Shown: positions 1 through 64,000, counted from the stretch's first letter. The stretch: 64,000 nucleotides of DNA from Echinicola marina (GCF_020463795.1 NZ_CP080025.1:4089501-4153500); one strand, 5' to 3'. Made by a program: numbers and translations. Notes: generated by a model from the sequence alone, not told the origin.

Positions 1-2
1 AA

Positions 3-221
3 CAGCAAGAATTGATTGAGCTATACGATCAACAAATTCAGGAATCCAATCAGGCTTTAAATCTATTATTTACGGCTTACAGTAATTCAGGAAATGAATT
101 TGAAGAGGTACTGCGTATGCAACAGCAGCTCTTAAAATATGAAAAGATGAAGGCAACGGCCGCAACGCAGTACCAAATTGCCCTGGCCAAACTCAATTAC
201 TTAACTGCAAAAACATATTAA
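3..221 (+). CDS. TolC/CusC-type outer-membrane efflux protein, C-terminal fragment
   Basis: The reading frame is open from the window edge, so only the last ~72 residues are present. They form a long Gln/Leu-rich amphipathic helix, as at the end of TolC-family outer-membrane channels, which connect RND pumps to the outside. It ends 1 nt before the CusB-like adaptor gene, which fits a cusC-cusB type operon. The first in-frame start codon (TTG at 12) is internal, not the true start. The assignment rests mostly on context. Confidence 0.6.
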   Translation, partial: QQELIELYDQQIQESNQALNLLFTAYSNSGNEFEEVLRMQQQLLKYEKMKATAATQYQIALAKLNYLTAKTY

Positions 222-222
222 G

Positions 223-2013
223 ATGAACACGAATAAAAAAATAGTAATCGTAGCACTGTCAACACTGGCAATAGGTTTATTGCTGGGTTGGTTGATTTTT
301 GGTGGTTCATCATCCGAAAGTAAAATGGATGATGAGCACCAGCACACTACAGAAATAGCTGGCGAGACCGTGTGGACTTGCTCAATGCATCCTCAGATCC
401 GTCAGAGTGAACCCGGAGACTGCCCTATCTGTGGCATGGACCTTATTCCTTTGGAGGATGATCAGAATGAAGTACTTGACCCTATGGCAGTAAGTATGTC
501 GCCTACCGCCATGCAACTGGCTGATATCAGAACGGCTGCTGTAGGAACCATGGATCCGGTTAAGTCGGTTAGGCTGAACGGAAAGGTACAGGAAGATGAG
601 CGACTGGTTTTTTCTCAGTCTTCCCATATACCGGGCAGGATAGAAAAGCTGATGGTCAATTTCACAGGTGAGTTCGTAAGGAAAGGGCAGGCCATTGCTT
701 ATATATACTCTCCAGATTTGGTTACTGCACAGGAGGAATTATTTGAAGCACAAAAAATTAAAGATACACAGCCGCAATTGTTTAATTCCGCCAAAGAAAA
801 GCTCAAAAATTGGAAACTTTCCGACAGTCAGGTAGAGCAAATTCTCAAAGTGGGGACACCGAAAGAGGAATTTGCTGTTCAAGCTGATGTTTCGGGTTAT
901 GTAACTGAGAAAATGGTAAATCTGGGTGATTACATCCGAAAGGGAGAGGCTATTTATGAGATTGCAGACCTTTCAAAGGTATGGGTATTGTTTGATGTTT
1001 ATGAATCGGATATGCCCTGGATCAAAAAAGGTGATAAGGTAAACTTTACAGTGGCCTCTCTACCGGGAGAGACATTTGAAGGTAAGATAACCTTCCTGGA
1101 TCCTGTTATTGATCCTAAGACAAGAGTAGCAAAAGCAAGGGTAGAAGTGCCCAACAAAGACAATCAGCTAAAACCTGAAATGTTTGCATCCGGTACGGTA
1201 GAAGCTACATTGCCGAAAAAGTCAAATAACATAGTGGTTCCCAAAACTGCTGTTATGTGGACAGGCAAGCGTTCGGTAGTTTATGTAAAAAATACCACTA
1301 GTAGTGGAGTAAGTTTCATGATGCGTGATGTGACGCTTGGGCCGGGTTTAGGTGACAGCTTTATTGTGGAGAGTGGCCTTGAAGAAGGTGAAGAGATAGC
1401 AGTCAATGGCACCTTCAGCATTGATGCAGCAGCACAACTAAGCGGAAAGGCAAGCATGATGAATCCTGAAGGAGGCCCGGCAATGACAGGGCATAACCAC
1501 GGGGGTATGGATACGCCAGCTTCGTCAGGCCAGGTCAAGAAAAAAGAGACTAAGCCAGTGTCAATTAGTCAGAAGGCGAAAGAAGCATTGCGGCCCCTTT
1601 ATACTGAATACCTCAAATTTAAGGATGCCTTAACGGCTGATGAATTTGATCAGGCTCAAAAAGCCGCTTCTGATCTCAAAACAACACTGGATAAGGTGAA
1701 TATGGCTGCTTTTACCGGTGAGTCACACAATGCTTGGATGAGTCATAGCAGCGACCTGAAAAATGCACTGCAACATGTTCAGCACCTTAAAACGATAGCC
1801 GAACTACGCACTACATTTCAGCAGGTATCTGAAGGAATGATTGCCATGACCAAAGCCTTTAAACCCATGGATCAGACACTGTACGTTCAGTTTTGCCCTA
1901 TGGCAGATGATAATAAGGGAGCAAATTGGTTGAGTACCGAAGAGGAAATCCGCAATCCCTACTTTGGGGAATCTATGCTCACTTGTGGGGAGGTACAGGA
2001 AAATATCAAGTAA
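223..2013 (+). CDS. cusB: CusB-like RND efflux periplasmic adaptor with heavy-metal-binding and DUF3347 domains
   Basis: This 596-aa membrane-fusion protein would link an inner-membrane RND pump to the TolC-like channel and collect Cu/Ag in the periplasm. Residues 7-27 form a signal anchor. Residues 51-76 are a heavy-metal-binding domain with Cys53, Met55-His56, Cys67 and Cys70. The HlyD-type barrel-sandwich and beta-barrel core covers roughly residues 90-410, with a Met/His-rich linker near 415-435. The last ~145 residues are a DUF3347 domain ending in a FCPMA...WLS...NPYFG segment, which recurs in the protein at 2159. The gene follows the TolC fragment by 1 nt and is followed by a short membrane protein gene 1 nt later. 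Confidence 0.92.
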   Translation: MNTNKKIVIVALSTLAIGLLLGWLIFGGSSSESKMDDEHQHTTEIAGETVWTCSMHPQIRQSEPGDCPICGMDLIPLEDDQNEVLDPMAVSMSPTAMQLADIRTAAVGTMDPVKSVRLNGKVQEDERLVFSQSSHIPGRIEKLMVNFTGEFVRKGQAIAYIYSPDLVTAQEELFEAQKIKDTQPQLFNSAKEKLKNWKLSDSQVEQILKVGTPKEEFAVQADVSGYVTEKMVNLGDYIRKGEAIYEIADLSKVWVLFDVYESDMPWIKKGDKVNFTVASLPGETFEGKITFLDPVIDPKTRVAKARVEVPNKDNQLKPEMFASGTVEATLPKKSNNIVVPKTAVMWTGKRSVVYVKNTTSSGVSFMMRDVTLGPGLGDSFIVESGLEEGEEIAVNGTFSIDAAAQLSGKASMMNPEGGPAMTGHNHGGMDTPASSGQVKKKETKPVSISQKAKEALRPLYTEYLKFKDALTADEFDQAQKAASDLKTTLDKVNMAAFTGESHNAWMSHSSDLKNALQHVQHLKTIAELRTTFQQVSEGMIAMTKAFKPMDQTLYVQFCPMADDNKGANWLSTEEEIRNPYFGESMLTCGEVQENIK

Positions 2014-2014
2014 A

Positions 2015-2146
2015 ATGAAAGAATGCTGTAAAACAGAGGATGAAAAAGCCCCTTCAAAATTAAAAATGTGGACTGGACGAATCGTCTGGGGTATCGTAAT
2101 TCTCCTGGTGATTGGGATAGCCCTCATTCAAATGTTTAATCTTTAA
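2015..2146 (+). CDS. Small single-pass membrane protein of the metal-efflux operon
   Basis: A 43-aa protein beginning MKECCK, with a Cys pair at residues 4-5 and one hydrophobic helix (about residues 23-42). The ATG lies 1 nt after the cusB stop and 12 nt separate its end from the next gene, so it is co-transcribed. A longer reading in the same frame starts inside cusB and is less likely. The Cys pair and context suggest metal handling or a pump accessory subunit, but no function can be assigned from sequence alone. Confidence 0.6.
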   Translation: MKECCKTEDEKAPSKLKMWTGRIVWGIVILLVIGIALIQMFNL

Positions 2147-2158
2147 AAAATCAATAAA

Positions 2159-2689
2159 ATGAAAAGGGTAATGAGAAAAAAAACAGTTTTAATAATGGCT
2201 CTGGCTTTAGTAAGCTTTGGAGCATTTGCGCAACACGATCATGGGAATCATGATGACAAAAAGGAAATGGGCCAAAAAATGGATCCTATGTTCAAAAACA
2301 AAGATTTGGGCGTGGCTTACGGCCATTATATCCACCTGAAAGAAGCCCTGGTCGCTTCACAGATGAATGAGGCCAAAAAGGCTGCAACCAAACTGGAAGC
2401 GTCTTTAGGCTCCGAAGATAACTGGCAGGAAGCTAAGGCGGAGGCGGCAAAGGTGGTTTCAGCTACTACTTTGGATGACCAGCGAAAAGCCTTCGCTTCG
2501 TTGAGTAATGAAATGACCACTTTAGTGAAAGATGGTGAACTCTCAATGGGAGAAGTATACCTTGAGTATTGCCCCATGGCAAATAACAATTCAGGAGCCT
2601 ACTGGCTTTCAAATCAGAAGGAAATCAAAAACCCATACTTCGGGGACAAAATGCTGAAGTGTGGGAGTGTAAAAGAGACAATAAACTAA
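2159..2689 (+). CDS. Secreted DUF3347 domain protein
   Basis: 176 aa with a cleavable signal peptide (hydrophobic segment ending AFAQ at about residue 25), then a His/Asp-rich stretch (HDHGNHDD) and a helical DUF3347 domain. Its last ~45 residues (YCPMA...WLSNQKEIKNPYFG...KCG) closely match the end of the CusB-like protein encoded just upstream. It is therefore a stand-alone paralogue of that adaptor's C-terminal domain. DUF3347 proteins are common in Bacteroidota copper loci, and the conserved Cys and Met residues suggest periplasmic copper binding. ATG at 2159 is chosen because it leads directly into the signal peptide. Confidence 0.85.
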   Translation: MKRVMRKKTVLIMALALVSFGAFAQHDHGNHDDKKEMGQKMDPMFKNKDLGVAYGHYIHLKEALVASQMNEAKKAATKLEASLGSEDNWQEAKAEAAKVVSATTLDDQRKAFASLSNEMTTLVKDGELSMGEVYLEYCPMANNNSGAYWLSNQKEIKNPYFGDKMLKCGSVKETIN

Positions 2690-2768
2690 CACAAGTCCTA
2701 GTGCTATGGATTGGGTCAACTCATATGGTTAAGCCCGATCCTGACACCAGGCACAAACACAATGAGAA

Positions 2769-3221
2769 ATGAAAAAGAACATCATTTTCAGCATCGCATT
2801 CCTTGGAGGAATGCTGCTGGCAGCACATGGGCTCTTGGCACAACCAAGTAGCAAGTTGGAACAACGCCTAATACACATCAATTCAAAAGGTGAGGTATCG
2901 GATGACCAGGGCACCAAGCTCGGGTACATCAGTAAAGAAGACATAGTCTTTAACAATCAGGGTCAAAAACTGGGCTTTATCAAAAATGGTAAAGTGTATG
3001 ATGCCGAAGGTAATTCCCTAGGCAAAGCCAAAAAAGATGGACGCTATTACAACAACGATGGAGTCTTCATTTTGAGTACCAAAACGATGGGTGATAAATG
3101 TGAAATCCTGGATCTGGATGGTCACAAGAAAGGCACAGTTCATAAAAACTATAAACTTCATGCGTGTGCTTCCCACTGTTTCTTCTTGGAACAGGAAATG
3201 AAAAAAGAGGAAGATAAGTAA
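2769..3221 (+). CDS. Secreted protein with short glycine-rich strand repeats
   Basis: A 150-aa exported protein: signal peptide to about residue 25 (GLLAQ), then several imperfect ~16-residue repeats of the form DxxGxxLGxI, such as DDQGTKLGYI, NNQGQKLGFI and DAEGNSLGKA. These suggest a small beta-solenoid or beta-sheet fold. A Cys/His cluster (HACASHC) near the C-terminus could bind metal. The gene lies inside the copper-resistance cluster. I do not recognise a named family, and a metal-linked role is inferred from context only. Confidence 0.7.
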   Translation: MKKNIIFSIAFLGGMLLAAHGLLAQPSSKLEQRLIHINSKGEVSDDQGTKLGYISKEDIVFNNQGQKLGFIKNGKVYDAEGNSLGKAKKDGRYYNNDGVFILSTKTMGDKCEILDLDGHKKGTVHKNYKLHACASHCFFLEQEMKKEEDK

Positions 3222-3316
3222 AAAGTAAAGCCCTGTTGGAGAGTGGCCTCTGTGCAGGTGTAGTCTTGCATGCTACACTGCCGCCACTCTTCCATCAGGC
3301 ACCAAACAGAAAAGTC

Positions 3317-3754
3317 ATGAAGAAGAAAAGCAACAAGGACAATTCCAAGACATCTACCCGGAATCTGGTATATGCCTACCTGACCATTGCGGCATTGTTA
3401 GTGACAGCCACAGCATTGGTGTACTGGATTAACTATCAGCAGCTAAAGCCTTCTGTCAGCTATATCCAGGATGAAATTGAGCGACCAGTTGAACCAAGCC
3501 TGGTATGTATGGTGAATGACGCCTTTATGGGGAAGCCACAAATCCCGGTACCGGTCAATGGCAAAACCTATTATGGTTGCTGTGAAATGTGCGTGGATAA
3601 GCTTAACAACCTGGAAAGCGCAAGGATCGCCATCGACCCTTTTAGTGGTAATCCGGTAGATAAATCAGAAGCATTTATAGTAGTGACTAACCCGCAAGGT
3701 GCAGTTGCCTACTTTGAATCAGAGGCCAATTACAACGCATTTAAGAAAAACTAA
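3317..3754 (+). CDS. Membrane-anchored TRASH/YHS-like metal-binding protein
   Basis: A 145-aa protein with one N-terminal transmembrane helix (about residues 19-39) and a periplasmic part containing CMVNDAFMG...YYGCCEMC. This spacing resembles TRASH/YHS-type metal-binding domains found in heavy-metal resistance loci. I chose ATG 3317 (MKKKSNKD); a longer frame starting at 3236 adds a sequence that does not look protein-like. The C-terminal half (DPFSGNPVDKSEAFIV) is typical of NosL/YHS-type proteins. Probable role: periplasmic metal sensing or chaperoning in the cluster. Confidence 0.75.
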   Translation: MKKKSNKDNSKTSTRNLVYAYLTIAALLVTATALVYWINYQQLKPSVSYIQDEIERPVEPSLVCMVNDAFMGKPQIPVPVNGKTYYGCCEMCVDKLNNLESARIAIDPFSGNPVDKSEAFIVVTNPQGAVAYFESEANYNAFKKN

Positions 3755-3778
3755 AAACAATCCTGTAACCCCAAATCT

Positions 3779-4477
3779 ATGAAATTGACAATGAAAAATA
3801 TTCTAAAAGCAGTTGTATTGGTACTATTCACCACAGCAACCCTATCGGCACATGACGGCCATAAAAACAAACAAGACAGTACCGCCCAACAGGCGGATAC
3901 CGTGATGAATGCTCATTCCACCGGGGAAGAGCATAAAGACCACACCCATGCCAGCGAGGCAGACAGCCACGATTCACATCCACAAGATGCTCACTACGAA
4001 AAAAAGGTCACGGCTGATCTTGCGGACTTTCCCACAATCCATCCGTTAATTGTGCATTTCGCTATTGTATTGCTGATTGTGGGAGCCATTCTGGCGGTCG
4101 TCAACATCTTTTTCATCAAAAGGGAATTGGCGTGGACAGCATTCGCTATGGTGCTGGTAGGTTTTGTAGCTGCCTACTTAGCTGGCAGAAACTTCCATCC
4201 GCATACTCACGGACTAACAGAACATGCCAAGCTCGTATTGGAACAACACGACTTCTGGGCTGACTGGACAATCAATCTTGGGTTTATCGGCCTGCTGTTA
4301 CAAGGGATCAATCTATTTATTTTCAAATCGAAAAGATGGGCAATGGCTATTGTGGCAGTTGTGCTATTGAGCGCAGCGTATGCTGTGGCACATGCAGGGC
4401 ATTACGGAGCACAATTGGTACACATAGAAGGTGTAGGTCCGGAAGGTAAATTTTTAGAACTGGAGCATGACCACTAA
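3779..4477 (+). CDS. DUF2231-like membrane protein with His-rich N-terminus
   Basis: 232 aa. A signal-like segment is followed by a His/Asp-rich periplasmic stretch (residues ~24-80, many HxH and DH pairs) and then four hydrophobic helices. It contains the FPTIHPLIVHFAIVL motif typical of DUF2231 proteins, whose conserved histidines suggest heme or metal binding. The short C-terminus is again His-rich (LELEHDH). Its position between metal-binding proteins points to copper or other metal handling at the inner membrane. The substrate is unknown. Confidence 0.75.
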   Translation: MKLTMKNILKAVVLVLFTTATLSAHDGHKNKQDSTAQQADTVMNAHSTGEEHKDHTHASEADSHDSHPQDAHYEKKVTADLADFPTIHPLIVHFAIVLLIVGAILAVVNIFFIKRELAWTAFAMVLVGFVAAYLAGRNFHPHTHGLTEHAKLVLEQHDFWADWTINLGFIGLLLQGINLFIFKSKRWAMAIVAVVLLSAAYAVAHAGHYGAQLVHIEGVGPEGKFLELEHDH

Positions 4478-4496
4478 TTGACTTGAAATCACCAGT

Positions 4497-5414
4497 ATGC
4501 CTGGGTTATTTTTTGATTCGGTACTTACCTGTCCGGTATGTGGCCAGCAGCAGGTTCGCAGAATACCTTATAACGAGCGGCAGGATAGCTTCATTTGTAA
4601 GGGATGCGAATGCGAGATTACTGTTCCGGGCGATCAATGCTGCATTTTTTGTGCATTCGGGTCACATAAATGCTTGGTCAGCCAAGGCTGGGAAAAATTA
4701 GAACAAAAACAATGGAGAGAAAAAATGAAAAACACAGACCATAAAAAAGAAAAGGAATTCATCCCTGCATTAAGCTATAATTTCCTTACCGGCCTTTATG
4801 ATACCACCATAAGACTGACCATGCCTGAAAAGAAATTTAGAAGCGAACTAATAGACCGTTTAAAGCCCGAATCTCATGAGCAAATTTTTGAGTTTGGCTT
4901 TGGCACAGGGGCTAATCTGGCGATTGCCTCTTCACGGTCTCCCAACTCTTCATTTTTCGGATTAGACATTGACCCTAAAGTACGGGAGATTGCCTTTTCA
5001 AAGCTCAAAGACAAAGACATTCTGGTTGAACTCCAACTCTACAATGGGGGCATTTTTCCGTATGATGATGCTGTTTTTGACAAGGCCTACAGTTGTCTGG
5101 TATTTCATCAGTTAGATGATGAAACTAAAGCGCATTGTTTCAGTGAAATCTACCGGGTTCTAAAGCCCGGAGGCAAGCTCATCATTGGCGATTGGGGCAA
5201 GGCAAAGAACCGATGGATGCGCACAGTTTTTTACACCGTGCAGCTTCTGGACGGTTTCAAAACCACCACAGCCAATGTGAAGGGCTTGCTGCCGGATTAC
5301 ATCCGTGAGGCAGGGTTTTCGGATGTGCAGGAGACAGGCTTTATTAATACCAGGATCGGGTCATTTTGCTATTATGAGGGAACTAAATCATTGAAAATCA
5401 AAAATCAAATTTAA
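4497..5414 (+). CDS. Cys-rich GDCCVxC-like domain fused to SAM-dependent methyltransferase
   Basis: 305 aa in one uninterrupted frame. Residues 1-62 are Cys-rich: CPVC (12-15), CKGCEC (34-39) and a GDQCCIFCAFGSHKC block (46-59), resembling GDCCVxC-type zinc/metal-binding proteins common in Bacteroidota metal islands. Residues ~85-300 are a class I methyltransferase with motif I FEFGFGTGANL (131-141), an acidic FGLDIDP strand end and a VLKPGG motif. The two parts are usually separate proteins. An internal ATG at 4725 (MKNTDHKKEK) could give the methyltransferase alone. The methyl acceptor is unknown; arsenic or another metalloid is a guess from context. Confidence 0.75.
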   Translation: MPGLFFDSVLTCPVCGQQQVRRIPYNERQDSFICKGCECEITVPGDQCCIFCAFGSHKCLVSQGWEKLEQKQWREKMKNTDHKKEKEFIPALSYNFLTGLYDTTIRLTMPEKKFRSELIDRLKPESHEQIFEFGFGTGANLAIASSRSPNSSFFGLDIDPKVREIAFSKLKDKDILVELQLYNGGIFPYDDAVFDKAYSCLVFHQLDDETKAHCFSEIYRVLKPGGKLIIGDWGKAKNRWMRTVFYTVQLLDGFKTTTANVKGLLPDYIREAGFSDVQETGFINTRIGSFCYYEGTKSLKIKNQI

Positions 5415-5425
5415 TTACGGAAATC

Positions 5426-7768
5426 ATGAACTTAAGATTCTACTATATTTTGACCATTTCTTTTTCGTTGCTTAGCCTGTCTACGAGGGCACAAAACCTC
5501 ACTGAAAAATCAGTCGAAGGCAACACTGATAATCTTCCTGTAAGAGAATATGCCATTTCCATAAATGAGCTGGCAGTGAACAAGGCAGGCAAAGAAGTCA
5601 TGGGAATGGCCATTAATGGCAGTGTCCCGGGACCCACACTTACTTTTACTGAAGGTGAATATGCCGTAATATATGTAAAAAACGAGATGGATGAAGAAAC
5701 TTCCATTCACTGGCACGGTTTGTTGTTGCCAAATTTTTATGACGGGGTTCCTTACCTCACCACTCCGCCCATCGCGCCTGGGGAAACACAGAAGTACGAA
5801 TTTCCCCTGAAACAAGCCGGTACCTATTGGTATCATTCACATACCATGCTGCAAGAGCAGAGTGGTGTTTTTGGCTCTATCGTCATCCATCCTAGAAAAG
5901 AAAACCTGGCCTATGACAAAGAGCTCGTTATAATACTTTCGGACTGGACGAATGAAAAGCCTATGAACGTACTCCGTTTTCTGAAACGAGGAACCGAATG
6001 GTACAACTGGCGAAAAGGTACGGCCACACCCCTCAACCGCGTTATTGCCAGAGGTGCAATGGGAGCCCAGTTAAATTTCTGGAGGCAGAGAATGGAAAGT
6101 GCAGACATTGCCGATATATATTACCCGGCCTTTTTAGTTAATGGTGAACAAGTTCAGGAATATTCCAATTTCAAACCCGGAGAAAAGGTTAGGCTTAGAA
6201 TTATTAACGGGGCAGCTTCTACCTCGTTTTGGATGACGTTTGGTGGTGAAATGCCGACCTTAGTTGCGGCCGATGGACTAAATGTTGAGCCGGTCAAGCG
6301 CAATAAAACATTTATTGCCATTGCGGAGACCTACGATTTTATTGTAAGTATTCCGGAAAGTGGAAAGATGGAATTTCGGGCCACCGCTCAGGATGGTTCG
6401 GGAACAGCCTCTGCTTTTTTGGGCCAAGGTGAAGTTTTAGCAGCCGAAGATGTTCCCCGCCCTGATAAAATAGGGATGATGATGCAAATGGCAAAAATGG
6501 ACATGCGCATGGGGGCTCCTGCCCTAAAATTTAATCCTAAAAAGGACGATCCCCAAAAAATGATGGAGAACTGGGGAATGCAAATGAAAGGCGACAAAAA
6601 CCCGGATAATGATATGCCGGGTATGAATATGGCCGGAAATAAGGAAGAGGTCTCCCAAATGGATCATTCCTCAATGGATATATCTGATGATAAAAACTCC
6701 AAAATGGATCCGCCAAGTGCTCCCATGGCTGAAATGCCCGGGATGGAAAACATGGATATGTTTTCAGAATACAATTACAATTATCTGAAATCACCTGAAA
6801 AAACGGTTTATGGTAAGGATGTTCCAGTCAATGAAATCCTCCTCAATCTTACAGGGAATATGAACCGCTACATCTGGAGCATGAATGGTATTCCCCTATC
6901 TGAAACAGATAAAATAAAAATCAAAGAGCGGCAAATTACCCGAATCACACTTAACAACCTGACGATGATGCACCATCCCATGCACCTGCATGGTCATTTT
7001 TTCCGTGTCATCAACGAAAGCGGTGATTACTCGCCCCTGAAGCATACGGTGAATGTGCCACCCATGCAAAAAGTAACCATTGAGTTTTACGGGAACGAAT
7101 ATGGAGATTGGTTCTTTCATTGCCATATTCTCTATCATATGATGGGAGGTATGGCACGGGTAGTCAGCTATGATACACCGGAAGACCCTAGAATGAAACC
7201 CTTTCCAATTTCCAAACTGATTCACGAAACCAACCGCTTCTATAGTTGGGGAATGGCAGATGTTGCCTCACATAATACAACAGTCAATCTGACCACTTCA
7301 AACATTCGCAATCAATTCAATTTATCAATGGAATACGGATGGAATCAGAACCTGGAAGCTGAATTTTCTTATGAGTATTATCTGTACGATTATTTGAGGG
7401 TTTTTGGAGGTATTAATGTTGAGAATACCACCAGGAATAGTTTGGATGATATGAAGACAATTGCCGTGGCTGGTATCCGGTGGTTTACACCTTATATGTT
7501 CAATGTTGACCTAAGGATAGATAATGAGCTTCGGCCTAGAATTGGAATCGGTCGATCGCTGATGATATTTCCGAAGTTATCAATTTTTGGCTATTACGAA
7601 TATCAAATTGATGCAGGATTGGTAAACGGTCTGGAGGCCGGCCAAAATTACAAAGAAGAAATTGTATGGAGTGCCGGTGCACAATACATGCTTTCTAAGA
7701 ATTTTTCACTGATGACAAGCTATGACAACCGCTTCGGAGCAGGGGGCGGATTATCTGTCATGTTTTAA
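5426..7768 (+). CDS. Multicopper oxidase (CopA/CueO-like) fused to CopB-like outer-membrane barrel
   Basis: 780 aa with a signal peptide (to about residue 22). All copper ligands are visible: HWH (95-97), HSH (137-139), HPMHLHGH (517-524) and HCHILYHMMGG (565-575). The type 1, 2 and 3 copper sites thus look complete, and the enzyme would oxidise Cu(I) in the periplasm. Residues ~350-445 are Met/Asp/His-rich, typical of CopA-type enzymes. After ~residue 595 the sequence changes to alternating aromatic beta-strands ending GGGLSVMF, like the barrel of CopB (PcoB), so the usual CopA-CopB pair appears joined in one chain. ATG 5426 leads directly into the signal peptide. Confidence 0.92.
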   Translation: MNLRFYYILTISFSLLSLSTRAQNLTEKSVEGNTDNLPVREYAISINELAVNKAGKEVMGMAINGSVPGPTLTFTEGEYAVIYVKNEMDEETSIHWHGLLLPNFYDGVPYLTTPPIAPGETQKYEFPLKQAGTYWYHSHTMLQEQSGVFGSIVIHPRKENLAYDKELVIILSDWTNEKPMNVLRFLKRGTEWYNWRKGTATPLNRVIARGAMGAQLNFWRQRMESADIADIYYPAFLVNGEQVQEYSNFKPGEKVRLRIINGAASTSFWMTFGGEMPTLVAADGLNVEPVKRNKTFIAIAETYDFIVSIPESGKMEFRATAQDGSGTASAFLGQGEVLAAEDVPRPDKIGMMMQMAKMDMRMGAPALKFNPKKDDPQKMMENWGMQMKGDKNPDNDMPGMNMAGNKEEVSQMDHSSMDISDDKNSKMDPPSAPMAEMPGMENMDMFSEYNYNYLKSPEKTVYGKDVPVNEILLNLTGNMNRYIWSMNGIPLSETDKIKIKERQITRITLNNLTMMHHPMHLHGHFFRVINESGDYSPLKHTVNVPPMQKVTIEFYGNEYGDWFFHCHILYHMMGGMARVVSYDTPEDPRMKPFPISKLIHETNRFYSWGMADVASHNTTVNLTTSNIRNQFNLSMEYGWNQNLEAEFSYEYYLYDYLRVFGGINVENTTRNSLDDMKTIAVAGIRWFTPYMFNVDLRIDNELRPRIGIGRSLMIFPKLSIFGYYEYQIDAGLVNGLEAGQNYKEEIVWSAGAQYMLSKNFSLMTSYDNRFGAGGGLSVMF

Positions 7769-7778
7769 TTAGGAAGTT

Positions 7779-9092
7779 ATGGAAGAAAGTTATAAAAAAG
7801 GAAGTTTAAGTTTATTAGGATCAATTGCTTTAGGCACTGGTGTAATGATCGGTGCAGGAATCTTTGCATTATTGGGCCAGGTGGCTGAACTGTCAGGGAC
7901 CTGGTTTCCTTACATTTTCGTTTTGGGAGCTCTCATTTCAGCATTTAGTGCTTACTCCTACATCAAAGTTTCAAATACGTATCCTTCGGCTGGGGGGATA
8001 GCCATGATTTTGAAAAAAGCTTATGGTAAATCAACAATAACAGCTTCTGCATCATTATTAATGGCACTATCCATGGTAATCAACGAAAGCCTGGTTGCCA
8101 GAACTTTTGGCTCTTATACCCTACAACTGTTCGAAGTTGAAAACAAGGAACTTTGGATTCCCATATTGGGTGTTGCTCTTTTGGTTAGCGCTTTTTTGAT
8201 TAACATATCTGGCAACAAGCTGATAGGAAAGTCATCACAGTTCATGTCATTTATCAAAATTATCGGAATTCTGATTTTTGCCATAGGAGCTCTCTGGGCA
8301 GTGGGTTTTTCTCTGGAAGGGTTGATACCAAAAGCCATCAAAAACACTGATTATTCAGCAACCAGTTATATTGGGGCTTTAGCACTTTCCATTTTGGCCT
8401 ACAAAGGATTCACTACAATAACTAATAGTGGTGGCGAAATTACAGAACCTCAAAAAAATGTTGGCCTGTCTATTATTATTTCTTTGTTGATATGCACAGT
8501 GGTGTATTTTCTGGTTGCTTTCGCTGTAAACTCAAGCCTTACAATCTCTGAAATTATTCAAGCCAAAGATTACTCCCTTGCTGAAGCTGCCAGACCTGCT
8601 TTTGGAGATTTTGGTCTTCATTTTACCGTTGCTATTGCCATAATAGCTACTATTTCGGGAGTGATTGCCAGCATTTTTGCAGTCTCTCGTATGACGGCTA
8701 TGCTTACAGATATGGAACTTATTCCACATAGTCATTTGGGCATGTCAGGCCGAATACAGAAGCATATGTTGGTGTATGTGGTGTTTATCGCTATCATCCT
8801 GACTATTTTCTTTGATCTGTCCAGAATTGCTTCCATAGGAGCCATTTTTTATTTGGTGATGGACATCATTATTCATTGGGGTGTATATAAGTATTTGAGG
8901 AAAGAGGTGAAAGCCAATGGAACAATTGTACTCACAGCGATGGTGTTGGATTTCATCGTATTGGCAGCTTTCTTATGGATCAAGGCATCATCTGACCTTT
9001 TGGTTCTTATTGTTTCTGCATCTGTGATGCTAATAGTTTTTGCAGGTGAAAAATGGTTCTTAAGTCGAGCAGATAAATCTACCCAAAAATGA
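7779..9092 (+). CDS. APC-superfamily permease
   Basis: 437 aa with about 12 hydrophobic helices. The start (GSIALGTGVMIGAGIFALLGQ) is the helix-1 glycine signature of amino acid-polyamine-organocation transporters. It begins 11 nt after the multicopper oxidase stop and overlaps the next gene by 4 nt, so it is embedded in the same operon. APC members in metal islands are often annotated only as amino acid permeases. The substrate cannot be read from the sequence. Confidence 0.85.
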   Translation: MEESYKKGSLSLLGSIALGTGVMIGAGIFALLGQVAELSGTWFPYIFVLGALISAFSAYSYIKVSNTYPSAGGIAMILKKAYGKSTITASASLLMALSMVINESLVARTFGSYTLQLFEVENKELWIPILGVALLVSAFLINISGNKLIGKSSQFMSFIKIIGILIFAIGALWAVGFSLEGLIPKAIKNTDYSATSYIGALALSILAYKGFTTITNSGGEITEPQKNVGLSIIISLLICTVVYFLVAFAVNSSLTISEIIQAKDYSLAEAARPAFGDFGLHFTVAIAIIATISGVIASIFAVSRMTAMLTDMELIPHSHLGMSGRIQKHMLVYVVFIAIILTIFFDLSRIASIGAIFYLVMDIIIHWGVYKYLRKEVKANGTIVLTAMVLDFIVLAAFLWIKASSDLLVLIVSASVMLIVFAGEKWFLSRADKSTQK

Positions 9093-9796
9093 AACGAAAC
9101 TACTACATCCGAAAAACACACCGGTATCTGGGGATTTTTATAGGCATTCAGTTTATTGGGTGGACGGTCAGCGGCCTCTATTTCAGTTGGACGGATATTG
9201 ACGAAATCCATGGAGACCAGTTCCACCATGAGCATGTCACGACCCATTCACCCCGGAACCTGATCAGTCCGGCACAATTGGATTCAACGCGTGGTATTTC
9301 ATCCCTTGAGCTTCGCTACATCAATCACCAACCGCATTATTGGGTCAACGATAGTCTGCTCTACAATGCCCAGACCGGACAAATCAAAAAGGGCATAACC
9401 GAAACGGAGGCGGTCGAAATCGCACAGAACCATCTTGTAAAAAACCTGGAAATCCTGAAAACAGAATGGATTACTGAAACCGACAACCATCATGAATACC
9501 GTGGCAGGCCGCTACCAGCCTGGGCTGTCCACTTTGATCATCCCGAAAAACTGGTAGCGTACATTGATGCCTCCAATGGCCGCTTTGAGCGGGTAAGGCA
9601 CAACAGTTGGCGTTGGTTCGATTTTCTCTGGATGTTTCACACCATGGATTATGCCGGGCGGGACAACTTTAACAATTGGCTGCTCAGGGCATTTTCAGTC
9701 TTTGGCCTTTTTACAGTGCTATCAGGCTTTACACTTTACGCAGTATCCTCTAAAACTTTCTTAAAAACCACTTCAAAACTTAAAAAGAATAAATGA
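9089..9796 (+). CDS. PepSY-associated membrane protein
   Basis: 235 aa with an N-terminal helix (RYLGIFIGIQFIGWTVSGLYFSW), a central periplasmic PepSY-like domain and a C-terminal helix (FSVFGLFTVLSGFTLYAV). The RKTHRYLGIF start and the HNSWRWFDFLWMFHTMDY segment are typical of the PepSY_TM group, whose conserved histidines suggest heme or iron/copper reductase-type roles. It overlaps both neighbours by 4 nt (ATGA), supporting translational coupling. Function is inferred from family resemblance only. Confidence 0.8.
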   Translation: MKRNYYIRKTHRYLGIFIGIQFIGWTVSGLYFSWTDIDEIHGDQFHHEHVTTHSPRNLISPAQLDSTRGISSLELRYINHQPHYWVNDSLLYNAQTGQIKKGITETEAVEIAQNHLVKNLEILKTEWITETDNHHEYRGRPLPAWAVHFDHPEKLVAYIDASNGRFERVRHNSWRWFDFLWMFHTMDYAGRDNFNNWLLRAFSVFGLFTVLSGFTLYAVSSKTFLKTTSKLKKNK

Positions 9797-10383
9797 TGAA
9801 CAAACTAATTTACACACTTGCACTGGGATTGCTGATCGTATCCTGCCAAAACAAAAAAGGTGAAAATGGTGGTCACGAACACCATCAGCCGGAAGCCGCA
9901 ACCTCTACGGTCGACCAATCGGATAATTCGAAAAAGAGCATCCCTCAGGAAGCGCATGGCAATGTGGGTGATGCCCACGTTTCTGTGTACTACCACTCAC
10001 CTGCGGTTCGAAGTAGGGTCATTTGGGGCGGCCTGGTACCTTTTGACGAAGTTTGGGTTGCGGGTGCCCACAGTGCCACCAGCATAGAATTTTCCAAAGC
10101 AATCGAGATAGAAGGTACGACCATACCCAAAGGGAAATATGCATTCTTTACTATCCCCGGACAGGAACGCTGGACGTTGATCCTAAACAAAAACTAGGAG
10201 CAGCACCTTGCTGATGATTACGATCAGGCAGAGGATATTATCAGGATCGAGGTAACACCTGAAACAGAAATGCCGCTATCAGAACGGCTTACTTATACCA
10301 TTGAAGACAAAAGAGAGGGTTCGGGCGCTATCCGCATGTCTTGGGAAAAGCTAAGTGTTTCCCTTCCATTTAAAACAGATTAA
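9793..10383 (+). pseudogene. DUF2911 lipoprotein gene interrupted by an in-frame amber codon
   Basis: The first 134 codons encode a lipoprotein signal (LLIVSC lipobox near residue 18), a His-rich linker and most of a DUF2911 domain (VYYHSPAVRSRVIWGGLVPF...IPKGKYAFFTIPG...WTLILNKN). Codon 135 (10195-10197) is TAG. The same frame stays open for 61 more codons (EQHLADDYDQAED...) to a TAA at 10381-10383, giving the full family length of ~195 aa. At this spot DUF2911 proteins usually have NKN-W-xQH, so one G-to-A change turning TGG into TAG explains the stop. It could be a recent nonsense mutation, a sequencing error or, less likely, readthrough. Confidence 0.8.
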
Positions 10384-10401
10384 CCACTAAAATTTTTACT
10401 C

Positions 10402-12453
10402 ATGGAAAAGCATAATCACGAACATCACAAGCACCATCACCACGATGATGACCACCAAAAGAGCCAATCATCAGATGATCAAACCGTCAACAAATCAGAC
10501 CATCAGCATGGACACCACGACCATCATGCCATGATGATCGATGATTTCAAGAAGCGTTTTTGGATTTCTCTGGTGCTCACGGTACCGATCCTGGCATTAT
10601 CTCACATGATCCAGCAATTACTGGGATTTGAGCTGACCTTTTTTGGTGATCAGTACTTCCTTTTTGGGCTTTCCACTATTGTCTTCTTTTATGGGGGCTG
10701 GCCTTTTCTTAAAGGACTTTGGGATGAGCTAAAAGACAAAAAACCGGGTATGATGACCCTGATCGCAGTGGCCATTACCGTGGCTTACGTATACAGCTCG
10801 GCAGTGGTTTTTGGTTTGGAGGGAATGGACTTCTTCTGGGAGTTGGCGACACTGATTGTCATCATGCTGCTAGGGCACTGGATCGAGATGAAATCAGTAA
10901 TGGGAGCATCGAAGGCTCTCGAATTATTAGTACAGATGATGCCGTCCGAGGCGCATTTGGTACAGGGTGACGATATCAAGGACATCAAAGTGGATGAACT
11001 GAAAAAGGAGAATATCATCCTGATAAAAGCCAATGAGAAAATACCTGCGGACGGCATAGTGGTGGATGGTGAAAGTCACCTTGACGAAAGCATGCTCACA
11101 GGTGAAAGCAAGCCGGTGAAAAAGACCAAAGGAGACCAGGTAATTGGCGGCTCTGTAAACGGCAGTCAATCCATCAAGGTAAAGGTGTCCAAAACCGGCA
11201 AAGAAAGCTACCTAAACAAAGTGATCACCTTGGTGGAAGAGGCTCAGAAAGCCAAATCCAAAACCCAAAATCTGGCCAATGTTGCCGCAAGATGGCTCAC
11301 TTTCATCGCCATTGGTGCGGGTACTATTACGTTGTTTACCTGGATCAGCTTGGGTAAGCCTTTAGATTTTGCATTGGAACGAATGGTGACCGTCATGGTT
11401 ATATCCTGTCCACATGCGTTGGGTTTGGCCATACCACTAGTTGTAGCCATTTCCACTGCTGTTTCAGCAGGAAAAGGCTTGCTGATCCGCAACCGTACTG
11501 CTTTTGAAAATGCCCGGAAGATTACCGCAATGGTGTTTGACAAAACAGGCACGTTGACCGAAGGCAAATTTGGTGTCTCACGATATGAGAGCCTTTCTGA
11601 TGATATGAACAAAAATGAACTGCTGTCCTTTGCCGCTTCGCTGGAGCAGCAATCGGAGCACCCAATTGCACAAGGCATTGTGAAAGCAGCGAAAGAGGCA
11701 GGCCTGGCATTGAAAAAGGTAGAAAATTTTGAATCATTAACGGCCAAGGGCATTCAAGGCAAGATCGAGGGACAAAATTGGAAAGTAGTCAGCCCCGGCT
11801 ACCTGAAAGAAAACGACATAAATATCCCCGATCAGGCAGGATCTGATGAGGCAGAAACCATCGTGTATGTGCTGCAAGAGAATCTAATAATAGGCTTCAT
11901 AGCCTTGTCCGACCAAATCAGGGAAGAAAGCCCTAAAGCCATCGAAACGCTTCGGGAAAAAGGCATGAAGCTATACATGGCTACCGGGGACAATGAGAAA
12001 ACCGCCAAGGCAGTCAGTGAAAAACTCGGGCTGGATGGCTACTACAGTGAGGTACTGCCCCATCAAAAAGTGGAAATCATCAAGAAACTCCAAAAAGAAG
12101 GCCACTTTGTAGCCATGACGGGTGATGGTGTGAATGACGCCCCTGCACTGGCACAGGCTAATGTGGGTATTGCAGTAGGTTCCGGTACCGATGTGGCTGC
12201 TGAGACAGCCGACATCATATTGGTCAACAGCAACCCAAAGGACATTGCCAATCTGGTACTATTTGGCAGAGCCACCTACAACAAGATGATCCAGAACCTC
12301 GCCTGGGCAACAGGCTATAACGCTATCGCATTGCCACTGGCCACAGGCTTTATTCCAGGCCTGGTGATCAGTCCTGCTATAGGCGCAGTATTCATGAGCC
12401 TGAGTACGGTCATAGTGGCCATCAATGCGCAATTGCTGAAAAAGAAAAGCTGA
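10402..12453 (+). CDS. copB: Copper-translocating P1B-type ATPase, CPH (CopB) type
   Basis: 683 aa. The first ~50 residues are extremely His-rich (EHHKHHHHDDDH), a cytoplasmic metal-binding tail typical of CopB-type pumps. The membrane metal site is CPH (SCPHALGLAIP, residues 335-345) rather than CPC. The phosphorylation loop is DKTGTLTEG with Asp380; TGES (actuator) and TGDGVNDAPALA (hinge) are present. Eight helices fit P1B architecture. It would use ATP to export Cu(I/II) from the cytoplasm. It is the last gene before a strong terminator. Confidence 0.95.
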   Translation: MEKHNHEHHKHHHHDDDHQKSQSSDDQTVNKSDHQHGHHDHHAMMIDDFKKRFWISLVLTVPILALSHMIQQLLGFELTFFGDQYFLFGLSTIVFFYGGWPFLKGLWDELKDKKPGMMTLIAVAITVAYVYSSAVVFGLEGMDFFWELATLIVIMLLGHWIEMKSVMGASKALELLVQMMPSEAHLVQGDDIKDIKVDELKKENIILIKANEKIPADGIVVDGESHLDESMLTGESKPVKKTKGDQVIGGSVNGSQSIKVKVSKTGKESYLNKVITLVEEAQKAKSKTQNLANVAARWLTFIAIGAGTITLFTWISLGKPLDFALERMVTVMVISCPHALGLAIPLVVAISTAVSAGKGLLIRNRTAFENARKITAMVFDKTGTLTEGKFGVSRYESLSDDMNKNELLSFAASLEQQSEHPIAQGIVKAAKEAGLALKKVENFESLTAKGIQGKIEGQNWKVVSPGYLKENDINIPDQAGSDEAETIVYVLQENLIIGFIALSDQIREESPKAIETLREKGMKLYMATGDNEKTAKAVSEKLGLDGYYSEVLPHQKVEIIKKLQKEGHFVAMTGDGVNDAPALAQANVGIAVGSGTDVAAETADIILVNSNPKDIANLVLFGRATYNKMIQNLAWATGYNAIALPLATGFIPGLVISPAIGAVFMSLSTVIVAINAQLLKKKS

Positions 12454-12460
12454 GAGCATA

Positions 12461-12487
12461 TCCCCTTCCGCTGTGGAAGGGGATTTT
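12461..12487 (+). terminator. Rho-independent terminator after the P-type ATPase
   Basis: TCCCCTTCC (12461-12469) pairs perfectly with GGAAGGGGA (12475-12483) around a GCTGT loop and is followed by TTTT. It starts 8 nt after the ATPase stop and separates the metal cluster from the rteC-like gene. Confidence 0.85.
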
Positions 12488-12530
12488 ACTGAAATACTAT
12501 GCGAAAAATGAAACTTTCTATCATTCAAAT

Positions 12531-13376
12531 TTGGAGGAGTATTTATTAAAATATGCAGAATTAGAAGATAAGCTTCGAATGATTGATCTAGAAGAGGACA
12601 ACATTCTCAAAAAATCAGAGCAAAGCTTTCAAATAGCCCTTCAGGCAATTAATCAATTGAGAGATGATTTGAAGGGTGATCTGTTGCGTTCACAAACCGA
12701 TGAAATCTACTTTTTCAAGGAGATCAAACCGAAATTCGTTAGTAAGCTCATCTACCACCTCAGCGTATTCAATATTGAAACCAATAAACCCAACGGAGGA
12801 ATCAAGGTAAAACGTAAATACTATCAGAATGAGCTGGACAAGCTCAAACGGTATTTTGATAATAACCTGGAATTTTACCGCTATTACCGTACCCACAGCA
12901 ACTACCTGGACCACAAGTATTTTGTCCGTGGCAAGCAAGATCTCCGCTTAACCCTTGATTCATTTTTTTTCGAGACTGATCCAAATTTCTCTACCAGCCA
13001 CGATTTCAAGGTTTCTAACATTCTCGCAAATGACTTGCTCAATGTCTATCTGGAAGATGAGTTGAACAAGCTGAGCTTGACAGATTTAAACAACGGAAAA
13101 TCACAAGTCGAACCGAAGGTGAAAATGACATGGACAGACTCCAAAGTAGCGTTGATTGAGCTGATGTACGCCCTCCATGCCCGTGGGGTTTTTAACCATG
13201 GTAGAGCAGACTTGAAAGAAATTTCCAAATGCATGGAAGACACTTTTGGAGTTGATTTAGGACAATACCACCGTACATTCCTCGAAATACGTATCAGAAA
13301 GACGGGAAGGACGAAATTCCTCGATTCCCTGCATGAAAGCCTTATCCGCAGAATGGATGAAGCTGATGAGAAATAA
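12531..13376 (+). CDS. rteC: RteC family mobile-element protein
   Basis: About 281 aa, mostly helical, matching the RteC family (YRYYRTHSNYLDHKYFVRGK and a C-terminal HARGVFNHGRADLKEI segment). RteC proteins are known from CTnDOT-type conjugative transposons, where they control excision genes. The start is uncertain: TTG 12531 (M)EEYLLKYAELEDKL is used here; the frame stays open upstream through the terminator hairpin but offers no ATG there. Its position next to excisionase- and replication-type genes marks the edge of a mobile-element module. Confidence 0.8.
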   Translation: MEEYLLKYAELEDKLRMIDLEEDNILKKSEQSFQIALQAINQLRDDLKGDLLRSQTDEIYFFKEIKPKFVSKLIYHLSVFNIETNKPNGGIKVKRKYYQNELDKLKRYFDNNLEFYRYYRTHSNYLDHKYFVRGKQDLRLTLDSFFFETDPNFSTSHDFKVSNILANDLLNVYLEDELNKLSLTDLNNGKSQVEPKVKMTWTDSKVALIELMYALHARGVFNHGRADLKEISKCMEDTFGVDLGQYHRTFLEIRIRKTGRTKFLDSLHESLIRRMDEADEK

Positions 13377-13401
13377 CGCCATCAATTCATTATATTCAAA
13401 G

Positions 13402-14679
13402 ATGGATATTAAACTAGAAACCACCAGAGGCTACTACAACCCCTCATTTTTAAAACTGACTGTAAACGCAGATTGTGATTTATCCAATCTCAATCTGCTA
13501 AACAAAGCTCACTTTTCCACTTTTTACCATGAATACATTCATTTTCTTCAAGACTTAACAACCACCTTCGGTGTTACAAATGCTGCAATAATTGCCAATC
13601 GCCTTAGGTTCTATAATGAGCAGTTTAGAAATTCCCCAGACCAATTTGTTAAAGTAAAAATCCCTTTGATTGATCAAAATGGAGCCAACTCAAAGTTGAA
13701 TGCCGAACTACAGAATCTATATCAGGGAACAGGGAATTTGAGATCTGGAGTTCAAGACCTCCACATTCTTTCCGTAGCTATTTGTGATTCTAACATTTTT
13801 CTTCCCGACCCTTTCTCGAAGTATGCTAAGGGGGTTCGTGTCTGTATTGACTTAAATGGATCGACCGAAACTCTTCAATTTGGAGGGATATGTATCCTGG
13901 AGAATATTGCTCACATTCTGCAAGAAAAGTTTTTTGGAGAAACCCATCACCCGTCCTGGCCTTATAGAGCAGCAGAATATGTTGCTTTACACATTCATCC
14001 TCAGTTTGCCTCTAGTTTGGAAAACGTACTGGCATTGTGTGAAGCATCACTTATGTCAATGCATTCAGGAGAAACTTTTGTTTCAATGCTGGAAATCATG
14101 AAGGCACAAAAATACTTGCCTGAAAACGCCAGTGATGTATATGATTTTGTCCTACGCAATGTGTCGGCTGATTCAAAGTCACTGATTGAGATTTTTCAGT
14201 TCCAGGCTAAAAAAGCAAAGGAACTATTAGGTGGCTACTTTACTACTGATGTGTACTTGGCTGAAAAAAAATGGTTAGATGAGATTTTATCACAAGGTGA
14301 ATCAATAAGGCTGAAGAACTTAGGTTTGTTTTTAGAGATGTTTCGCCAACACACTATGCCTTCAGCCAAGTTCATTGAGGTATTCGGCAAATTAGGTACA
14401 CCGTTCATGATGAATATCAATGGTGATGCTTGGTTTCACCCTCCACAAGCTATCACTCAAGAAAACATCCAACCTGATAGACTTGCCGCCATTATGGAAA
14501 TATTCAACCTCTTTGAAAATGGAACTAATAAGTGCGATTTGAAGCATTTCTGTATGATCAATGTAAATGTGGATGAAAGATGCAATTGCTCTCCCTGGAA
14601 GAGGTGGAACGATTCTGAAGTGTGCGCTTATGGAGCTCTATGGAAAACTTGGGGATTATTTGAAAAAGAGCCTATTTAA
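13402..14679 (+). CDS. Predicted zincin-like protein with HEYIH motif
   Basis: About 425 aa from ATG 13402 (MDIKLETTRGYYNPSF). This start is chosen over one at 13333 because it does not overlap rteC. It contains FYHEYIHFLQD near residue 50, a match to the HExxH zinc-metallopeptidase signature; the third ligand is not obvious. The C-terminal region has a Cys cluster (KCDLKHFC...RCNCSPW). I do not recognise a named family. It lies 25 nt after rteC on the same strand and may be mobile-element cargo, possibly a toxin or defence protease. Confidence 0.65.
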   Translation: MDIKLETTRGYYNPSFLKLTVNADCDLSNLNLLNKAHFSTFYHEYIHFLQDLTTTFGVTNAAIIANRLRFYNEQFRNSPDQFVKVKIPLIDQNGANSKLNAELQNLYQGTGNLRSGVQDLHILSVAICDSNIFLPDPFSKYAKGVRVCIDLNGSTETLQFGGICILENIAHILQEKFFGETHHPSWPYRAAEYVALHIHPQFASSLENVLALCEASLMSMHSGETFVSMLEIMKAQKYLPENASDVYDFVLRNVSADSKSLIEIFQFQAKKAKELLGGYFTTDVYLAEKKWLDEILSQGESIRLKNLGLFLEMFRQHTMPSAKFIEVFGKLGTPFMMNINGDAWFHPPQAITQENIQPDRLAAIMEIFNLFENGTNKCDLKHFCMINVNVDERCNCSPWKRWNDSEVCAYGALWKTWGLFEKEPI

Positions 14680-14768
14680 CAAAAAATCTTTCCCAACTTC
14701 GGTTTGCCTTGTGAATAAAACCCACTAAACGGGAACATCTTCGCTGTTCAATCAACATTTGTTAAGAT

Positions 14769-15050
14769 ATGGCAGCAGAAGTAATTACCACGGACGACCT
14801 TCGTGAGTTCAAGATCGAACTCCTGGAAGATCTCAAAAGGCTACTCAAAGAACCCTCAGGCCAGCCTTCCAAGAAATGGCTGAAGTCCTATGAAGTGCGT
14901 AAGCTATTGGGTATTTCACCCGGCACCTTGCAGAACCTGCGGGTGAACGGCACATTGCCTTTTACCAAGATCGGGGGCGTAATCTATTATGACTATACGG
15001 ACATTCAGTCCATGCTTCAGTCCAACAAGTTTCAGAACCGCTTGAGGTAA
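14769..15050 (+). CDS. Excisionase-type helix-turn-helix DNA-binding protein
   Basis: 93 aa. The C-terminal half (SYEVRKLLGISPGTLQNLRVNGTLPFTKIGG...YYDYTDIQSML) is a MerR-like HTH_17 domain, found in the small Xis-type proteins of Bacteroidota conjugative elements. The N-terminus is an acidic helix. It is followed 15 nt later by a replication-type gene, an order often seen in such elements. It probably bends DNA for excision or regulates the downstream operon. Confidence 0.8.
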   Translation: MAAEVITTDDLREFKIELLEDLKRLLKEPSGQPSKKWLKSYEVRKLLGISPGTLQNLRVNGTLPFTKIGGVIYYDYTDIQSMLQSNKFQNRLR

Positions 15051-15065
15051 AGCACATGGCCGGGC

Positions 15066-15827
15066 ATGAACTACATCAGGCACCTTTCCGCAGCGTTCCA
15101 GCAGATGGATGCAGATACCAGGCTCACGCCCTACCATATCAGTCTGTATATGGCCTTGTTCAGGCGGTGGAACCTCAACTTTTTCAAGAACCCGATATCC
15201 GTGTCCCGGGACGAGTTGATGAGGTTGTCAAAAATCGGTTCGGTGAACACCTACACCAAGTGTCTGAAACAGTTGGATCAATTCGGGTATATCCGTTATG
15301 AACCGTCATACAATCCGCATCGGGGCAGCCTCATTTACCTGTACAGTTTTGATAAAGGTGATGATAAGGGTACTGATACAGGCAGTGAAATAGCTGTGAG
15401 ACCTTATACAAACAATACAAACCCTTTAAACTATGAAAACGAAACAAACTTGGGTAAGCGAGCTAAAAATTTTGAGACAAGTTCAAATGATTCGGAAATG
15501 AAGAAAGAGAAAAGTTCCGCTAAAAGAGAAAGAATGACCGGCTATGGCCCGGAAATTCCACCTCTGGAAGAACATGTCAAAATCTACTTTGATGAAAAAG
15601 GCTATCCATCCGTGGAGGCTGAGAAGTTTTATAATTACTTCCAAAGCAATGGCTGGCTGGTAGGTGGCCGCTCCAAGATGAAAGACTGGAAAGCAGCCGC
15701 CCGCAACTGGATGCTGAACGCTCAAAAATTCAATACCTATGCAAAAGATCAGCGAAACCATCAGCCACGTCCTAAACCCGGAAACCTCCACTCAGGAACC
15801 GGCAAAGACTATGGCGAGCCACTCTAA
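15066..15827 (+). CDS. Mobile-element replication-type winged-helix protein
   Basis: 253 aa. Residues 1-95 read as a winged helix (HISLYMALFRRWN...ISVSRDELMRLSKIGSVNTYTKCLKQLDQFGYI). Residues ~150-230 resemble a DnaD/DnaT-like helicase-loader segment (YFDEKGYPSVEAEKFYNYFQSNGW...WKAAARNWMLNA). The linker is Asn/Ser/Glu-rich. It overlaps the downstream DnaC-like ATPase gene, which suggests the two act together in element replication. Family assignment is by pattern and context. Confidence 0.65.
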   Translation: MNYIRHLSAAFQQMDADTRLTPYHISLYMALFRRWNLNFFKNPISVSRDELMRLSKIGSVNTYTKCLKQLDQFGYIRYEPSYNPHRGSLIYLYSFDKGDDKGTDTGSEIAVRPYTNNTNPLNYENETNLGKRAKNFETSSNDSEMKKEKSSAKRERMTGYGPEIPPLEEHVKIYFDEKGYPSVEAEKFYNYFQSNGWLVGGRSKMKDWKAAARNWMLNAQKFNTYAKDQRNHQPRPKPGNLHSGTGKDYGEPL

Positions 15828-16473
15828 GTCTTGCTCAGAGAGTGTTCAAAGCAACATCATCCAATTCGACAAATGCCTTGAATTTCTGGAGAAAGCAGGC
15901 AAGGCCTACACCAGTCCAAAATTCCGGATATGGAAGGAAGACCACTTGATTATATTCAAACTTCTGGTCTACTTCTACCAGGACAAACCCAATGCTGAAA
16001 AGCACGGCATTGACTTACACAAAGGCATCCTGCTGACCGGTCCGGTCGGTTGTGGCAAAACCTCCCTGATGACCCTGCTTCGCTTCATGCTCGCACCCAA
16101 AGAACAGTACATTATCAAATCCGCTCGTGACATCACCCTGGAATTCATACAGGACGGCTATCCAGTTATCAACAAATATTCTAAGTCAGCCTTTCAGCAA
16201 ACAGGTGGAGAGCTGGCCCCAAAAGCGTTTTGCTTCGATGATTTAGGTGTAGAATCAAACATCAAATATTATGGAAATGAAACAAATGTGATGGCCGAAA
16301 TCCTCCTCAGTCGCTACGACATGTTCATTAGCCGGCACATGATCACACACGCCACCACCAACCTTTCTGCCAGCGAAATTGAAAACTGCTATGGAAATCG
16401 GGTTAGAAGCAGATTAAGGGAGATGATGAACGTGATTGCTTTTGAGAAGGAAGCGAAGGATAAGAGGGTGTGA
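15811..16473 (+). CDS. DnaC/IstB-like AAA+ ATPase
   Basis: About 220 aa from ATG 15811; an upstream ATG at 15739 would add 24 residues. Walker A is GPVGCGKTS, Walker B is FCFDDLG, and a sensor-like HATTNLS and arginine segment NRVRSRLREMMN follow, as in DnaC-type helicase loaders. It overlaps the wHTH/DnaD-like gene by 17 nt or more. Probable role: loading a replicative helicase on the mobile element's DNA. Confidence 0.75.
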   Translation: MASHSKSCSESVQSNIIQFDKCLEFLEKAGKAYTSPKFRIWKEDHLIIFKLLVYFYQDKPNAEKHGIDLHKGILLTGPVGCGKTSLMTLLRFMLAPKEQYIIKSARDITLEFIQDGYPVINKYSKSAFQQTGGELAPKAFCFDDLGVESNIKYYGNETNVMAEILLSRYDMFISRHMITHATTNLSASEIENCYGNRVRSRLREMMNVIAFEKEAKDKRV

Positions 16474-16493
16474 GCAGATTATTTGGCATTTAC

Positions 16494-16523
16494 TTGGCGG
16501 TTTCATTTAACTCAATATATTTG
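16494..16523 (+). promoter_or_regulatory. Bacteroidota-type promoter for the XRE/methyltransferase cassette
   Basis: TTG at 16494-16496, a 19-nt spacer, then TATATTTG at 16516-16523, an exact match to the TAnnTTTG -7 consensus. The predicted start of transcription near 16530 leaves a very short leader before ATG 16542. This suggests the five-gene cassette has its own promoter. Confidence 0.65.
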
Positions 16524-16541
16524 CATGAGATGCTAATCAAT

Positions 16542-16754
16542 ATGAGCAAAATAGCAATAAATCGTCTTAAAGTAGTTTTAGCAGAGCTAAACCGAACAAA
16601 CAAGTGGCTGTCAGAGCAGTTGGGCAAAAGTGAATCCACAGTATCCCGTTGGTGTACCAATGAGATTCAGCCCTCTCTCGAAACCCTTCATCAGGTTGCT
16701 AAAGTACTCAACGTTGATATCCGTGACTTATTAAATCCAACTAAACGAAAATGA
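16542..16754 (+). CDS. XRE-family transcriptional regulator (controller-like)
   Basis: 70 aa: an almost bare HTH domain (LAELNRTNKWLSEQLGKSESTVSRWCTNEIQPSLETLHQVAKVLNVDIRDLL). ATG 16542 is preferred because it lies just downstream of the predicted promoter; longer versions would begin at 16530 or 16470. Its stop overlaps the methyltransferase start by 4 nt. Small XRE proteins in front of methyltransferase genes often act as C-proteins timing restriction and modification; that role is inferred here. Confidence 0.8.
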   Translation: MSKIAINRLKVVLAELNRTNKWLSEQLGKSESTVSRWCTNEIQPSLETLHQVAKVLNVDIRDLLNPTKRK

Positions 16755-18037
16755 CTACTGCCATACATAATCCTATTACCGATATTAGACGAAAGTTCCA
16801 GGAAATCCCTGTTAGCCCAGAATGGTGCTTCAAAAACGTGCGTTCAACTGAACAGTGGACACATGGGTATCATCGATACCCTGCAAAATTTCTACCGAAT
16901 CTTGTGAAAAAGCTTATAGAGGATTACACAGATCAGAATGATTTGGTTGCGGATCTCTTTGCAGGATGCGGAACCACTCTTGTAGAAGCCAAAGTTCATG
17001 GCCGGGCTTCTATTGGAGTAGATATTAACCCTGTAGCCATTTTGATTACTCAGGCAAAGACGACTCCTATACACCCTGATGAGCTACAACGTACAACCCA
17101 AAAAGTCTTCAATAAAATCGAGAAATTCAGTGGCTTTGAATCGAAAACTCTCAAGCTTCATGAAAGAATCGATTATTGGTTTTTTCCCGAACACAAGCAA
17201 AAGATAGCATTCTTATATCAACAAGTATTAGAAGAGCAAAATACATCAATCAGAGACTTCTTTCTTGTAGCTCTGTCAAACATCCTAAAGAATTGTTCAA
17301 AATGGTTACAATCAAGCACTAAGCCCCAAGTTGACCCTAAAAAGAGTCCTGTTGATCCGTTCAAAGCATTTCGCATCCAGGTTAATCAAATGGCCAGGAA
17401 GAATAAAGAGTTCTATGAACAGCTTGAGACCAGCCATTTTATCACGACAAAATGTGAAATAAAACTTGAAGATGCTAGAAATACGAGCATACCTTCAAAC
17501 AGTGTTGGAGCAATTATTACTTCTCCCCCATATGTCACCTCCTACGAGTACGCTGATATCCATCAACTCACGGGATATTGGTATGAATATATAACAGATC
17601 TGTACGGATTTAGAAAGGGGTTCATCGGAACTTTTTATTCTCTGAATCAAGAGACTAGTACACCATCATTTATAGGACAGGAAATAGTTAATAATCTGCT
17701 TGAAATGGACAAGCGCACAGCAAAAGAAGTTGCTAATTATTTCAACGATATGCTTTCAGTAGGAAAGGAAATGTTCCGGGTACTACGGGCTGGAGGTCAC
17801 GCTTGTATTGTGATCGGTAATACGACATTGATGGATGTGAAAATTAAATCATCTGAAGTCTTTGCAGAAATCCTCACCATGCAAGGTTTTGAGATTGTAG
17901 ATATCATTAAGCGCTCTATTCCAAACAAATTGATCCCTACAATACGAGATAAAAAGTCTGGTAGATTTTCAAAGTTGGATAATAAGAATAGCAAACTGGT
18001 TTATCCTGAGGAGTACATTTTAATAGCAAGAAAGTAA
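16751..18037 (+). CDS. DNA methyltransferase with TSPPY motif (N4-cytosine or N6-adenine type)
   Basis: 428 aa. SAM-binding motif I is DLFAGCGTTLVEA (from Asp68), followed by the acidic GVDINP strand. Catalytic motif IV is TSPPY (257-261), which follows the SAM motif in order. TSPPY favours N4-cytosine or a closely related adenine methyltransferase. The first ~60 residues include HGYHRYPAKFLP, a feature often found in methyltransferases of this group. It would protect host DNA from the cassette's nuclease. One nucleotide separates it from the ATPase gene. Confidence 0.88.
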   Translation: MTTAIHNPITDIRRKFQEIPVSPEWCFKNVRSTEQWTHGYHRYPAKFLPNLVKKLIEDYTDQNDLVADLFAGCGTTLVEAKVHGRASIGVDINPVAILITQAKTTPIHPDELQRTTQKVFNKIEKFSGFESKTLKLHERIDYWFFPEHKQKIAFLYQQVLEEQNTSIRDFFLVALSNILKNCSKWLQSSTKPQVDPKKSPVDPFKAFRIQVNQMARKNKEFYEQLETSHFITTKCEIKLEDARNTSIPSNSVGAIITSPPYVTSYEYADIHQLTGYWYEYITDLYGFRKGFIGTFYSLNQETSTPSFIGQEIVNNLLEMDKRTAKEVANYFNDMLSVGKEMFRVLRAGGHACIVIGNTTLMDVKIKSSEVFAEILTMQGFEIVDIIKRSIPNKLIPTIRDKKSGRFSKLDNKNSKLVYPEEYILIARK

Positions 18038-18038
18038 T

Positions 18039-20243
18039 ATGGCAATAATAAAGTCAGGTGAGACCCCATTTCAGGCGTATGCCCGTCTGATTAGCGTATT
18101 AGGTGACCAGCTTATCAGTGATAAATGGGTAGGAGTAATTGAATTGGTGAAGAACAGCTACGATGCTGATGCAGAGAAAGTAATTGTAAGATTTTTGAAT
18201 TTTGACAATCCTAGTGCTTCTGCAAAGCCAACAATAGAAATTGAGGATGACGGACATGGTATGAATATCGATACCATACTGGATGTCTGGATGAAGCCAG
18301 CTACACCAAACAAACTCAACAAAAAAAAGGCTGGTGACAAAAGATTCACTGAAAAGGGCCGGGTAATGCAAGGGGATAAAGGAGTTGGTCGCTTTGCGAT
18401 TTATAAGCTTGGGGATTATGTTGAGGTTTACAGTAAGACTAAATCAACTGGTGAAGTAAAATTGACATTGGACTTTCATGATTATGCAGATGATGAGTTC
18501 AAGGAAAGTGAACATCAAGACAAGTATTTACATGAGATTTTGAATAAATGGGAAGTCAACGATAAGCCTGAAAAAATCATTAATGCTAAAGAACAAGGTA
18601 CACTTATCAGAATCTCTGATATTAGGAGTGATTGGAAGTTTGAGGATTTAATAAAACTAGATAAGGCTTTTTTCAGAATGAAACCGCCTAAGCTACCTGG
18701 GCTAAGCATTCCAGAAGACTTCCAATATGAAGTTATCTGGGATCACCGGAAACCGCCAAAAACTTATAAAAGGTTTGATGAAATTTCTGATTTGGCACCT
18801 TATTATTTTGAAGGAATGCTTGATAGCCATGGCAATTTAGATGCAATCTATACGCATAACAAATCGACAGTTAATATCCAATTTAATCTATTTGAAGATG
18901 AATTGGACATTATATCATCTGGAATAAGGAGCTTAAAAGCCTATAGAGATCAATTTCTCAAATACGATAAGAAGGAAATCGTAGAAATCCGTAAGCCGGA
19001 AATTGGTGGTTTTATGTTTTTCTTCTATGCCTATGATTTACGTGATCCAGCATTGACAAAAGACGAGATTGAGTTTCTGAAGGAAACTTCAGTTTACTTA
19101 TATCGAGACAATATTAGGGTATATCCTTACGGTGAGATTGGTGATGATTGGCTCAAGCTAAGTAAATCAAGGGGAGAGTTGAAGGCAGGTGATTATTTTA
19201 CATATAATGATCTTCTTGGTTTTGTTTTTATTACTCAAGATGAGAACCCAAAACTCCGTGATGCAGCTGACAGAGAAGGTTTGATGAATATCAATGGAGC
19301 TAAGGACGACTTTATAGCACTAGTTCAGACCGTTCTAAAAGTCATGAAAACAAAGGTCGACATTGACCGCAAAAAGGAGGAATTAAAAAAGCAGAAGGCA
19401 ATAAAATCCCTCAGCAAATCTTATGAAGAAAGTTACAACACCCTTCAAAAGAAACTGCTAGAATATGATGATGCAGAATTAATTGACCGCTCTAAGAAAT
19501 TCTTCAATGCCACCAACAATCTGATACAAAAGGTTCGTGAGGACTTGAAAATCACCCAAGAATTGGCCGGTACCGGCATGGCTGTCGAAAAGGCAACCCA
19601 CGATACCATGTCACTCTTGAAAAGGTTGAAAGTCAATACTGAAGATTTTGTCAATCGCTTTGATAAAGGGAAAATACAATCCAAGGAACTCAGGGATTTT
19701 TTAGTAGAGCTTCAGGAAAACTTAGAGTTTCTGTACCAGGAGTTGCAGGTACTCCAGCCACTGTTTCGGGTGGCCAGAAAAGTAACCAAGGATGTAAGCG
19801 TCCGAAATGTTACCGAGAGGGTTATCAAATATTTCAGGAAAGAGCTTGAAGGAAAGATCAAGGTGAATCTAGATTCCAATAAGGACATAGTGGTAAAGAC
19901 GAATACAGGACTAATTCTTCAAGTCATCCTCAACCTCATGGATAACTCCATTTATTGGCTGGAGCAATTATCAGATAAGGACAAACAGATTAGTATTGTT
20001 TTTAATGAAGATGATAACACTGTAATTTTTGCCGATACTGGCCCTGGCATTCCAGAGGATATAGAAGATCTGATATTCACAGAATTTTATACAAAGAAAT
20101 CTGAAGGCAGGGGATTGGGCCTATACATCGTCAAAGAGTTACTTGATAGGATTGATGCTGAAATTTCCCTCATAACCAACCCCAATTTAAGAATTCTAAA
20201 GGGAGCCAATTTCATCATTAAGTTTAAAAAAGAAGAAAAGTAG
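18039..20243 (+). CDS. Two-module GHKL ATPase: MORC/Hsp90-like N-terminus and histidine-kinase-like C-terminus
   Basis: 734 aa. The N-terminal ATPase shows ELVKNSYDADA (Glu35, Asn39), DDGHGM (70-75) and GDKGVGRFA (112-120), typical of MORC/MutL/Hsp90-type ATPases. Residues ~440-600 are coiled coil with an H-box-like stretch around His521 (ATHDTMSLLKRL). The C-terminus is a second ATPase of histidine-kinase type: N box LMDNSIYW (Asn636), G1 DTGPGIP (666-672) and G2 GRGLGLYIV. The layout suggests a soluble sensor kinase fused to a DNA-clamping or remodelling ATPase. It sits between a methyltransferase and a receiver-like protein with 1-nt gaps. Confidence 0.85.
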   Translation: MAIIKSGETPFQAYARLISVLGDQLISDKWVGVIELVKNSYDADAEKVIVRFLNFDNPSASAKPTIEIEDDGHGMNIDTILDVWMKPATPNKLNKKKAGDKRFTEKGRVMQGDKGVGRFAIYKLGDYVEVYSKTKSTGEVKLTLDFHDYADDEFKESEHQDKYLHEILNKWEVNDKPEKIINAKEQGTLIRISDIRSDWKFEDLIKLDKAFFRMKPPKLPGLSIPEDFQYEVIWDHRKPPKTYKRFDEISDLAPYYFEGMLDSHGNLDAIYTHNKSTVNIQFNLFEDELDIISSGIRSLKAYRDQFLKYDKKEIVEIRKPEIGGFMFFFYAYDLRDPALTKDEIEFLKETSVYLYRDNIRVYPYGEIGDDWLKLSKSRGELKAGDYFTYNDLLGFVFITQDENPKLRDAADREGLMNINGAKDDFIALVQTVLKVMKTKVDIDRKKEELKKQKAIKSLSKSYEESYNTLQKKLLEYDDAELIDRSKKFFNATNNLIQKVREDLKITQELAGTGMAVEKATHDTMSLLKRLKVNTEDFVNRFDKGKIQSKELRDFLVELQENLEFLYQELQVLQPLFRVARKVTKDVSVRNVTERVIKYFRKELEGKIKVNLDSNKDIVVKTNTGLILQVILNLMDNSIYWLEQLSDKDKQISIVFNEDDNTVIFADTGPGIPEDIEDLIFTEFYTKKSEGRGLGLYIVKELLDRIDAEISLITNPNLRILKGANFIIKFKKEEK

Positions 20244-20244
20244 C

Positions 20245-21495
20245 ATGGAAGGAGTTGTTTTATTTGCTGACGATCATATCTACTCAGAAAACCGCCCTGA
20301 GAGAGCTTTATTTGAATCTTTACGGTCGGATCTTCCGGTACTAGGTGTTCAATCATTAGAGCTTGCCAGCAAGGCAGTCCAATCAATTGGCACCTTTAGC
20401 GCAGTTGTTTTAGATTGGCAATATTCCCAAGATGATAGTTTTGAGGACATTGCCGAGGAATTAGGGGCTGGAAAAATATCAATTACAACTGCACAAAAAG
20501 AAGATGCTGCATACGACTTTCTTTTAACCAACAATTTTTATTCACTCATTTATATCTTCTCAGAAAAGGATATAGAAGAAACCTATGGTCAGGCTCTTCG
20601 TGAGAAATTTGGCAATAGGATTATTATCGAAAAGAAGGATGAGAATTTCACTACGGATAGAGTGTCTGAATTCAAAAAGAAAATATTGCAAGGCATTGAT
20701 GAATGGAAGGAATCTAATAAAAATCTATCCTTACCTCTTAAATGGACAGTTGCAATTAATGAATCAATCCAGCAAATATTCAAAGAGCTTTCCGAGGCTG
20801 AAAAGGATTGGATATTAGAAATTTATAAATCAGCGCAAGGTGACGGAGTTGATCCTGAACTTTTTGTCATAGAACTTTTACAGTTGATACTCTCTGAGTC
20901 CTTGGTTCAAAACGCAGGTTTAATTGAAGCATTAAAAAATGAAGGTGATCGACAAATTGAAACAAATGACTCGGATGACAAGAAAAAGTCATTATCTAAA
21001 CTGTTCAGCCGACTACACTACTCTGAACTTAAACCTGACGCTCCATTGATGACAGGAGATATTTGTGAAATAGAGGACAATGTGTTTGGCATAATAATTA
21101 CCCCAGAATGTGACATAAAAAAAGTAAAGACCAACAAGGAATTGAGCTTCGATCTTTTAAAGTTTTCCCACAACTCACTTGAAGAGATACTTAAGCTGGA
21201 TCACGTGAAGAAAAATAAAAAGAGTATTTTCTTTCAGGTCATGCAAAGTCTTCACTTTTTTCCTTCTCTGCCTCTATTATCAGATGATCTTAATAAGGGT
21301 TGTGTCATTGATTTTACAACCGATTCTATCAAGATCAATTCGAAAACCCTTCAGGAACGAATAAAAATTAGACCAAGAAAATTCAAGGTAAATTCTCCTT
21401 TCATTCAACAGCTTAGGCAACGATACATCTCACACCTTGGAAGGGTGGGTACGCCCGCTGTTCATACATTGGTGAGAGATTGGAATATAAATTGA
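20245..21495 (+). CDS. Receiver-domain-like response regulator with unknown C-terminal effector
   Basis: 416 aa. The N-terminus has receiver features: acidic pair Asp9-Asp10 (LFADDH) and a putative phospho-acceptor Asp57 (AVVLDWQ). Residues ~150-416 are not a known DNA-binding output. They include GDICEIEDNVFGIIITPECDI and a C-terminal FIQQLRQRYISHLGRVGTP block, which I have no family name for. It follows the GHKL protein by 1 nt and precedes the HNH gene by 7 nt, so it probably relays a signal from the kinase-like protein to the nuclease. The partner assignment is inference. Confidence 0.7.
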   Translation: MEGVVLFADDHIYSENRPERALFESLRSDLPVLGVQSLELASKAVQSIGTFSAVVLDWQYSQDDSFEDIAEELGAGKISITTAQKEDAAYDFLLTNNFYSLIYIFSEKDIEETYGQALREKFGNRIIIEKKDENFTTDRVSEFKKKILQGIDEWKESNKNLSLPLKWTVAINESIQQIFKELSEAEKDWILEIYKSAQGDGVDPELFVIELLQLILSESLVQNAGLIEALKNEGDRQIETNDSDDKKKSLSKLFSRLHYSELKPDAPLMTGDICEIEDNVFGIIITPECDIKKVKTNKELSFDLLKFSHNSLEEILKLDHVKKNKKSIFFQVMQSLHFFPSLPLLSDDLNKGCVIDFTTDSIKINSKTLQERIKIRPRKFKVNSPFIQQLRQRYISHLGRVGTPAVHTLVRDWNIN

Positions 21496-21502
21496 ATTCG
21501 TT

Positions 21503-22177
21503 ATGACCAAAACTCGAAAATCCATACCCCAAAAAACTAAAGCTCTTTTACAACAAGAGATTAACTCCCAGTGTCCAATCTGTGATGATTCAAATGTTGA
21601 CCATTTTGAAATTCATCACATTGACGAAAATCCTGAAAACAATGCTTCTGAAAACCTTTTGATGCTTTGCCCGATTTGCCATTCTAAGGTTACAAAAGGT
21701 GACATTGGTGAGGAGGAGGTGAGACAAATCAAGACCTATCTGATGATTAAGGCTAAAAGCAAATCCAATGCAAAGACATCAAATATCATCAATATCAAAG
21801 GCAATGTGGCTAATTCTACAGTGGCCAATTCGATCAGTGCACAGACAATTGTCTATAAATCCCGAAGCAAACCAAAGATGGAATTCGCTGATGGCGCCAT
21901 TGGTAAAAAAGCGGAATTGAAAAACTATGTCAAGCATTTGATTGATCGATATAACGAATACAAGGAAGGCGATGTTGGCAAATCCAAAATGAATTATACT
22001 GCCATTTGGGGCATCATCAAAAAGGAATTCAAGGCAAGTGCTTATCAGATCCCCGAAACACAATTTGAGTCGTTATGTATATTCCTTCAAAAACGTATTG
22101 ACAATACAAAACAAGGGAGGATCAATAGAGGGAAAGGACACAAAAATTACTCAAGGTTCGATGATATTTACGGGTGA
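21503..22177 (+). CDS. HNH endonuclease
   Basis: 224 aa. The N-terminal HNH domain has zinc Cys pairs CPIC (24-27) and CPIC (56-59), and the catalytic region FEIHHIDENPENN (35-47) with a downstream His60. The middle and C-terminal parts are basic and may bind DNA (SRSKPKMEFADGAIGKKAELKNYVKHLIDRYNEY). It is the last gene of the cassette and would be the cleaving component if this is a restriction system. An AT-to-GC-rich composition change begins right after its stop. Confidence 0.85.
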   Translation: MTKTRKSIPQKTKALLQQEINSQCPICDDSNVDHFEIHHIDENPENNASENLLMLCPICHSKVTKGDIGEEEVRQIKTYLMIKAKSKSNAKTSNIINIKGNVANSTVANSISAQTIVYKSRSKPKMEFADGAIGKKAELKNYVKHLIDRYNEYKEGDVGKSKMNYTAIWGIIKKEFKASAYQIPETQFESLCIFLQKRIDNTKQGRINRGKGHKNYSRFDDIYG

Positions 22178-22997
22178 ACCTCCCCACACCCTTGTGCCTC
22201 CAGCCTGTTCGTTTCGCTTCGCTGCACTCACAAGCTTCCAGCACCGCACAGCAAGAGTAGCCCGTTACTCCGTTCCGTTGCACTGCACTCCATACCGTGC
22301 CACACTTGCCTTTCCCAACGCTCAAACCCCACGCAGGAAAAGCGGTGTTCGTCTTTCGCCCTCGGCAAAGCATCATGCCAGGCCATCACAGCCCATTTTC
22401 TGAAAGTGTTATTTTTTCTAAGGTCAGAAAATAAGCTATGCTGCCCTTCGGGTGGCTATCGCCAGCCTGTCATGCTGCTTGCAGCTCGGTTGTCATCCTC
22501 ACGGCAGCCTACTCTGTCTGCTTTTGCCGCTTCTCTACACTCCGCTATCGCTTCGTTCCGCTTCAGCCGCAACACATCCACCGGCTGCCAGTGTTTTTGC
22601 TCGCCTGCGGGTCGCTGCGGGCTGCGGGACTGTCATGCTTTTTGCATCAACGCATGGTATCCAAACGCTAAGGCGATCGCTTATACCTGGCCAACGCACA
22701 AAGGCAAAAAATCACGCCAGCCCTTGTGTAGTTCCGCTCCATTCCGGGCTTTTGTCGAAAGTAAAAATACAAAAGCCCTGCATTCCACTCCACACATAGC
22801 CATCCCCCGCTGTTCGTTCCTCACAGCTTTCCGGTCTGGCACCCTTGCTCCACTCGCAGGACGGCTCGCGAAGCTTGTCTGTCGGGCTGCAACCCGCTCC
22901 GTTACACTTCGCTCATTGCATCCGCCAGTCAGCCGTTTTTTGGTTTTCCTGCGTTCCCGCACTAAATTAAATCCCACAGTTAACCATTGCCACAGGT
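22178..22997 (+). other. Gene-free, pyrimidine-rich, hairpin-containing region
   Basis: About 820 nt richer in GC and in C+T on the + strand than its neighbours, with recurring words such as TTCGCT, TCCGTT and CACTCC. ORFs on both strands are compositionally odd and look like chance. A perfect 10-bp inverted repeat, GGGCTTTTGT (22746-22755) and ACAAAAGCCC (22769-22778), stands out. It may be a transfer-origin or leading-region-like segment of the mobile element, but no nic site is recognised. Confidence 0.5.
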
Positions 22998-23615
22998 ATG
23001 AATTGTAGAGCAAGAAAAAGAAAGGAAGAGCTCAACCGAAAATTTTATATTCAACCCGTTAACTACTTGAAACTTCTTAATGGTCAACACAAACAAGGCT
23101 GTTGCGGGTCTTTGGATGATAAATACTACATCTTTTCATATAGACCCAGGGGAGATTATGACGCTCAATCGAAATATTTTTTTGTCGGTACTCATTGTGC
23201 CAACGAATTTCTTAATATTATCAAACATGACCCCCTTCCACTTTTTAATCCTTTGATACATGAACAGGGGAATCATGTACCCGGGGATGGGAATTCTTCC
23301 GCATCCAAAGACAAAGCACCAATTCATCCCTTCAATCGGGAGCTACTTACCGCAATTAATATGCTTTGTATTTCATGGGATATTATTCCAGAGTCAGGAC
23401 TCGAAAGCATCATCAAATTCACCAATAATAAGTCAACTGATCCTAATCTCAATGGTATTGAGTGGTTTAATGGAATAGTAGGGAAGGATAGACATAAACG
23501 TTCCTTAAGAACAATGATAGACCAGCTCAGAGAGAACAATGAATTAAAGAATTTGAAGTTTGATGAATTGAACAACTACCTGAATGAAAGAAATATTGAA
23601 AATAACATCAATTAG
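22998..23615 (+). CDS. Hypothetical protein with Cys motif
   Basis: 205 aa. The N-terminal half has GCCGS...FVGTHCANEFL, a Cys/His arrangement that may bind zinc; the rest is helical and hydrophilic. Codon use is normal and unlike the non-coding stretch before it, supporting a real gene. Its start is uncertain, since the first ~12 residues are very basic (CRARKRKEELNRK). I do not recognise a family. It may be mobile-element cargo. Confidence 0.55.
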   Translation: MNCRARKRKEELNRKFYIQPVNYLKLLNGQHKQGCCGSLDDKYYIFSYRPRGDYDAQSKYFFVGTHCANEFLNIIKHDPLPLFNPLIHEQGNHVPGDGNSSASKDKAPIHPFNRELLTAINMLCISWDIIPESGLESIIKFTNNKSTDPNLNGIEWFNGIVGKDRHKRSLRTMIDQLRENNELKNLKFDELNNYLNERNIENNIN

Positions 23616-23675
23616 AGCGGGTTCAAAATAACTAAAACATAAAGCAAAGTTACAGGCATGCGGATGTGAGAGCTT

Positions 23676-23747
23676 GCAAGGGTCCGCTTCGCCTGTTTCA
23701 AAAAAAATCTCCACCCTTCAGGTAGTATTTTTTTTCACAGCCCTTGC
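23676..23747 (+). repeat. Structured element, copy A
   Basis: Outer arm GCAAGGG (23676-23682) pairs with CCCTTGC (23741-23747). CTGT (23693-23696) pairs with ACAG (23737-23740). A8 (23700-23707) pairs with T8 (23728-23735). The tip holds TCTCCACCC, a short loop and GGTAGTA. Copy B keeps the core and replaces the outer stems with other complementary bases. Confidence 0.65.
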
Positions 23748-24043
23748 CGCAATCACACCGTTCCTGTGATGAAGGGCATTATGTTTAAGTTATTATTTAG
23801 AGTCCGTTGCGGCAGCCGGTGGTTGCTGGCGGGCGTTCGCACCTCAGGTCGTCCGTTCCATGCAGGCGTTCAGCATTGTGGTATCACAGATTATACGCTT
23901 CGCTTTCTATGGTTCGAGTTGTGCCTTTCAGAGCTTCCCTTTTAGGGGGGCTCTTTTTTTTTTCTGGTGTCGGACAAAGAAGAACAAAACAAAGAGTGCA
24001 GCTAAGTTAGGCGGGCCCCGCAAGGCCATCCCCAATCAGTACC

Positions 24044-24123
24044 GTCAAGGTCAAGCCCTACGGGTTTTTGAAAAAATCTCCACCCGCCAACTGGCGGGTA
24101 GTATTTTTCCAAAAAACCTTGAC
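24044..24123 (+). repeat. Structured element, copy B
   Basis: Outer arm GTCAAGGT (24044-24051) pairs with ACCTTGAC (24116-24123). T5 (24065-24069) pairs with A5, and A6 (24071-24076) with T5 (24104-24108). ACCCGCC (24082-24088) pairs with GGCGGGT (24093-24099) around an AACT loop. It shares AAAAAATCTCCACCC and GGTAGTATTTTT with copy A, 300 nt upstream. Confidence 0.65.
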
Positions 24124-24243
24124 TGCCCTGTCCATGCCCACCTGACCAAAGGCTTTCTCTTTTCTTTTTTTTCCTTTTTTCTTTTCTCTTTTGAAATGTG
24201 TGCGAAGCGAAGCGCAGCGAGCAAAACTTTAAATGCTCATACT

Positions 24244-24666
24244 ATGCACACTTTTCAGATCAAAACTTATCGAGAAGGCTTCACCAGCTCTAAACCTCAT
24301 TTCTTCATTCTTTCCAAAGGGCTGAATGCGGGAAAGCCGCTCGAAACCCCTTGTCCCAATTGCTTCGCCATCACCACAGAATCGGAGGAGGCAAGGAACT
24401 TTTATTTCTGGCTCTCTTACGGTCTTTGGCAGGCACAGGCGTTCACGCCACACCTGACCGGTTCTGTTGTCCCATTCATCAGGATAGGTGACGCCAGGGG
24501 GGTATTGCTGGCAGGGCAGGAAAAAGCCATGAAAGACCGTAGGAAGTACCTAAAGTCATTGGCACTTCTTCAGGACTTTGAGCAGAAAGCCAAGATCCTG
24601 CAAAAGCAGGTAGAGCTTGTGAAACAGGTAAAGAGGGCCATTATGTTTCAGATACTTTTGGAATGA
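24244..24666 (+). CDS. Conserved mobile-element protein (DUF6943-like)
   Basis: 140 aa from ATG 24244 (MHTFQIKTYREGFTSSKPHFFILSKG). The frame extends upstream but there translates to low-complexity Phe/Ser sequence, so this start is preferred. The CPNCFAI pair and the WLSYGLWQAQAF...SVVPFIRIGD block resemble a family frequent in Bacteroidota conjugative elements (DUF6943 from memory, not verified). The C-terminus is a helical coiled coil (LLQDFEQKAKILQKQVELVKQVKR). Function unknown. Confidence 0.65.
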   Translation: MHTFQIKTYREGFTSSKPHFFILSKGLNAGKPLETPCPNCFAITTESEEARNFYFWLSYGLWQAQAFTPHLTGSVVPFIRIGDARGVLLAGQEKAMKDRRKYLKSLALLQDFEQKAKILQKQVELVKQVKRAIMFQILLE

Positions 24667-24695
24667 AAAAAGGCCCCACGAGAAGGCCTTTTCAT
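24663..24695. terminator. Bidirectional terminator-like hairpin
   Basis: ATGAAAAAAGGCC (24663-24675) and GGCCTTTTCAT (24685-24695) form a stem with an A-run on one side and a T-run on the other. It sits between convergent genes ending at 24666 (+) and 24730 (-). Confidence 0.65.
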
Positions 24696-24729
24696 TGAGA
24701 GGAACACAAACTTTCCCGACTTGCGGGAA

Positions 24730-24939
24730 TTACATCACCTTCGGAGGTGGATGTTTTCTTTTGAACCATTGGAGTAACAACTTTAGCAGGATGGACACGG
24801 TAAAGCTCACTAACGCTCCGACAGCAGCTAATATGCAGGTATGGAGGATGTCCCCGGAATTTATGTTCGCCAAGACGCTTAGCAACGTGCCTCCAACAAT
24901 TCCTGCTCTCGTGCCTCCTCCGCTTACCAGATTAGCCAT
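24730..24939 (-). CDS. Small holin-like membrane protein
   Basis: 69 aa: a Gly-rich N-terminus (SGGGTRAGIVGGTL), one or two hydrophobic helices (ILAAVGALVSFTVSILLKLLLQWF) and a short basic tail (KRKHPPPK). This is the general layout of small phage holins or pore-forming peptides. Its start overlaps the preceding gene by 8 nt. It ends a four-gene minus-strand cassette. The assignment is by shape only. Confidence 0.5.
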   Translation of the reverse strand: MANLVSGGGTRAGIVGGTLLSVLANINSGDILHTCILAAVGALVSFTVSILLKLLLQWFKRKHPPPKVM

Positions 24940-25162
24940 CTTTCCTGTTCGCTTTTGCGCTATCCTCTACGGTCACCTGACTGACTGCAGTCAGTACGGC
25001 TCCACCTACTGTGAGGTAGCCGCCCAGGGCAATAATACCGGCCGGTAAACTGATCGGTGCAGCCAGCAATGCGCCACCAGCTGCCGCCAGTGAAAAACCT
25101 ATCGTGCGGAGCACTCTGAAAAACTTTGGGGTTGGGGCTTTTGCCCTTTCTATGATCGTCAT
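24932..25162 (-). CDS. Small two-helix membrane protein
   Basis: 76 aa with Ala/Gly-rich hydrophobic segments (IGFSLAAAGGALLAAPISLPAGIIALGGYLTVGGAVLTAV) between charged ends. It overlaps the next upstream gene by 4 nt and the next downstream gene by 8 nt, so the set is translationally coupled. It may be a holin or pore component in a phage-derived cassette. No family was recognised. Confidence 0.5.
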   Translation of the reverse strand: MTIIERAKAPTPKFFRVLRTIGFSLAAAGGALLAAPISLPAGIIALGGYLTVGGAVLTAVSQVTVEDSAKANRKDG

Positions 25163-25566
25163 ACGTTATTTGCTTTTTGAATAATAAGAAATACACTTTC
25201 GCCTCTTTCCATGGCCTCAAACACAAGTGTTTTCAACCTGGAATCGGCTACTCTGGATTGCGTCCCTTTACCTGGACCAGTCACCTTTGAAACCGGGGCT
25301 ATACAGCCCTTCAGTTCCTTCAGGGCGTCATTGGCCGGGTGGAACAGGATTCCACTCCTGTTAGGGACGTTTTTCACCAGCAGGTGCCAACCCCGTTTGT
25401 CGGTATATCGCTTGACCAGCTCATACCTTCCTTCCGGGATGCAGGATACCATTCGCTGATTTTCCCTCCAGGGAAGCTCGATGGTGGAGCAGATTTGCTG
25501 CCCCCCATCGCATAGGCTACCGTTCGTTCCTTCCGGATGATGGTCTCTTCTCAGAATCAATTCCAT
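25159..25566 (-). CDS. DUF5675-like protein
   Basis: 135 aa with a compact beta fold: ELPWRENQRMVSCIPEGRYELVKR...WHLLVKNVPNRSGILFHPANDALKELKGCIAP. Those conserved HPAN and GCI(A/L)P blocks match DUF5675, a family found in phages, phage-like particles and Bacteroidota genomes and sometimes proposed to act on cell-wall or peptide substrates. It is tightly coupled to two holin-like proteins downstream and a structural-looking protein upstream. Confidence 0.7.
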   Translation of the reverse strand: MELILRRDHHPEGTNGSLCDGGQQICSTIELPWRENQRMVSCIPEGRYELVKRYTDKRGWHLLVKNVPNRSGILFHPANDALKELKGCIAPVSKVTGPGKGTQSRVADSRLKTLVFEAMERGESVFLIIQKANNV

Positions 25567-25577
25567 CCGAACCAGAA

Positions 25578-26351
25578 TTAGGTCTGTTGAGCGGCAGGAG
25601 CACCATCAATAGCCACCAACGCCAAGGCGTTGTAAGAACCATTTTTCAGCGGATAGAAGCTCCCATTCACTTCCTGATAGAACTCAACTCCAAAGGCTAG
25701 CAAAAGCGGTTTGGTGCTGTTTGCTGGCAACCCATTGGTCAGGTTTATGGCCACTTCGGCCTGTGGGCCAATCGCAATCTCACCGCTATCGGAAGTCACC
25801 AAAGTGAAATCATCCTCCTCAAAATCAATCTCCGCACCAGCAGAAACGAATTTCAGGTGCGTAGCACCCTGAGGAGCAGCGATGGTATTTTGGGGTACAA
25901 AGCCAGGCACATTGACCACAGCTTCACCTGTGGCCCTGTCAATGCTCGCATCGAAAGGCGCATACATGGTAGCTCCAAGGCGACCGTTTGCATTGAACTC
26001 AAAGCCCTTTAGAAGCTCCAGCTCGCCATCGAGAACATTCCGTTCTCCCCTGACACTGGTTGCATCCGCTTTGATGACCTTCACCATTTCCCTAGTCAGC
26101 CTGGAGGTCAATCGGCTGTCAGAGGTTCGCAGAAGAAGCGGCCTGAAGGCCGTTCTCAAAGTCCGTCCGGCTGCACCTGCACGGCCAAACTCAGCACCGT
26201 TTTCACGGGTTCTCTGAAAAGCCGGATCGTTCTGGATCCGGTCTTTGTCCACCCCGCCCTTTTCCCGGGCTAGGTAGCCATCTTTCGTTTTGTAAAAGGA
26301 CATGTCACCGACCTTGCCCTTCAACTTGATAATCCCAGCTTGTCTTGCCAT
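25578..26351 (-). CDS. Conserved Bacteroidota protein of a phage-like cassette
   Basis: 257 aa with a basic N-terminus (MARQAGIIKLKGKVGDMSFYKTKDGYLAREKGGVDKDRI...RTRENGAEFG), then beta-rich sequence with acidic loops. The N-terminal block is a recurring signature in Bacteroidota genomes, where such genes sit near small membrane proteins and DUF5675 genes. It could be a phage-like structural or DNA-packaging protein. The name of the family is not known to me. It is the first gene of the minus-strand cassette; 11 nt separate it from the DUF5675-like gene. Confidence 0.6.
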   Translation of the reverse strand: MARQAGIIKLKGKVGDMSFYKTKDGYLAREKGGVDKDRIQNDPAFQRTRENGAEFGRAGAAGRTLRTAFRPLLLRTSDSRLTSRLTREMVKVIKADATSVRGERNVLDGELELLKGFEFNANGRLGATMYAPFDASIDRATGEAVVNVPGFVPQNTIAAPQGATHLKFVSAGAEIDFEEDDFTLVTSDSGEIAIGPQAEVAINLTNGLPANSTKPLLLAFGVEFYQEVNGSFYPLKNGSYNALALVAIDGAPAAQQT

Positions 26352-26542
26352 ATCATTTTAAATTTTGATTCGTTGCTTCGTTGCAACTCTTCGAAAATCC
26401 GATAATTACGTAAGGCAGACAAAAGACTGGTTCCGGTTAGGAACATTGAATACCGTTTATTCCGATTGGTTCAAAATGAACTGCCAATGGCATTTCATAT
26501 ATTTACAGTATACAAAAGGCATAGATGAAGCATAGATAAAGT

Positions 26543-26743
26543 ATGATCGAAACCAAAAGAGCCTGTATCTATCCAAAAGATGTACAGCGGATTACTGGTA
26601 AGAGTGAACGATACGGAAGGAAACTGTTGAAGAAGATCAGGGAGGAGCTCGCTAAAGACCCACACCAGTTTGTGAGTGTGGATGAGTTTTGCGAGTTCAC
26701 CGGCCTTGCACCGGCCATTGTTGAGCGTTACATCACCGATTGA
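26543..26743 (+). CDS. Small HTH-like protein
   Basis: 66 aa: IYPKDVQRITGKSERYGRKLLKKIREEL...HQFVSVDEFCEFTGLAPAIVERYI. It resembles a short DNA-binding protein seen near phage- or element-derived genes in Bacteroidota. It is divergent from the minus-strand cassette, so it may regulate it. TATATTTA at 26498-26505 could be a weak -7 element. Confidence 0.6.
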   Translation: MIETKRACIYPKDVQRITGKSERYGRKLLKKIREELAKDPHQFVSVDEFCEFTGLAPAIVERYITD

Positions 26744-26762
26744 TCTTGCCAGATGAAGGCAG

Positions 26763-27119
26763 TCAAACGGCACTAAAATCTATGACTCTTTGCCAATAAA
26801 TTTTAGCACTTTTTGCCACGATTTGAACCCAAAACGTAGGCTTTTTTGTATATTTACAGAGGTTTCGGAGTTCACCAAATGCACTCAAACCAGTTCGAAT
26901 AAATTGAGAACTGAACGGTGAACCCGCTGAAATTCGTTCTTGTAACTTACTGATACATAAAGATTTGCGTGGGGTGGTTGTAATCCTGCCACTATCCAAT
27001 AGTAAAGCCAAACGATAGATCTCTTCCAATTGATCTTGATCAGGTTCTGCCTCTGTGAAAGTCCTGAAATTATGGCACAGGTTGATAAAGTGGGTATGAT
27101 CGAAGTCAATGGGAACCAT
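26763..27119 (-). CDS. Hypothetical protein
   Basis: 118 aa, mixed helical sequence (FDHTHFINLCHNFRTFTEAEPDQDQLEEIYRLALLLDSGRI). No known domain was seen. Upstream on its strand is TTTGTATATTTA (27149-27160), a near match to the TAnnTTTG -7 element, which supports expression. It could also be a degraded gene; the C-terminus has unusual Trp/Lys-rich sequence. Confidence 0.4.
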   Translation of the reverse strand: MVPIDFDHTHFINLCHNFRTFTEAEPDQDQLEEIYRLALLLDSGRITTTPRKSLCISKLQERISAGSPFSSQFIRTGLSAFGELRNLCKYTKKPTFWVQIVAKSAKIYWQRVIDFSAV

Positions 27120-27237
27120 ATTAGTTGAATTGAATGACAGGCCTTTACTAAATATACAAAAGGATTTTCCTTTGCTGATAGTACTAGGTGATTTTTATAT
27201 AAATACTTATCTTTAATAGGACCATCATTTTTATGCT

Positions 27238-27915
27238 ATGTGCTATCATGTTTCCCTTAATAAGGACATCAAGACGGTAGAAAAGGATTTTGATAAGAAG
27301 GTTGCGGAACCGGATCGTTTTCAAAGTGGCTATCATCTCAACGGATTTGCCCAGCCCTATCTTCCTGTGCTCAGTACCCACGATAAAAAGGCCATCCATA
27401 TGTACCGGTGGAAACTGTTTCCCCATTGGGTGAAGGATGAATCTTCCTGGCGGGCCAATACCCTTAATGCCAAAGGAGAGGAACTGTTTGAAAAGGGGTC
27501 TTATAAGGCCTATTGGAAGAACAGGTGCTTGGTGATCTGCAATGGCTTCTTTGAACCTCACCATCCATACGGACAGAAGAAGGCACAGTCATATTACATC
27601 CGGCCCAAAGAAGGGGGGTACTTTACCTTAGGTGCGATCTATTCGGTATGGCATGATATTCCGACCTTTAGCATTATCACCGTACCGGCCAACCCCTTAT
27701 TGGAGGAAATCCATAATGAGAAAAAAAGGATGCCGCTGGTGCTGGATGGTGATCAGGCGGAAGCCTGGTTGATAGAGGATCTCAATAAGGATGAAATGAC
27801 TGACCTTATGGTCCCTTATCCAAATGACAGTAAAATGGAGGGATATCGGGTTATGGACGGTGTGACCAATTCCAGGTTGGATACCAATGTACCTGAAGTC
27901 CTTGAACCAATATAA
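27238..27915 (+). CDS. SRAP/YedK (HMCES-like) DNA-protein crosslink protein
   Basis: 225 aa beginning MCYHVSLN, so Cys2 becomes the N-terminal nucleophile after Met removal. Later blocks (RCLVICNGFFEPHH, FTLGAIYSVW, FSIITVPANPLLEEIHNEKKRMPLVLD) match the SRAP domain, including the conserved catalytic-region Glu and His residues. SRAP proteins bind abasic sites in single-stranded DNA covalently. It is convergent with the S24 repressor and adjacent to two translesion polymerases, so a role in DNA-damage tolerance is likely. Confidence 0.9.
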   Translation: MCYHVSLNKDIKTVEKDFDKKVAEPDRFQSGYHLNGFAQPYLPVLSTHDKKAIHMYRWKLFPHWVKDESSWRANTLNAKGEELFEKGSYKAYWKNRCLVICNGFFEPHHPYGQKKAQSYYIRPKEGGYFTLGAIYSVWHDIPTFSIITVPANPLLEEIHNEKKRMPLVLDGDQAEAWLIEDLNKDEMTDLMVPYPNDSKMEGYRVMDGVTNSRLDTNVPEVLEPI

Positions 27916-27931
27916 TCAACATGGCACCCTT

Positions 27932-28747
27932 TTATTTTTTATCGTTTGCCAACTGACATAGGGTTGCTTTAATTTCCCTGACATCCCTGCCCACCTGGTC
28001 CAAAGCGCTCAGTGGGTCAGGGATGTTTTCGGTAAAATAGCTATGGAATTTCCATACTTCCAACACATCCATTACGGCTACCTCATAGGGATCATAAATT
28101 GTATTCAGCGATTCCAAAAGCAGGCTTCGGTTTTCCTTGATGTGGTTAGTGACCAGCTTGAAGCTGATCCCTTCCTCTTTGGTCACCACGATACAGGGCA
28201 TTTTTTCCTTGATGCTGCTCCAGTCCTGTACAAACTCCCCAATTACATATGCCCCTTCTGGTACGGGCAACATGGAATCCCCTTCGGTAGGGAACATGCG
28301 GTATTTCCTGTTGGGGTCCAGCTGTGGCAGGTTGAATACCGGCAGCTGGCTGATAAAGCCCGGATCACTATATCCTGCCAGGTAGCCAGCCTTTGCCTTT
28401 ATGGGTACCAGTTCCACATTTTCCATATTATCGGGATTTACCGTGGTGGCCAAAATCCTGATGCTCCCACCTTTCAAATAGACATCGTTGCCTGCTTCCA
28501 GGTCCCTGATCCCCAATTCGGATAGCTCGGACAGGTCCACCTTGATCAGGGTGTCTATGCTCATCTTAAAAAAGTCTGCAAACATCACCATATCCACCAT
28601 GGCCGGTGTCTTCACGGAGCCGTTTTCATGGGCATTTAATTTGGGACGGGAAATGTCCAACTTTTCGGCCAGCTCTATCTGGGTCATTCTCTTGCGTTTA
28701 CGCAGGAATTTGATGTTGGAAGACCAAAAAAAGCTTTGATTTGACAT
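27932..28747 (-). CDS. XRE-S24 (LexA/CI-like) repressor
   Basis: 271 aa. The N-terminal HTH (MTQIELAEKLDISRPKLNAHENG, residues 21-43) is followed by a linker and an S24 peptidase-like domain. The nucleophile is Ser158 in EGDSMLP, the general-base candidate is Lys197 (SFKLVT), and Ala120-Gly121 (KAKAGYLAG) is a plausible autocleavage site. It is divergent from the Y-family polymerase gene, with only 70 nt between the start codons, so it probably represses that operon until DNA damage triggers self-cleavage. Confidence 0.85.
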   Translation of the reverse strand: MSNQSFFWSSNIKFLRKRKRMTQIELAEKLDISRPKLNAHENGSVKTPAMVDMVMFADFFKMSIDTLIKVDLSELSELGIRDLEAGNDVYLKGGSIRILATTVNPDNMENVELVPIKAKAGYLAGYSDPGFISQLPVFNLPQLDPNRKYRMFPTEGDSMLPVPEGAYVIGEFVQDWSSIKEKMPCIVVTKEEGISFKLVTNHIKENRSLLLESLNTIYDPYEVAVMDVLEVWKFHSYFTENIPDPLSALDQVGRDVREIKATLCQLANDKK

Positions 28748-28805
28748 ATTGTTTTGTTATTATTTATAACACAATAATGATATAATTATTATCAAAACTA
28801 CTAAA
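28748..28805. promoter_or_regulatory. Likely operator region between repressor and polymerase genes
   Basis: An AT-rich divergent intergenic region with two adjacent palindromes: GTTAT-TATTT-ATAAC (28756-28770), and AATAAT (28773-28778) with ATTATT (28785-28790). They are candidate sites for the S24 repressor encoded on the left. Confidence 0.55.
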
Positions 28806-28817
28806 TTGTTCGGACAA

Positions 28818-29972
28818 ATGAAAAGGAATGTGGTGCATTTTGATCTGGACACCTTCTTTGTCAGTGTCGCCCGGCTGACAAACAGTGCCCTCAATAATAA
28901 GCCAGTGATCATCGGTGGCAACTCGGACCGCGGAGTGGTGGCCTCCTGCAGCTATGAAGCCCGCAAGTTCGGGGTGCACAGTGCCATGCCCATGAAACTG
29001 GCCCGTAGGTTATGCCCCGCTGCCGTCTACCTGCAAGGGGATATGGACAGCTATAGTTACCATAGCCGTGTGGTGACCGATATCATCCGTGAAGAGGTGC
29101 CCGTAATGGAAAAGGCCTCCATCGATGAATTCTACCTGGACCTGACAGGGATGGACCGCTTCTTTGGTTGCAGTAAGTTCACGGCAGAACTGAAAAAGAA
29201 GATTCTCCATGAGTCAGGTTTGCCCATCAGCTATGCCCTGGCCTCCAATAAACTGGTGAGCAAGGTGGCCACAGAGGATGCCAAGCCCAATGGACAGATG
29301 GAAATCCCCTTTGGATATGAAAAGGGCTATCTGGCACCGCTGGCCATTGAGCGGATGCCGGGGATCGGGCTGAAGACTTCTTCCTTGTTAAGAAGGATGG
29401 GGGTGGAGACCATCAAGCTGCTTTCCGAAATCCCCGAGCCCATGATGCAGAACCTGCTGGGGAAAAACGGTATCAGCCTTTCGCGCAAGGCCAATGGCAA
29501 GGATGATACCCCGGTCATTCCCTATACCGAACAAAAAAGTATCGGCAAGGAAGAGACCTTTGAAAATGATACGATCAATATGGCCTTTCTGAACGGTGAA
29601 CTGGTACGGCTGACCGAAAGGGTGGCCTTCAGCCTGCGGAGCCAGCGAAGGCTATGTGGCTGTATTACGGTGAAGCTGCGCTATGCCAATTTCGATACGG
29701 TAAGCAGGCAGGCCATATTGCCCTATACTTCCAATGACGATGTCTTGCTGAACAAGGCCAAGGAGCTATTTGCCAAGCTCTATGATAGAAGGATGCTGGT
29801 CAGGCTGATAGGGGTCAAGGTCAGCCATCTGGTAGGAGGTTTCCAACAGATCAACCTTTTCGAGGATACCGAGGAGTATGTGCGCCTTTATCAGGCCATG
29901 GATGCCATCAGGGGGAAATATGGCTCACAGGCGGTAAGGAGGGCAGTGGGTATGAACACAGGAAGGAGATAA
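28818..29972 (+). CDS. dinB: Y-family DNA polymerase (DinB/Pol IV-like)
   Basis: 384 aa from ATG 28818 (MKRNVVHFDLDTFF); a TTG at 28806 could add four residues. Catalytic acids are Asp9 and Asp11 in HFDLDTFFVS and Asp103-Glu104 in SIDEFYLDL. The HhH region (ERMPGIGLKTSSLLRRMGV) and little-finger domain follow. It copies past lesions with low fidelity. It lies 2 nt upstream of a DnaE-type polymerase, forming a mutagenesis operon with a divergent S24 repressor. Confidence 0.92.
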   Translation: MKRNVVHFDLDTFFVSVARLTNSALNNKPVIIGGNSDRGVVASCSYEARKFGVHSAMPMKLARRLCPAAVYLQGDMDSYSYHSRVVTDIIREEVPVMEKASIDEFYLDLTGMDRFFGCSKFTAELKKKILHESGLPISYALASNKLVSKVATEDAKPNGQMEIPFGYEKGYLAPLAIERMPGIGLKTSSLLRRMGVETIKLLSEIPEPMMQNLLGKNGISLSRKANGKDDTPVIPYTEQKSIGKEETFENDTINMAFLNGELVRLTERVAFSLRSQRRLCGCITVKLRYANFDTVSRQAILPYTSNDDVLLNKAKELFAKLYDRRMLVRLIGVKVSHLVGGFQQINLFEDTEEYVRLYQAMDAIRGKYGSQAVRRAVGMNTGRR

Positions 29973-29974
29973 AA

Positions 29975-32899
29975 ATGTATCTGAACTGTAAGACTTACTT
30001 CAGCTACCGGTATGGGACCATCGGTACCCAGGAACTGGTGGACATGGCCAAGGCCAAAAAGGTGAAAGCACTGGCACTGACCAATATCAATAGCACGGCG
30101 GATGCCTGGGACTTTGTGGAGTTTTGCGGGAAAGCCCAGATCAAGCCCATAGTGGGGGCAGAGATCAGGAATGGCCAGAAGATGCTGTATATCCTGTTGG
30201 CCAAGAATGATGCAGGGCTGATGCATATCAACCGTTTTATAAGCCTGCACTTGATGGAAAAGCAGGACTTTCCAAGGATGCCAGATTTAAAAGAAGTATG
30301 GGTGATCTATCCCTTTGGTTCTAGACAGGTGGCCGAATTGGGAGAGAATGAACTGATGGGGATTCGGATCTCCCAATTGATCAAACTGTATAAGCAGGCA
30401 CCCGAAAAGCATCCTGAAAAGTGGGTGGTATGGCAGCCAGTTACCTTTCAGAACAGGACATATTTTAATTTGCACAAAATCCTGCGGGCCATAGACCTGA
30501 ATACTTTGCTCACCAAGCTTGGTCCCGGGGATCTGGCAGGAGAGGAAGAATACTTTGGCAATAAGCTGGAGCTCTGGAATGCCTATGCAGAATACCCCTT
30601 TATCCTCAAGCAGACCCTAAAGGTCATGGACAGTTGCGCTATAAGCATGGAATTGTATTCGGATAAGAACAAAAAGTACTTTAGCTCCTCCAAAGAGGAC
30701 GACCGTATCCTTTTGGAAAAGCTGGCCCTCGAAGGGATGAAGGTGCGCTATGGAGAAGGAAACGCCCTGGCACTGGAAAGGGTAAAGAAAGAACTGCGGA
30801 TCATCCATGAGCTGAACTTCAATGCTTACTTCCTGATCGTCCTCGATGTGGTGCGATACGCCCAAAGCAGGGGCTTCTTCTATGTGGGCAGGGGCTCGGG
30901 TGCCAATTCCATCGTGGCCTATTGCCTGAAGATCACCGATGTGGACCCTATCAAGCTGGACCTGTATTTTGAGCGGTTCCTGAATCCCCATCGTACCTCA
31001 CCGCCTGACTTTGATATGGACTTCAGCTGGCAGGACCGGGATGAGGTGATCGACTATATCTTTAAGCGCTATGGCAGGGAACATGTGGCCCTACTGGGGA
31101 TGTACTCAACCTTCCAGGGTAAGGCCATTATCAGGGAACTGGGGAAGGTGTTCGGCCTGCCCAAGCCGGAAATAGACCAACTGGTACGCCATAGGAAAGA
31201 TGCCAGTCCACCCGAGGATAAGATCCAGCGGGCCATACTAAAATACGGGGCATTGATGCAGGACTTTCCCAATTACCAAAGTATCCATCCGGGAGGGATG
31301 CTGATCAGTGAAGCGCCCATCTACCAGTACACGGCCATGGAACGGCCTCCCAAGGGCTTTAATACCGCACAGGTGGATATGTTCCTGGCCGAAAAGATCG
31401 GCTTGTTCAAACTGGATATCCTGAGCCAAAGGGGACTGGCCCATATCAAGGATACGGTAGGCCTGATCAAGGAAAACAGGGGAGTGGAAGTGGATATCCG
31501 GAAGGTGGAGGAATTCTTCAATGACCCCAAAGTGGCCGATCAGATCAGGAGGGCAGACACTATCGGTTGCTTTTATATCGAAAGCCCTGCCATGCGGCAA
31601 TTGCTCACCAAGCTACGCTGTGATGATTACCTGACCTTGGTGGCGGCCAGCTCCATTATCCGGCCGGGGGTGTCCCAGTCTGGCATGATGAAACAGTATA
31701 TCGAACGCTTCCATCATCCAGACAATATTCCCTACCTGCATCCCAAAATGAAGGAGCTGCTGGAGGAAACCTATGGGGTGATGGTTTACCAGGAGGACGT
31801 GATCAAGGTGGCCCACCATTTTGCGGGACTGGATATGGGCGAGGCGGATATCCTCCGCAGGGCCATGTCGGGCAAGTACCGATCCCATAACCGCTTTAAA
31901 CTGATAGAGGAAAAGTTCTTTGCCAACTGCAAGGAAAAGGGCTATCCCGATGAGATCAGTAGGGAGGTATGGAGACAGATGGAATCCTTTGGGGGCTATT
32001 CCTTTTCCAAGGCCCATTCGGCCTCCTTTGCCGTGGAAAGCTACCAGAGCCTTTTTTTAAAGACCTATTATCCCATGGAGTTTATGGTGGCCGTGATCAA
32101 TAATTTTGGGGGCTTTTACAGTACACGGTTTTACTTCCATGAACTGAAGAAGGCAGGGGCGAGGGTCTTTCCCCCATGTGTGAACGAGGGACAGTACCTG
32201 ACCTCCATCAGGGGAGATGTGGTCATCGTGGGCTTCGTGCATATCCAGAACCTGGAGAAGAAAACTGTAGCACGCATACTGGAAGTAAGGAAAAAGCATG
32301 GGGCTTATACTGGGTTGATAGACTTTATCGAGCGTACAAAGGTAGATGTCGAGCAGCTCAATATACTGATCAGGGTAGGAGCGCTGCGGTTTACGGGCAT
32401 GGAGAAAAAGGAACTGCTCTGGCATGCCAATTTCAAGCATAAACGGATGGAGAAAGCGCCGAGCAGTGAGGCGATCTTTGCGGAGGAGCCTATCGACTTT
32501 AGCTTGCCACAGTTTCCCAAGAAGCCCCTGGAAGATGCCTATGATGAGATCGAGCTGATTGGTTTTTCCCTGGATGATCCCTTTATGCTGGTGGACGATG
32601 ACAGACAAGGACTTTCCTATGTCAAAGAAATGCCCCAACTCGTGGGCAAGCAGGTATGTATGCTGGGCAGGATCGTGACCACCAAACCCGTGAGGACGGT
32701 ACGTGGTGACTATATGGCCTTTGGGACCTTTCTGGATGAAAGGGGAGACTGGCTGGATACGGTGCATTTCCCTCAGGTATTAAAAAAATACCCGCTGAAC
32801 TCAGGGGGATTTTATAGGCTTTATGGCAAGGTGGTAGAGGAGTTTGGTGTTTACGCCCTTGAGGTAAGTGCCTTGAGGAATGTGGGATTGCGGAAGTAA
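29975..32899 (+). CDS. dnaE2: DnaE2-like DNA polymerase III alpha subunit
   Basis: 974 aa, shorter than the replicative DnaE (~1150-1450). The N-terminal PHP domain begins KTYFSYRYG where active PHP domains carry HxH, so the metal site looks lost. The polymerase core has PPDFDMDF (343-350) with the catalytic Asp triad, and the C-terminus includes an HhH segment and an OB-like fold (VCMLGRIVTTKPVRT). Loss of PHP metal ligands and pairing with a Y-family polymerase fit an error-prone DnaE2. It is translated from a gene starting 2 nt after dinB. Confidence 0.9.
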   Translation: MYLNCKTYFSYRYGTIGTQELVDMAKAKKVKALALTNINSTADAWDFVEFCGKAQIKPIVGAEIRNGQKMLYILLAKNDAGLMHINRFISLHLMEKQDFPRMPDLKEVWVIYPFGSRQVAELGENELMGIRISQLIKLYKQAPEKHPEKWVVWQPVTFQNRTYFNLHKILRAIDLNTLLTKLGPGDLAGEEEYFGNKLELWNAYAEYPFILKQTLKVMDSCAISMELYSDKNKKYFSSSKEDDRILLEKLALEGMKVRYGEGNALALERVKKELRIIHELNFNAYFLIVLDVVRYAQSRGFFYVGRGSGANSIVAYCLKITDVDPIKLDLYFERFLNPHRTSPPDFDMDFSWQDRDEVIDYIFKRYGREHVALLGMYSTFQGKAIIRELGKVFGLPKPEIDQLVRHRKDASPPEDKIQRAILKYGALMQDFPNYQSIHPGGMLISEAPIYQYTAMERPPKGFNTAQVDMFLAEKIGLFKLDILSQRGLAHIKDTVGLIKENRGVEVDIRKVEEFFNDPKVADQIRRADTIGCFYIESPAMRQLLTKLRCDDYLTLVAASSIIRPGVSQSGMMKQYIERFHHPDNIPYLHPKMKELLEETYGVMVYQEDVIKVAHHFAGLDMGEADILRRAMSGKYRSHNRFKLIEEKFFANCKEKGYPDEISREVWRQMESFGGYSFSKAHSASFAVESYQSLFLKTYYPMEFMVAVINNFGGFYSTRFYFHELKKAGARVFPPCVNEGQYLTSIRGDVVIVGFVHIQNLEKKTVARILEVRKKHGAYTGLIDFIERTKVDVEQLNILIRVGALRFTGMEKKELLWHANFKHKRMEKAPSSEAIFAEEPIDFSLPQFPKKPLEDAYDEIELIGFSLDDPFMLVDDDRQGLSYVKEMPQLVGKQVCMLGRIVTTKPVRTVRGDYMAFGTFLDERGDWLDTVHFPQVLKKYPLNSGGFYRLYGKVVEEFGVYALEVSALRNVGLRK

Positions 32900-32915
32900 T
32901 CCTTCCATTAGGGGT

Positions 32916-34156
32916 TTAAAAACCACCTTCTTCATCAAACAAAAACCGAAAATTACCACCTTCATCAATCAGTCCATCGCGGATAATTGTCCTGCCATTT
33001 TCAAAAGTGCTTGTTCGGGCAAGCATAAGACCATTTCGATAGTCTTTTAGGAGGTCGTAGTTGAAGTCAAGGATAACTTGACCATTTATATCAATAAGAC
33101 CATAACGTCCTTCTTTTCTAACAATAGCCTTACCAGTATCCATTAATTGCCTGAGCGTCGGAGAAATCTTTTCGGTCTCATAGTGAAGGGGGATTTCAAA
33201 GTTAAATTTATCAAGATAGCTATACACTGAATCATAGGATGCTACAGTCCTCCCATTTTTATCGATCAATAAGATGGGGCTGTTGACCTGTTTTCGGACC
33301 AGGGCATGTCCTTTATAAAAGGGCGTTGCATAGGTGTATTCTGCAGGGATGACCAGTTCATTGGATGGGTTGATATAGCCTCGTTTCCCTTTGTTGTTGG
33401 TGACACGGGCCAAACCGCATGAAAAACGTGTTGGCTGTGCATGGTAGCTAAATGGAATGACGGTTTTACCTTCTTTATCAATAAATCCCCATTGGTGATC
33501 CTTGTTTTGGACGGAAGCAAGTCCTTCATAAAAACTCCCTGCATTTGGGAATTGAGGGGCTATTATGACATTCATGGATTTGTCCATATAGCCGAACAAA
33601 TGGTCTGGACTTTTGATGGTGGCTAGCCCTTCTGAAAATGGAAACATCCCCGAATCCTTTCCGAGAATACTGGACCACCTGAACAGGCCTTTTTCTGCAT
33701 TGGGGAACATGGTCAGGTAATCACCTTTGGTCAAGGTATCGATCGGTTGACCTGGAAAATCAAAATATAGGTAGGATAAGTTGGCACGGCCATCTCTATT
33801 CAATTGGGCTATTCCACCATTTTACTCCATTCCCATAATTCCCTTATTTCCAGTATGGTCTTGTTGGTTTTGGTATCCTTGATCAAATAGTTGTCTTCAT
33901 AGGTTTCCAAATAATAGCCCTTAATAATCTGAAAGGGGATTGTATTGAATAATTGTGGATTCCAGTTTATTACATGGAAACTGGAAGGGTTTTCTATATT
34001 ATACAAATGAATGGAAGTGTTGTTCTTGAGGGCTATATAGTCGCCATCGAAAGGCAGGTATTTCTTGTAGGAAATTTCTATCTGGCCTTCAAGTCGCGTT
34101 TGGGCCATTAATAAGATAGGACATAAGCTTAATAGTAATGATAATAGTCTTTTCAT
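32916..34156 (-). pseudogene. WG-repeat protein gene with a frameshift
   Basis: Two minus-strand frames join into one ~410-residue protein. The upstream part (34156-33809) encodes a signal peptide and 115 residues; the downstream part (33803-32916) holds repeated WG units such as GFIDKEGKTVI, GYINPSNELVI and YGLIDINGQVI, giving a beta-propeller-like secreted protein. Between them the reading frame changes near a run of four A (33820-33823 on +, TTTT). With a one-base change there the text reads WEWSK-NGGIAQLNRDGRANL continuously. It could be a true frameshift or a homopolymer sequencing error. Confidence 0.7.
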
Positions 34157-34181
34157 CTTTGCGGTAGTTTAATAAGTGGAC

Positions 34182-35132
34182 TCACTCTGAATTATTTTTA
34201 TACCTCCTCGTATCTTTCCGTACCCATATTTCCATGCCTTGTAGCATGGCATAGATGGCTTTTATGAGCCTTATCTTTTCTTGCAGGTGGGTGTTTCCCA
34301 ATAAGGGAAAGGTCCGATGTTGGTTGACATATATTTGCTGTAGAAAATCCAATCGTTCTTTAATCCGTTTGATGGATTCCTCTAAAGGGATATGGTACTG
34401 CATTTCCTTTAGTAAGACCAGGTTATGGAAGTCACCATCTCGTTTTTCCTTTTCAAAGGAGGATAGGTCATTGGAGAAACAAATGATTTCCGTGATAGTC
34501 TGGTAGAGTGGTTCCAGTTTGGGATGATGGAAGACCTGTGGAGATTGTTTATTGGATTGAAGATAGCCCAGCAGTTCTATGGCTATGCCAGCCCCTGAGC
34601 AATGCTTCAACTGGTGGACATATTTGATAATGGTCGGTGGTTTATTTTTTTGGAGGTTCTTTGCCTCCCATAGACCTGCTTTAAGGAATTTCCTAATGAA
34701 CTGGCTGAGCTGAATGCCCAAGCCAATTTTTCGAGCCCTGTCCCTGAACCACCCCCAGTGGATTTCCCAAAACAACTTGCCTATGGCATCATTATAATAA
34801 GCATGGATTCCCCTGTGGATATGGTCGTATTTTTTGATGAGCTCCTTCCAGAACTTTATTCTTGTTTGTCCTTTTAATTGATCGGCACGGTCATCAAGGC
34901 AAAACAGGACCAGGAACAATTTGGAAATCTGAAGCATTTCCTGTTTGTCTGCATTGGGAAATAGCCTCGCGGCAAATTTGTTCAGCTGCTGGTCATGGGT
35001 TTTCTTTCTTTCCTCATCATTTAGAAAAAAAATATGGGTTGCTGCCCATTCCCTGCAAAGTTGGTCTGCCACTTTAAAATGTGGATTGAGTTTTGAGCAC
35101 TGCTCCTCCTCGTACAGCTTTTCCTGCTTCAT
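34182..35132 (-). CDS. Class I terpene synthase (orphan)
   Basis: 316 aa, all helical. The Mg-binding aspartate motif is DDRAD (residues 80-84, in LFCLDDRADQL). The second metal motif is NDLSSFEKE (221-229), giving Asn221, Ser225 and Glu229 of the NSE triad. An RRY near the C-terminus fits the RY pair. These signatures are specific for class I terpene cyclases that ionise prenyl diphosphates. No prenyltransferase, cytochrome P450 or methyltransferase is adjacent, so the product is unknown. Confidence 0.85.
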   Translation of the reverse strand: MKQEKLYEEEQCSKLNPHFKVADQLCREWAATHIFFLNDEERKKTHDQQLNKFAARLFPNADKQEMLQISKLFLVLFCLDDRADQLKGQTRIKFWKELIKKYDHIHRGIHAYYNDAIGKLFWEIHWGWFRDRARKIGLGIQLSQFIRKFLKAGLWEAKNLQKNKPPTIIKYVHQLKHCSGAGIAIELLGYLQSNKQSPQVFHHPKLEPLYQTITEIICFSNDLSSFEKEKRDGDFHNLVLLKEMQYHIPLEESIKRIKERLDFLQQIYVNQHRTFPLLGNTHLQEKIRLIKAIYAMLQGMEIWVRKDTRRYKNNSE

Positions 35133-35316
35133 GACAAAAAAGAATTATAATTACCTTTAATAAACGGTTGCCCCTGCTAGCACTTTGAAAAATGGAGCCG
35201 TCATCAGGGAAGTAAACTAAATGTTCATGTGCTATGGAAGCAAATTATCAGTGGATAAGAATGGTTATTTTGCTAAAATGCTGTCCTGTGATGGACTTCT
35301 GAAAATGGATGTGTGC

Positions 35317-35910
35317 TTAGGATTTTATATTTAACCTTTTTAATGTTCGATCGATAGTGGAGACGGAACATTTGAACTTAAAGGCCAAATCTTTCATGGT
35401 CAAATCATTTTTTTCCTCCCGGAAACATTTGTGCATTATTTCAAGCCCTTTTTCTACCGGAAGGTTGGTGAGGTGTGACCAGGTGGTGTAATCATCCAAA
35501 ATATACCGGTTGATCGAGGTGGACAATGGGCTGATTTCCGGAAACTTATCCAATAGTTCTTTCTCTGCCAAGCAACTGAGCTCTAGGACCGTGCAGTAAG
35601 TGATGGCCTTAATGGCATAAGGGGAATGGCTCTGATTGAAATAACTCATCAGATCGCTGGCTATTTTTCCTTTCCTGAATACCGTAACCCGGTAATCCAT
35701 GCCTTTGGGTGAAGGATATAACATGGCCAGTTTGCCCCTGTAAACATAGCGCGCATTTTTCTCCACCTCATCAAAGGGTTTTAGGATAGTACCCTTTGGA
35801 TAGCTTTTTTTGACCAGGTAGGGGGCAATATGCTCATACACGGATAAATCCAATTGATGAAAACTATCAAACTCCTTTTTCAATTCTTCAGCGCTTAAAA
35901 ATCTGTTCAT
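35317..35910 (-). CDS. Crp/Fnr-family transcriptional regulator
   Basis: 197 aa with a cyclic-nucleotide-binding-like sensor (PKGTILKPFDEVEKNARYVYRGKLAMLYPSPKG...GKIASDL) and a C-terminal HTH (MKDLAFKFKCSVSTIDRTLKRL). Bacteroidota Crp/Fnr members of this size often lack the cAMP pocket residues and respond to stress or redox signals. The gene is divergent from the MauE-like gene, so they may share a regulatory region. Confidence 0.88.
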   Translation of the reverse strand: MNRFLSAEELKKEFDSFHQLDLSVYEHIAPYLVKKSYPKGTILKPFDEVEKNARYVYRGKLAMLYPSPKGMDYRVTVFRKGKIASDLMSYFNQSHSPYAIKAITYCTVLELSCLAEKELLDKFPEISPLSTSINRYILDDYTTWSHLTNLPVEKGLEIMHKCFREEKNDLTMKDLAFKFKCSVSTIDRTLKRLNIKS

Positions 35911-36164
35911 TCTTACTTAATACATATGTACCCCCCAAGTGGGAGGTTAAAAAGATCATACCTTAATTGTCTGTAAACATAAGTAAATGAGCTTATTGTG
36001 TCAATGTTCTTTGTGATGAATGGTAGGTGTCACATGCTTTTTTTCGTTTTTCTATCCTGTGAAAGGTTTTTGATAAAAAGTACAAATGATTATTTGATTT
36101 ATTTTATTTGTCGGTTTGGTGTTTATAGTTTCATCATAGGAATCACGCAAATGAGCTCATAACA

Positions 36165-36617
36165 ATGGTGTCGAACGTCAAGAATAAATATGGATTATCA
36201 ACAGGTATGGCCTACAGTTTGGCATTCCTATATACCTATACGGCCATCAGTAAATGGTACGATTGGCAAGCGACAGAACTGGCCTTGTATAACCAGGTAT
36301 TCCCTGAGTGGCTGGGCACTATCCTGCTCTATTCCCTGCCCCCTGCAGAGCTGGCACTGGCCATCCTGCTGGTCGGAAAGAGGACGGTAGGCCCGGCCCT
36401 TTGGTTAAGCCTTGGACTGTTGACGGTATTTACCGGGTATATCTTCCTTGTATTGATAGGTGTTTTTAATAGGGTGCCCTGCAGTTGTGGCGGAGTACTC
36501 AGTGCCCTTGGATGGGAGGAACACCTGGTGTTTAATTTGACATTTATTGTTATCAACCTTATAGGGTTATATAATATTCGTCCGTTCAAGAAGCGCCAAG
36601 CCATTGTAGGAAATTAG
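36165..36617 (+). CDS. MauE/DoxX-like membrane protein
   Basis: 150 aa with four helices and the PCSCGGVLSALGWEEHLVFN segment characteristic of MauE/DoxX-like proteins, whose Cys pair may take part in disulfide relay. In Bacteroidota such genes often precede a DUF6520-type small secreted peptide and TlpA/SusCD genes, as is the case here. Possible role: redox maturation of Cys-rich secreted proteins. Confidence 0.8.
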   Translation: MVSNVKNKYGLSTGMAYSLAFLYTYTAISKWYDWQATELALYNQVFPEWLGTILLYSLPPAELALAILLVGKRTVGPALWLSLGLLTVFTGYIFLVLIGVFNRVPCSCGGVLSALGWEEHLVFNLTFIVINLIGLYNIRPFKKRQAIVGN

Positions 36618-36956
36618 TTGGCAATGGGATTAAGCTGTTGTATTCAAGTCAAGAAGGAGGCATTGCAAATGCCTATTATTTATGGGTACAAATTGCAAAT
36701 CTGTACCAGCAAGGATAAAGCATTTATGGGAGATAAGTGTTCCATGGAAATAGTTACTGAGAACATCTCCTTGAGGTTGGAATTGAGATTTTCATAAACA
36801 AAAAGCAGAAAAAGATTTTGTACGGCCAGTGAAGGTACAAGGTACTTTCCTGGCACCGGTAGGGGAGAAAACCGGACGCTCCTCTCAAAAGATTGTCAAG
36901 CATAACAGAACGATCGAAGCGCCCGGATCCATTTGTAATAATTAAACCATAAAACT
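36618..36956 (+). other. 339-nt stretch between MauE-like and DUF6520-like genes
   Basis: No convincing ORF. The sequence is AT-rich with no strong hairpin or promoter match that I can defend. It probably contains the promoter and leader of the DUF6520-like gene. Confidence 0.4.
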
Positions 36957-37226
36957 ATGAAAAATAGTGTGTTAAATTTAGTAAAGGGCGGGGTTTTTCT
37001 CCTCGCCATGATAGCAGCTTTCGCTTTTACGACTCCGACCAATGTTCAGGAAGGGTTCGGGGCGGAGAGAAATGAGGATGGTGATATTGTGGCATGGCAT
37101 GATGTCAGTCAATTAAGTTCTTCGGAATATGAATGTAATGCATCGGAGTATGATTGCATTTATACAGAGGAAGATGAGAATTCAACGGCTCTTGAGCCAG
37201 GTACCTTTGAATTGACCAATCCTTAA
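36957..37226 (+). CDS. DUF6520-like small secreted Cys-containing peptide
   Basis: 89 aa. Residues 1-25 form a signal-like hydrophobic segment (VFLLAMIAAFAFTTP). The mature part is acidic and ends with two Cys (YECNASEYDCIYTEEDE). Size, context beside MauE and C-terminal pattern match DUF6520-type peptides of Bacteroidota. The Cys pair may be oxidised by MauE-linked machinery. A strong terminator follows. Confidence 0.7.
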   Translation: MKNSVLNLVKGGVFLLAMIAAFAFTTPTNVQEGFGAERNEDGDIVAWHDVSQLSSSEYECNASEYDCIYTEEDENSTALEPGTFELTNP

Positions 37227-37240
37227 TGGATAGTAGGTAA

Positions 37241-37275
37241 GGGGCTGTCAAAGTTTTTGCAGCCCCTTTTTTTAA
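37241..37275 (+). terminator. Rho-independent terminator after DUF6520-like gene
   Basis: GGGGCTG (37241-37247) pairs with CAGCCCC (37260-37266) followed by TTTTTTT. It separates this gene from the convergent SusD gene. Confidence 0.85.
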
Positions 37276-37334
37276 TTGAGGATTTAATCCTGTCCAATTT
37301 TTTACCTTGATTTTTTTTCAATCCCCTAAGTTCC

Positions 37335-38690
37335 TTACCTTTCATTTTGTACTATTCCACTGACATTGATCTCATCAGGGGGGATGGGCAATACATACCG
37401 TTTTGACCCAGGCTCCAACTGGTAGGATTGACCATTTACTGTCCTTTCGATGGCTTTGGCAAATTCAGGTGCTTTGTTGAGACGTTTTAAATCCGCCCAC
37501 CGGGTACCCCGACATAGGAGCTCTTTTTTTCTTTCTGTCAATAGGTTGGCCAAAAGGACATCACCCTCCCCGGTAATTCCTTCATAGGTGCCGGATAAAA
37601 AGCGGTGTTCCAATAGCCTGTCCATTGTTTCTTTTGCCCCATCGGAATCACCGATTCTGGCGAGGCATTCGGATTTGTTGAGAAACAGCTCATCAGTGGC
37701 AAGGCCGCAGAAATAGGTGACAGTTCCTGTGTAGGTTCCCTTGAAGTCCATTCCGAAACTGTTTTCCTGGAAAAAGGCCAGTTTTCTAAGATCATTTTCC
37801 TCATAACTCCCATAGATTTCAGGGCTGACAACTGTATTGCTGTTACGGATAAACCCATGACTGATCATTTCACTATGAAAAATAACCTCGTTGTTAAATT
37901 GCTCAAAAGGATAGGTGGCTTCAAGATCAAGATCATTGAAATCCAATAGGTCATCTTCAATGGATAGGGCTGTTTCCGCATAATTAAGGGCATTGGGATA
38001 ATCTCCCATGGACAGGTACACTCGTGAGAGCAGGGCATGGGCAGCCCATTGGCTGGGCCTGCTTTTGTAATCGGGCATCTGCGGTAATAGGGTTACAGAT
38101 TCCTTTAGGTCTTCTATGACCTTTTCATAGGAATCTGCCAAACTGGCCCTAGGTGCATCTTGGTTTATATCTGGACTTAAGCGTAATGGAATGCCCAAAG
38201 CCCCATCGTTTTGGCCGGGGACATAGGCAGGTGAAAATAGGCTGAGCAGGTTATAAAAGGCATTGGCACGGTAAAACAGGGCCCTTCCCCTTACCTGGTC
38301 ATGGCCTTCGGGATCATCCTCCCTGGAAAGAGCTTTCAGACCGTCCAATACCACATTGGCATAGAAGACCTGCTGGTAGAACACGGTCCATTCAAAACCG
38401 TAATTTTCGAATATACTTTGGTTCCATAGGTAAGTGTTCTGCTCTACAGTTGAATAGGAACCAAAACCGTTGTCATTGGTGAGCAGTTCGTCACCGCTCA
38501 ACAGGCTAAGTCCCGGGCCATCATTCATACCTCTTCTTGAAGCATCCAGAAGTTTCTGAAGGTCCTCCAGGCTTTCTGGGACCACAATGCTTTTTTCGGG
38601 TTTTTCATCTAGAAAGCCCTCACAAGAGCTTAACAAGTGCACGATGCTGATGATCATGATGGTGAGTATGGGTTTGAGTATATGTTTCAT
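37335..38690 (-). CDS. SusD/RagB-like outer-membrane lipoprotein
   Basis: 451 aa with a lipoprotein signal (IVHLLSSCEGFLDEKPEKS) and the SusD-type start FLDEKPEK. Several TPR-like helical hairpins follow, and the C-terminus has ERKKELLCRGTRWADLKRL, a standard SusD motif. It binds the substrate at the cell surface for the SusC-like transporter. Normally it lies right after SusC; here 1.28 kb of hairpin repeats separates them. Substrate unknown, but linkage to TlpA and DUF6520-like proteins suggests peptide or Cys-rich substrates. Confidence 0.92.
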   Translation of the reverse strand: MKHILKPILTIMIISIVHLLSSCEGFLDEKPEKSIVVPESLEDLQKLLDASRRGMNDGPGLSLLSGDELLTNDNGFGSYSTVEQNTYLWNQSIFENYGFEWTVFYQQVFYANVVLDGLKALSREDDPEGHDQVRGRALFYRANAFYNLLSLFSPAYVPGQNDGALGIPLRLSPDINQDAPRASLADSYEKVIEDLKESVTLLPQMPDYKSRPSQWAAHALLSRVYLSMGDYPNALNYAETALSIEDDLLDFNDLDLEATYPFEQFNNEVIFHSEMISHGFIRNSNTVVSPEIYGSYEENDLRKLAFFQENSFGMDFKGTYTGTVTYFCGLATDELFLNKSECLARIGDSDGAKETMDRLLEHRFLSGTYEGITGEGDVLLANLLTERKKELLCRGTRWADLKRLNKAPEFAKAIERTVNGQSYQLEPGSKRYVLPIPPDEINVSGIVQNER

Positions 38691-38761
38691 TTTTTTGTAT
38701 TTAGTCGTTAGTATTGAGTCTCGAGATTGGTTTATGGTAGCGAGGTTGTATGGTCTCCGTC

Positions 38762-38793
38762 ATTGCTTCTCCCGGTGAGCCGGGAGAAGCAAT
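38762..38793. repeat. Perfect hairpin, REP-like
   Basis: ATTGCTTCTCCCGG (38762-38775) and CCGGGAGAAGCAAT (38780-38793) form a 14-bp perfect stem around a TGAG loop. It is flanked by CGTC on the left and CTCG on the right as in the other REP-like copies. Confidence 0.7.
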
Positions 38794-38812
38794 CTCGTAT
38801 TTTCCCCTTCCT

Positions 38813-38860
38813 CCTGCCCTACAGGCTGGCTACTCGCTAAAAACAGTCACCGACTGTTTT
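38813..38860. repeat. Dispersed repeat, copy 1
   Basis: About 48 nt (CCTGCCCT...GCTGGCT...CTCGCTAAAAA...AGTCAC...GACTG) with a perfect arm pair AAAACAGTC/GACTGTTTT. A copy with about six mismatches lies at 63338-63386. Confidence 0.65.
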
Positions 38861-39260
38861 CTTTACGCTTGTCCCTCCCCTAAATCCCCCTTGAGGGGGA
38901 CTTCTTGATATCGTAACCAAAATCGGTTCTTCCCCCTTCAGGGGGAGGTTAGGTGGGGGGAAATTCTTTCTTATTTTCTCTTTTTTCCAACTTGCTACTG
39001 CCATCTAGCTACTTGATACTAAAGAAGAGTCCCGGTTTCCCGTCTGGAAACATTTCCCGCTATAATTAAGATGATGTATGATCACATATGAAGAAAGTAC
39101 GCGGTAAGGGACTCGTTGATAGTAGCTAGATTTTAGTACATAGTAGCAAGACTTGTTCACGTGAGCGATATTATTTGGTCTCCTTTGTTTAGACATAATT
39201 TGTTAGATACAAGACGCTAGATGTTAGACTTGTTTACGGTAGCGAAATCAAACCTTTTCC

Positions 39261-39302
39261 GGCATTGCGAAGGAGGACGAAGGGAGGACTGTGGCAATCT
39301 CG
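39261..39302. repeat. REP-like element
   Basis: GGCATTGCGAAGGAGGACG... to GGCAATCTCG, the family pattern CATTGCGA...GGCAATCTC seen also at 39653 and 44913. Confidence 0.55.
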
Positions 39303-39603
39303 TTTTTTTGGATATGAGACTGCTTCGCTACTGGACACTTCGACTAAGCTCAGTGACCAGTGACTCGCAGTGACGTTTTTCGAAGTCGAGACTGCCGCAC
39401 CTCCTACGTCGGTTCGCAGTGACGTAAGAAAACAAGCAACGCCCACCTGTTGATGTGTAACCCGGTTTATAGTTTGATTTAAGTTTAACATTGATTGATT
39501 TGGTGGACGAAGCTGATTTTTCATAGCATTTAGTTTGTTAATATGTGTTTAGTGTGGGAGGCTGGAGACCTGTCTGCCTCCAGGCAGGCTCCCTGTATTA
39601 AGG

Positions 39604-39635
39604 TTCCAAGTCAACGCTTTGCTAAAGACTTGGAA
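39604..39635. repeat. Inverted repeat
   Basis: TTCCAAGTC and GACTTGGAA form a perfect 9-bp stem around a 14-nt loop. Confidence 0.6.
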
Positions 39636-39652
39636 CAGCACAATATCATATC

Positions 39653-39742
39653 CGTCATTGCGAAGGAGGACGGAAGTACGACTGTGGCAATCTCGTTTGC
39701 CGAAGAGGAGATTGCCACGTCGCATGGCTCCTCGCAATGACG
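39653..39742. repeat. Double REP-like element (BIME-like)
   Basis: CGTCATTGCGA at the left matches the reverse complement TCGCAATGACG at the right. Inside, GTGGCAATCTC faces GAGATTGCCAC. This is the nested inverted arrangement of two REP units, 90 nt in total. Confidence 0.75.
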
Positions 39743-39970
39743 TTTTTTGAAGGTGAGATTGCTTCTCCCGACTACCATAGGGGGAGGAATAGCTGTTCTC
39801 GCCTCCGAACTCAAGTCTTTGCTCTTTATTCTTTTCTCTATAATTCTTATTTCTATCATCTTGCTACTTTTTACTTAAAGTAAGCCCCGCCCACCAAGAT
39901 TCGCCTTTAATAATCAATCCGGTTTAACATAAATAAATAAATCGATGGACGGAGCTGTGTCTTTGATGTC

Positions 39971-42900
39971 TTAGAATTCTATTTTGACTCCCAAGGATAT
40001 ACTCTTCAATGGTTTCGTGGTTCTGTAATCAGGGTCCAGGGGATCGTCTTTGGCGGCTTTCCAGAGAATGCCCAGGTTATTGGCGTAGGTATATACCTCC
40101 ATCCGACTGAAGGGCAGGCCTGGCATATTGTTTTTATCCATCATATAGGCCAAGCGGATATCCTGTAAGCGGATATGGTCGCCCCGTTCCACCAAGGCTT
40201 CCGAATGCCAATAGAAATAATCCCTATTACGGTTCTTACTGGATGGAAGTGCGGGAATGTCGGTGTGCAACTCGTCCCCGGGCCGCTGCCATCTTTGGGT
40301 AAAATCTCCATGTCCCTGTAGGCCAGAAAGGATATCATCATACTGTACCGAGCCCCGTTTGTAATAGTAGCCCATTCGGTAGCTGATATTGAAGGACAGG
40401 GAAAGTCCTTTATAGCCTAGCGTGTTCCTAAGAGCCCCGAATACACTTGGTCTGGAAGGACCGTGATAGGTAATGCTTTCGGGAGAGGCTTCGGCGAGGA
40501 TGGCTGCATAATCCGTACTGGGTTCCCCGTCCAGATAGCCCCTTGCTACACCCGTATCAGGATCCAATCCGGCCCAGGAATAACTATAGACCCCATACAG
40601 TGGCCTTCCTTCAAAAGGGTAGGTGCCGTAATAGGCCATATAGTTTCTTGCCGTGGCCTCTTCGCTGTATTCGACCACTTCTTCCTTGACGGTGCTGAAA
40701 AGCCAATCCGTTTGCCAAGAAAGTTGGCCATTTAGGTTCGTTGAACTGAGCTGCAGGTCAATGCCCTGCGTTCTGGTGGCGGCAAAGTTGCCCCGGAATT
40801 CGGTAAAGCCGCTCGATGAGGGCCGGGGAATGTCACCGATCAGGTCACGGCCATTTTTGATATAATACTCCAATGTACCGGAAATCCTGTCCTCCTTGGT
40901 GGCAAAGTCAAGCCCCAGGTTCCAGACCTGTATCTTTTCCCACCGGAGCGAAGGGTTCGGGGGACTGCTGATCTGGGCATAGGGAAGACCGGAAAGTGAA
41001 TTGTAGGCCCCCGAAAGCATGGTGGCTGTGGTAAAGGCGGTAAGGGTCTTGTCAATATTACCGTTATAGCCCATGGTGGTCCGGAGTTTCAGATAAGGAA
41101 GGAAACCGGTATCATAGAATGCTTCATTGCTGATTGTCCAGGATCCTCCCGCAGACCATAGGGGCACGCCTCGTTGGTTGGTTTCTACCCCGAACAGGTT
41201 GGAGGCGTCCTTGCGGGCACTGGCCGTGAAGGTGTAGCGGTCAGCATAAGTATAGGAAGCATTGGCATAGTAGGAGACAAAACGGTCTGTGGTGCCGGAG
41301 TGGCCTTCCCCTGAAGGAATGCGCAAGGTTCCACCCGTGACATAATTGGTATAGCGGTTGACGTAATCCACCGGCTCACTGGTGCCGAACTCATCATCAT
41401 AGCCATAATACCGGCTGCTATGCCTATCAAACTGCCTGTCCTTGATTTCAAATCCTCCAAGGGCCACGACATGGTGTATCCCGTTCCATTTCCGGTTGTA
41501 GTCCAGTTGGACCCTCCCGTTTTGGCTTTGCCCCGTACCAGAGGTCCTGTCATAAATACTGCCCATTGGAATGGGATAGGAGAGACTGCCATCCTCGGAC
41601 ATCTGGGTATAGCGGTTGATATTGTTGCGGGTTATATAGGTGTCCATGGTGCTTAGATCGGTGCTTACCGCATCATTTTTCCAGTATTGGTAGAGCACGG
41701 ATGCACGCAGGCCTTTTGCCAGTTCATAGCCCACACGGGCATTGATCCGGTAATCAGAGGAAATGTTTTTTTGCTGTAACAGGCCGATTTCGTCCAATGG
41801 GATAAATCTCCAATCCAAAAGGCCTGCGTCTTGTATGCTCGCGATATAGCGGCTGCTGTACCCGTGGATGACGGGTAAGGGACTTCCCGTTTCATCGGCC
41901 AAGCTTTCGTAGGCATAAGGCTCAGGAACTGCTGTGCCTGTAGACCTTTTGCTCCTGCTATAATAGACATCCAAGGCAGCGGTAAACTTATTATCAACAC
42001 CTTTCCAGGAATTTTTCATCCCCAAGGTCATCCGCTCATTATCATTTCCCACTACATTTTCTGCATTCCTATCATAACCGGATGTAAGCATATAACGGTG
42101 TCCCTTTGAGCCTCCGGACACCTGTAGGGAGTACTGTTGGTTGACCGGGCTTTGGTAGTAATACTTGGCCAGGTCATTCCTAACATCGTGTTGTCTGTAG
42201 GAGGCCAGTCTTTGCGCCGCCACTTCCTGGTTGATCAACCCGTCCCTTTCGGCAATAAGTGTTTCCACGGCAGGGGACAGGGCAGGATGGCTGCTGCGGG
42301 TTTCCGCGGATTCATAATAGCCCTGATCGAAAAGGAGCTGCTCCATGTCTACTACTTCGGCTGGTGACATCTTGGGAAGGTAGAAGAGGTCATTCTGCTC
42401 CCCTACCGTTACATTGGAGTTAAAGCTGACCTTGGTGCCACTTTCAAACTTTCCCTTTTTTGTGGTGATCACAATGACGCCATTTCCTGCCCGGGCCCCC
42501 CAGATAGAAGCGGCGGCCGCATCCCGGAGCACGGTGATGCTTTCCACGTCATTGGGGTTGATACTTTCCAGTGGTCCGTCATAGGGGAAATTGTCAATGA
42601 CGATCAGGGGGGCGGTATTGGCAAAGAGGGTGTTCCTTCCCCTGATGCTGATGGATTCACCCGGGCCTTCCCGGTTGAAGCGCAGTCCTGAGGTGACATC
42701 TTCCAGCCTGTCCAATAGGTTGGTGGATACCCTTCGGTTCAACAGCTTTTGGTCCACTTGGGCAAATGATCCCGTGGCCCGCTCCTTGGGAAGGGAGGCG
42801 TAGCCGGTGGAGAGTACTTCCACCCCTTCCAGATCAAGTCCATTGGAGATCAAGGATACCTGTAAAGGACTTTCAATGGGAACGGCTACCTCCAAACTTA

Positions 42901-43165
42901 TTTTTTCATAACCTAGGTAAGTGACGGTAATCCGGTGGGATCCTTTTTTCACTGTAAGGCTAAATAGGCCATCCTCATCGCTTACAGTCCCTTGATTGGT
43001 ACCCTCCAAGAGGACGGTTGCCCCGGGAAGCGGTTCCCCCGAATCCTGGGCGGTAACCGTTCCGTAAAGCGGATGGTCATCCTGGGCCATTGTTGTTTCG
43101 GAAAAGTGAAGGAACAGTATGGCTGTCAATAATATACAGCGATATATAGGTAGTTGTTTTTTCAT
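39971..43165 (-). CDS. SusC/RagA-type TonB-dependent outer-membrane transporter
   Basis: 1064 aa. After the signal peptide comes a carboxypeptidase-regulatory-like domain (YGTVTAQDSGEPLPGATVLLEGT, residues ~33-110), the plug with GNGVIVITTKKGK and a 22-strand barrel ending in aromatic KSISLGVKIEF. It forms the TonB-driven channel with SusD as lid. Its start overlaps the end of the upstream thioredoxin-like gene by 4 nt (ATGA). TonB box and substrate cannot be fixed from sequence. Confidence 0.95.
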   Translation of the reverse strand: MKKQLPIYRCILLTAILFLHFSETTMAQDDHPLYGTVTAQDSGEPLPGATVLLEGTNQGTVSDEDGLFSLTVKKGSHRITVTYLGYEKISLEVAVPIESPLQVSLISNGLDLEGVEVLSTGYASLPKERATGSFAQVDQKLLNRRVSTNLLDRLEDVTSGLRFNREGPGESISIRGRNTLFANTAPLIVIDNFPYDGPLESINPNDVESITVLRDAAAASIWGARAGNGVIVITTKKGKFESGTKVSFNSNVTVGEQNDLFYLPKMSPAEVVDMEQLLFDQGYYESAETRSSHPALSPAVETLIAERDGLINQEVAAQRLASYRQHDVRNDLAKYYYQSPVNQQYSLQVSGGSKGHRYMLTSGYDRNAENVVGNDNERMTLGMKNSWKGVDNKFTAALDVYYSRSKRSTGTAVPEPYAYESLADETGSPLPVIHGYSSRYIASIQDAGLLDWRFIPLDEIGLLQQKNISSDYRINARVGYELAKGLRASVLYQYWKNDAVSTDLSTMDTYITRNNINRYTQMSEDGSLSYPIPMGSIYDRTSGTGQSQNGRVQLDYNRKWNGIHHVVALGGFEIKDRQFDRHSSRYYGYDDEFGTSEPVDYVNRYTNYVTGGTLRIPSGEGHSGTTDRFVSYYANASYTYADRYTFTASARKDASNLFGVETNQRGVPLWSAGGSWTISNEAFYDTGFLPYLKLRTTMGYNGNIDKTLTAFTTATMLSGAYNSLSGLPYAQISSPPNPSLRWEKIQVWNLGLDFATKEDRISGTLEYYIKNGRDLIGDIPRPSSSGFTEFRGNFAATRTQGIDLQLSSTNLNGQLSWQTDWLFSTVKEEVVEYSEEATARNYMAYYGTYPFEGRPLYGVYSYSWAGLDPDTGVARGYLDGEPSTDYAAILAEASPESITYHGPSRPSVFGALRNTLGYKGLSLSFNISYRMGYYYKRGSVQYDDILSGLQGHGDFTQRWQRPGDELHTDIPALPSSKNRNRDYFYWHSEALVERGDHIRLQDIRLAYMMDKNNMPGLPFSRMEVYTYANNLGILWKAAKDDPLDPDYRTTKPLKSISLGVKIEF

Positions 43166-44796
43166 AATTGTAGGGTTAAGGTGTCTGGATTGTTTTTATT
43201 GGGTAGGGCCTCCTCGATCAGCTTGATCATGTCTTCCAAGGGTTGTTTGAGCCCACCTGCCTGACGGATGGTTCCATCATCCTCGACCAGGATCAAACGG
43301 GGAAATGCACTGATGTCCATGTTTTCCAGAAAGGAATGCTGAAAACCCTTTCCACCGGTATAGAGGTTGAGGGCATTGTGGGAGGTGTACCTCCCGCTTT
43401 CAATGCTTCTGACCCATCTTGCACGGTCTTTATCGGCAGAGATGGAGACCATCTGGAAATCAGGATTCTCCTTAAAGTGTTCCTCTATTTTGGAAATCCT
43501 ACTGGAAAAGAAATTGATGCAGGCCTTGCAACCGGTGTACCAAAAATCCAACAACAATACCTTGCCTTTTAATGTGGAAAGGTCTATTGGCTTGCCATCC
43601 AATCCGGTAAAGACCGCTCCCTGCAAAGCCTGTCCCTGCCCAAGGGAGGAAAGTAATGCTTGCAATGCCTCCTTAGGTCTGGGACTGTCGATAAAGGTTA
43701 ATGCTTCTTTGGCTTTTAGGTCACCGTTTTCCAGGTGGTCAAATTCTTCACAGATGTACCGGGCTGCCAGATGGTCCTTGACCGGGCCATTCGGCATGTC
43801 CCTGATCTGGGCAAAGATGGACGTGTCATGCAGGTAGGCATAGGACTTGGCCCTGGTAATCAGGTAATGCTGATAACTGGGAGAACTGATGATGGCCTGT
43901 TCCGGTAAATCATCGATGGTATCCGCCTGTTCATGGTCCTTAAAGAATGCTGCAAGTACTTTTCGGTGTCTTGGGTCACCTGAGCGCAGTGCATAGGCGA
44001 TGGCATTATTAAAGGCCTTGAGGCGGGAGAAGCGTAACCTTCCCAGGTAGTTGGCCTTGATGACCTGCAGCCTGTCAGCCGGCAATATTTTCTGGTAGCG
44101 CGTAATGACCTCCAGAATCCTGTCTTCATAGCCGTCACCGAACGTGCTTTCCAAGATGGCGAGGTCTTGCTCTTTGCGGACATAGACATGGGTATGACTT
44201 CCGAACTGCTTTTGGGATTGTATAAACTGCTTTCGCTTACCCTCCTTCGAAAGATAGGTTTCCAAGTTTTCGGGGCTGTTGAAGCCCATACGGATATCAG
44301 TAGCAAAGCTCCGCTCGGCCATCAGCAGGTGAAGCTCTCGCTGGCAGCGGAAGAGTGGGGCAGAGGGCCCAGAAAAGACCACTTGGTTCCTGTAAGTGTC
44401 CAGCTGTATTTTGATACTGTCCCCCGGAAATACTACATATTGGTTCAGGAATGGATTTTTTTCTGTTCCCAAAGAAAGGTAAGCTGGACGCTTGATGTCT
44501 TCAGTGACAATATGGGCAATGCCCTCACTGCCGGGGAATACCCCTTCGAAGAAGTTTCCACTTCTTAATTTTATGAGGTTCTTTTGGGCTTGACCGCTAA
44601 TTTGGCTGTCATCCAACCTGACCACAAGGGAGTCCATGCGGTAGGCATCTTTCTGTCTCACCTCAAAATACACCACCACGGGAGCCGGAGTATTTTCCGG
44701 ACTTTTCGTGGCAGAAGGTGAAGCAACTTGGGCATATAGCTTACTTCCAAAAAGGCATAGCAATGCCAGGAAGCAGTTTTTCGTTAACGCTTTCAT
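43162..44796 (-). CDS. TlpA-like thioredoxin-fold protein
   Basis: 544 aa with a signal peptide and a long N-terminal region of unknown fold, followed near residues 405-540 by a redoxin domain with the active-site motif WYTGCKACINF (CxxC). The C-terminal FPRLILVEDDG strand and cis-Pro fit thioredoxin. In Bacteroidota such proteins accompany SusCD loci and act as periplasmic thiol reductases. It overlaps SusC by 4 nt, so it belongs to the same operon as SusC. Confidence 0.85.
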   Translation of the reverse strand: MKALTKNCFLALLCLFGSKLYAQVASPSATKSPENTPAPVVVYFEVRQKDAYRMDSLVVRLDDSQISGQAQKNLIKLRSGNFFEGVFPGSEGIAHIVTEDIKRPAYLSLGTEKNPFLNQYVVFPGDSIKIQLDTYRNQVVFSGPSAPLFRCQRELHLLMAERSFATDIRMGFNSPENLETYLSKEGKRKQFIQSQKQFGSHTHVYVRKEQDLAILESTFGDGYEDRILEVITRYQKILPADRLQVIKANYLGRLRFSRLKAFNNAIAYALRSGDPRHRKVLAAFFKDHEQADTIDDLPEQAIISSPSYQHYLITRAKSYAYLHDTSIFAQIRDMPNGPVKDHLAARYICEEFDHLENGDLKAKEALTFIDSPRPKEALQALLSSLGQGQALQGAVFTGLDGKPIDLSTLKGKVLLLDFWYTGCKACINFFSSRISKIEEHFKENPDFQMVSISADKDRARWVRSIESGRYTSHNALNLYTGGKGFQHSFLENMDISAFPRLILVEDDGTIRQAGGLKQPLEDMIKLIEEALPNKNNPDTLTLQL

Positions 44797-45931
44797 AGTT
44801 ATTAAGGTCTTTGTAGAGGGTGTTGGAATGCTTGGTCTAATGTCTTTTTAGATATTAGACACAAGACGCTAGATTAAAGACTGGAGCACGGAGGCGAGAA
44901 CGTCCAATTCTCCGTCATTGCGAGTAAGAGGGTATTGAGTTTATCGAAATGCCCTCTTACGCGGCAATCTCCTATTGATTGTCATGCTGACGAAAGGAAG
45001 CATCTCTTCCAGTAACATCCTTCCAGTCTAGTCCGATTTGACAGATGTAATTCGGCCTCGCAAACGGACACAAGTCTCAATACTCACGACTCAATACTAG
45101 CTACTACTTTTCCTTCTACATTTATAAGAAATTGATTAAATCCCAGTGCTTATAAAGCCCCAGGCCAGGCTGCCCTACCAGACGTTCTTTCCGGAGCGGA
45201 ACGAATGCAGCCAACGAATTTTGTAGTCTTGAGTAGCAAGTCATGAGTCATGAGCTCAATTGTTCTAACTACTCCATTTCGTAAAAATTGATACCGATTT
45301 TAGGTTTGATAGAGTTATAGGAAATTCGGTATCGGTATGTGATTCATATTCAGTAGCAAGTAATTAGTATAGCTTCCGTGAACAAAAGCTCCAGACTCCC
45401 TACTCAATACTAAGTACTAATTTTATATTGGGTTTTTCGGCTTGCGTATAAATAGCATATCGAACTGTGTACAGCTGTTTGGGCTACTTAGACAACTTGG
45501 ATTAAAAATACAGGCAGCTGAACCTTCTCTTCTAAAAGAGGGCCATAAAGGATCATAATATGTAAATGATGTACTGCCCATAATATCTATTTATCATTAT
45601 GAGCCTCGAAAAGTGGGGATAGGACTATAGCTTGGGCCTATCTCAACCACATCACAAGGTTCCGACGCCTTAGGGATAGTATCGATAGAGCCCAAGAGCT
45701 ATAGAGTATACGAATGTACACAAAATATCCCCTTGGGCATTAATCTATCGTCTCTCCCTATTACAAAATTGTCGGAATTTGTGATCGAGACTCTTCGATT
45801 AATACCATTTTGGTAAATCTCAAAAACATCAAGTTAAAAATAACCTGACATTTCAAATATAAATATTTAAGTACATTAAAAAAATATTTTGATATAAAAT
45901 GTACTAGAAAATATCACTGCTTTTGTTCATT
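44797..45931. other. 1.1-kb non-coding repeat-rich stretch upstream of the TlpA/SusC operon
   Basis: No gene is supported. It includes a REP-like element (44913-44971), the ACAAGACGCTAGAT word (44861-44874) and repeated low-complexity words such as CTCAATACTA and TACTAAGTACTAA near 45078-45105 and 45405-45420. The minus-strand operon promoter should lie near 44800-44850. Confidence 0.5.
44913..44971. repeat. REP-like element
   Basis: CGTCATTGCGA...GTAAGAGGG...CCCTCTTAC...GGCAATCTC. The inner GTAAGAGGG/CCCTCTTAC pair forms a 9-bp stem. Confidence 0.65.
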
Positions 45932-46486
45932 ATGAGCAAAATAGATATAGAAAGAGCAGAGTTAATTTCAAAAAACTTACAATTAATAATGGATAAGTCT
46001 GATCTTACTGTTGATGGACTAGAGGAATATACTGGTATCTCAAAACCAACTTTAAATAGAGCTATATTGAAAACCTCTAATTTATCCCCAAATAAGGTTA
46101 ATGATCTTGCAAAAGCTTTTCACCTAGATTCAAAAGAAGTAACCAGCAAATTCCCTGTAAGGACTAGGCACCTTACGAGAATGGACGAACTCATAGACTT
46201 CAAAAATAAAAATTTAGAAAACTTTAAGTATTTCATTTCGGAATCTCAAAAGCATAACGCACATGCATTTGTAAAGAGCGAGTTATTTAAAGACCCCTAT
46301 TACAAGGAAGAGAGAAAGATGAAAGAAATCAAAAATAGGCTTAGAAAAAGTAAAAATTATCAAGATGAATTTTCTGATAACGCTATAGAACAAGCTATAA
46401 AAAGGTTGGTAATAGACTGTGATTTTTTTATAATAAATAGAAAGAGCCCAAAAGGAAAGGTTTTCTATTATAAAGTAAAAGGATAA
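45932..46486 (+). CDS. XRE-like HTH regulator
   Basis: 184 aa from ATG 45932 (MSKIDIERAELISKN); a TTG at 45923 could add three residues. Residues ~18-70 look like an HTH domain (DLTVDGLEEYTGISKPTLNRAILKTSNLSPNKVNDLAKAF), followed by a basic helical region. An IS21 element now lies 54 nt beyond its stop. Its original terminator survives on the other side of the element. Target unknown. Confidence 0.65.
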   Translation: MSKIDIERAELISKNLQLIMDKSDLTVDGLEEYTGISKPTLNRAILKTSNLSPNKVNDLAKAFHLDSKEVTSKFPVRTRHLTRMDELIDFKNKNLENFKYFISESQKHNAHAFVKSELFKDPYYKEERKMKEIKNRLRKSKNYQDEFSDNAIEQAIKRLVIDCDFFIINRKSPKGKVFYYKVKG

Positions 46487-46630
46487 AATCTAAAGTCTCT
46501 AGTGGATTTAAACCTTCAAATTTCTTAAATTAAGGAAGCCTGTATATTCCGATGATCTTGACCACCAATCCGGTCATCCTGACCACCCTTTCAATTAGGG
46601 TTTTCAGTTACCGTTTGGAGGCTGTTAAAG

Positions 46631-47356
46631 TTATTGTTTTTTTCTCATTGATTCTCCTTTTAGCTCGATTCTGTGTGCGGTGTGCACCAGTCTGTCGAGA
46701 ACAGCGTCGGCTATGGTACTGTCACCTATGGTTTCGAACCATTTTGTAACCGGAAGTTGTGATACCACTATTGTTGAAGCCCTTCCATGGCGGTCTTCTA
46801 TGATTTCAAGCAGGGCCATTCTTGCCATTTCATCCAGTTGCTGAATGCCGAAGTCATCCAGGATCAATAAATCCTGTTTTTCTATTCTCGCTATCTCTTT
46901 GATATATGAGCCGTCAGCTTTCAGCATTTTGAGTTTCGGGAACAGCTTGGTGGTATTATAATATTGGGTTCTGACCCCTTGCATACAGGCTTGGTTTCCC
47001 AGGGCCGAAGCAATGTAGCTTTTGCCGGCCCCTGTTGCTCCTGTGATCAGTATGTTTTCTTTTCGTTTAATAAAGGACATATCAGCAAGTCTGAGGACCT
47101 GCATTTTATCCAGCCCCCGGTTTGGAGAGAACTCAAGCTCTTCAACAGTGGCACTGTACCTGAACTTTGCCGTTTTGTACAGTCTGTTGATTTTCCTGTT
47201 CTCTCTTTCTTCCCATTCTGCCTGCAAGAGATGGTTTATAAGCTCTTCGGGATTGAGATCATGATGTTTGTTGCTGTCCAGAATGGTTTTGTATGCTTCC
47301 ATCATTCCGTGAAACTTCATTTTGGACATCTGGTTCAATGCGATGCTCTGTGTCAT
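46631..47356 (-). CDS. istB: IS21 helper ATPase IstB
   Basis: 241 aa AAA+ ATPase with Walker A GATGAGKS, Walker B LLILDDFG and a sensor-like VVSQLPV segment, as in IstB of IS21 elements. It helps the IstA transposase select targets. It follows istA with a 29-nt gap on the minus strand. Confidence 0.93.
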   Translation of the reverse strand: MTQSIALNQMSKMKFHGMMEAYKTILDSNKHHDLNPEELINHLLQAEWEERENRKINRLYKTAKFRYSATVEELEFSPNRGLDKMQVLRLADMSFIKRKENILITGATGAGKSYIASALGNQACMQGVRTQYYNTTKLFPKLKMLKADGSYIKEIARIEKQDLLILDDFGIQQLDEMARMALLEIIEDRHGRASTIVVSQLPVTKWFETIGDSTIADAVLDRLVHTAHRIELKGESMRKKQ

Positions 47357-47385
47357 AATTGTGTGATCGGTTATATGTTTGATAA

Positions 47386-48933
47386 TTACCTGAAGCTTTC
47401 CGCTCCCCTTATGTTTTCGTGGTCAACTGATTTATCGGACTTGTTTTCAGTATCTAAAGGGATTGAATCCATCCCGCTGTTGAGTATTCTGGTGATGACC
47501 GAATAATTATAAGTGTTGTAGTGTTTGGCACGTATTACTGCGTTTATGAGCCTTTCCCTGCCTGCCTTTTTATCATATCCCAAAATCCCCAGACAGCTTT
47601 TATAGGCCTGTTCCGGATACGGGTAACTGTCGAGGATAACCTGTAAATAATGCCGGACTTCAGGATGTATCCCTTTTGCCCAGTTCAGGAAGAATTCAGG
47701 GTTCCAGTCACTTACAAACCTGTGGGCTGAAGGCATATGGTCCTGGACCGTAGTGTATCCGCGCTCCTTAAGGCTTCTTTTATGAAAAGCGATCCTTTCC
47801 CCATCGTAGAAAACAGAAACGTAACTGGCTGAGTACACAACCTTGACTTTTTTGCCGATATACCTGTAGGGAATAGAATAATAATGGTTTTCAGGGTTCA
47901 GGGATATGTGGGAGGTTTTAGTGACGGTGGCATACTTGAACTGTTTGAGTTCATATCTTTCGGCAGGCAGGGGGGCCAGGGTTCCCTTTTCTTCCCTGTC
48001 GAAAAGCTCCTTCCTTGTTTCCGGTCTTTTCTGGAAAGGGGTATTGTTATGGATATTGAGGTAGTGCCGTATATCCGCATTCAGTGTATTGATGTCATGG
48101 TAAACTTTGTTTCTGAGCGGGGCGTATATCCTGCTGTAGACAATGCTGACGGTCTTTTCCACCAAGGCCTTGTCCTGCGGCTTCCTGCTCCTTGCCGGAA
48201 AGACCACACAGCCGTAATGGTTGGCAAAGTCCAGGAAATCGGGGTTGATGGCCGGTTCATACTTGTCGGCTTTGGTGACCGCGCTTTTGAGGTTGTCGGG
48301 CACCAGGGCCCTGGGAACACCGCCCAGGTAATGTAAAGCATTTTCAGTGGCTGCTATGAAGTCTTCTTTTCTTTGGGAGGGAATGGCTTCTACATAGCTG
48401 TATTGACTGGCTCCGAGTGTGGCAACATACACTTCCAGATCAGTGAGTTCACCTGTTACAGGATCTACTATGGACAGCCTATCACCCGTAAAGTCTATAT
48501 AGAATTTATCTCCCGGAACATGTTCAATTCTCATACTGGCAGATAGACCGGTACGCCACTGCCTGAAGCTTTCACAGAACTGTGAGTAACTGTATCCGTC
48601 AGGATGTTTTTGTCTGTATTCTCCCCACAGGACCCAACGGTTCACACCGGTCCGTTTAAGCTCCGGTTCCATATAGGGAAAAAAAGATATAAGCTCCTGG
48701 TACCGCTCCCCTGAAACATGGTCCGGATCAGAAAGTAGGGCATCAAGCTCTTCGTCATTCATGGACAAAAGCTCTCCGTAAGAAAAACCTTTGGAATCAA
48801 TCAGCTGAAGGTACTTCTTGACCGTGTTCCGGGCAATTCCCAAGGTTTTGGAGATGGTCTGCAGTGCCATTCCGTTGTCACGGTGGCGAATTATCTGTTT
48901 GAGATTACTCATGGTTATCGTTTTTCCTGCCAT
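47386..48933 (-). CDS. istA: IS21 transposase IstA
   Basis: 515 aa. The N-terminal HTH (MSNLKQIIRHRDNGMALQTISKTLGIARNTVKKYLQ) is followed by a DDE integrase core (FYIDFTGDRL and a later LVPDNLKSAV) typical of IstA. The reading frame is intact and paired with istB, so the element is probably active or recently so. Confidence 0.93.
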   Translation of the reverse strand: MAGKTITMSNLKQIIRHRDNGMALQTISKTLGIARNTVKKYLQLIDSKGFSYGELLSMNDEELDALLSDPDHVSGERYQELISFFPYMEPELKRTGVNRWVLWGEYRQKHPDGYSYSQFCESFRQWRTGLSASMRIEHVPGDKFYIDFTGDRLSIVDPVTGELTDLEVYVATLGASQYSYVEAIPSQRKEDFIAATENALHYLGGVPRALVPDNLKSAVTKADKYEPAINPDFLDFANHYGCVVFPARSRKPQDKALVEKTVSIVYSRIYAPLRNKVYHDINTLNADIRHYLNIHNNTPFQKRPETRKELFDREEKGTLAPLPAERYELKQFKYATVTKTSHISLNPENHYYSIPYRYIGKKVKVVYSASYVSVFYDGERIAFHKRSLKERGYTTVQDHMPSAHRFVSDWNPEFFLNWAKGIHPEVRHYLQVILDSYPYPEQAYKSCLGILGYDKKAGRERLINAVIRAKHYNTYNYSVITRILNSGMDSIPLDTENKSDKSVDHENIRGAESFR

Positions 48934-49183
48934 GCTTTACGGTTGGTTTTAAATCAACCGTAAAGGAAACGATAACTGAAAAATTAAAGGTGGTCAATAA
49001 TGTCATTCTGGCCATTCTGACCACTTAAAGTGGTGGTCAACATGGCCGGATTGACAGTGGTCAATATCACCGGAATTTTACCCTTCGACAAAAGTTGATA
49101 CCCAGAAGGGGGGTGGTCAACATCATCGGAAAAAAGTGGTCAGCATCACTGGAACAGGTGGTCAACATGAATCGGAATATACA

Positions 49184-49210
49184 AAGCCCTCCGATTGGAG
49201 GGCTTTTTTA
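49184..49210 (+). terminator. Terminator restored beside the IS21 element
   Basis: AAGCCCTCC (49184-49192) pairs with GGAGGGCTT (49197-49205) around a GATT loop and is followed by T's. Its first five bases are the right copy of the IS21 target duplication. So the element inserted into the left arm of a terminator that originally ended the HTH gene. Confidence 0.8.
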
Positions 49211-49557
49211 TTTGATTTTGGTGCAAAATACTGTAATTGGGGTATTTGTTGGGAATAGGGAGTTTTTTAGTTTTGATGGATAATTTCAATTTTAAATATT
49301 TACAAATAATTGGAAAACATTTGTATTTGGATAATTGGCTATCGTTTAGTTTGCAGGATTTATTTTGTAAAACATGTTTATTAGAAATATGTGCAATGCA
49401 TATATACGCTAATTACTCTACGATAATAGTGAGTATAATAAAGGACAGAATTTGTTAGCCAACCGGACATTCAAACACATATATATGTTTGCCAAAGTTC
49501 GCACGCTATTGCTTCGCAAGTAGAAGAGCCTGAATTTGAGCTAATATAAAATGAAAC
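49211..49557 (+). other. 347-nt AT-rich stretch before the RT-nitrilase gene
   Basis: No protein gene is supported. Near its right end CAAACA...TGTTTG forms a 6-bp inverted repeat around 49472-49491, and TTGC-TTC-GCAA forms a small hairpin near 49512. A promoter or a structured RNA for the downstream RT could be here, but nothing specific was recognised. Confidence 0.4.
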
Positions 49558-52500
49558 ATGGAATTTACTAAGGAAGATATTAAAAATGCTTATATCAAGC
49601 TGAAATCATACATTTATTATGATAATACCGACTTACTACTCAGGCGGCAGTTGGTCGAATTTGAAACAAGTATTGGAAAAGACTTTCTATTTAAAAATCC
49701 GAGTTCACACTACAATGTAGGTGGAGACATGTTTTCCTATAAAATTAAATTTACACTTGAAGAAAAATTCGAAAGAATAGCCCATGAATTGAATTCCTTC
49801 CATACGGACTCAGAATTTATTAATTCTTTACTATCAAAGGTTAGCATAAATTTTTACCCAAAAAAAATAAAAACACCAGAACCAGAAGTCAATTTCATAA
49901 CAAATGTTAGGATTCAAGAAAAATACGAAATAGAAAGAGTCACTCCTTTTATAAATGCTCCAATAGAGTTACATATTTTTTCAGTTTTATGGATAATGAA
50001 GCATGGTGTAACTTTAGATGCGAATTTGAAAGACGAATGTTTAGGCAACCGTCTATTGCTGAACAAAGATAAAACTGAAATTGTACGAGGTTCAGGTTTA
50101 TTCAAGCCCTACTTTAATCAATACCAAAAATGGCGTGATGATGCTGTTGAAACAGCAGAAAACCTAATTAAGAAAGGGAAAAATGTAGCTTTCATTAATT
50201 TAGATATTAAAGACTATTTCAGCTCCGTCCGAATAAATCGAACAGACTTATTTAATAGAAGAACACATGATATTTTAAATGAATCCTATAACCTGCAAGA
50301 GATATTTCTTCGTATTCATGATAATTATTCTGCACAACTAGCAAATAAATTTCAAAGCCCAACTAACTTTTATTCTGAATTAACTGACAATGAAGGGAAT
50401 TTACAAAGAATTGTATTACCAATTGGACTAGTGTCTTCATATGTTCTCGCGAACTCGTATTTAAAGGAGTTTGATAATCGAATAATCAATTTTATTAAAC
50501 CTGCATACTATGGCAGATATGTAGATGATATGCTTTTTGTTATATCCGACCCCAAGCCTAATGTTAAAATAAATGAAAGTAGTGAAAGGCTAAAATTTGA
50601 TATTTCAAATTACAAGGATCTTCAACCTACAAAAATCGAAAAATTTGTTCTTGAGACTTTTTACCCAATTATCGATCTAAAAAAAGCACCAACATCAAAT
50701 ATTAAAAAGGAGAATGACTTTATTCTTGTCGATTTCGAATCTCTGTATTGCCAAAGCGAGAAGTCATTAGTCCATTATTTTGATGCTAACGAATCTCACC
50801 TTGTTATTGATAGATTAAAACAGGAACTTGATGAAAGGACAAGTGAATTCAGAGATTTTCCAGAAGAAGATGAAAACAACTTGTCTTTTAAATCTAGTGC
50901 TTACCACCTTCATTATGATGGCACAGAAGGAAAAATCCGAACATTGAAAGACTATAAAGAAAATAGGTTTGGATTAACTGTCTTTCTTTCTAATAAAATA
51001 TTTAGTGCTCTCCGTCATGAAAATCATTTATCTGATGAAGAATGTGACCAAATTGTAAACTTTTTTAAAGGTGAAACGTGCCTAACATTTTATAGACTTT
51101 GGGAAAGAATCTTAACTTTATTGCTAGTAAATCAAAAACCAAAACACTATGTCGAATTCTTTTTACATTGTTTTGATGAAATAGAAAAAATTGAACACAA
51201 GAAAAAGTCATCAAAAGTTCAAGAAGCGGACATAAAAGACACTCTTGTCAATTACCTTGATACTTCCCATGAATTATCACTTTCGCTAAACCTTGATTTT
51301 TTAATTAAAACCAAAAAAGTAGCTCGAAACTTTGAGTTTAAACTTAATCATCTAAATAATAGTAATTGGTCTTTTCTATTTGGCAGGTTCGAGCCGACAA
51401 GGACTGATTCTCATTGGGTGAGAAGGTTTCGAGTGTCTAACATGATGCGACACCATTATGTCATACACCCACTATTGACCTATAGTGAAGCTTGTAAGAA
51501 GGGAAGCTTAAAAAACTTAACCAGCATTAACATTGACTTTAAAAACTACAAGCTTGATAAGACCTTAATTGAAGAATCTCCAAGAAGAGTGAAGTTTTGG
51601 GAATGCTGTATGTCAACAGCTTTTGAGTCAATTGGTTCACACAGTAACAAGAAAGAAGTAGAAATCAATAACAAAGTAGAAACAGACATCTTTGGGGTTA
51701 TAACTAGTAAAAAATCAAAAAGTGATAATTTTTACTTAGATGATGCATTTTCTAGGTACAAAGCAATAAACCAGAATCATATTCCATCATATGAATTGGA
51801 TGAAAATGGTCTAAGAGATAGCTTTTACAAAAGAAAAAATACTATTAAAAAGAACAGCCCTATTGTAAATGCCCAGGAAATTATTGTAGGAGAGAATAGA
51901 AGAAGTTCAAAAAAATTTAAAATCGCCTTTGCAAATACTAAAGTAGAAGATGTCAATATAGTAGCAAGTATGCGTGGAACTCCTAATCTAAGCTCGCTGC
52001 GATATGATAAACTTGCCAAAATCGTAAAGAAGGTTAGACTTGACAAAAGTGATGTTCTATTATTTCCAGAATTCTTCATCCCAATAAACTTACTTTCTAG
52101 TTTAGTTAAATATTCAGAGAAAAATCATGTTTTGACAATTACAGGTCTTGAACATGTTAAAATTAAGAACACTGTATTTAATCTTATTGTAACAATTCTT
52201 CCATTTGAAGTAAATGGAGTTAAGGATGCTGTAGTAGTATTTAGACTGAAAAATCACTATGCTCATGTTGAAGACTCCTTGATAAGGGGAAATCATCTAA
52301 AAGTAGCATCTCCTAGAGAACACAGGTATGATATTTTTAATTGGGAGAATTTATACTTCTGTCCATATTACTGTTTTGAATTAGCAAATGTATGGCATAG
52401 GAGCCTTTTTAAAAGCAAGCTCGATTTGTTGGTAGGTGTTGAATGGAATAAAGATACTAACTATTTTTCAAATATTGTGGAGTCATGTTCACGAGATTTA

Positions 52501-52767
52501 CACTGCTATATTGCACAAGTTAATACAAGCCAATTTGGTGATTCTAGATTGACACAACCCGTTGAGTCTGCCAGACTCGATATATTAAAATTAAAGGGAG
52601 GGATCAATGACTCTATACTTGTTTCAGAAATTGACTTGGATACAATAAGAGAATTTCAGCGAAAAACTTTTGATATAACTCACCCACAGAAGGAGTTTAA
52701 GCCTTTACCTCCTGACTATAATATAGGAGACGTATTAAAAAGGATAAATAATGAACCAATTTTGTAA
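49558..52767 (+). CDS. Reverse transcriptase-nitrilase fusion (DRT type 1-like)
   Basis: 1069 aa. The N-terminal half is a reverse transcriptase: motif A INLDIKDYF (Asp216), motif B-like QRIVLPIGLVSSYVLAN, and the YVDD box (321-324). The C-terminal region (about 815-1060) has nitrilase-like features: Glu838 in LLFPEFF, Lys898 in FRLKNHYAH and Cys939 in YYCFELAN, an apparent Glu-Lys-Cys triad. RT-nitrilase fusions are known as unknown-group (UG) RTs that defend against phage, DRT type 1. Codon use is AT-rich, unlike the SusCD region. A zinc-ribbon gene follows 79 nt later. Confidence 0.88.
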   Translation: MEFTKEDIKNAYIKLKSYIYYDNTDLLLRRQLVEFETSIGKDFLFKNPSSHYNVGGDMFSYKIKFTLEEKFERIAHELNSFHTDSEFINSLLSKVSINFYPKKIKTPEPEVNFITNVRIQEKYEIERVTPFINAPIELHIFSVLWIMKHGVTLDANLKDECLGNRLLLNKDKTEIVRGSGLFKPYFNQYQKWRDDAVETAENLIKKGKNVAFINLDIKDYFSSVRINRTDLFNRRTHDILNESYNLQEIFLRIHDNYSAQLANKFQSPTNFYSELTDNEGNLQRIVLPIGLVSSYVLANSYLKEFDNRIINFIKPAYYGRYVDDMLFVISDPKPNVKINESSERLKFDISNYKDLQPTKIEKFVLETFYPIIDLKKAPTSNIKKENDFILVDFESLYCQSEKSLVHYFDANESHLVIDRLKQELDERTSEFRDFPEEDENNLSFKSSAYHLHYDGTEGKIRTLKDYKENRFGLTVFLSNKIFSALRHENHLSDEECDQIVNFFKGETCLTFYRLWERILTLLLVNQKPKHYVEFFLHCFDEIEKIEHKKKSSKVQEADIKDTLVNYLDTSHELSLSLNLDFLIKTKKVARNFEFKLNHLNNSNWSFLFGRFEPTRTDSHWVRRFRVSNMMRHHYVIHPLLTYSEACKKGSLKNLTSINIDFKNYKLDKTLIEESPRRVKFWECCMSTAFESIGSHSNKKEVEINNKVETDIFGVITSKKSKSDNFYLDDAFSRYKAINQNHIPSYELDENGLRDSFYKRKNTIKKNSPIVNAQEIIVGENRRSSKKFKIAFANTKVEDVNIVASMRGTPNLSSLRYDKLAKIVKKVRLDKSDVLLFPEFFIPINLLSSLVKYSEKNHVLTITGLEHVKIKNTVFNLIVTILPFEVNGVKDAVVVFRLKNHYAHVEDSLIRGNHLKVASPREHRYDIFNWENLYFCPYYCFELANVWHRSLFKSKLDLLVGVEWNKDTNYFSNIVESCSRDLHCYIAQVNTSQFGDSRLTQPVESARLDILKLKGGINDSILVSEIDLDTIREFQRKTFDITHPQKEFKPLPPDYNIGDVLKRINNEPIL

Positions 52768-52846
52768 TAGCCATGCACATTCCCTTTTTAACTGGCTAAG
52801 AAAAGGCTAAAGCAATTGAACAGTTTTTGATTCTAACAATTTAGAG

Positions 52847-53929
52847 ATGAGACCATATCTATCCATACAAGAAGACGAGGAAGTATTTATCCCTAAGAAG
52901 TATCATAAAATAAATGATCTTTGCGCTATAATTTATGACCAACTAACTGAAATATACAGGGAAGATAATTATGTTGAACTTAACAGCACTACAATAGACT
53001 TAGACAATGCGGACGAAAAACTGAAGTCACTGGATAAAGAAGGTAAGCATATACTTGATTGGTTAAAGGAAAATAATAGAAATGATGAAATCGAAACAGT
53101 TTTATTGAAACATTTGACCATGGCAATCACATCAGATTTTATCAACTTTTTGTTCGAATCACTGTATACAGCAAAGAGAGGTAAAATGACAGTAGCTTAT
53201 TCTCTGATAAGAAAGCCATATAGCGACATACTTCTAATTCTAGAACAGTTATTTGTGAATAAATCCGAATTTATCGAACGTTTCTTTCATATTGGTGATC
53301 CAAAAGGATACGATCCAAGCAATAGAGCTATTAATCGACTAGATATCATTGAACAAGCACTTTCCAAAATTAGGATAAGCGACCTTTTAAATGCTGAACA
53401 TATTCATGATTTAAGATATGATAAGGAGTTGGATTATGGATTAAACGGAATCACAAATCATGCCTTGCATATCGTAACTAACGATAAAAGATATAAAACC
53501 GAAAATCAAAATTTGAATTTCGTATTTTCTAATGAGGAGGATATGGAAAGATATTATGAACACTATTACAATTTTGTCCCATATTTATTAATCTATAGTG
53601 TTTCTGTAGTAGATGGAATTATCTTCGATCTTCTAAAGGATCCTTATAACCAAAAATTACGTGTAGTTAAAGAGTTCAGGCGTTTGATAGCTCTTATTAT
53701 GCTGATGGAGTACACAGGTATTCGGACGAAGAAATCTAATAAACGGATATTCAAAGCAATAGCTGACGCCATTAGTATCGAGTGTATTATCTGTGAAAAT
53801 GTAAATAAAATAGAACGGGCCGACTGTGAACTTTTTTTAGAAACAGAACTACTTCTTTGTTCCAAATGCGGTAACAATATTTTATCAACTAATGAGGCTG
53901 TAGACGCAATCGAACAAATACTTAAATGA
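52847..53929 (+). CDS. Hypothetical helical protein with C-terminal zinc ribbon
   Basis: 360 aa, mainly helical (e.g. LLEQLFVNKSEFIERFF, NRLDIIEQALSKIR). Near the end, CIICEN and CSKCGN (two CxxC pairs separated by about 26 residues) suggest a zinc ribbon. It starts 79 nt after the RT-nitrilase on the same strand, with similar base composition, so it could be an accessory. No known family is recognised. Confidence 0.6.
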   Translation: MRPYLSIQEDEEVFIPKKYHKINDLCAIIYDQLTEIYREDNYVELNSTTIDLDNADEKLKSLDKEGKHILDWLKENNRNDEIETVLLKHLTMAITSDFINFLFESLYTAKRGKMTVAYSLIRKPYSDILLILEQLFVNKSEFIERFFHIGDPKGYDPSNRAINRLDIIEQALSKIRISDLLNAEHIHDLRYDKELDYGLNGITNHALHIVTNDKRYKTENQNLNFVFSNEEDMERYYEHYYNFVPYLLIYSVSVVDGIIFDLLKDPYNQKLRVVKEFRRLIALIMLMEYTGIRTKKSNKRIFKAIADAISIECIICENVNKIERADCELFLETELLLCSKCGNNILSTNEAVDAIEQILK

Positions 53930-54235
53930 ATCCCACTACTTACAATGAGTAGGCGGTGGCCGTGATCTGTGAGCGCACAGCGGATTATAAAATCAAATTT
54001 TAACTTTTAGGTAGTCGTAAAGCTTGATTTAAGGTAAACTTCTTTTTTGATGGAGACTTTTTTGTGTTAGAGGCCTGGTAAAAATATCCTAGATGGAGTG
54101 ACTGAATTTATAGATGAGTATTTAGAAAAGGTAATTGAAAATATGCCTGCATAAAAATTCATTTTTAAGATTTCGAGGGATGAAATTTTAATTGAAAAAT
54201 ATTAATGCGTTAAAAATGAATTTGGAAATAAAGTC
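53930..54235. other. 306-nt AT-rich stretch after the zinc-ribbon gene
   Basis: No ORF of note. TGTGAGCGCACA near 53967-53978 is a small palindrome. A string AAAAATATCCTAGATGGAG near 54079 resembles the hairpin at 58281. Confidence 0.35.
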
Positions 54236-54686
54236 TCATTCCTCAATTGCCCACCAATTTATGATTTTATTCTTTCCTATCACCTTTTCAATCAAAGTCA
54301 CTAACCAATAACACTCTGTTATAATAGAGTAGTGAATGGAGTAAGGTATATTTTTTTCAAACTGAAAGTATTCTCCACTCAAGCAATATCTACCAATTAA
54401 TCTAAGAATCAAACTGGCAATATCTTGTAGCAATACAACATCGTCCCAAAAATTATTTAGATCATATGTGTGGGAAAGATGTTCATTATGTGCTATATAT
54501 TTATCCCTAATGATCTTCAAATCATCTATTTTTCTTCTTATTTCTTTATTATTCAAAATAAGTTTAAAATAGTTGAGTAAACTACGGATATCAGTAACTT
54601 CATTCAATGAGTGTTCAATGCGAGACTGTAATCTAAACTCTGTCTGAGACTTTGAAAATCAATTAAAGTTTATAAGATAGAGAGAT

Positions 54687-55916
54687 ATGAGCGAAGAACA
54701 AGAATCAGCATTTAAGAAGAAAGTACTTGACCAGTTTTTATCAGGAGAGTCCCTGTTCGGCAAGAACGGTGCGCTGTCTCCGATGTTGAAGGAGTTTTTG
54801 GAGGAAGCCCTCCAGGCTGAGATGGACGAGCACCTTCGGGATGAAGATGCAGGCCACAGTGCAGGCAACAAACGTAACGGCAAGGGCAGCAAGCGTGTGA
54901 AGAGCAACTTGGGAGAAGTGGAGATCGAGACGCCCCAGGACCGTCACAGCAGCTTTGAACCTAAGATCGTCGAGAAGCGCCAGCGTATCCTTGCCGATAA
55001 CCTTGAGAAGCAGATCATAGGGATGTACTGGCTTGGCAGTAGCTTACGTGACATCTCCGGGTACATCAAGGAAATGTACGATACGGAGGTCTCCACGCAG
55101 GTGATAAGCGATATTACCGACCGTGTCGTCCCGAAAGTCAAGGAGTGGCAGAACAGGCCGTTGGAAGAGGTCTATTGCATTGTATGGCTTGATGCCATGC
55201 ACTTCAAGGTACGTGAGGAAGGAAAGGTACGCCATAAGGCCCTATACAATGTATTAGGGATCAACCGTGAGGGGAAGAAGGAGGTACTGGGCATGTACCT
55301 TTCCGAAAGCGAGGGGGCGAACTTCTGGCTACAGGTACTCAGCGATCTACAGCACCGTGGAGTACAGGATATCCTGATCGCCTGTACCGATAACCTTAAG
55401 GGCTTTCCCGAGGCGATCGGGTCGATTTTCCCGAAAACAGAGATCCAGCTCTGCGTGGTCCACCAGATCCGGAACAGCCTGAAGTACGTGGCCAGCAAAA
55501 ACCAAAAGGAGTTTGCCGGTGACCTGAAGAAGATCTATAAGGCCGAGACAAAGGACCTGGCCGAATCGGCATTGTTGGAACTGGAAGAAAAGTGGGGGAA
55601 GAAATACCCCATAGTGATCCGTTCCTGGAACGACAACTGGGAGAGGCTGAGTGCCTTCTTTGCCTATACACCGCCCATCAGGAAGCTGATCTATACCACC
55701 AATGCGGTGGAAGGCTTCCATCGGCAGGTAAGAAAGGTGACCAAGACCAAAGGGGCATTTACCAGTGACATGGCACTTCTAAAGCTGGTCTATCTGGCCA
55801 CGCAGCGGATCGAGAAAAAATGGACGACCCCTTTACAGAACTGGAGCTTGACAGTCCAGCAGCTGGCCATTAAATTTGAGGGGAGGCTCCGGTTGGACAT
55901 CAATACGGAAACCTAA
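54687..55916 (+). CDS. IS256-family (mutator-type) transposase
   Basis: 409 aa, intact. The sequence has the mutator-type DDE core: IVWLDAMHFKVREEGKVRHKALYNVLGI, DILIACTDNLKGFPEAI and the late FHRQVRKVTKTKGAF. N-terminal residues include QAEMDEHLRDEDAGHS and GNKRNGKGSKRVK. It is the only gene of the element. A perfect hairpin follows its stop. Confidence 0.95.
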   Translation: MSEEQESAFKKKVLDQFLSGESLFGKNGALSPMLKEFLEEALQAEMDEHLRDEDAGHSAGNKRNGKGSKRVKSNLGEVEIETPQDRHSSFEPKIVEKRQRILADNLEKQIIGMYWLGSSLRDISGYIKEMYDTEVSTQVISDITDRVVPKVKEWQNRPLEEVYCIVWLDAMHFKVREEGKVRHKALYNVLGINREGKKEVLGMYLSESEGANFWLQVLSDLQHRGVQDILIACTDNLKGFPEAIGSIFPKTEIQLCVVHQIRNSLKYVASKNQKEFAGDLKKIYKAETKDLAESALLELEEKWGKKYPIVIRSWNDNWERLSAFFAYTPPIRKLIYTTNAVEGFHRQVRKVTKTKGAFTSDMALLKLVYLATQRIEKKWTTPLQNWSLTVQQLAIKFEGRLRLDINTET

Positions 55917-55935
55917 TCATTTAGTGAGGAATTTT

Positions 55936-55969
55936 TTCCCTTCCCGGGGGCTAGCCCCCGGGAAGGGAA
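55936..55969 (+). terminator. Perfect hairpin at the right end of the IS256 element
   Basis: TTCCCTTCCCGGGGG (55936-55950) and CCCCCGGGAAGGGAA (55955-55969) form a 15-bp perfect stem around CTAG. It lies between the transposase stop and the right terminal repeat and would stop transcription out of the element. Confidence 0.75.
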
Positions 55970-56348
55970 AGGACAGAGTTTAGCTAACACTCCCTTCAAT
56001 GCCTGTAATTTCAACGAGCTGTGTAATTTGATCATCAAATGTTAAATGAACTCGTTCATCTTTCCGGTGACAAAAGTCCATTTCCAAAAGTGTCTCCAAA
56101 CACCTTACTTGATATTTATTATTTCTATTCTTCCTATCGTAGAATTTGCAAAGACTAATAATGCAAAGTTCATGGGATGAATTTTGTAGATAACTTAAAA
56201 TTTTGGCATTATCCTCATCCTTAAATTCATTTATTAGATAAGCATGTTCTCCGATTGTTCTAAAGATAAAATAATGTCGAATACTAAAAAAAAGATCATT
56301 TGCAAGTCCCTCTTGGAAGAATTTCTCAAGCTCTTCGTGTGATTTCAT

Positions 56349-56790
56349 ATTGGTGATTTAGGTTCCTAAAAATCCAATCTAGTTATTTCTATCCTATAAA
56401 AGGAATTTACCAGTATTTACATTTTAATGATACACATCATAATTGTTTCTTTCCACCAATTAGAAGTAGTTACTTAGATATGTTCATTACTTTACATATT
56501 ATCTAAATTTGTTATAATCCAGGTGGCAGACTGGTTAGGTGAGTCTGTAACTTTGTACAGACACTTATGCTTCTATATCGTATTCTGGAATAAAAGTTTT
56601 CTTTCTCACATGCTTAGACCTTCTCTCATCTTTGTTTTTTGATCCTTTACCAACCTTCTCCGTTTCTTTTCCTTAGGCTCTACCTCATGATGTTGAAAAT
56701 CATTCTAAAATGACTAGGGTTTTATTCATACAAACTTTCCCTAGAACTTCTGTAATAAATTCAAGTGGAAAAACTTCTTGAGAACCTTAG
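56349..56790 (-). other. 442-nt AT-rich stretch
   Basis: No gene or strong structure seen. It should contain the promoter of the split HEPN gene next to 56348. Base composition matches the surrounding defence-island genes. Confidence 0.35.
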
Positions 56791-57639
56791 TTAGGTTAAA
56801 TTCTCAATATCAAATAAAACCCGATTTAGCCTTTGCTCTAAATTCTTACGATCTTCTTCATCATCCATTAAATCTGCACTAATTCCAATTAGATTTTTTG
56901 CTTGAGGATCTGCCAATTCTATAATGTTATTTATTAAATCTGTTTCTAGCTCTTTATTAAAATGAGAATATTCAACCAAAATTAACAAGCTTATCAAAAC
57001 TGAATTAAATGCGGCTTGAAGCACAGCAGAACCATCAAACATTGTATATGAATTATGGTCTTTTGTTCTATAATTTCCAGAAGAAATAAAATTTATGTGA
57101 ACATGCTCAGAAAGATGTCGATAAAGTTTATCAAAAATTAAAGAATCTTCTTTTATTAGATTGCTAAATGCCATTTGTCGAATAGTTATCCCATAATTAA
57201 AGACTTCCTTTGTATTGGTATCGCATACCTTATTTCTTTGAGGCTTGCCTTTACTATTTAATGGATGCATATAGTCTCCAGAAACTAATCCTAGCTTAAA
57301 GTCCAGAAATTGATTTAAAGATTCAGGAACATTTCTTACAAATGACATATGCAGATAGGCTTCATAAGCTGTCCTTAGAACTGTTTGAGAATCTTCTTGG
57401 AGGAAATTAGCTACTAGGCATTCTGCTGCATGCAAAGTTTTGCTAGCTTTGACTAGACAAAAATGGTAGAAGTCGCTTTGCTTATTTTCAAATGATTTTC
57501 GATTGTACTTGAAGACTTTAACTACTCCATATTTATCGCAAATATCAAGTAATAATTGATTGTTTGCTCTTAAAATTGTGAGCATGAATTCAAGTTGATT
57601 TTCGGGACTTAAATTGTGAAATTCATGTTTTGAAGTCAT
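56791..57639 (-). CDS. Hypothetical helical protein (DUF5677-like)
   Basis: 282 aa, all helical. The segments VLRTAYEAYLHMSFVRN and LYRHLSEHVHINF resemble DUF5677 proteins, small helical bundles often found near phage defence and toxin genes. The RTAYEAYLH block and the HxH near residue 192 are the most conserved-looking parts. The assignment is tentative; another HEPN-related family is possible. Confidence 0.5.
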   Translation of the reverse strand: MTSKHEFHNLSPENQLEFMLTILRANNQLLLDICDKYGVVKVFKYNRKSFENKQSDFYHFCLVKASKTLHAAECLVANFLQEDSQTVLRTAYEAYLHMSFVRNVPESLNQFLDFKLGLVSGDYMHPLNSKGKPQRNKVCDTNTKEVFNYGITIRQMAFSNLIKEDSLIFDKLYRHLSEHVHINFISSGNYRTKDHNSYTMFDGSAVLQAAFNSVLISLLILVEYSHFNKELETDLINNIIELADPQAKNLIGISADLMDDEEDRKNLEQRLNRVLFDIENLT

Positions 57640-57815
57640 AATGTGGAATTAAGGAAAATTTATTCATAAATCCATATTAGAGAGGGATTGTCATTTCTGC
57701 CCGATAAATTGAGTTTGCTATTACAATTTTCTATCCTTGGAATTTGTAATTCGCGTTTCTAGATTGTTTTGATGAAATGCTAAATTGAGGTTATGGTTAT
57801 TTGATTACCTATTTA

Positions 57816-58223
57816 CTATCCTCCATGCTGAAAACATTTTCCATTGGCACTTTTGGTCATTCTTTTGCATCGACTTCCTGTTTTGGTAATACCAGAACAG
57901 CGCACAGAAGTAGCCCTGGGTTGGGGAGATGGTTTTGTTGAACTGGCTTTTGAAGGAGTTATATTATTTTTTTCACTTGTTGCTTTAGTTGGGATGCCAG
58001 TCTTATTACTCGTAGCTATGGAACTGGGCTTGCACACGCTGCAAGCGGTATAATCTTTCTTTTTTGCTTCTGTTAGTTGGAGGCTTATGGAACTATACTT
58101 TAAATATTTGCAGGAGGATTTGTGGTATTTGGTGCCTGTCTTGGTTACATACACCGTCTGACCATATGCCTGGGCTAATGCAAAAAATAAAGTAAGGTAG
58201 AGGAGGAGTAGGTGTTTTTTCAT
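57816..58223 (-). CDS. Secreted Cys/His-rich protein (DUF5763-like C-terminus)
   Basis: 135 aa with a signal peptide (LLYLTLFFALAQAYGQ). Residues ~27-65 have YHKSSCKYLKYSSISLQL...CSVCKP, a pattern of small secreted Cys pairs. The last 35 residues, RCSGITKTGSRCKRMTKSANGKCFQHGG, resemble DUF5763, a short zinc-binding tail. A Ser/Thr/Lys-rich linker joins them. Function unknown; it may be a surface or envelope-associated protein. Confidence 0.65.
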   Translation of the reverse strand: MKKHLLLLYLTLFFALAQAYGQTVYVTKTGTKYHKSSCKYLKYSSISLQLTEAKKKDYTACSVCKPSSIATSNKTGIPTKATSEKNNITPSKASSTKPSPQPRATSVRCSGITKTGSRCKRMTKSANGKCFQHGG

Positions 58224-58280
58224 TAAAAGAAGAGTATTGGGAATATTAAACTTTTCAAGATAGGTGATTTGAATTAGGTG

Positions 58281-58306
58281 AAAAATACCCTAGATGGGGT
58301 ATTTTT
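58281..58306. repeat. Hairpin motif between divergent genes
   Basis: AAAAATACCC (58281-58290) and GGGTATTTTT (58297-58306) form a perfect 10-bp stem around TAGATG. A degenerate version appears near 54079. It could be a bidirectional terminator or a regulatory hairpin. Confidence 0.5.
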
Positions 58307-58361
58307 ATTGATTTCCATATTAGTTATTATTACAAATAACCATTAACAAACCCAAAATAGT

Positions 58362-59039
58362 ATGGAAAAGATATCTGTTAGCAAAGTAGTTGAGTTTAGA
58401 AGAAAAACTGAAAATTCAAGAATCACTCTTATAAACAATCTAAAAAAGTCTAATCAACAGATCGATTCTGAAGGGGGCGGAGATTACTGGGTGACCTCTA
58501 ACAGCGCCATAAGCAACTATTTCAAATCTGAAGATTCAACTTTGATCAATGAAAAAATTGATGATTTGGTTAACCGTGCAGACAATGCTAATGCTAAAAT
58601 ATCAAAAACAATGTATCAAAGAAATATTGATATTTTATATGGTTTTGAAGACTTTGATTTTTCTAATTATAAACCTGTAGGAAAGCTCAATTACTTAGCG
58701 AAGCCAAAGAGTAAATCTATAATGAAAATTAATGATTTGCCTATCCAAGTAAGACCAAGTCATGTTTATTCATTTGAGGAAGGAAACAACAAAAAAATAG
58801 GTGCAATTTGGTTTATTTCTAAGCTCAAAGGATATCGTACAGAGGAAATATCTTTATTTACTGACGTTCTGTTTAGATATTTAGAACAACATTATTCCAA
58901 AGAGTATATTATCGTTCCCAATTATTGTATAGCTCTGGATGTAGTTAGTAGAAAGGAAATAAGATATAATCAAATTTTAATGGAGGATATTACTTCTCCC
59001 TTAAATTCTACGATTGAAATGATAAAAAAGCTTTTATAG
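58362..59039 (+). CDS. Hypothetical protein upstream of the KAP NTPase
   Basis: 225 aa, soluble, mostly helix and strand (KVVEFRRKTENSRITLINNLKKS at the N-terminus; IGAIWFISKLKGYRTEEISLFTDVLFRYLEQHYS centrally). It lies on the same strand as the KAP-family gene that starts about 70 nt later and shares its AT-rich composition, so the two may work together. No family recognised. Confidence 0.55.
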   Translation: MEKISVSKVVEFRRKTENSRITLINNLKKSNQQIDSEGGGDYWVTSNSAISNYFKSEDSTLINEKIDDLVNRADNANAKISKTMYQRNIDILYGFEDFDFSNYKPVGKLNYLAKPKSKSIMKINDLPIQVRPSHVYSFEEGNNKKIGAIWFISKLKGYRTEEISLFTDVLFRYLEQHYSKEYIIVPNYCIALDVVSRKEIRYNQILMEDITSPLNSTIEMIKKLL

Positions 59040-59109
59040 GAAATAGAAAGCAGATTAAAATTAATACTCAATTGACATCAGTTATTAGATTTTGATTTAC
59101 TTAATAATT

Positions 59110-61653
59110 ATGAAAGGCCATTTTTCTATTTCTAAAATACCTAAATCTAATATTCTCTTTAATTTACTAATATTAGGATTTGCAATAATCTTTCGTAACC
59201 CCCTTTCCGAATTTATTAATTGGCTTTTGGTGGATACTGTTTTTTCAAAAGTTGAAAGCGATTTAGTTAATGATTTGGCTGTGTTAAGTATTTCATTGAT
59301 TATTTCATATGTAATTACAAAAAAACTCAAAAGTACAGTGATATCATTCCGCTTAGCCTTGATATCCTTTTTGGTTTATGTTTGGACATTGTTTACAGGG
59401 GATTGGTCGTTTACAATTTTTAGTTTTGTTAGTTGGTTAAGGTACTTTGATGTTCTTATACTATCTGTGATCCTATCTTATTTTTATTTGGAGTTTAGAA
59501 AAAATAGGGATAATGATGGTAGTTTGAAGAATAAATCGCCTTCTTTTTCAAAAGGTTTTGTTGAAGACAATCCAATTTTAGATATATCAAATGATTCTTT
59601 TAACAGAATATCTTTAGCGGAAGAAATTTCCAATTTAATAACCTTAACAGAGAACCAAAAATCTTTTGCAATAGGTGTTAATGGCCCTTATGGAAGTGGA
59701 AAGACCTCATTTCTAAACCTATTATCAATTGAAATTAAAAAAGCCTCATCCGAAAATGTTGCCGTAATCAATTTTAATCCATGGGATGTTGATTCAGCGG
59801 AAGAAATACAACGAATGTTTTTCGATGAATTAATAGAAAGATTGTCCTCGATTGATCCTAACTTTTCATCTCTTTTGTATTCCTACTCTAGAAAAGTAAT
59901 AAAATCTGATTCTTCACTGTCAGGTCCTTTGGGTAGGGTAAATCTTCTTTCCCACTTTTTCCTGAGTGAGCCGATCGATGACAGAAAAAAGGTTGATGAA
60001 TGTCTAGAAAGTTGGGATAGAAAAGTAATTATATTTATTGATGATGTTGATAGGCTTCATAGTGATGAGATAAAAGAAGTTTTAAGATTGATAAGGAATA
60101 CGGCTAATTTTCGAAATTTCTTCTATGTGGTAGCTTATGATAGAAATTATGTGATAAACTCTCTTAAGGAATTTAATACAAAAGGTTATTTGACCTATCT
60201 AGAGAAAATATTCCAGTTGGAAATACCCTTGCCAAAATTAGAAGAAGTTCAATTATTTTCCCTTTTAAAAGAGGATTTAGAAATGGTATTGGATGACGAG
60301 GATTTTATTGAATTTCAGGAAAAAATATTTCCTAAATATTTTGAATCTGATTATGATAAAAATTTAAAAGGGGTGTTCAATTCCCCCAGAGATGTTATTA
60401 GATTTATTAATTCAGTCTTAGTAACCTATCACAAGATCAAGAAAGAAGTTTTGTTTAAAGATTATTTTTTGAATGAGTTGTTGAAATTCAAATATCCAAT
60501 GATACATGATATGATCTATGATTATTCAGAAAGTTACTTGGTAAAAAGACCATATAATATACTTAACAAAACCAGGTATATTTTGGCCAGAAAGGAAGAG
60601 AAAGCAGAGTGGAGCAAAATTATTGAACGTGTTCGTTCTGAAAATGAAGATCAATTTAGCTTAACTAGTTTAATCACCGTCGAGTATATACTGAGCGAAC
60701 TATATCCAAACGTTTTTGATGCAAATAGAAAAGGGAATGAATCTATAAATAATCCTCAATTTTTTCCACTATATTATAGATACAACCTTAATTCTTATAC
60801 ATTATCCGAATATAGTTTCAAGCATGAAATCAAAAATTATAACGGTTCATTTTTCAAATATATTGATGAGTGTTTTGACAAGGGGTTAGAAAGAGAATTA
60901 ATGCTGAGGATTTTTGATGAAAAGGTTCCTACAAATAGGGCCGACTTTATAAAACACTTGCACTATTTGTTTAAAATAGGTTCCAAATTTTCCTCAATTC
61001 ATGGTACTACATCATTTTACTATGGAGAATTGATTAGAATTCTAGAAGATATTAGTGGGGATACTGTTAAAAAAGTCTTTCAGGGTAATAAGGGCAAATA
61101 TTTAAAATTTGTACAAGCCTTTTTTAAAGAAGCAAGGCAATATTCTCCCTTTTTTGTAAATCAGTTAATCTTTGAAATAAAGAGAAAGGGTGTAGTTGAA
61201 AAGATTGGAACTGAGGAGTTCTTTACAAATATTCAGTTAAATTATTTCAGGGATTTGATTACTTCAAATCATCAGCTCAGTGAGGATGTTGTCTGGCTTT
61301 TCTGGGGATTAAGAAATTTTGAATTATCTGAGGAATCAGATAAAAAGCAAATTTTTGGTGTATTTGTACCTGAAGCCGTTAATATACTATTAAAAAATAT
61401 AGACCAATGTGATCTGACCTACTTTTTGAAAAGTATTATTGAAAGAAGTTTAAGGGAAGAAGAGGAATATAGAATTACAGATATAGCTTTTGAAGATATT
61501 TTTGGGAACCCAATGGATCTGCAGGAAATTGTCGAAAGGAATGGACTTACAGATAAGTCAGTTAAGGATGAATTTTTAAGTTTCTTTAAAAAGTATGAAT
61601 CAAACAAGTTCAGGCCTGTAGAATACAACTTTCAAACAATTTTAAAAAAGTAA
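59110..61653 (+). CDS. KAP-family P-loop NTPase with N-terminal membrane region
   Basis: About 847 aa from ATG 59110 (MKGHFSISK); a TTG at 59092 could add six residues. The first ~130 residues contain four hydrophobic helices. Then comes the NTPase: Walker A GPYGSGKTS (Lys198), Walker B IIFIDDVDRL (Asp311-Asp312) and an arginine-rich FNSPRDVIRFINSV segment. This layout is typical of KAP (Kidins220/ARMS-PifA) NTPases, some of which, such as F-plasmid PifA, exclude phages. It lies in a defence-like neighbourhood. The C-terminal ~450 residues are novel to me. Confidence 0.8.
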   Translation: MKGHFSISKIPKSNILFNLLILGFAIIFRNPLSEFINWLLVDTVFSKVESDLVNDLAVLSISLIISYVITKKLKSTVISFRLALISFLVYVWTLFTGDWSFTIFSFVSWLRYFDVLILSVILSYFYLEFRKNRDNDGSLKNKSPSFSKGFVEDNPILDISNDSFNRISLAEEISNLITLTENQKSFAIGVNGPYGSGKTSFLNLLSIEIKKASSENVAVINFNPWDVDSAEEIQRMFFDELIERLSSIDPNFSSLLYSYSRKVIKSDSSLSGPLGRVNLLSHFFLSEPIDDRKKVDECLESWDRKVIIFIDDVDRLHSDEIKEVLRLIRNTANFRNFFYVVAYDRNYVINSLKEFNTKGYLTYLEKIFQLEIPLPKLEEVQLFSLLKEDLEMVLDDEDFIEFQEKIFPKYFESDYDKNLKGVFNSPRDVIRFINSVLVTYHKIKKEVLFKDYFLNELLKFKYPMIHDMIYDYSESYLVKRPYNILNKTRYILARKEEKAEWSKIIERVRSENEDQFSLTSLITVEYILSELYPNVFDANRKGNESINNPQFFPLYYRYNLNSYTLSEYSFKHEIKNYNGSFFKYIDECFDKGLERELMLRIFDEKVPTNRADFIKHLHYLFKIGSKFSSIHGTTSFYYGELIRILEDISGDTVKKVFQGNKGKYLKFVQAFFKEARQYSPFFVNQLIFEIKRKGVVEKIGTEEFFTNIQLNYFRDLITSNHQLSEDVVWLFWGLRNFELSEESDKKQIFGVFVPEAVNILLKNIDQCDLTYFLKSIIERSLREEEEYRITDIAFEDIFGNPMDLQEIVERNGLTDKSVKDEFLSFFKKYESNKFRPVEYNFQTILKK

Positions 61654-61834
61654 ATAGTTTTTTATCAGAGTATGGATATAGATTTCTATATCCTATTTAA
61701 AATAAGCAGAAATGGAATTATTGAACAATAACTGGGTGATAGAAATCGGAACTTCTATTTATATAAACTAAAACACTAACATAATAGGGTGTTTGTCAAG
61801 AGGAAAGTCCAATTAAATTAACGGAATTACACTA

Positions 61835-62698
61835 ATGGATACATTGAAAGTCTTTCTTTTGGAAAAATCAGCTATACTACTTTCCTTCTTATTGGGTTCT
61901 GTATTTACTGTAGCATACAATAAAATTCAAAAAAAAAAGAAGAAATAAGAATTTACGAAAATTATATCTGTCATGGTATCAACTTTCCAAAAGTAGTATT
62001 ATAAAACAGGTTTCGTATTTGGAAAAGTATATTTCAGAGATAGAGAATGACTTTTCAGGGACCACCACCTTATTACTAAATAACACGAGAATAGTTGAGT
62101 TGCAGTCCCTGAAAAAAATGATGAAATTTTTCAGGCCTTTGTATTGGATCGAATAGGAAATAAAAAAAAGCACGCAAAGGAAATATTTGAACTTACTGGT
62201 CATGTTCAATACCTAGGAATTTCTATTAAAGAAATTAGATCAAAATTTGAAAGTACCCAAGCTTCATATAAAAATTGGCAACTGAGGTGGAATGAGGAAA
62301 TTTGGCACCTTAACAAATTTGTTTTAGAGTATATAATACAATATCAAGATAATATGGGGAGCCTTGTAGAGGAAATCATTGAAATCAAATCAAAGTTTTC
62401 CGGAAATGATGGTATCAATCGTGAAACTCAGAAATTAATTTCCCATTATATTTTACCTATAGAAAGGATTATCCAAAGTCATTTAAGTTTTGACAAAAAA
62501 GACCAGTTCCTTATCCAAATAATAACGATTACACAGAGGCTTCAAATTCTAGGAGAAGAAAAATGGTATCTTACTTCATCTACCATTAAAATACTAACAC
62601 ATTACATTGATACTATCAACCATACCTTAAAATCTGCGGAACAAAATGTTAGCTATTTGTCCAAAAGTGCAATTAGGACCTATTTCGATTTTAAATAG
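61835..62698 (+). pseudogene. Coiled-coil membrane-anchored protein gene with two compensating frameshifts
   Basis: The ORF starts at 61835 (MDTLKVFLLEKSAILLSFLLGSVF, one membrane helix) and stops after 37 codons inside a run of ten A. If one A is removed there, the frame continues (NLRKLYLSWYQLSKSSIIK...) until an A7 run at 62112-62118, where one added A leads into the last frame (NDEIFQAFVLDRIG...). The joined protein has about 285 residues, mostly coiled coil. The shifts compensate, so either two homopolymer sequencing errors or a decayed or slippage-dependent gene. Confidence 0.6.
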
Positions 62699-63000
62699 AA
62701 AATAGCTGTTCCAAAAATTAAAGGATAATTAAACTAAAAATTCCTACAAGATGTGTTAGGTATTTTATCTCGATAAATTGAGATTTTTTTATTCAGGTTT
62801 ATTTCTTGAGAATACAAAGGCCGAATCCTTTTACCATGTCTTTTATGACAGTATAAAGAGAGTGTTGGAGGTAAGGTGGGTTTTGAATATTTCCAAGAAT
62901 AAATTTACCTGAAGGCAACGTATCCCCAAGACATCCCCTAAGTAGATGGTAGAAAGATGCTAGGGAGATGAGGGGGGAGGGAAGTTTAATCGGTTAATTG

Positions 63001-63055
63001 TTGAACTGTCGAACTGTCGAACTGTCGAATTGGGGAATTGAGGAATTGTGAATTG
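63001..63055. repeat. Eight-bp tandem repeat
   Basis: Seven degenerate units: TTGAACTG, TCGAACTG twice, TCGAATTG, GGGAATTG, AGGAATTG and TGAATTG. Confidence 0.65.
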
Positions 63056-63134
63056 GGAGGGGAGTTTGGTAAGGGAGTAAAGTGTGTGTTGACTGTTGGA
63101 GATGAGATTGCATTGGAATGAAGGATAAAAGTAG

Positions 63135-63155
63135 CTGAGTCAGAGACTCAGTTTT
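63135..63155. terminator. Small hairpin with T-run
   Basis: CTGAGTC (63135-63141) and GACTCAG (63145-63151) form a perfect 7-bp stem followed by TTTT. No gene ends near it, so function is uncertain. Confidence 0.4.
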
Positions 63156-63180
63156 AGGTGGTCCTGCACCTGTGCGACGT

Positions 63181-63219
63181 GGCGTAGCTCAGCTGGCAGG
63201 ACAACAGATTCGTATTACT
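63181..63219 (+). other. tRNA-like fragment
   Basis: GGCGTAGCTCAGCTGGCAGG followed by ACAACAGATTCGTATTACT matches the 5' half of a tRNA: acceptor start, D-arm signature and an anticodon stem that would carry a CGT-like anticodon. The 3' strand of the anticodon stem and the rest of the tRNA are missing. It may be a scar from integration next to a tRNA gene. Confidence 0.5.
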
Positions 63220-63337
63220 TTTGGGATGGAGCTTTAGAGGGAGTAAAGAGGAGATATAGAGGGAACATCGAGGAGACGTAGTGGGAACGTCTAGGGAACG
63301 TCCAAATTTTATTTGGTGGTTTTGGAGGGGTAAAGGG

Positions 63338-63386
63338 CCTGCCCTTCAAGCTGGCTGCTCGCTAAAAATAGTCACTGACTGATTTT
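63338..63386. repeat. Dispersed repeat, copy 2
   Basis: Matches 38813-38860 with about six mismatches over the first 43 positions (CCTGCCCT...GCTGGCT...CTCGCTAAAAA...AGTCAC...GACTG). Confidence 0.6.
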
Positions 63387-63583
63387 TTCAGGCTCGTTAC
63401 TTCTATGTGGGATGTTTTATTTGTTTTGGGGATTCTTTGGTTTTGAAGGAAACATGAATTGTCAATAGGATTTGTAATGAGTTTTAAACCCAAGAAAAAG
63501 CCTCATAAGGAAAAAGGGAAATTAATTATATTATTGCCTAATCCATTTTCTGAATACTCATTTTTGTCAATTAAAACTTCCTT

Positions 63584-64000
63584 TCATTGATTGATCCATT
63601 TTCTGAATGCCTTTACCTTTTTTTGGCTGATTATTACCGACTGGGTGGATTTTGGAATTAGTTCCAATTTTATCTTTCCATACCCTGCGGGTTCAAAATG
63701 TTTACAGGCATCATAATGGACTATGGTTTGGCGGTTGGCCCTGAAAAAATCATCCTCATCCAGGAATGCTTCAAGGTCATCCAGACTATAATTGCAAGTA
63801 TATTTTTCTTGATCGTAAGTAATAACCTGCACCAATTCTCCGGTTCGGAAAATATGGCTGATCATTGTTTGTTGTAAGGGGATTTTTTTATGCCCCGAAT
63901 GAACTACCAAAATATTTCTGCCCTTCTTTAAATTATTTGGACTGTCCGAATATTGGTTTATGAGGTATAAACAGGTATAATACAGGTTCACCAAAAGCAC
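63584..64000 (-). CDS. LytTR-domain DNA-binding regulator, C-terminal part
   Basis: 138 residues visible; the N-terminus lies beyond the window. From about residue 26 the sequence fits LytTR: NILVVHSGHKKIPLQQTMISHIFRTGELVQVITYDQEKYTCNYSLDDLEAFLDEDDFFRANRQTIVHYDACKHFE. The upstream part could carry a receiver or membrane domain. LytTR proteins bind DNA through a beta-fold and regulate envelope or virulence-type genes. Confidence 0.8.
   Translation of the reverse strand: MLLVNLYYTCLYLINQYSDSPNNLKKGRNILVVHSGHKKIPLQQTMISHIFRTGELVQVITYDQEKYTCNYSLDDLEAFLDEDDFFRANRQTIVHYDACKHFEPAGYGKIKLELIPKSTQSVIISQKKVKAFRKWINQ

Follow-up and report, generated by a model that had tools for sequence, protein, structure and literature searches.

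We found that the 64,000-nucleotide stretch of Echinicola marina DNA analyzed here (the window; GCF_020463795.1, NZ_CP080025.1:4089501-4153500) carries a further copy of a known type of bacterial anti-phage gene. Its product, a 1069-aa fusion of a reverse transcriptase (RT) and a nitrilase encoded at 49558-52767 (+), is, as placed by profile scores, a UG5-nitrilase (the "large UG5" or "UG5 large" of the class 3 UG/Abi RTs). The overall explanation that we favor, and that we consider probable as a joint claim, is that this is a stand-alone defense gene that was acquired horizontally and would act through self-primed DNA synthesis and a nitrilase held inactive until phage infection. A first-pass annotation of the same DNA had recognized an RT-nitrilase defense gene of a known kind and had placed this open reading frame (ORF) and the following one (52847-53929) exactly where we find them; the two novelties that it proposed, an accessory gene downstream and an RNA template upstream, do not hold. 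The outcome is mainly a correction, in that UG5 is not to be merged with DRT1 and the proposed new DRT accessory is not one.

The RT palm and fingers span residues 198-334 (50149-50559, +), as delimited by Pfam RVT_1 (7e-8) and by invariant columns, and contain D216 (codon 50203-50205) and the YVDD motif at residues 321-324 (codons 50518-50529). The nitrilase domain covers residues 818-1054 (52009-52719, +) and was identified by the PADLOC model RTasNitrilase (3.9e-29). Across 10 aligned UG5 proteins, with identities down to 20%, the RT residues D216 and Y321-V322-D323-D324 and the nitrilase residues E838, K898, C939 and E905 are all invariant. The RT motif positions and the intact triad of Glu838, Lys898 and Cys939 had been read correctly in the first-pass annotation, and to these the alignment adds E905 as the likely fourth nitrilase residue. 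An AlphaFold2 model of the protein built from five sequences reached a mean pLDDT of 31.5 and was discarded. The gene is present as a single copy in the 5.69-Mb genome.

Orthologues of the window protein were found in Allomuricauda (L002, 81% identity), in a Chlorobiota MAG (L003, 76%) and in a Chlorobiaceae MAG (L004, 84%), while the remaining UG5 relatives are ~20-45% identical to it (weak partial matches in L036 and L037 were excluded). Since the gene was not found in sampled genomes of the family and order to which the host belongs, the presence of such close orthologues in Allomuricauda and Chlorobiota indicates, from sequence comparison, gain by horizontal transfer. A scan of viral contigs with the RT returned no relatives. 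UG5-nitrilase relatives repeatedly sit among defense genes, with type I restriction-modification genes adjoining them in L034 and L043 and AbiE genes in L020 and L034. Two other arrangements were observed among these relatives: at L035:1-13379 (-), the UG5-nitrilase is flanked by PglX-like and PglZ genes, as though placed into a BREX-type operon, and at L033:1735-14431 (-), a split UG5-nitrilase abuts a MukB/MksE-like gene set with an adjacent ResIII-type helicase. A transmembrane partner gene (RTasTM) overlaps the RT gene in Photobacterium (L005) and was found in that locus only; in the window, PADLOC gave no RTasTM match for either the 360-aa gene downstream or the helix-turn-helix (HTH) gene upstream. 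Because L002 and others also have no such partner, the transmembrane gene appears to be optional for UG5-nitrilases.

The surrounding locus is an AT-rich, defense-like region with IS21 and IS256 insertions. The IS21 element (istA, istB) occupies 46541-49183 (-) and was recognized by its inverted ends (TGTATATTCCGAT/ATCGGAATATACA), its flanks and IS21 families, with a 5-bp target duplication AAGCC. It sits in the terminator stem behind an HTH gene (45923-46486), which it parts from the RT-nitrilase; the terminator at 49183-49206 is that of the gene to the left of the IS21 insertion. The IS256 element (54622-55994, +), recognized by its inverted repeats, flanks and IS256 transposase and bounded by an 8-bp target duplication (TTCAATGC), splits an AbiU2-like HEPN gene into halves at 54236-54607 (-) and 55980-56348 (-). 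A DUF5677 protein is encoded near the broken HEPN gene at 56791-57639 (-). Further along, still in AT-rich sequence, 59092-61653 (+) encodes an 853-aa PifA/QatA-like KAP NTPase (185 bits to PifA), which is likely a defense gene as judged from its sequence.

With one insertion element upstream and another within the neighboring HEPN-like gene, the RT-nitrilase could itself be part of a decaying mobile-island remnant that presently has no function. We consider this improbable, as its ORF is uninterrupted across all 1069 codons and every catalytic residue has been kept. The IS21 insertion also bears on our preferred reading of a stand-alone defense gene, and counts against it, in that the RT-nitrilase was thereby parted from its original upstream neighbor; the UG5 system tested in the literature, moreover, had a transmembrane gene. 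As neither gene beside the window RT-nitrilase matches RTasTM, a partner may lie elsewhere or the window system may work differently.

The gene that follows (52847-53929, +) encodes a 360-aa, mostly helical protein with a C-terminal zinc ribbon. It starts 79 nt past the RT-nitrilase on the same strand, no terminator-like site was found between the two, and their GC contents are 0.31 and 0.32. The CxxC pairs noted earlier near its end are present as C313, C316, C338 and C341 (53783-53869, +), and both pairs are invariant in our alignment A3, as well as among those members of alignment A1 that are full-length. The protein belongs to an orphan family; searched against Pfam, NCBIfam, PADLOC and PHROGs, it matched no family with an E-value of 0.01 or less. 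Its predicted model (pLDDT 75) is mostly helical plus the ribbon and matches nothing in the PDB at E <= 0.001 (the best hit having E 1.2), so its function is not readable from the fold; we also considered a remote relationship to HEPN proteins, which could not be demonstrated.

Eight relatives of the 360-aa protein were compared: four from Cytophagales (L027, L028, L029 and L030; 41-44% identity), one from a Pontibacter plasmid (L018), which has no zinc ribbon, and three from IMG/VR (L044-L046). The neighborhoods of L028 and L029 are near-identical and were counted as a single event. The IMG/VR members are distant relatives in viral contigs (L044:4983-6044, L045:4031-5101 and L046:4977-6059), the last of them with a P-loop NTPase gene next after it. 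Outside these eight, relatives also occur on Vibrio parahaemolyticus plasmids from shrimp, which may be virulence plasmids; the Pontibacter plasmid took their place in the comparison.

The first-pass annotation had suggested that this gene could be a new accessory of the RT-nitrilase. The two proteins would then form a two-gene system, in which the 360-aa protein might, for example, act as a sensor or effector under the control of RT-DNA assembly. Their spacing, shared strand, similarly low GC content and the lack of a terminator-like site between them would fit such a system, as would the occurrence of the 360-aa family near Abi and toxin-antitoxin genes on the Pontibacter plasmid and in phage contigs. 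Its linkage to other RT-nitrilases, which had been proposed as the check on this idea, was examined in both directions and neither gave support. None of the eight relatives lies near an RT, and no relative was found at any of nine further UG5 loci for which 5 kb or more of sequence is available downstream (L002, L005, L019, L020, L032, L033, L034, L035 and L043), among them the 81% orthologue. Across all fetched loci, profile searches recovered the two families together solely in the window, and the Cytophagales copies lie in ordinary chromosomal settings, e.g., beside metal-efflux genes. With the downstream gene thus not linked to RT-nitrilase genes elsewhere, we regard a two-gene system as very unlikely and judge the 360-aa gene, on these comparisons, to be an island neighbor outside the system. 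On the simplest reading, it is a passenger of the island and has a role of its own, which may be defensive.

It had also been stated that RT-nitrilase fusions define DRT type 1. The nitrilase fusion occurs in UG1 (DRT1) and in UG5 alike (unknown classes 1 and 5; PMC8934634), and the two are treated as separate groups (PMC8934634, PMC9122126). The PADLOC UG5-nitrilase profile PDLC03780 matches the window protein over residues 2-1057 with 789 bits (1.8e-237), while the Drt1a (UG1) profile gives a partial match of 77 bits, about ten-fold less in bits. When the UG5 family profile was compared with solved structures, the best match was DRT1 (PDB 9YFD, 1.2e-25), which matched in its RT part as well as its nitrilase part and ranked ahead of Drt3a, retrons and Drt2. 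Taken together, the profile scores and DRT1 as nearest solved structure make the window protein a UG5-nitrilase and a relative of DRT1, not DRT1 itself. Of the earlier reading, the anti-phage UG/Abi RT-nitrilase with intact catalytic residues therefore stands and the type 1 label falls. A true DRT type 1 system with a mode of action identical to that of DRT1 could draw on the shared domain order and on 9YFD being the best solved relative. Identity with UG1 was rejected at the family level by the score difference, a drt1b-type transmembrane gene is absent beside the window RT-nitrilase, and we hold this alternative to be extremely unlikely.

The weakest alternative is that a non-coding RNA encoded in the 347-nt stretch ahead of the RT gene (49211-49557, +) acts as the template for the RT, in the manner of class 2 DRTs (DRT2, DRT9) or retrons; although the gap holds no convincing gene, the probability of this is close to negligible, given that nothing past ~30 nt is conserved against L002, L003 and L004 (the genes themselves being 72-83% identical in DNA), that the stretch folds no better than shuffles (z = -0.05), that it has no Rfam match at gathering score (sub-threshold matches fall mostly on the terminator), and that DNA synthesis by DRT5L and DRT5S is template-free and tolerates RNase A (PMC13275509). 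The earlier proposal of an upstream RNA template for the window RT is accordingly unlikely and this region unsupported as a feature.

For the stand-alone UG5-nitrilase, a mechanism can be outlined from DRT1, in which self-primed DNA on S402 leads to tetramers and filaments, a C-terminal tail shuts the pocket of the nitrilase, and phage-infected cells undergo abortive infection that depends on the nitrilase (PMC13275509). If the window protein is analogous to DRT1 and purified DRT5L in this, its RT domain would put non-templated DNA on a hydroxyl of its own chain. The DNA adduct would, as in DRT1, promote assembly into nitrilase tetramers or filaments, which a C-terminal lid would keep inactive. 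A phage trigger might then free the nitrilase to attack an essential small molecule or make a toxic one, and the cell would halt ahead of phage release. On the strength of this analogy, we infer that the window RT-nitrilase may act by abortive infection.

The alignments point to residues that could serve these steps. In the linker past the RT, the segment S429-E430-F-R432-D-F-P435 (50842-50862, +) contains S429, E430 and R432, which do not vary among 13 UG5 proteins. No Ser, Thr or Tyr other than S429 is invariant past the RT domain; S142, Y185, Y318 and Y321, the remaining invariant hydroxyl residues, lie before or within it. It is possible, and we put it forward tentatively, that S429 in its S-E-x-R context is the self-priming residue of large UG5 proteins and that priming on a serine just past the RT is common to DRT1 and UG5. 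The DRT1 priming serine S402 is reported not to be conserved in other class 3 DRTs (PMC13275509); the DRT1 and UG5 linkers have no significant alignment, and the profile alignment stops short of S402, with S429 at a similar place. The S-E-x-R motif could instead be a structural element. No UG5 priming site is reported in PMC13275509, PMC9122126 or PMC8934634. At the C-terminus, K1048-P-L-P1051 (52699-52710, +) is a candidate counterpart of the DRT1 active-site lid (PMC13275509): K1048, P1049 and P1051 are invariant in 10 UG5 proteins, the essential lid residues of DRT1 are also C-terminal, and by that analogy K1048-P-x-P1051 may form the nitrilase lid in UG5. The alignment thereby offers concrete residues in UG5 for priming (S429, E430 and R432) and for the lid (K1048, P1049 and P1051), and S429, if it is the priming residue, would allow UG5 chemistry to be tested at one position.

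Four known systems can be compared with the window protein. The PADLOC combination of RT_UG5_small and RTasNitrilase is homologous to it in the RT and nitrilase parts; these are separate models for RT and nitrilase, whereas the window protein is a single fusion. RT and nitrilase are also found as two ORFs in the L033 and L034 relatives, where the split falls at differing points of the helical region (L033:7836-11167, -; L034:7882-11074, +) and could reflect fission or a frameshift. One tested system is that of P4-like satellites, in which a UG5 RT-nitrilase with one transmembrane gene protects E. coli from phage (Rousset et al. 2022, PMC9122126). Its authors likened it to type-I DRT though its RT clade differs, and it shares with the window protein the RT group UG5 and the C-terminal nitrilase. 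It differs in its transmembrane partner, which neither gene flanking the window RT-nitrilase matches; a UG5 relative on an E. coli plasmid, which may or may not be the tested allele, is only ~23% identical to the window protein.

DRT5L and DRT5S, which we take to be the large and small UG5, are class 3 UG/Abi RTs like the window protein. When purified, they carry out protein-primed DNA synthesis that needs no template and proceeds with RNase A present (Neville et al. 2026, PMC13275509), and the main text of that study names no priming residue for either. DRT1 belongs to a different RT group (UG1, 9YFD), and its linker around S402 has no significant alignment to that of UG5, yet it shares with the window protein the order of RT, helical repeat and nitrilase, a serine past the RT and a lysine-containing C-terminal tail. 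Template-free synthesis is common to DRT1, DRT5S and DRT5L (PMC13275509), and a biochemistry held in common by DRT1 and UG5 is likely.
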